Part shown: in pieces, positions 1 through 16,883 of the stretch
How positions within the stretch are numbered: the first letter of the stretch is position 1
Layout: each line of letters starts with the position of its first letter
NCBI GenBank assembly: GCA_937885735.1
Contig: CALABN010000264.1
Location: forward strand, 1 to 16,883
Source: an uncultured Bacteroidota bacterium
GTDB lineage: Bacteria; Bacteroidota; Bacteroidia; Bacteroidales; SZUA-534
DNA: 16,883 nt
Reading direction: 5' to 3'
Position numbers and translations under genes: made by a program
Notes under the pieces: model-generated
The model's input: the letters and a program-made list of their open reading frames with translations, nothing else
Database searches by the model: none
Told to the model about the DNA's origin: nothing

Positions 1-966
1 ACAGGGAGATCGTTTTTCCCTCCAAGTGGATATTGCTGGCGATTTTCAAAAGAAAGATATGAAGAACTAGTTAAAGATAATCGAATTTGGTTTGGCGCAA
101 ATGGATCAAATTCACCTGTTCCGAAATTGTTTTTAACCGAAGTACAAGACGGTGTGACTCCTATGACTTTGTGGACGTTTAATGAAGTAGGACACGGACA
201 AGAGGCTACAAGAGACTTTAGAACACTAATGGGTGGGTCGGTTTTTGCCAATACCAAACCACTCAGGTATATGTCAAGATTCCTTACTATTGGTTCGAAT
301 AGTGGTGATATCATTTTAGATTTCTTTTCAGGCTCCGCCACCACCGCCCATGCCGTAATGCAGCTCAATGCAGAAGACAACGGCAACCGTAAGTTTGTCA
401 TGGTGCAAATTCAAGAGGAAACACCCAAGGATAGTGAGGCTTATAAGGCTGGGTACAAGAACATCTGTGAGATTGGCAAAGAACGTATCCGTCGTGCAGG
501 TAAGAAAATCAAAGAAGAGCATCCTAAAGCCAAAGATCTTGATATTGGCTTTCGAGTATTCAGAGTTGATAGCAGCAACTACGAGGACGTGGAACGAACA
601 CCCAAAGACTTGAATCAAAGTCAGCTGGATTTGTTTTCCAACAATATCAAGGCAGACCGCTCGGACCTCGACTTGCTCTTTGGCTGTATGCTTGACTGGG
701 GTGTTCAGCTATCGATGCCGATGAAGACGGAAGAGGTTGAGTGCAAGAAGGTCTATATTGTCAATAAAGGCGACCTCGTGGCCTGCTTTGCCGAGAAGGT
801 CACTCCGGCCGTAGTGGAGAAGATGGCTGCTTATGAACCTATCCGTGTCGTCTTCCGCGACAGCTGTTTTGAGAATGATGCCGACAAAATCAACATCTAT
901 GAGATTTTCAAGCAAAAGTTAGGCTGGAGCGACCAAGACGCAGTTAAGAACATCAGAGTGATTTAG
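1..966 (+). CDS. mod: Type III restriction-modification methyltransferase subunit (Mod), 5'-truncated by the window
   Basis: The reading frame is open from base 1 to a TAG at 964-966 (321 codons), so the gene starts upstream of the window. Mod subunits of type III systems are beta-class adenine-N6 methyltransferases that recognise the site and also direct the Res nuclease. Seen here: methyltransferase motif I as DFFSGSATTAHAV at bases 319-357 (SAM binding), followed by the typical Mod C-terminal segment VMVQIQEETP and a charged region with IGKERIRRAGKK. The catalytic DPPY motif and most of the target-recognition domain lie upstream and are not visible. res begins 4 bases after the stop, the usual mod-res order. 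By my count G+C is about 40% over 1-300 and about 45% over the next few hundred bases, which could reflect a swapped recognition domain. Family assignment is firm; sequence specificity cannot be read. Confidence 0.9.
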   Translation, partial: TGRSFFPPSGYCWRFSKERYEELVKDNRIWFGANGSNSPVPKLFLTEVQDGVTPMTLWTFNEVGHGQEATRDFRTLMGGSVFANTKPLRYMSRFLTIGSNSGDIILDFFSGSATTAHAVMQLNAEDNGNRKFVMVQIQEETPKDSEAYKAGYKNICEIGKERIRRAGKKIKEEHPKAKDLDIGFRVFRVDSSNYEDVERTPKDLNQSQLDLFSNNIKADRSDLDLLFGCMLDWGVQLSMPMKTEEVECKKVYIVNKGDLVACFAEKVTPAVVEKMAAYEPIRVVFRDSCFENDADKINIYEIFKQKLGWSDQDAVKNIRVI

Positions 967-970
967 GCTT

Positions 971-3900
971 ATGAAGATAAAGTATAAACATCAGCAGTTC
1001 CAAACCGAAGCAGTCCGCTCCGTGGTGGATGTCTTCAACGGGCAGCCTAAGAGTGATGGCCTGAGCGACCATATTGTCGATCCAGGAAAGGATAGAACGC
1101 TCATACAGACGAAAGGATTCGGCAACAAGAGCGTCGTCCTCACTTCTGATACTATTTGTGAGAATGTTCGTGCTATTCAGATGGAGCAAGGACTGAAGCC
1201 TGTAGATGCGCTTCAAGAATTAGCGGACGTAGGTATGGCGTTCACAATCGAGATGGAGACAGGTACGGGCAAGACCTACACCTATATCAAGACCATGTAT
1301 GAACTCAATGCTCGGTATGGCTGGACGAAGTTTGTTGTCATTGTTCCCAGTATAGCCATCCGTGAAGGCGTTTTGAAGAGTTTCGAAAGTATGCAGGAAC
1401 ACTTCGCTCAAGAGTACGACGGCAAACGAATGCAGTATTTTGTCTATGACTCAAAGCAACTCAGTAAGATTGATGCTTTTGCCAGCGATGCGGGTATGCA
1501 CGTCATGATTATCAACACACAGGCCTTCAACTCTTCGTTTGACGAAGCGAAAAGTACTGGCAAAAAAGCAGACAAGGCAGCCCGTATCATCTTTGACAAA
1601 CGTGATGAGTTTGGCAGCCGACGCCCTATCGATGTGCTCAGCAATTGCCATCCTATTATGATTATAGATGAGCCGCAGAGCGTGTTGGGAACAAATAAAG
1701 GGAATAAGACCCGCCAAGGTTTGGCAAGTTTCCAACCACTTTTTACACTGCTATATAGTGCCACGCACAGGAAGGAGGATATCTACAATATGGTGTACCG
1801 ACTGGATGCCATAGATGCCTATAACTTGAAACTGGTGAAGAAAATAGAGGTGAAAGGTATCACTCAGATTGGTACTACAGCCACACACGGATATGTCTAT
1901 CTGGAAAAAATCATCATCAGTCAAGGTAATCCGCAAGCCCGCATCAGCTTTGATGAGAAGACGGCTACAGGCATCAAGCAGATAAGCAAGGTGGCTGGCG
2001 AAGGCTTTGACCTTTATGAACAAAGCAAAGGACTGAAAGAATATCAAGATAATTATAAGATTGAGCGTATTGATGGACTTAATGGCGAAGTCCGTTTTAT
2101 TAATGGCTTAGTCTTGCATGAGGGTGAGTCTGTAGGTTCTGCTAACGAAGATTATCTGCGCCGTATTCAGATTCGAGAGACAATCCGCACTCATTTGGAA
2201 CGCGAACGTCAGTTGTTCGGCAAGAAGATTAAAGTGCTCAGCCTGTTTTTCATAGACCATGTTGATAGTTATCGTTTGTATGAAGATGGCACAACGAGGA
2301 ATGGCAAATTTGCCGAGATGTTTGAAGAAGAATATATCAACGTCTGTAATGAACTGCAGCCTACATTCGGTGATGAAGCATATCTGAAGTATCTCTCTGA
2401 CCCTAAGAATGCCTCCACTAAGGTGCATCAAGGTTATTTCGCCATGGATAAAAAAGGGAAAGCAGTTGACTCTGGTAATAAAGAAGGAGAGAATGAAGAG
2501 CGAGCCTTCGACCTTATTATGAGGAACAAAGAAAGGCTTCTGTCGTTCGATGAGCCTGTCCGTTTCATCTTCTCGCACTCTGCTTTGAAGGAAGGTTGGG
2601 ATAATCCTAATGTATTTCAAATATGCACTTTGAAGGATACAGGTAATGAGATGAAGAAGCGACAAGAGGTCGGACGTGGTATGCGGCTGTGTGTAAACCA
2701 AAATGGCGAACGCCAAGATGCCGAGGTGTTAGGCCAGGAACATGTCTTCGACACCAATGTTCTTACAGTTATTGCCAGCGAAAGCTATGAGAAGTTTGCA
2801 ACGACGCTCCAAACTGAAATGGCGAAAGCCTGTGCGGATCGTCCTATCATAATCACACCGAATCTCTTTGAAGGCAAGGTATATACAAAGCCAGATGGTA
2901 CAAATGGCAAATTTGACCTCAGTCAGGCACGCACCATCTATAATACTCTTATTCGAAAAGGCTATGTAAATGATGATGGCGCATTGACATCGAAATATCA
3001 TGATGATAAACGAAATGGCAAACTTGACTTTGATGGTGTAAGTAACTTGAAAGATGGCATTATTGCTGCCCTCAATACAGTCTTTGATCCATCGTCGATT
3101 AAACTAGAGGATGCACGAAAGGCTAAGGCTGCCACATTCCAAAAGTCGAACTTTGACAAGAAGGAATTTCAGGAACTTTGGAAGAGTATCAATATGCGGA
3201 CATACTATCAAGTGGACTTTCAATCTTCGGAACTCGTGGGGAAGGCTAAAAAAGCCTTGAACGATAATTTGAAAGTGTCAGAGGTGCGTATTGTTGTTCA
3301 GAGCGGCTCTCTGGATGATGTGCGTGATAAAGAGTCTCTCACGGCAGGAACGGCTATGACGGCAGGAAGTAGTCGTACAATATATGTGACAGAGGCTTTG
3401 GGAGAAGTAAAATATGACCTTATTGGTAAGTTGGTATCGGCTACAGGACTAACTCGTAAAACCATCGTGGAAATCTTGAAGGGAATCGAGCCCCGTACTT
3501 TTGAATTGTTTAAAGCCAATCCAGAGGAATTTATCATTAAGGCTGGTTTGATTATTAATGATTGCAAGGCTCTTTCTGTTATTGAACATATTGAATATAA
3601 GAAGATGGACGGTACATTCTCAACAGATATTTTCACAGAGAATATGCTTCGTGGAAAGCTTGGTGTCAATGCTATCGAATCAGCGAAGTCGCTCTACGAC
3701 CTTGTTGTGCTGGACAGCATGGGTACAGAGAAAAGCTTTGCTGAGTCCTTGGAGCAAGAAGATGATGTGGTGGTATATACTAAATTGCCAAGTGGGTTCT
3801 ATATCAACACACCTATGGGGAAATATAATCCTGACTGGGCAGTTGCGTTTAAGGAAGGAACTGTGAAACATGTCTATTTCGTTGCAGAAACTAAAGGGAA

Positions 3901-4048
3901 TGACTTGCAGACCAGCCAACTTAGAGGCTCTGAGGAAAGCAAGATTGAATGTGCTCGTCGTCACTTCAAGGCTATAAGTGATAATAATGGATATATCTAT
4001 GATGTGGCGAGAGACTATAGTTCTTTGTATGATATTGTCACAAAATGA
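971..4048 (+). CDS. res: Type III restriction endonuclease subunit (Res), DEAD-type helicase plus PD-(D/E)XK nuclease
   Basis: This 1025-residue protein has the full Res layout and the usual length. Res uses ATP hydrolysis to communicate along DNA between two Mod-bound sites and then cuts; it works in a complex with Mod. Motifs seen: Walker A ETGTGKT (residues 96-102), Walker B IIDEPQ (231-236), motif III YSATH (262-266), SALKEGWDNP (about 537-546), motif VI QEVGRGMR (565-572), and a C-terminal nuclease site PD (954-955) with ETK (973-975), giving the PD-x17-ETK spacing of the PD-(D/E)XK fold. All key residues are present, so it should be active. The ATG at 971 lies 4 bases after the mod stop, implying translational coupling; no Shine-Dalgarno is visible. 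Codon use and G+C look lower than in parE-parC, consistent with transfer of the mod-res module. Confidence 0.95.
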   Translation: MKIKYKHQQFQTEAVRSVVDVFNGQPKSDGLSDHIVDPGKDRTLIQTKGFGNKSVVLTSDTICENVRAIQMEQGLKPVDALQELADVGMAFTIEMETGTGKTYTYIKTMYELNARYGWTKFVVIVPSIAIREGVLKSFESMQEHFAQEYDGKRMQYFVYDSKQLSKIDAFASDAGMHVMIINTQAFNSSFDEAKSTGKKADKAARIIFDKRDEFGSRRPIDVLSNCHPIMIIDEPQSVLGTNKGNKTRQGLASFQPLFTLLYSATHRKEDIYNMVYRLDAIDAYNLKLVKKIEVKGITQIGTTATHGYVYLEKIIISQGNPQARISFDEKTATGIKQISKVAGEGFDLYEQSKGLKEYQDNYKIERIDGLNGEVRFINGLVLHEGESVGSANEDYLRRIQIRETIRTHLERERQLFGKKIKVLSLFFIDHVDSYRLYEDGTTRNGKFAEMFEEEYINVCNELQPTFGDEAYLKYLSDPKNASTKVHQGYFAMDKKGKAVDSGNKEGENEERAFDLIMRNKERLLSFDEPVRFIFSHSALKEGWDNPNVFQICTLKDTGNEMKKRQEVGRGMRLCVNQNGERQDAEVLGQEHVFDTNVLTVIASESYEKFATTLQTEMAKACADRPIIITPNLFEGKVYTKPDGTNGKFDLSQARTIYNTLIRKGYVNDDGALTSKYHDDKRNGKLDFDGVSNLKDGIIAALNTVFDPSSIKLEDARKAKAATFQKSNFDKKEFQELWKSINMRTYYQVDFQSSELVGKAKKALNDNLKVSEVRIVVQSGSLDDVRDKESLTAGTAMTAGSSRTIYVTEALGEVKYDLIGKLVSATGLTRKTIVEILKGIEPRTFELFKANPEEFIIKAGLIINDCKALSVIEHIEYKKMDGTFSTDIFTENMLRGKLGVNAIESAKSLYDLVVLDSMGTEKSFAESLEQEDDVVVYTKLPSGFYINTPMGKYNPDWAVAFKEGTVKHVYFVAETKGNDLQTSQLRGSEESKIECARRHFKAISDNNGYIYDVARDYSSLYDIVTK

Positions 4049-4141
4049 CCCACTTCTGGCTGCCAACCCATCGAACTCTCACCAACCGATGAGGTGCGGT
4101 GAATGTGATTGCTATTTTAAAGTGTGTGATTGAACATTTAC

Positions 4142-4178
4142 AGAAAAAAAAACAGGCTGGAATTAAAATCCAGCCTGT
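4142..4178 (-). terminator. Intrinsic terminator-like hairpin, minus-strand polarity
   Basis: The perfect 10-bp inverted repeat ACAGGCTGGA (4152-4161) / TCCAGCCTGT (4169-4178) has a 7-base loop. On the plus side it is preceded by a run of A (4144-4152), which becomes a U-run just after the hairpin in a minus-strand transcript. In the plus direction no T-run follows, so it is a poor terminator for res. It may be a back-up for trpB read-through or the end of an unrecognised minus-strand small RNA. Confidence 0.6.
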
Positions 4179-4182
4179 GATT

Positions 4183-4196
4183 GCGGAGGGCTCCGC
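4183..4196. repeat. Short GC-rich palindrome
   Basis: GCGGA (4183-4187) and TCCGC (4192-4196) are perfect inverted arms around GGGC. The element sits 4 bases from the 4152-4178 hairpin, so a minus-strand RNA here would carry two tandem stem-loops before the U-run. Its role is unknown; it could be part of a repeated intergenic element. Confidence 0.4.
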
Positions 4197-4290
4197 GTTA
4201 GCAACTATCTATTTATATGAAGAAAAACCTTTGTCTTTTTTTTTCTTTCTGATGACGATGTAAAAGTAGTTCGTATATGTATATCAATAG

Positions 4291-4331
4291 GTTAACGATA
4301 GGTTAAAAACTGTTAACGGATGGTTAAAAGT
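4291..4331. repeat. Tandem imperfect 20-base direct repeats (GTTAACG...GGTTAAAA)
   Basis: GTTAACGATAGGTTAAAAAC (4291-4310) and GTTAACGGATGGTTAAAAGT (4312-4331) match at 15 of 20 positions with a 21-base period, which is two helical turns. Each contains the palindrome GTTAAC. The periodicity would suit a protein-binding site, but neither neighbour is transcribed away from this region, so the function is open. Confidence 0.4.
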
Positions 4332-4348
4332 CACGAGCCCCCATCAAC

Positions 4349-4384
4349 AAAAAAAAAGTCCAGCGGAAACCCGTTGGACTTTTT
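4349..4384 (-). terminator. Intrinsic terminator after trpB, bidirectional in form
   Basis: The arms GTCCAGCGG (4358-4366) and CCGTTGGAC (4371-4379) form a 9-bp stem with one G-T wobble and an AAAC loop. It is flanked by nine A on the left (4349-4357) and five T on the right (4380-4384), so U-runs follow the hairpin in both directions. It lies 22 bases past the trpB stop and can also stop transcripts coming from res. Confidence 0.85.
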
Positions 4385-4406
4385 CATATCACCAGAGGTG
4401 TTGCGA

Positions 4407-5774
4407 TTACTTGATAATCTGTTCAAGCTTTGATGTTGCTGCGTCAATGTCTTCCTGTGGAAGGTCGAAATTGCGCAAGTCGCCTTGAATGTATTGGTCG
4501 TAGGCGGTCATGTCAATCAAACCGTGGCCAGAAAGGTTGAACAGAATTGTCTTTTGCTTGCCTTCTTCCTTGCATTTCTTCGCTTCGCGGATTGCAGATG
4601 CAATGGCGTGAGCCGATTCAGGTGCAGGAATGATGCCTTCAGCTTGTGCGAACAGTGTTGCGGCCTCAAATGATTCAAGTTGAGGAATATCAATACCATA
4701 CATGTAGCCGTCCTTTATCAGCTGGCTGACAATAGTGCCAGCTCCGTGGAACCGCAGTCCTCCAGCGTGAATGTGTGCAGGAGCGAAAGAGTGTCCAAGC
4801 GTGTACATAGGCAGAAGCGGAGTGTAGCCAGCCTCGTCGCCAAAGTCATATTGGAAAACACCGCGAGTCAGTTTTGGGCAAGCGGCAGGTTCTGCAGCTA
4901 TGAATTCGGTTTTCTTGCCTTCAAGCATTGTATGGCGCATGAATGGGAATGTTATTCCGCCAAAGTTTGAGCCACCGCCAAAGCATCCTATCACAATGTC
5001 GGGATATTCGCCAGCCATTTCCATTTGCTTCTCGGCTTCCAGTCCGATAATTGTCTGGTGCAGAGTTACATGGTTGAGGAAGCTTCCCAGCACGTACTTG
5101 CAGTTAGGTGTTTGCCTAGCCAGCTCCACAGCTTCGGAAATGGCAGTGCCCAGGCTTCCCTGATAAGTAGGGTTGACTGTAAGAATGTCCTTTCCTGCTC
5201 TTGTGCTCATACTTGGCGATGCAATCACCTGTGCGCCAAACGTCTGCATTATTGAGCGTCGGTACGGCTTTTGGTGATAGCTGACTTTTACCATATATAC
5301 AGCCAGTTCCAGGCCGAATATCTTGGCGGCGTATGACAATGCTGTTCCCCATTGGCCAGCGCCTGTCTCGGTAGTTATGTTGGTTATGCCTTCCTGCTTG
5401 CAATAGTAGGCTTGTGCCAATGCCGAATTCAGCTTGTGCGAACCAATTGGGCTAACGCTCTCATTTTTGAAGTAGATGTGAGCTGGAGTGTCAAGTGCCT
5501 TCTCAAGTCCGTAGGCGCGTACAAGAGGCGTTGAACGGTAGTTCTTGTATTGCTCGCGGACAGGCTCCGGAATGTCAATCCATGTGTTTGTGCAGTCCAA
5601 TTCCTGCTCTGAGCAGGCGCGGTTGAAAATCTGCGACAGTTCGTCAACCGTGATAGGCTCCTTCGTCTTTGGATTCAGGATTGGCAGTGGCTTGTTTTTC
5701 ATGTCAGCCACAATATTGTACCATTGTGTAGGTATTTCCTTCTCTGTCAAGAAGAATCGTTTTTGCTTTTCCAT
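4407..5774 (-). CDS. trpB: Tryptophan synthase beta chain, TrpB2 type (stand-alone)
   Basis: This 455-residue cytoplasmic PLP enzyme should condense indole with L-serine to form L-tryptophan. Seen: the PLP-lysine motif GSHKLNSA with Lys114, the catalytic ETGAGQWG segment (136-143, Glu136), and the phosphate-binding loop GGGSN (266-270). The extra N-terminal region, the length and the ETGAGQWG form fit the TrpB2 (TrpB-like) subfamily rather than canonical TrpB1, which is about 400 residues and pairs with TrpA. No trpA or other trp gene is adjacent, so it may work as an indole-salvage enzyme or as a second TrpB; this is inference. The ATG at 5774 follows an A-rich stretch without Shine-Dalgarno. 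Expression is very probably controlled by the Trp-codon leader and attenuator upstream (5833-5955). It has its own terminator and looks monocistronic. Confidence 0.93.
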   Translation of the reverse strand: MEKQKRFFLTEKEIPTQWYNIVADMKNKPLPILNPKTKEPITVDELSQIFNRACSEQELDCTNTWIDIPEPVREQYKNYRSTPLVRAYGLEKALDTPAHIYFKNESVSPIGSHKLNSALAQAYYCKQEGITNITTETGAGQWGTALSYAAKIFGLELAVYMVKVSYHQKPYRRSIMQTFGAQVIASPSMSTRAGKDILTVNPTYQGSLGTAISEAVELARQTPNCKYVLGSFLNHVTLHQTIIGLEAEKQMEMAGEYPDIVIGCFGGGSNFGGITFPFMRHTMLEGKKTEFIAAEPAACPKLTRGVFQYDFGDEAGYTPLLPMYTLGHSFAPAHIHAGGLRFHGAGTIVSQLIKDGYMYGIDIPQLESFEAATLFAQAEGIIPAPESAHAIASAIREAKKCKEEGKQKTILFNLSGHGLIDMTAYDQYIQGDLRNFDLPQEDIDAATSKLEQIIK

Positions 5775-5832
5775 TTTTCTTATAATTTTTAATTGTTATT
5801 TAATCGGTTTTATGTCAGCCGGCCGAACCAAC

Positions 5833-5866
5833 AAAAAAACCCGCAAGTGGAGTGCTTGCGGGTTTT
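5833..5866 (-). terminator. Attenuator terminator in the trpB leader
   Basis: In the minus-strand RNA, AAAACCCGCAAG (from 5866 to 5855) pairs with CTTGCGGGTTTT (5847 to 5836) as a perfect 12-bp stem, with a 7-base loop CACTCCA. Seven U follow the GGG (5839-5833). It lies between the Trp-rich leader peptide and the trpB start, with no gene ending just upstream except that leader, so it is a premature terminator. Confidence 0.88.
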
Positions 5867-5907
5867 ATATTTTATTACAACAAACCTATGGGCTAATCCT
5901 CCACTTG
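5844..5907 (-). promoter_or_regulatory. Trp attenuator: antiterminator pairing between leader and terminator loop/3' arm
   Basis: In the minus-strand RNA, CAAGTGGAG at 5907-5899 (inside the leader codons for Gln, Val and Glu) is exactly complementary over 9 bases to CTCCACTTG at 5852-5844. That second segment spans the terminator loop and the start of its 3' arm, so the two structures exclude each other. A ribosome stalled on the Trp codons (5931-5923) would stop 15 bases short of 5907, leaving the antiterminator free to form and trpB on. A ribosome reaching the TAG at 5895-5893 would cover 5907-5899, letting the terminator fold and switching trpB off. Sequence and spacing are seen; the mechanism is inferred from classic amino-acid attenuators. 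Confidence 0.8.
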
Positions 5908-5955
5908 AATATCGGATTGGCGCCACCACCATTGTTTGTTGTTCATGTTGTTCAT
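5893..5955 (-). CDS. trpL: Trp leader peptide with three tandem Trp codons
   Basis: This 20-codon frame encodes MNNMNNKQWWWRQSDIQVED and ends in TAG. Three consecutive TGG codons lie at 5931-5923. Translation could instead start at the second ATG (5946), giving 17 residues; the choice does not affect the Trp run. It is too short to be listed by usual gene callers. Its position 27 bases before a strong terminator and upstream of a tryptophan biosynthetic gene is what defines an attenuator leader peptide: its job is to sense charged tRNA-Trp by ribosome speed, and the peptide itself probably has no function. Three Trp in a row by chance in so short a frame, exactly before a Trp gene, is very unlikely. 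Confidence 0.85.
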   Translation of the reverse strand: MNNMNNKQWWWRQSDIQVED

Positions 5956-6009
5956 TTCAGTCGTCTTGTTATTAAAACGATGCGAAATAAATATATTTCG
6001 GTGAATGCG

Positions 6010-6038
6010 CAAAATGATTTTTAATAAATCGTGTCAAA
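6010..6038 (-). promoter_or_regulatory. Candidate promoter for the trpL-trpB transcript
   Basis: On the minus strand TTTG (6038-6035) is followed after 17 bases by TCATTTTG (6017-6010), one mismatch from the Bacteroidota -7 consensus TAnnTTTG. The spacer is slightly shorter than the usual 19-21 bases. Initiation would fall near 6000, giving about 45 bases before the trpL start. This is a weak match and other A/T-rich options exist nearby. Confidence 0.3.
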
Positions 6039-6055
6039 TTTCTTGTGTTTCAGGT

Positions 6056-6092
6056 AAAAAAAAGGCTGTTAGCCTTTGTTGCCGACAGCCTT
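6056..6092 (-). terminator. Intrinsic terminator of the CE15-like esterase gene
   Basis: AAGGCTGT (6062-6069) and ACAGCCTT (6085-6092) form a perfect 8-bp stem around a 15-base loop. Eight A at 6056-6063 give the U-run in the minus-strand transcript. It lies about 20 bases beyond the stop of the gene at 6113-8533. Confidence 0.75.
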
Positions 6093-6112
6093 CAACTAGT
6101 TTTATTTATCGT

Positions 6113-8533
6113 TTACTGTTTTATGAAAATCAGGTTTCGATAATCAGAGCCGGTTATGGTTTTGATTGTGTAAATGCCTTTTGGCAAGGTTGTTATGTCG
6201 ATTTCGCCATTCGAAAGGCCGGAAGTGAGCAATGTGCCTGCAATGTTGAAAATCTCATAATTGAAAACGCCGTCAATTCCGTTGATGTTCAGCGTGTTGC
6301 TAGCCGGGTTCGGGTAAAGTCCGATTCTGTTGGCAGAAGAATCGTTGATGCCGGATATCTTCTTGCTAGGGTCAACTTCGCCTAAAATGGTGATTGTTCC
6401 GAATGAAGCGGCGCTCTGCCATGCGTTGTCGGATGTCGAGTTCCATGCAATCTTGTTGTCGCGGCTGCTGCCATCATCGTCGTCGTTAATCATGAATTCA
6501 AATCCAATTGCCATGTTTGATTGCACGTCGCATTTGATTGTTGTCCACGGAATTCGTATTTCGGCAACGTATCCATGTTGGTTGGGTGCCACTACGAATT
6601 CGATGCCGTTGGTCTTGTATGAAGTTGGAATGGTCTCGATGTGTGACGGACTGTCGTAGTTGAACGACAGTTGCACGTCGTCGTTGTCGTAGGACCCGCC
6701 TTTTGAGTTGTTGCAGTCGAAGTACAGTTCTACGTTGTCGTTTTCATAGACATCGCCACCGTCGTTGACGAGTTCATTGTCGGTCACGTCGCAAAGTGCG
6801 TAAATGTAGTTTTCGTCCCAAAGCAACTGAACATATCCGCTACAGTCGTTGCTGCCGTTGCCTCCGTTTCCAGTCAGTACGTTGTTGGCGTAAAGTTTCA
6901 CGGCATTGGCCCATGCCTCGTCAATCTTTCCATCGATGGCGGGGGCAGTCTCGGCCTTTTCGACACCAATTATTGGTGTCTTGACGGTGATGGTAATGGT
7001 GTTCGATTTTTTGTATAGTCCGGTGGAGTCGGTGGCAACGGCATATACATTATAAGTGCCGGATTCCATTCCGCTCAAGTTGTATTCGTAAGGTTGTGTG
7101 TAGGCGGTTTTTACCTTTATTCCGTTAACAAAGAATTCAACTTTTTCCACGTCGTTGTTAATGTCTTCAACATCAACTTTGACATTGATAGACTCAGGAA
7201 GTTCGTCGGCGGAGTATGTGATGCTGCCTTGTGGCTCTGTGATTTTTGCTTTTGGCTGATTAGGGTTCGCAGGCTTCCAACCTTCGTACCAGCGTTCGTA
7301 GTTGACGGTGTCCATTTTCGCATAGTTGCTGCCGTCGGTGATGGTGCGAATCATCGTGTTGACGGTTGTGTCGCCGAAGATGAATTTCTGCGCAAATGCT
7401 TTCACTGCTTCATTTTCGGCATTGGTGGCGCTGCAGTGTCCGTGTCCGCCGTCGATTACGAATCCGAATCGGTCTTCGATTCCGAATGTCTCATAGATTT
7501 TTTCGGCGGCGCGGCAAGTTATGTATGTTGAAAAGTCGCCAAGCCATTCCATGTCGGTGTTGCCCAAAACCAGAAGCGCACGTGGCGCGCACATAGCCAG
7601 AATCTCGTGGTGATCGTGAGGCAGAATGTCTTGCTTCCCGCTGAATTGCTGCATGCTTGTCATAAACCACGAATAGTTGGTGTTGCCGATGCCTTCAACG
7701 CTCTTTTTGATTTGCTTGCTTGTATAGTCGATGGTTCGCCATGCACTTGCGCCACCGCCACCAGATTCCTGCACAACGGTGAGAGCCACGCGCTCGTCGT
7801 ATGCTCCGGCAAACATTGCCATCTTGCCAGCATAGGAGCATCCGCTCAAGGCTATATGTTCAAGGTCGACGTTAAGTTGTCCTTTCTCTTTCACAATCTC
7901 AAGTCCGTCAATCAGTCGGCTGACACCCCACGCCCATTTGCTATAGTTGCCGTTGTCATAAAGTTCGGGATAAAGGACATTGAATGGGTCGTTTGGATAA
8001 CGCTTGCTGTCGGATCCGTAGGTTGCCACTTGGTCGTGGCTGAAGGACATTGAAATACATCCGTTGAATAACGATGATAGGCTCGACATCCCCATTGCGA
8101 TGAATACAGGGTGCGGACCGTCGCCCGAAGGAATTGTCAGATTGGAAGTCAGAGTGGCTATGTTTTCGCCAACTCTTACGGTCACGGTCAGCACGCCGTT
8201 TTCAAAATCGGCGTCAACCTGTTCGCGGTCAACTTCGGGTTTTTCGCCAATCTCGTAATACTCCACTTCCGATTTTATCTCGTTGCGGCGTTTCTCCCAA
8301 TCGGCGAAATCTTCCGAGCGCCCTGAGCCGTCGGACCATGCAAAAGGGTCGGGTAGCATTGCGTAACTTTCCATTTGGTCTGTTGCTAGTTTTGCCGGTT
8401 TTGCAAAACTGGCCCCCGAATTTTCGACTGAAAATACATTCGGGATGATCGTGCTTGACACTTGCGACTCGGCATTGACGCCAATGGCCACGGAGCCGAA
8501 AATGGCAGTGAATAAAAGTGATCTTGCGTTCAT
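6113..8533 (-). CDS. Secreted CE15-like (glucuronoyl esterase family) esterase with Ig-like, CBM9-like and type IX sorting domains
   Basis: Domains of the 806-residue protein in order: a signal peptide (cleavage likely after Ala21, VNA-ES); an alpha/beta hydrolase of the CE15 type (about 50-395) with nucleophile motif GCSYAGK (231-237, Ser233), an acidic residue in VQESGGGG (Glu256) and a candidate catalytic His in GGHGHCS (362-368); a bacterial Ig-like domain (about 428-518); a CBM9/DOMON-like domain (about 525-715, starting with the APAIDGKIDEAW signature); and a C-terminal Por/T9SS type A sorting domain (about 730-806, with YPNPASNTL). CE15 enzymes hydrolyse esters between xylan glucuronic acid and lignin. 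The usual signature is GCSRxGK, whereas here the Arg is Tyr234, so the substrate or mechanism may differ. The protein should be exported and surface-anchored or released through T9SS. It is flanked by its own terminator; no polysaccharide-utilisation genes are adjacent. Confidence 0.85.
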   Translation of the reverse strand: MNARSLLFTAIFGSVAIGVNAESQVSSTIIPNVFSVENSGASFAKPAKLATDQMESYAMLPDPFAWSDGSGRSEDFADWEKRRNEIKSEVEYYEIGEKPEVDREQVDADFENGVLTVTVRVGENIATLTSNLTIPSGDGPHPVFIAMGMSSLSSLFNGCISMSFSHDQVATYGSDSKRYPNDPFNVLYPELYDNGNYSKWAWGVSRLIDGLEIVKEKGQLNVDLEHIALSGCSYAGKMAMFAGAYDERVALTVVQESGGGGASAWRTIDYTSKQIKKSVEGIGNTNYSWFMTSMQQFSGKQDILPHDHHEILAMCAPRALLVLGNTDMEWLGDFSTYITCRAAEKIYETFGIEDRFGFVIDGGHGHCSATNAENEAVKAFAQKFIFGDTTVNTMIRTITDGSNYAKMDTVNYERWYEGWKPANPNQPKAKITEPQGSITYSADELPESINVKVDVEDINNDVEKVEFFVNGIKVKTAYTQPYEYNLSGMESGTYNVYAVATDSTGLYKKSNTITITVKTPIIGVEKAETAPAIDGKIDEAWANAVKLYANNVLTGNGGNGSNDCSGYVQLLWDENYIYALCDVTDNELVNDGGDVYENDNVELYFDCNNSKGGSYDNDDVQLSFNYDSPSHIETIPTSYKTNGIEFVVAPNQHGYVAEIRIPWTTIKCDVQSNMAIGFEFMINDDDDGSSRDNKIAWNSTSDNAWQSAASFGTITILGEVDPSKKISGINDSSANRIGLYPNPASNTLNINGIDGVFNYEIFNIAGTLLTSGLSNGEIDITTLPKGIYTIKTITGSDYRNLIFIKQ

Positions 8534-8609
8534 ATCTTTATTGTTTTAAAGTTTTTACGATGGCAAGATTCCTGTTTTCTGTCACTTTTATTAGCACAAT
8601 AATGTCTTT

Positions 8610-8636
8610 GTGGTGGAATGAATTTAAGTGGTGGAA
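8610..8636. repeat. Direct repeat GTGGTGGAA upstream of the esterase gene
   Basis: GTGGTGGAA occurs at 8610-8618 and again at 8628-8636, 18 bases apart, about 80-100 bases upstream of the esterase start. It could be an operator in the promoter region. I see no clear -7/-33 pair here, so this is a weak call. Confidence 0.25.
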
Positions 8637-8751
8637 AAATTACGTTTTACGGAGCATTTTTTTTATTGGCAGTGTGAAGAAAGACATAAAGCCAGATAAA
8701 AAATCAGTGTCTGAAATTGAAAGTTCTTGAGTATGCGTGTCGTTAAGGCAC

Positions 8752-8782
8752 AAAAAAAGGAGTCTGTGTGGACTCCTTTTTA
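8752..8782 (-). terminator. Intrinsic terminator of the FadL-like gene, bidirectional in form
   Basis: AAAAAGGAGTC (8754-8764) and GACTCCTTTTT (8771-8781) form an 11-bp perfect stem with loop TGTGTG. Seven A at 8752-8758 give a U-run on the minus strand and five T (8777-8781) one on the plus strand. It lies about 20 bases past the FadL-like stop codon. Confidence 0.85.
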
Positions 8783-8801
8783 TTGTGTTGAGGTTAATTC
8801 C

Positions 8802-10235
8802 CTAAAATTTATAGCATACGCCAAGTGCGAACGTGTTGTTGATTTTGTCGAACGACTCGTTGTATTTCAGGCCTGTATTGGCATCGGTCTTCTCCACGGT
8901 CACCTTGTCGTATGTCGATAGCATGTAGCCCAAATCGATGTTCAGATTTTTGCCGATGTTGATTCTGCCGCCAAGTCCGAAAGTGTTGGTGTTCAGGCTG
9001 AAATCCATGTCGGTTTGGAACTCGTCGGTTGCGCCAGTAATTCCACGTTGATAGCCGCAACTCAATGAAAGCATGCTGTTGATGTCGTATTCCAGGCCCA
9101 AGGCGAACTCGTACATGTTGTGGTCGAGCAGTTTCTCGCGGCCTCCCCAGTCAGCCTTCTTGTCTAGGTAGTAGGTGAACGATAGCGATGTGCGGAATTT
9201 GTCGGTAATTGAAATGTTGGCACCTGCGGCAAAAATTCCTGGAACGTCTTTCCTGAAGGTGGAATCGTCCTTGAACATGCCGTTGCCGTCGTGTTCGGCG
9301 TCCGAGTCGTTTGTCAACTCGATTTTTGTGTTGAACTCGAACCTTGCGGCAAGGTTCAGCCAGTCGGTTGCTTTAAAGTCCAATCCGATAATCGGTGCAA
9401 CGCCAAGTCCCGACTGCGATGCATCTACTTCCATGCCCGAAGTCGCCGATGCGTAGGCTTTCATTGTGTAATAATTGACAGTGGCCTCTTGTGCTTCTTC
9501 TGTCATGCCGGCAGCGGCATATTGGTCGGCGGCGCCTTTCATTGCAGTGGCGGCTTGGTTGAAGAAAGCAGGTGCTGAAATCATGTCGCCTTTCAGACCC
9601 ATTGCTTCAACCTGCGGGTTGATCTTGATGTTGCGGATGTGACCTTCATACTTGTTCTTGACATAGGTCAGACGCGCACCTACGCTTGCCGACAATTTAT
9701 CGGTGATGGCGTATGCCGCACCTAACTGTCCAGCGTACATTATGCTTCCGCCTTCAAACTGGATGTCGACATCGTAGCCGGTGGTGGTGTACCCTTTGGC
9801 ATTTAGTGCCAGTGGAATGGCGGCTATTGATTTCTCAAAAGATGCCAGACCTTTGTCGTAAGTGGCAGAGCCACCGCCACCTATAGGCCCTGCATTTAGC
9901 GACAGCGCCAATCGCTCTTTCTTCCACGATGCAAACAGCGTAGGGTAGAAGGGCACAAAAATGTCGCCCTTGTACTCGTGGTTTTTCAAGTACTTCAGGT
10001 CGCAGGTGGTGGTGCGTTCCTGAATCGGCATCTGCCAGTCAAACGACAATTTCAGTCCGTCGTCGAGCAAGGCTGTGCCAGCAGGGTTGAAGTAAGCCGC
10101 ATCGATGTCGATTGCGGCATTGCGCGACTGCGTGCGTACGAATTGCACGCTTTGGTTTGTGTTGGTTAGAATTCCGCCAGCAAAGGCGCTTGAGCCCATC
10201 AGGGCAAGGACAGTCAGTCCAAAAAATCGCTTCAT
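8802..10235 (-). CDS. FadL/OmpP1/TodX-family outer membrane channel
   Basis: This 477-residue outer membrane beta-barrel protein belongs to the family that lets long-chain fatty acids or other hydrophobic molecules cross the outer membrane. Seen: a signal peptide MKRFFGLTVLALMGSSAFA cleaved after Ala19; the family's N-terminal signature AAYFNPAGTA (46-55) with the conserved NPAG; alternating barrel strands throughout; and a terminal aromatic residue (CYKF, ending in Phe) as expected for BamA recognition. A helical Ala/Glu/Gln-rich stretch at about 220-265 is probably an extracellular loop insertion. The length is close to E. coli FadL. The substrate cannot be told, and the E. coli gene name is not warranted. 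It is divergent from parE, sharing a 231-base spacer, and has its own terminator. Bacteroidota carry several such paralogues, so a specific role is uncertain. Confidence 0.88.
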   Translation of the reverse strand: MKRFFGLTVLALMGSSAFAGGILTNTNQSVQFVRTQSRNAAIDIDAAYFNPAGTALLDDGLKLSFDWQMPIQERTTTCDLKYLKNHEYKGDIFVPFYPTLFASWKKERLALSLNAGPIGGGGSATYDKGLASFEKSIAAIPLALNAKGYTTTGYDVDIQFEGGSIMYAGQLGAAYAITDKLSASVGARLTYVKNKYEGHIRNIKINPQVEAMGLKGDMISAPAFFNQAATAMKGAADQYAAAGMTEEAQEATVNYYTMKAYASATSGMEVDASQSGLGVAPIIGLDFKATDWLNLAARFEFNTKIELTNDSDAEHDGNGMFKDDSTFRKDVPGIFAAGANISITDKFRTSLSFTYYLDKKADWGGREKLLDHNMYEFALGLEYDINSMLSLSCGYQRGITGATDEFQTDMDFSLNTNTFGLGGRINIGKNLNIDLGYMLSTYDKVTVEKTDANTGLKYNESFDKINNTFALGVCYKF

Positions 10236-10436
10236 AAATATTAGTTTTTAGTTGAATCACATTTGAAACAAAAAACTTGCCATTTTGTTGATGAAAATGC
10301 AAATGTTTTGTTGCACCAATTGATTTGTCGGTGGTAGTCAGGTCTTTATTTATGCAAAAAAAATAACGTGGAGTTCCGGTTCATTTTCAACCCCGCGTTG
10401 TTGATAAGTCAAAAAAGCAAGCCACACCTAAATATT

Positions 10437-10444
10437 TATATTTG
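10437..10444 (+). promoter_or_regulatory. Candidate -7 promoter element for the parE operon
   Basis: TATATTTG is a perfect match to the Bacteroidota -7 box TAnnTTTG and lies 22 bases before the parE ATG, so transcription would start around 10450 with a very short leader. No TTTG -33 element is seen at the usual distance. A start site here would also exclude the longer GTG-initiated reading of parE. Confidence 0.45.
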
Positions 10445-10466
10445 GCAAAAATTTTTTTTTTCTCGT

Positions 10467-12386
10467 ATGACTAGTTATACTGACGACAACATCAAAACCC
10501 TTGAGGGATTGGAGCATGTGCGCTTGCGTCCGGGCATGTACATTGGCAAGCTCGGCGATGGCAACAGTACCGACGATGGCATCTATGTGCTGCTCAAGGA
10601 GGTTATCGACAACTCTATCGATGAGTTCCGTATGAATGCCGGTAGCATTATCGACATACGGTTGGCTGACAAGACACTGACCGTGCGTGACTACGGACGA
10701 GGCATTCCGCAAGGTAAAATGGTGGCGGCCGTATCCATAATGAACACGGGCGGCAAGTACGACACCAAATCGTTCCAGAAATCAGTCGGATTGAATGGCG
10801 TGGGTACAAAGGCGGTCAATGCATTGTCGTCGCAGTTCTCAGTATGGTCGTACCGCGATGGAATGGTCAAGCAGGCCGATTTTGCCGCAGGCAAGCTTGT
10901 CAAGGAGTATGACCTTGCACCGACTACCGAAAAGAACGGGACAAAGGTGCAGTTTACTCCCGACGAGGCTGTGTTCGGCCCATTCTCGTACCACGAGGAT
11001 TTTATCGAGACAATGTTGCGCAACTATTCATACCTGAACACAGGCCTGACTCTTGTGTTCAACGGACAGAAATTCCTGTCGCGCAACGGCTTGCTCGATT
11101 TGCTGCAGGAGCGCAACACTGCTGAGCCGCTTTACCCGATAGTGCATCTGAAAGGCCAGGATATTGAAGTTGCCTTCACTCACACCGACCAGTACGGCGA
11201 AGATTACTACTCGTTTGTCAATGGTCAGTACACCACTCAAGGCGGTACCCACCAAAGTGCCTTGCGTGAGCATCTTTCCCGTACAATCAAGGATTTCTAC
11301 CAGAAGAACTTCGAACTTACCGATATACGTGGCGGCATAGTCGCAACAATTGCCATAAACGTAATTGAACCAACATTCGAAAGCCAGACAAAAGTCAAGC
11401 TGGGCTCGCCAAATATGGCGCCTGACAAGGACAGCGACGGCAACCCGTATGAATTGAGCGGCGTCAGCGTGAACAAGTTCGTAGGCGATTTCATAAAGAA
11501 GGAAGTTGATGATTTCCTGCACAAAAACGCCGATACGGCCAATATCCTTCTGAAGAAAATACAGGATGCCGAAAAGGAGCGCAAACTGCTTTCTGGCGTT
11601 CAGAAGAAGGCCCGCGACCTTGCAAAGAAAGTCAGCCTGCACAACGATAAGTTGCGTGACTGCCGCATCCATCTCAACGACCAGAAGCCTGTCTATCCGA
11701 AAGGCGTGACCGAAAAATCGGACGACGACGAGAAATTGGACTTGCGCAACGAATCCTCGATATTCCTCACCGAGGGTGATTCTGCTTCAGGTTCAATAAC
11801 CAAAAGCCGAAATGTCGAGACACAAGCCGTTTTCAGTCTTCGAGGCAAACCGCTCAACTGCTACGGAATGACCAAGAAAGTTGTATATGAGAACGATGAG
11901 TTCAACTTCCTTCAAGCCGCACTGAACATTGAAGACAGTCTCGATGACCTTCGATACAACAAAGTGATAATTGCAACCGATGCCGATGTCGACGGAATGC
12001 ACATCCGCTTGCTTATCATAACGTTCTTCCTGCAATTCTTCCCCGACCTTATTCGTAAGCATCACGTCTATATATTGCAGACACCGCTTTTCCGCGTTCG
12101 CAACAAGAAAGTGACCAAATATTGCTATAGCGAGGCCGAACGTGACGATGCCGCCAAGGAGATTGGCTCTACTGCCGAGATTACTCGATTCAAAGGTTTG
12201 GGTGAAATTTCGCCTGACGAGTTCAAGAATTTCATCGGAAAGGATATCCGTCTCGACCTTGTCAATATAAAAATGGGCGATAATATTGCCAATTTGCTGA
12301 CATACTATATGGGCAAGAATACAATGCAACGTCAGCAGTTTATTATTGACAATCTGCGAATTGAAGAAGATTTAGTTGAGGAATAA
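10467..12386 (+). CDS. parE: DNA topoisomerase IV subunit B (ATPase)
   Basis: This 639-residue ATPase/TOPRIM subunit of topoisomerase IV acts with ParC to decatenate daughter chromosomes. Motifs: GHKL ATPase residues Glu45 and Asn49 (KEVIDNS), DYGRGIP (75-81), the ATP-lid glycine segment GLNGVG (108-113), the QTK loop (307-309), TOPRIM EGDSASG (436-442) and DADVDG (505-510), and RFKGLGE (574-580). The length and the partner gene favour ParE over GyrB. The frame is open upstream to a GTG at 10368, but homology to type IIA B subunits begins at [10 protein letters not shown] and the ATG at 10467 follows the -7 box, so I chose the ATG. At the position of E. coli GyrB Tyr109/ParE Tyr105, the known Fic-toxin target, this protein has Phe103 (TKSFQKS). 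parC follows after 28 bases. Confidence 0.95.
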
Positions 12387-12414
12387 TTTAGGAACATAGC
12401 ACAATAACGATATT

Positions 12415-15135
12415 ATGTCAGACGAATTTGACAATACACCAATCGACCCAGAGGACGAGCATCTTCAAGATGATGGCCAGGAGTCGGAAATGAACGAGGA
12501 CGAGGTGACTGAATTTGACGGCGTCGATGAAGTTAAGCCTTTCGAAGGAATAACTAACGACCTGAACAACACGTCGAGCGTCACGGGTATGTACCAGAAT
12601 TGGTTTCTCGATTACGCTTCGTATGTCATTCTCGACCGTGCCGTGCCTCATATCGACGATGGCTTGAAACCTGTCCAGCGCCGCGTGTTGCACGCTATGA
12701 AGCGCATCGACGACGGACGTTTCAATAAAGTTGCCAACATAGTGGGACAGACAATGCAATTCCACCCTCACGGCGATGCAGGCATTTACACTGCGCTTGT
12801 CGGCTTGGGGCAGAAAGACTTGCTTATTGATTGCCAAGGCAACTGGGGCAACATTTTCACGGGCGACGGCGCAGCCGCTTCACGTTACATTGAGGCCCGC
12901 CTTTCAAAGTTCGCACTTGACGTGGTGTTCTCGCCAAAAATCACTGAATGGCAGTTGTCGTACGACGGCCGAAACCGTGAACCGGTAACACTTCCTGTCA
13001 AGTTCCCGCTTCTTCTGTCGCAAGGCGTCGAGGGTATAGCAGTGGGACTGGCGTCAAAAATCCTGCCTCACAACTTCAACGAACTTATCGATGCCAGCAT
13101 CCTTTACTTGCAGGGCAAGCCATTCGAGATTTATCCCGATTTCCCGACAGCCGGGCTTATCGACGTGTCAAAATACAACGATGGTTTGCGTGGCGGCTCC
13201 GTGAGAGTGCGTACACGTATCGAAAAGGTCGATAACAAGTCGCTTATGATTAAGGATGTCCCTTACGGAAAAAGCACGGCGTCACTAATCGACACAATAT
13301 TGAAGGCTAACGAAAAAGGCAAGATAAAGATTAAGAAGGTTGACGACAACACAGCCGCCGAAGTCGAAATAATGGTTTATCTTCAGCCAGGCGTTTCGCC
13401 CGACAAGACTATTGACGCACTCTACGCATTTACCGACTGCGAAATGTCCATATCGCCTAACTGCTGCGTCATCGAGAACGACAAGCCTTGCTTCATAGGC
13501 GTTTCCGAACTTTTGCGCCATTCTGCCGACCACACTGTCGAACTTTTGCGCAAGGAACTGTTGGTCGAACTCGACGAGTTGGAGCAGGATTGGAACTTCT
13601 CGTCGCTCGAGCGCCTGTTCATCGAGTTGGGAATCTATAAGGACAAGGAATACGAGAATGGCGAGAACTACGAAGTGGTTATCAAGCATATACGCAAGCG
13701 AATACAGCCTTACGAGGACAAGTTCATCCGCCCGATAACCGACGACGATATCCGCAAACTATTTGAAATAAAGATGCGCAGGATTCTCAAGTTCTCAAGC
13801 GAGGAAGCCGACGAGCATCTGCGTGAACTTGAGACAAATATTGCCGAGGTCAAGAACAACCTTGAACATATCATCGACTACGCCATCAACTATTTCCGCC
13901 AGATTAAGAAGAAATACGGCAAGGACCGCGACCGAAAGACCGAATTGCGCAATTTCGACAACATTGAAGTTACCAAGGTCGCCGAATCGAACCAGAAACT
14001 CTATTGCAACCGCGAAGAGGGATTCATTGGCACAAGCCTGAAAAAGGACGAGTACGTATGCGACTGTTCCGACATTGACGATGTGATTGTGTTCCGTAAC
14101 GACGGCAAATATATGATTACCAAAGTGCAGGACAAGAAATTCGTCGGCAAGGACATTCAGCATGTTGCTGTTTTCCGCAAGAACGACGAGCGTACAATCT
14201 ACAATGTCATCTATCGCGATGGCAAGGCAGGATATGTATATATGAAACGCTTTGCAGTAAAGGGAGTTACACGCGACAAGGAATACGATTTGACACAAGG
14301 AAAGCCCGGTTCGAAAATCCTGTATTTCACTGCAAACCCAAATGGCGAGGCCGAAGTAATCAAGATTTACCTTCGCCCAAGGCCAGGTTTGAAAAAACTC
14401 ATTTTTGAGCTCGATTTCAGCAAGTTGATGATAAAGGGACGCCAAAGCCAAGGCAACATCCTCACTCGTCAGCAGGTTCATCGCATAATCCTCAAGGATG
14501 CAGGAGTTTCGACATTGGGCGGACTCAAGATTTGGTTCGACGACGTTGTAATGCGCTTAAGTACCGATGAACGTGCGATTTACGTGGGCGAGTTCCGTGG
14601 CGACGACCGAATACTCGTTATCACCAAGAGCGGAACATATCAACTTACCAGTTTCGACCTTACGAACCACTATCCTGAAGATGTGCTCTTGATTGAAAAA
14701 TACGTGCCAGGCAAGATTTTTACTGCCGTATTTTGGGATGCCGAACAACAATTCTACTATATCAAGCGTTTTGAAATTGCTGATTCAAAGAAGATTGAAC
14801 CATTCATTTCAGCCGAGGACGGCTCAAAACTTGTGTTGCTCACAAGCCAGCGTTGGCCTCAAGTGCGCATAATATTCGGAGGCAAGCACGCAGAGCGTCC
14901 TGCCGAGGATATCAATGTTGATGAGTTTATCGGTGTCAAGGGAGTTGCGGCCAAAGGCAAGCGCCTGACTACATTCGAGGTTAAGGACATTGTTGAAATA
15001 GAGCCTATAAAGGAAGAAGAGCCAGAACCGATTGAAGAAGAGATGATTGCCGATGAAGGTCCTGATTTCTCCGATAATAATGATTCGGATGTCCGTCCGC
15101 CAGAGACGCCAGGTGAGCAGATGAGCCTGTTCTAA
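12415..15135 (+). CDS. parC: DNA topoisomerase IV subunit A (breakage-reunion)
   Basis: This 906-residue partner of ParE cleaves and religates DNA. Seen: the [15 protein letters not shown] core (81-95), the quinolone-region segment HPHGDAGIY (117-125), and the catalytic tyrosine Tyr158 in [10 protein letters not shown] (155-164). A C-terminal beta-pinwheel-type region follows, and then an acidic tail rich in Glu/Pro ending in MSLF. The N-terminal 45 or so residues are also acidic. At the two positions where quinolones are usually held (E. coli GyrA Ser83 and Asp87), it has Ala122 and Thr126, as far as a hand alignment shows. The ATG at 12415 lies 28 bases after the parE stop and fic begins 10 bases after the parC stop, so the genes are probably co-transcribed. 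The length matches Bacteroidota ParC proteins. Confidence 0.95.
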
Positions 15136-15145
15136 AAAATTGATT

Positions 15146-16018
15146 ATGAGCAAAATCTCTACGCGATTCTATAACGACCAGGAAGTGCGTGCCATTTGGA
15201 ACGATGAAAAATCCGAGTGGTTCTTCTCTGTGCTCGACGTAGTGGGAGTGCTTAATAATCAGACCGATTACGAAAAAAACAGGAACTATTGGAAGTATCT
15301 GAAGGCTAAATTGAAGAAGGAAGGAAGTCAGTTGGTTAGTGTCACTACCCAACTGAAACTTTTGGCTTCCGATGGGAAACGATATAATACAGATGTTATT
15401 GATTTTAATGGAGTTGTAGAACTTGCAAAGTCTTTCCCAAACAACAAGGCAAATCAGTTCCTAGATTGGTTTACATACAGCGACGACACCATCGACGGCA
15501 AAAGTCGCAAGAAGGCCTACACGCTATTCGAGAGCGAGTTTATTGACAATATCGAGGTGGGCACAGTAAAAGGCTTGCAACAGATTCATTCATACCTGTT
15601 TGGTGGCTTGTACGATTTTGCAGGCAAAATTCGAACAAAGACAATTTCCAAAGGCGGATTTACATTCTGTCTTGCCCAATATCTTGAACAAACGCTAATG
15701 GACATCGAGCGTATGCCCGAAAACACTTTCGAGCAGATTGCCGACAAATATGTCGAGATGAACGTGGCTCATCCATTTATGGAGGGAAACGGCCGTAGCA
15801 CACGCATTTGGCTCGATTTGATTCTGAAAAAGAACCTGAAAAAATGCATCGATTGGAGCAGGATAGGCAAGTACGATTATCTGCACGCAATGGAAATCAG
15901 TCCTGCAAATAGCGCGCCAATAAAGTCGTTGCTGAAGACTGCCCTGACCGAAAAAATCGATGACCGCGAAATATTTTTGAAAGGCATTGATTATTCATAT
16001 TATTACGAAGAAATTTGA
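15146..16018 (+). CDS. Fic-domain protein AMP-transferase with N-terminal Bro-N-like domain and C-terminal inhibitory motif
   Basis: The protein has 290 residues from the ATG at 15146; a TTG 6 bases earlier is a less likely start. Residues 1 to about 105 resemble a Bro-N domain, found in phage antirepressors and BRO proteins ([12 protein letters not shown] near 25-36). The rest is a Fic domain with the complete motif [12 protein letters not shown] (209-220), including catalytic His209 and the phosphate-binding Asn/Gly/Arg. Near the C terminus SYYYEE (284-289) fits the class III inhibitory motif (S/T)xxxE(G/N) except for its last residue. The catalytic His to Glu288 distance is 79 residues, the same as I recall for Neisseria meningitidis Fic (His107, Glu186). 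It should transfer AMP (or another nucleotide moiety) to a protein target and be autoinhibited. It lies 10 bases after parC, and Fic toxins are known to modify GyrB/ParE. G+C is low in part (43 of 120 at 15361-15480), hinting at acquisition. Confidence 0.9.
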
Positions 16019-16061
16019 CGCATTGAAATCGCCAAGTCGCGATACATAAATTATACAAGAA

Positions 16062-16571
16062 ATGCTGATTTATCTGATTGGTTATATGGGCGCTGGCAAA
16101 ACCACTTACGGCAAGCGCCTGGCACACGACATCAACTACAAGTTCATCGACCTTGACCAAAAAATCGAAGCCGATTTCGGAAAAACCATTTCCGAGATTT
16201 TCGCCGAGAAAGGCGAATCGGAGTTCCGCAAGATTGAGCGCGATGCAATGATGCAGACGTTCGGCCTCGAAAACACAATAGTGGCCACAGGCGGAGGCAC
16301 ACCGTGCTTCTTCGACAATATGGAGCAACTCAACGCACACGGCGCCACATTGTACATCGAATTGTCGCCCAAAAGCCTGGTGTGGAATCTTCTCAACTCA
16401 CATAAAGACAGGCCATTGTTGCACAATAAGACCTATGAGGAACTTGTCGCATACGTCGAGTCGACATTGCAGAAGCGCCTGCCATTCTACACGCAGGCCA
16501 AGTATGTGGTTGACGGCATCGGCATCACTTCGCAGAAAATGATTGACGCGCTCAAAGACTGCAAGTTATGA
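16062..16571 (+). CDS. aroK: Shikimate kinase
   Basis: This 169-residue cytoplasmic enzyme phosphorylates shikimate to shikimate-3-phosphate with ATP, step five of the route to chorismate and aromatic amino acids. Seen: Walker A GYMGAGKT (7-14), shikimate-binding IDLD with Asp30 and Asp32, FRKIER with Arg56, the glycine loop GGG (77-79), and the lid motif KDRPLL with Arg117. The length is standard. It begins 43 bases after fic, a short gap in which I see nothing special. It ends in an ATGA overlap with ispD, pointing to translational coupling. Whether aroK belongs to the parE operon or has its own weak promoter in the 43-base gap is not clear. Confidence 0.96.
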   Translation: MLIYLIGYMGAGKTTYGKRLAHDINYKFIDLDQKIEADFGKTISEIFAEKGESEFRKIERDAMMQTFGLENTIVATGGGTPCFFDNMEQLNAHGATLYIELSPKSLVWNLLNSHKDRPLLHNKTYEELVAYVESTLQKRLPFYTQAKYVVDGIGITSQKMIDALKDCKL

Positions 16572-16883
16572 ATCGTAGTGTGATAATAGTAGCAGGCGGT
16601 TCGGGAAGCCGTATGGGAACCAATGTTCCAAAGCAGTTTTTGCTTTTGGGCGGACGCCCGATACTGATGCGCACAATTGAGGCATTCTACAATTTCGACA
16701 GCGCTATGAACATTGTCGTTGTGTTGCCTGCCGACCAGCACGATTATTGGCAGGATTTGTGCCGACAGTATTCGTTTACAAAAATTCCGTACCAACTTGC
16801 CGAGGGCGGTGCAACGCGCTTTCATTCAACATTGAACGGCTTGTCGAAAGTTCCTGCCGACGGTGTTGTGGCGGTACACGACG
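16568..16883 (+). CDS. ispD: 2-C-methyl-D-erythritol 4-phosphate cytidylyltransferase, N-terminal part (cut by window end)
   Basis: The frame is open from an ATG at 16568 to the end of the window (105 codons seen, usual length about 220-240). IspD makes CDP-methylerythritol from MEP and CTP in the non-mevalonate isoprenoid pathway. Seen: the nucleotidyltransferase start VAGGSGSRMG followed by PKQF (CTP and metal binding), the EGGATRFHSTLNGL segment matching the family's GGxxRxxSVxxGL, and VAVHD at the very end, matching the VxVHDxxRP motif. Its start codon overlaps the aroK stop (ATGA), so the two are probably translated together. Only the C-terminal half, including the dimerisation arm, is missing. 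Confidence 0.93.
   Translation, partial: MNRSVIIVAGGSGSRMGTNVPKQFLLLGGRPILMRTIEAFYNFDSAMNIVVVLPADQHDYWQDLCRQYSFTKIPYQLAEGGATRFHSTLNGLSKVPADGVVAVHD

Follow-up and report, generated by a model that had tools for sequence, protein, structure and literature searches.

A putative tryptophan attenuator preceding a lone trpB2 gene of Bacteroidales, and related leaders at other trp genes

The leader of the proteobacterial trp operon (Rfam family RF00513, Trp_leader) is the classic tryptophan attenuator; in E. coli, the 5' arm of the terminator serves as its segment 3. An attenuator survey published by Vitreschak and colleagues in 2004 reportedly touched upon Bacteroidetes as well. The family nearest to the locus presented here is RF01692 (Bacteroid-trp), which Rfam describes as "Bacteroidete tryptophan peptide leader RNA" and which PMC2864571 includes in its Table 1. 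The two share the phylum, a leader frame with Trp codons, a terminator and a trp gene downstream.

Excerpts of PMC1262725 describe candidate attenuators with Trp leader peptides and terminators in Actinobacteria, a different phylum, including a C. diphtheriae operon named trpB2A, where "trpB2" may stand for the TrpB2 class or merely for a second gene copy. Within Bacteroidota, the texts of PMC9723704 (Flavobacterium psychrophilum) and PMC7366714 (Bacteroides thetaiotaomicron) compare short 5'-region frames with attenuation leaders, those of the former lying before amino acid operons; the word "tryptophan" does not occur in the main text of either, and neither a Trp leader nor TrpB2 is named there. 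The "trpB motif" RF04312, introduced as a riboswitch candidate in an excerpt of PMC11109978, also combines a terminator with an antiterminator and sometimes precedes trpB, but it belongs to Firmicutes and Fusobacteria. The kind of attenuator described below is already known (RF01692, RF00513). TrpB2 as its recurrent target was not found in print, and no account of a Trp leader before TrpB2 in Bacteroidota was found in the open-licence literature, as represented by titles, abstract openings and excerpts, with subscription journals thinly covered.

Organization of the trpB2 leader region

The window, that is the whole analysed stretch of 16,883 nucleotides, carries on its minus strand the trpB2 gene and the upstream elements collected in Table 1. 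The original prediction had named a lone TrpB2 as the target, and profile searches agree: the product scores 598.2 bits against TIGR01415 (cut-off 518.85), which places it in the TrpB2 class, and 688 bits against NF009057 (cut-off 366). It also matches PF00291, with 6hul_B, 4qys_B and 6hte_B as the top-scoring solved chains. The gene upstream of the leader ends in its own terminator-like hairpin (6077-6061); taken with the hairpin behind trpB2 (4385-4352), this suggests that the trpB2 transcript is probably a single-gene one.

Table 1. Elements of the trpB2 locus in the window
Feature	Positions	Strand	Basis
trpB2 (455 aa), encoding a stand-alone beta chain of tryptophan synthase, TrpB2 class	4407..5774	-	profiles
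Terminator-like hairpin with T-tract behind trpB2	4352..4385	-	folding, z -3.54
Leader peptide frame MNNMNNKQWWWRQSDIQVED, 20 codons, ATG 5955, stop TAG 5895-5893	5893..5955	-	read from sequence
Putative sensor: three adjacent Trp codons TGGTGGTGG	5923..5931	-	read from sequence; Trp runs recur in relatives
Putative antiterminator strand, segment 2, CAAGTGGAG, end of leader frame	5899..5907	-	pairing listing and swap test
Putative segment 3 CTCCACTTG, target of the antiterminator strand, covering five bases of the loop and the first four of the terminator 3' arm	5844..5852	-	
Putative anti-antiterminator hairpin 1:2, 5918-5914 AATCC with 5899-5895 GGATT	5895..5918	-	MFE fold
Predicted intrinsic terminator 5866-5836, 12 bp, loop 7 nt, T-tract to 5833	5833..5866	-	folding
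Weak Bacteroidales-type -7 element TTATTTCG	5983..5990	-	by eye

The leader of 20 codons, the 12-bp terminator and the 9-base complementarity between leader and terminator are present exactly as originally predicted. CAAGTGGAG pairs with CTCCACTTG over all nine bases, with neither gap nor wobble. The 5' strand of hairpin 1:2 starts four bases past the Trp codons, and the hairpin overlaps the antiterminator strand. By eye, the position of TTATTTCG resembles that of better TAnnTTTG-like sites before several homologous leaders, a consensus that we take to be the Bacteroidales-type -7 element.

The 123-nt stretch folds with -39.7 kcal/mol, compared with a mean of -25.3 for shuffled sequences (z -4.75), and the terminator alone departs further from its shuffles (z -7.33). 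When the 296 nt upstream of trpB2 were shuffled, neither a leader frame with WWW (5000 dinucleotide shuffles) nor a terminator of 11 bp or more (1000 shuffles) ever appeared. Of 20,000 shuffled versions of the 47-nt leader segment, 42 matched the terminator exactly over 9 bases, so that the match by itself is only moderately rare.

The window stays below the cut-offs of both RF01692 and RF00513. RF01692 gave no match, either at its gathering threshold (49 bits) or up to E 10 in a local scan. RF00513, which follows the same logic, gave a full-length match that scores 35.5 bits (E 9.3e-6, 361 bases searched), below its cut-off of 41. In the E. coli model, the 5' arm of the terminator is taken and the target is the trp operon, whereas in the window the pairing takes the loop and the 3' arm and the target is trpB2.

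Other genes of the window were assigned by profile. A secreted glucuronyl-esterase-like protein with a CBM9-like domain and a T9SS sorting tail (6113-8533, minus strand; PF22244, PF06452, PF18962) is of a type found in plant-fibre degraders. Shikimate kinase (16062-16571, plus strand; PF01202), encoded by an aromatic-pathway gene, lies on the strand opposite to trpB2 and 10 kb from it. A type III restriction-modification pair (127-966 and 971-4048, plus strand) consists of a DNA methylase (PF01555) and a restriction subunit (PF04851, PF19778), and a Fic protein adenylyltransferase (15140-16018, plus strand; NF046029) directly follows two topoisomerase subunit genes.

Recurrence of the leader and conservation of its pairing

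The best 80 of at least 590 TrpB2 protein matches, the window not counted, served as the homologue set. Within 500 nt, 24 of these 80 loci have a short frame with clustered Trp codons. One of them (L028) was removed, its frame lying in DNA that reads by eye as an upstream coding frame, with no terminator detected by script; 23 of the best 80 loci thus retain a Trp-run leader. Their records are titled Salinivirgaceae, Paludibacteraceae/Paludibacter, Tannerella, Dysgonomonas, Prevotellaceae, Bacteroidaceae, or merely Bacteroidales/Bacteroidetes. The remaining 57 of the best 80, including every locus titled Bacteroides or Parabacteroides, have no such leader. The leader peptides are diverse and keep the Trp run (WWWRQSEIKVED, RWWRRF, WRWLDLIVV, WWWWQILS, WWWQNSRFQ). 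Under a stricter rule, by which the frame must contain WW, be no longer than 30 aa and lie between genes, such frames precede 16 of 77 trpB2 genes, that of the window scanned too, versus 5 of 468 other genes among the loci listed. A genome-wide search for TGGTGGTGG was of no use, since it returned 32 to 242 matches per genome on both strands, about as many as the reversed control.

Terminators accompany the leaders. Among the loci listed, a strictly defined terminator within 350 nt was found at 17 of 24 leader loci, window included, versus 2 of 57 others; for one of the 17 (L018) the hairpin found is a different one, further upstream. A laxer script found a terminator at 23 of the 24, window included. 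The last locus (L049) was kept as a leader on the basis of a hairpin and a 9-base pairing seen by eye. At L015, leader and terminator lie unusually far upstream, about 300 nt before trpB2, with about 245 nt of unexplained DNA between.

In a tree of 80 TrpB2 rows (L030 was omitted, its frame breaking off), the window falls inside a well-supported set of 17 rows, 14 of which have leaders, counting the window. The leader label requires 11 gains or losses, of which at least seven are forced by well-supported branches; with so many changes, its apparent history fits a single origin with losses as well as it fits repeated gain.

Pairing was compared in 37 leaders, namely 23 of the 24 at TrpB2 loci (window included, L049 left out) and 14 at trpB1 loci, taking for each the best match between the second half of the leader and the terminator. 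The matched letters differ and the complementarity is kept, as in GTGGAG:CTCCAC, ATGGAGG:CCTCCAT, TGGGAGG:CCTCCCA, CAAGGGA:TCCCTTG, TCGTGAG:CTCACGA and GGTAAAC:GTTTACC. Because MAFFT loses the register of segment 3, conservation of the antiterminator was judged by swapping terminators between leaders in place of counting covariation. Own terminators scored 699.5 versus 521 (sd 20) for swapped ones over all 37 leaders, 255 versus 172 (sd 12) over 13 hand-picked unlike leaders, and 178.5 versus 119 (sd 10) over nine hand-picked unlike TrpB2 leaders; in each case none of 20,000 permutations reached the observed value. Single leaders failed, the own terminator ranking 30th of 37 (L088) or 17th (L094); it ranked 10th in L012 and 7th to 9th in four others, and some of these leaders have letters common to many others. 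The paired target takes in loop bases in 36 of the 37 leaders and leans towards the 3' arm in 23, towards the 5' arm in 10, all at TrpB2 loci, and towards neither in four, with the arms hinging on the hairpin chosen by the script. In a Tannerella/Paludibacter group (L016, L017, L023, L073), WRW stands in place of WWW and the antiterminator would grip the 5' arm and loop, closer to the E. coli model.

For the other two helices, 12 window-type leaders could be aligned. In the 1:2 helix and terminator together, 96.6% of cells are paired, versus 39.5-58.6% when the rows are slid, and 19 cells are changed on both sides, where shuffles give 6.0; the number of further pair types (14) does not exceed that in shuffles (14.8). 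In the 1:2 hairpin of the 11 distinct rows, 96.3% of cells are paired, with changes on both sides in just one of five pairs. The structure was derived from the same, related rows, and both the paired-cell and the both-side counts are flattered by this. On the swap test, the mutually exclusive antiterminator pairing is kept across relatives. The comparison of TrpB2 homologues suggested with the original prediction has thus come out in its favour: Trp runs recur in 23 of the best 80 loci, and pairing persists while letters change.

Leaders of this type are not restricted to trpB2. Among the matches listed, trpB1 was over cut-off in 18 of the 23 leader genomes. Seventeen of these 18 loci were counted, L098 being omitted with its trpB1 cut at a contig end, and 14 of the 17 have a Trp-run leader with terminator. 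In the other three (L085-L087) no leader stands directly before trpB1; an IGPS gene lies upstream, and trpB1 comes behind other trp genes. The original prediction had called such attenuators classic for proteobacterial trp operons; they are not confined there, given RF01692 in Bacteroidetes and these 14 loci.

A covariance model, R1, was built from 12 TrpB2 leaders only and run on 295 Bacteroidales genomes at E 0.001, where it matched 52. Thirty loci were taken from the matches; by tblastn, 19 are trp loci (trpB2 4, of which two in training genomes, trpB1 12, trpE 3), and 11 have neither trpB2, trpB1 nor trpE. A Trp-run frame is present in 16 of the 30, all within the 19 trp loci. Two of the loci (L129, L130) represent new TrpB2 leaders, with leader, terminator and antiterminator match recognized by eye. 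Sequence comparison thus shows the leader, its predicted pairing alternatives, their conservation and the presence of like leaders on trpB1 and trpE operons.

RF01692 reaches its cut-off at two of the 14 leader-bearing trpB1 loci (L089, L090) and, of the 12 TrpB2 leaders searched among the 23, at one (L080, 49.2 versus 49 bits). In the 295 Bacteroidales genomes it gives 26 matches in 15 genomes: 20 before trpB1 (L119 in part), five before trpE-type frames, one at a contig end and none before TrpB2. These counts suggest that RF01692 misses many Trp leaders of Bacteroidales, and Rfam coverage there looks thin. The trpB1 loci with Trp leaders are L081-L084 and L088-L097, of which 12 of 14 fall below the RF01692 cut-off. 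RF01692 matches with Trp-run leaders before trpE-type frames, and not before trpB1, are L113, L120, L122, L123 and L124, the frame being assigned by profile for L113 and by likeness for the other four.

Proposed mechanism of attenuation

We propose that the stretch is very probably a ribosome-mediated Trp attenuator that precedes trpB2 on what looks like a transcript of this gene only. When Trp is abundant, the ribosome would reach the stop codon and mask 5907-5899; the terminator would then form and transcription stop near 5833. With Trp short, the ribosome would stall on the Trp codons at 5931-5923 and open the hairpin 5918-5914:5899-5895. The freed 5907-5899 could grip the emerging loop and 3' arm of the terminator, so that RNA polymerase would proceed into trpB2; this grip would act while those bases exit RNA polymerase. 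Without translation, the RNA would settle into hairpin 1:2 and the terminator. Termination, read-through and the response to Trp are what we infer for this attenuator from its structure.

Folding of the growing RNA was modelled for 11 of the 37 leaders. The ribosome was assumed to cover the RNA from 16 nt behind the A-site codon to 12 nt beyond it, and RNA polymerase to hide 8 nt. Under these assumptions, the antiterminator precedes the terminator in all 11 leaders when the ribosome is stalled at Trp, and it is absent in 10 of 11 when the ribosome is at the stop codon, the exception being L005, in which it is predicted to form even then. With no ribosome, 7 of 11 never form the antiterminator, and four, window included, form it for a few bases and then the terminator. 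In the window, the modelled stall delays the terminator, which appears at a transcript length of 125-128 in place of 121, a difference close to the length of the T-tract. Once the window's leader RNA is complete, its predicted minimum again contains the terminator even with a stalled ribosome, so any read-through would have to be kinetic.

Two other readings of the same stretch dispense with the sensing of Trp by a ribosome. It might, together with its terminator, be a riboswitch that binds a ligand or a leader that binds a protein, in which case the Trp codons would be incidental, and RF04312 does match the window weakly; its 24.7 bits are, however, far below the cut-off of 59. Moreover, the Trp runs last while the surrounding RNA is rewritten and the peptide context varies, which is hardly compatible with an aptamer, and we consider such a leader very improbable. 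An ordinary intergenic terminator with a chance reading frame could be suspected from the position of the stretch between two genes of one strand and from the frequency of the 9-base match in shuffles, but the upstream gene has its own hairpin, and Trp-run frames with matched terminators recur at 23 of the best 80 loci. The combination of leader, terminator and pairing, with its conservation, is beyond chance, and a chance frame is likewise very improbable.

Possible roles of TrpB2 in tryptophan supply

As far as we know, there is no settled account of what TrpB2 does physiologically next to a complete trp operon. The original prediction had read both a response to Trp starvation and a possible part in indole salvage from the leader. 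The former is what the leader itself points to; for the latter, the argument comes from pathway genes and from the excerpted account in PMC11535334. There, BT_RS23500 of B. thetaiotaomicron, 59% identical to Thermotoga TrpB2, is reported to aid an E. coli trpA mutant only next to wild-type E. coli, which the authors credit to indole; this complementation suggests that Bacteroides TrpB2 uses indole. PMC11085991 cites studies of TrpB1 and TrpB2 of T. kodakarensis in indole salvage.

Among the matches listed, trpA was found in 17 of the 23 leader genomes, and trpB1, IGPS (trpC) and trpD in 18 each. Five of the 23 (L005, L015, L017, L038, L080) have no trpA, trpB1, IGPS or trpD over cut-off among these matches; a TrpE-like match is absent in three of the five and weak in two, the TIGR00564 cut-off being no guide to trpE, as the clear TrpE of one genome (G002) scores below it. 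The trp genes mostly form one operon, so that in a draft genome one assembly gap might be enough to hide all of them. Two of the five, L017 and L080, are not titled MAG, which speaks for true pathway loss and does not prove it. The leader as a marker of pathway loss was rejected: among the matches listed, trpD is missing in 5 of 23 leader genomes and in 9 of 49 others.

TrpB2 may make Trp from indole either in salvage or in recapture beside the trp operon; with trpB1 present in 18 of the 23 leader genomes, roles other than salvage are possible as well. A working Trp attenuator could accordingly control a TrpB2 that does not serve the uptake of outside indole but de novo synthesis, by recovering indole that escapes from TrpA, or some other reaction linked to Trp. 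The joint presence of trpB1 and trpD in those 18 genomes, among the matches listed, agrees with such a role, as do the like leaders at 14 of 17 trpB1 loci, by which trpB1 and trpB2 would be induced together. In the five genomes of the 23 in which trpA, trpB1, IGPS and trpD were not found among the matches listed, TrpB2 would lack a supply of indole from within the cell, and we consider a purely internal role possible but less likely. TrpB2 is likely to serve indole salvage that is controlled by Trp, on account of the pathway genes not found in 5 of the 23 and of the published complementation, not of the leader.

A Trp-starvation switch of its own, kept despite sequence turnover, ties trpB2 to the supply of Trp. 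The genomes in which TrpB2 alone was found (5 of 23, among the matches listed) make indole salvage directly testable. We would give an even chance to a broader proposal, in which TrpB2 of many Bacteroidales is a separate indole-capture unit controlled by Trp starvation, with an attenuator whose evolution is separate from that of the trp operon leader. This switch would turn on a high-affinity enzyme that draws indole from gut or rumen communities, and where the pathway was lost, switch and gene together would be the sole remnant of Trp synthesis. Within gut communities indole serves as a signal, and a Trp-controlled indole sink would therefore matter for cross-feeding.
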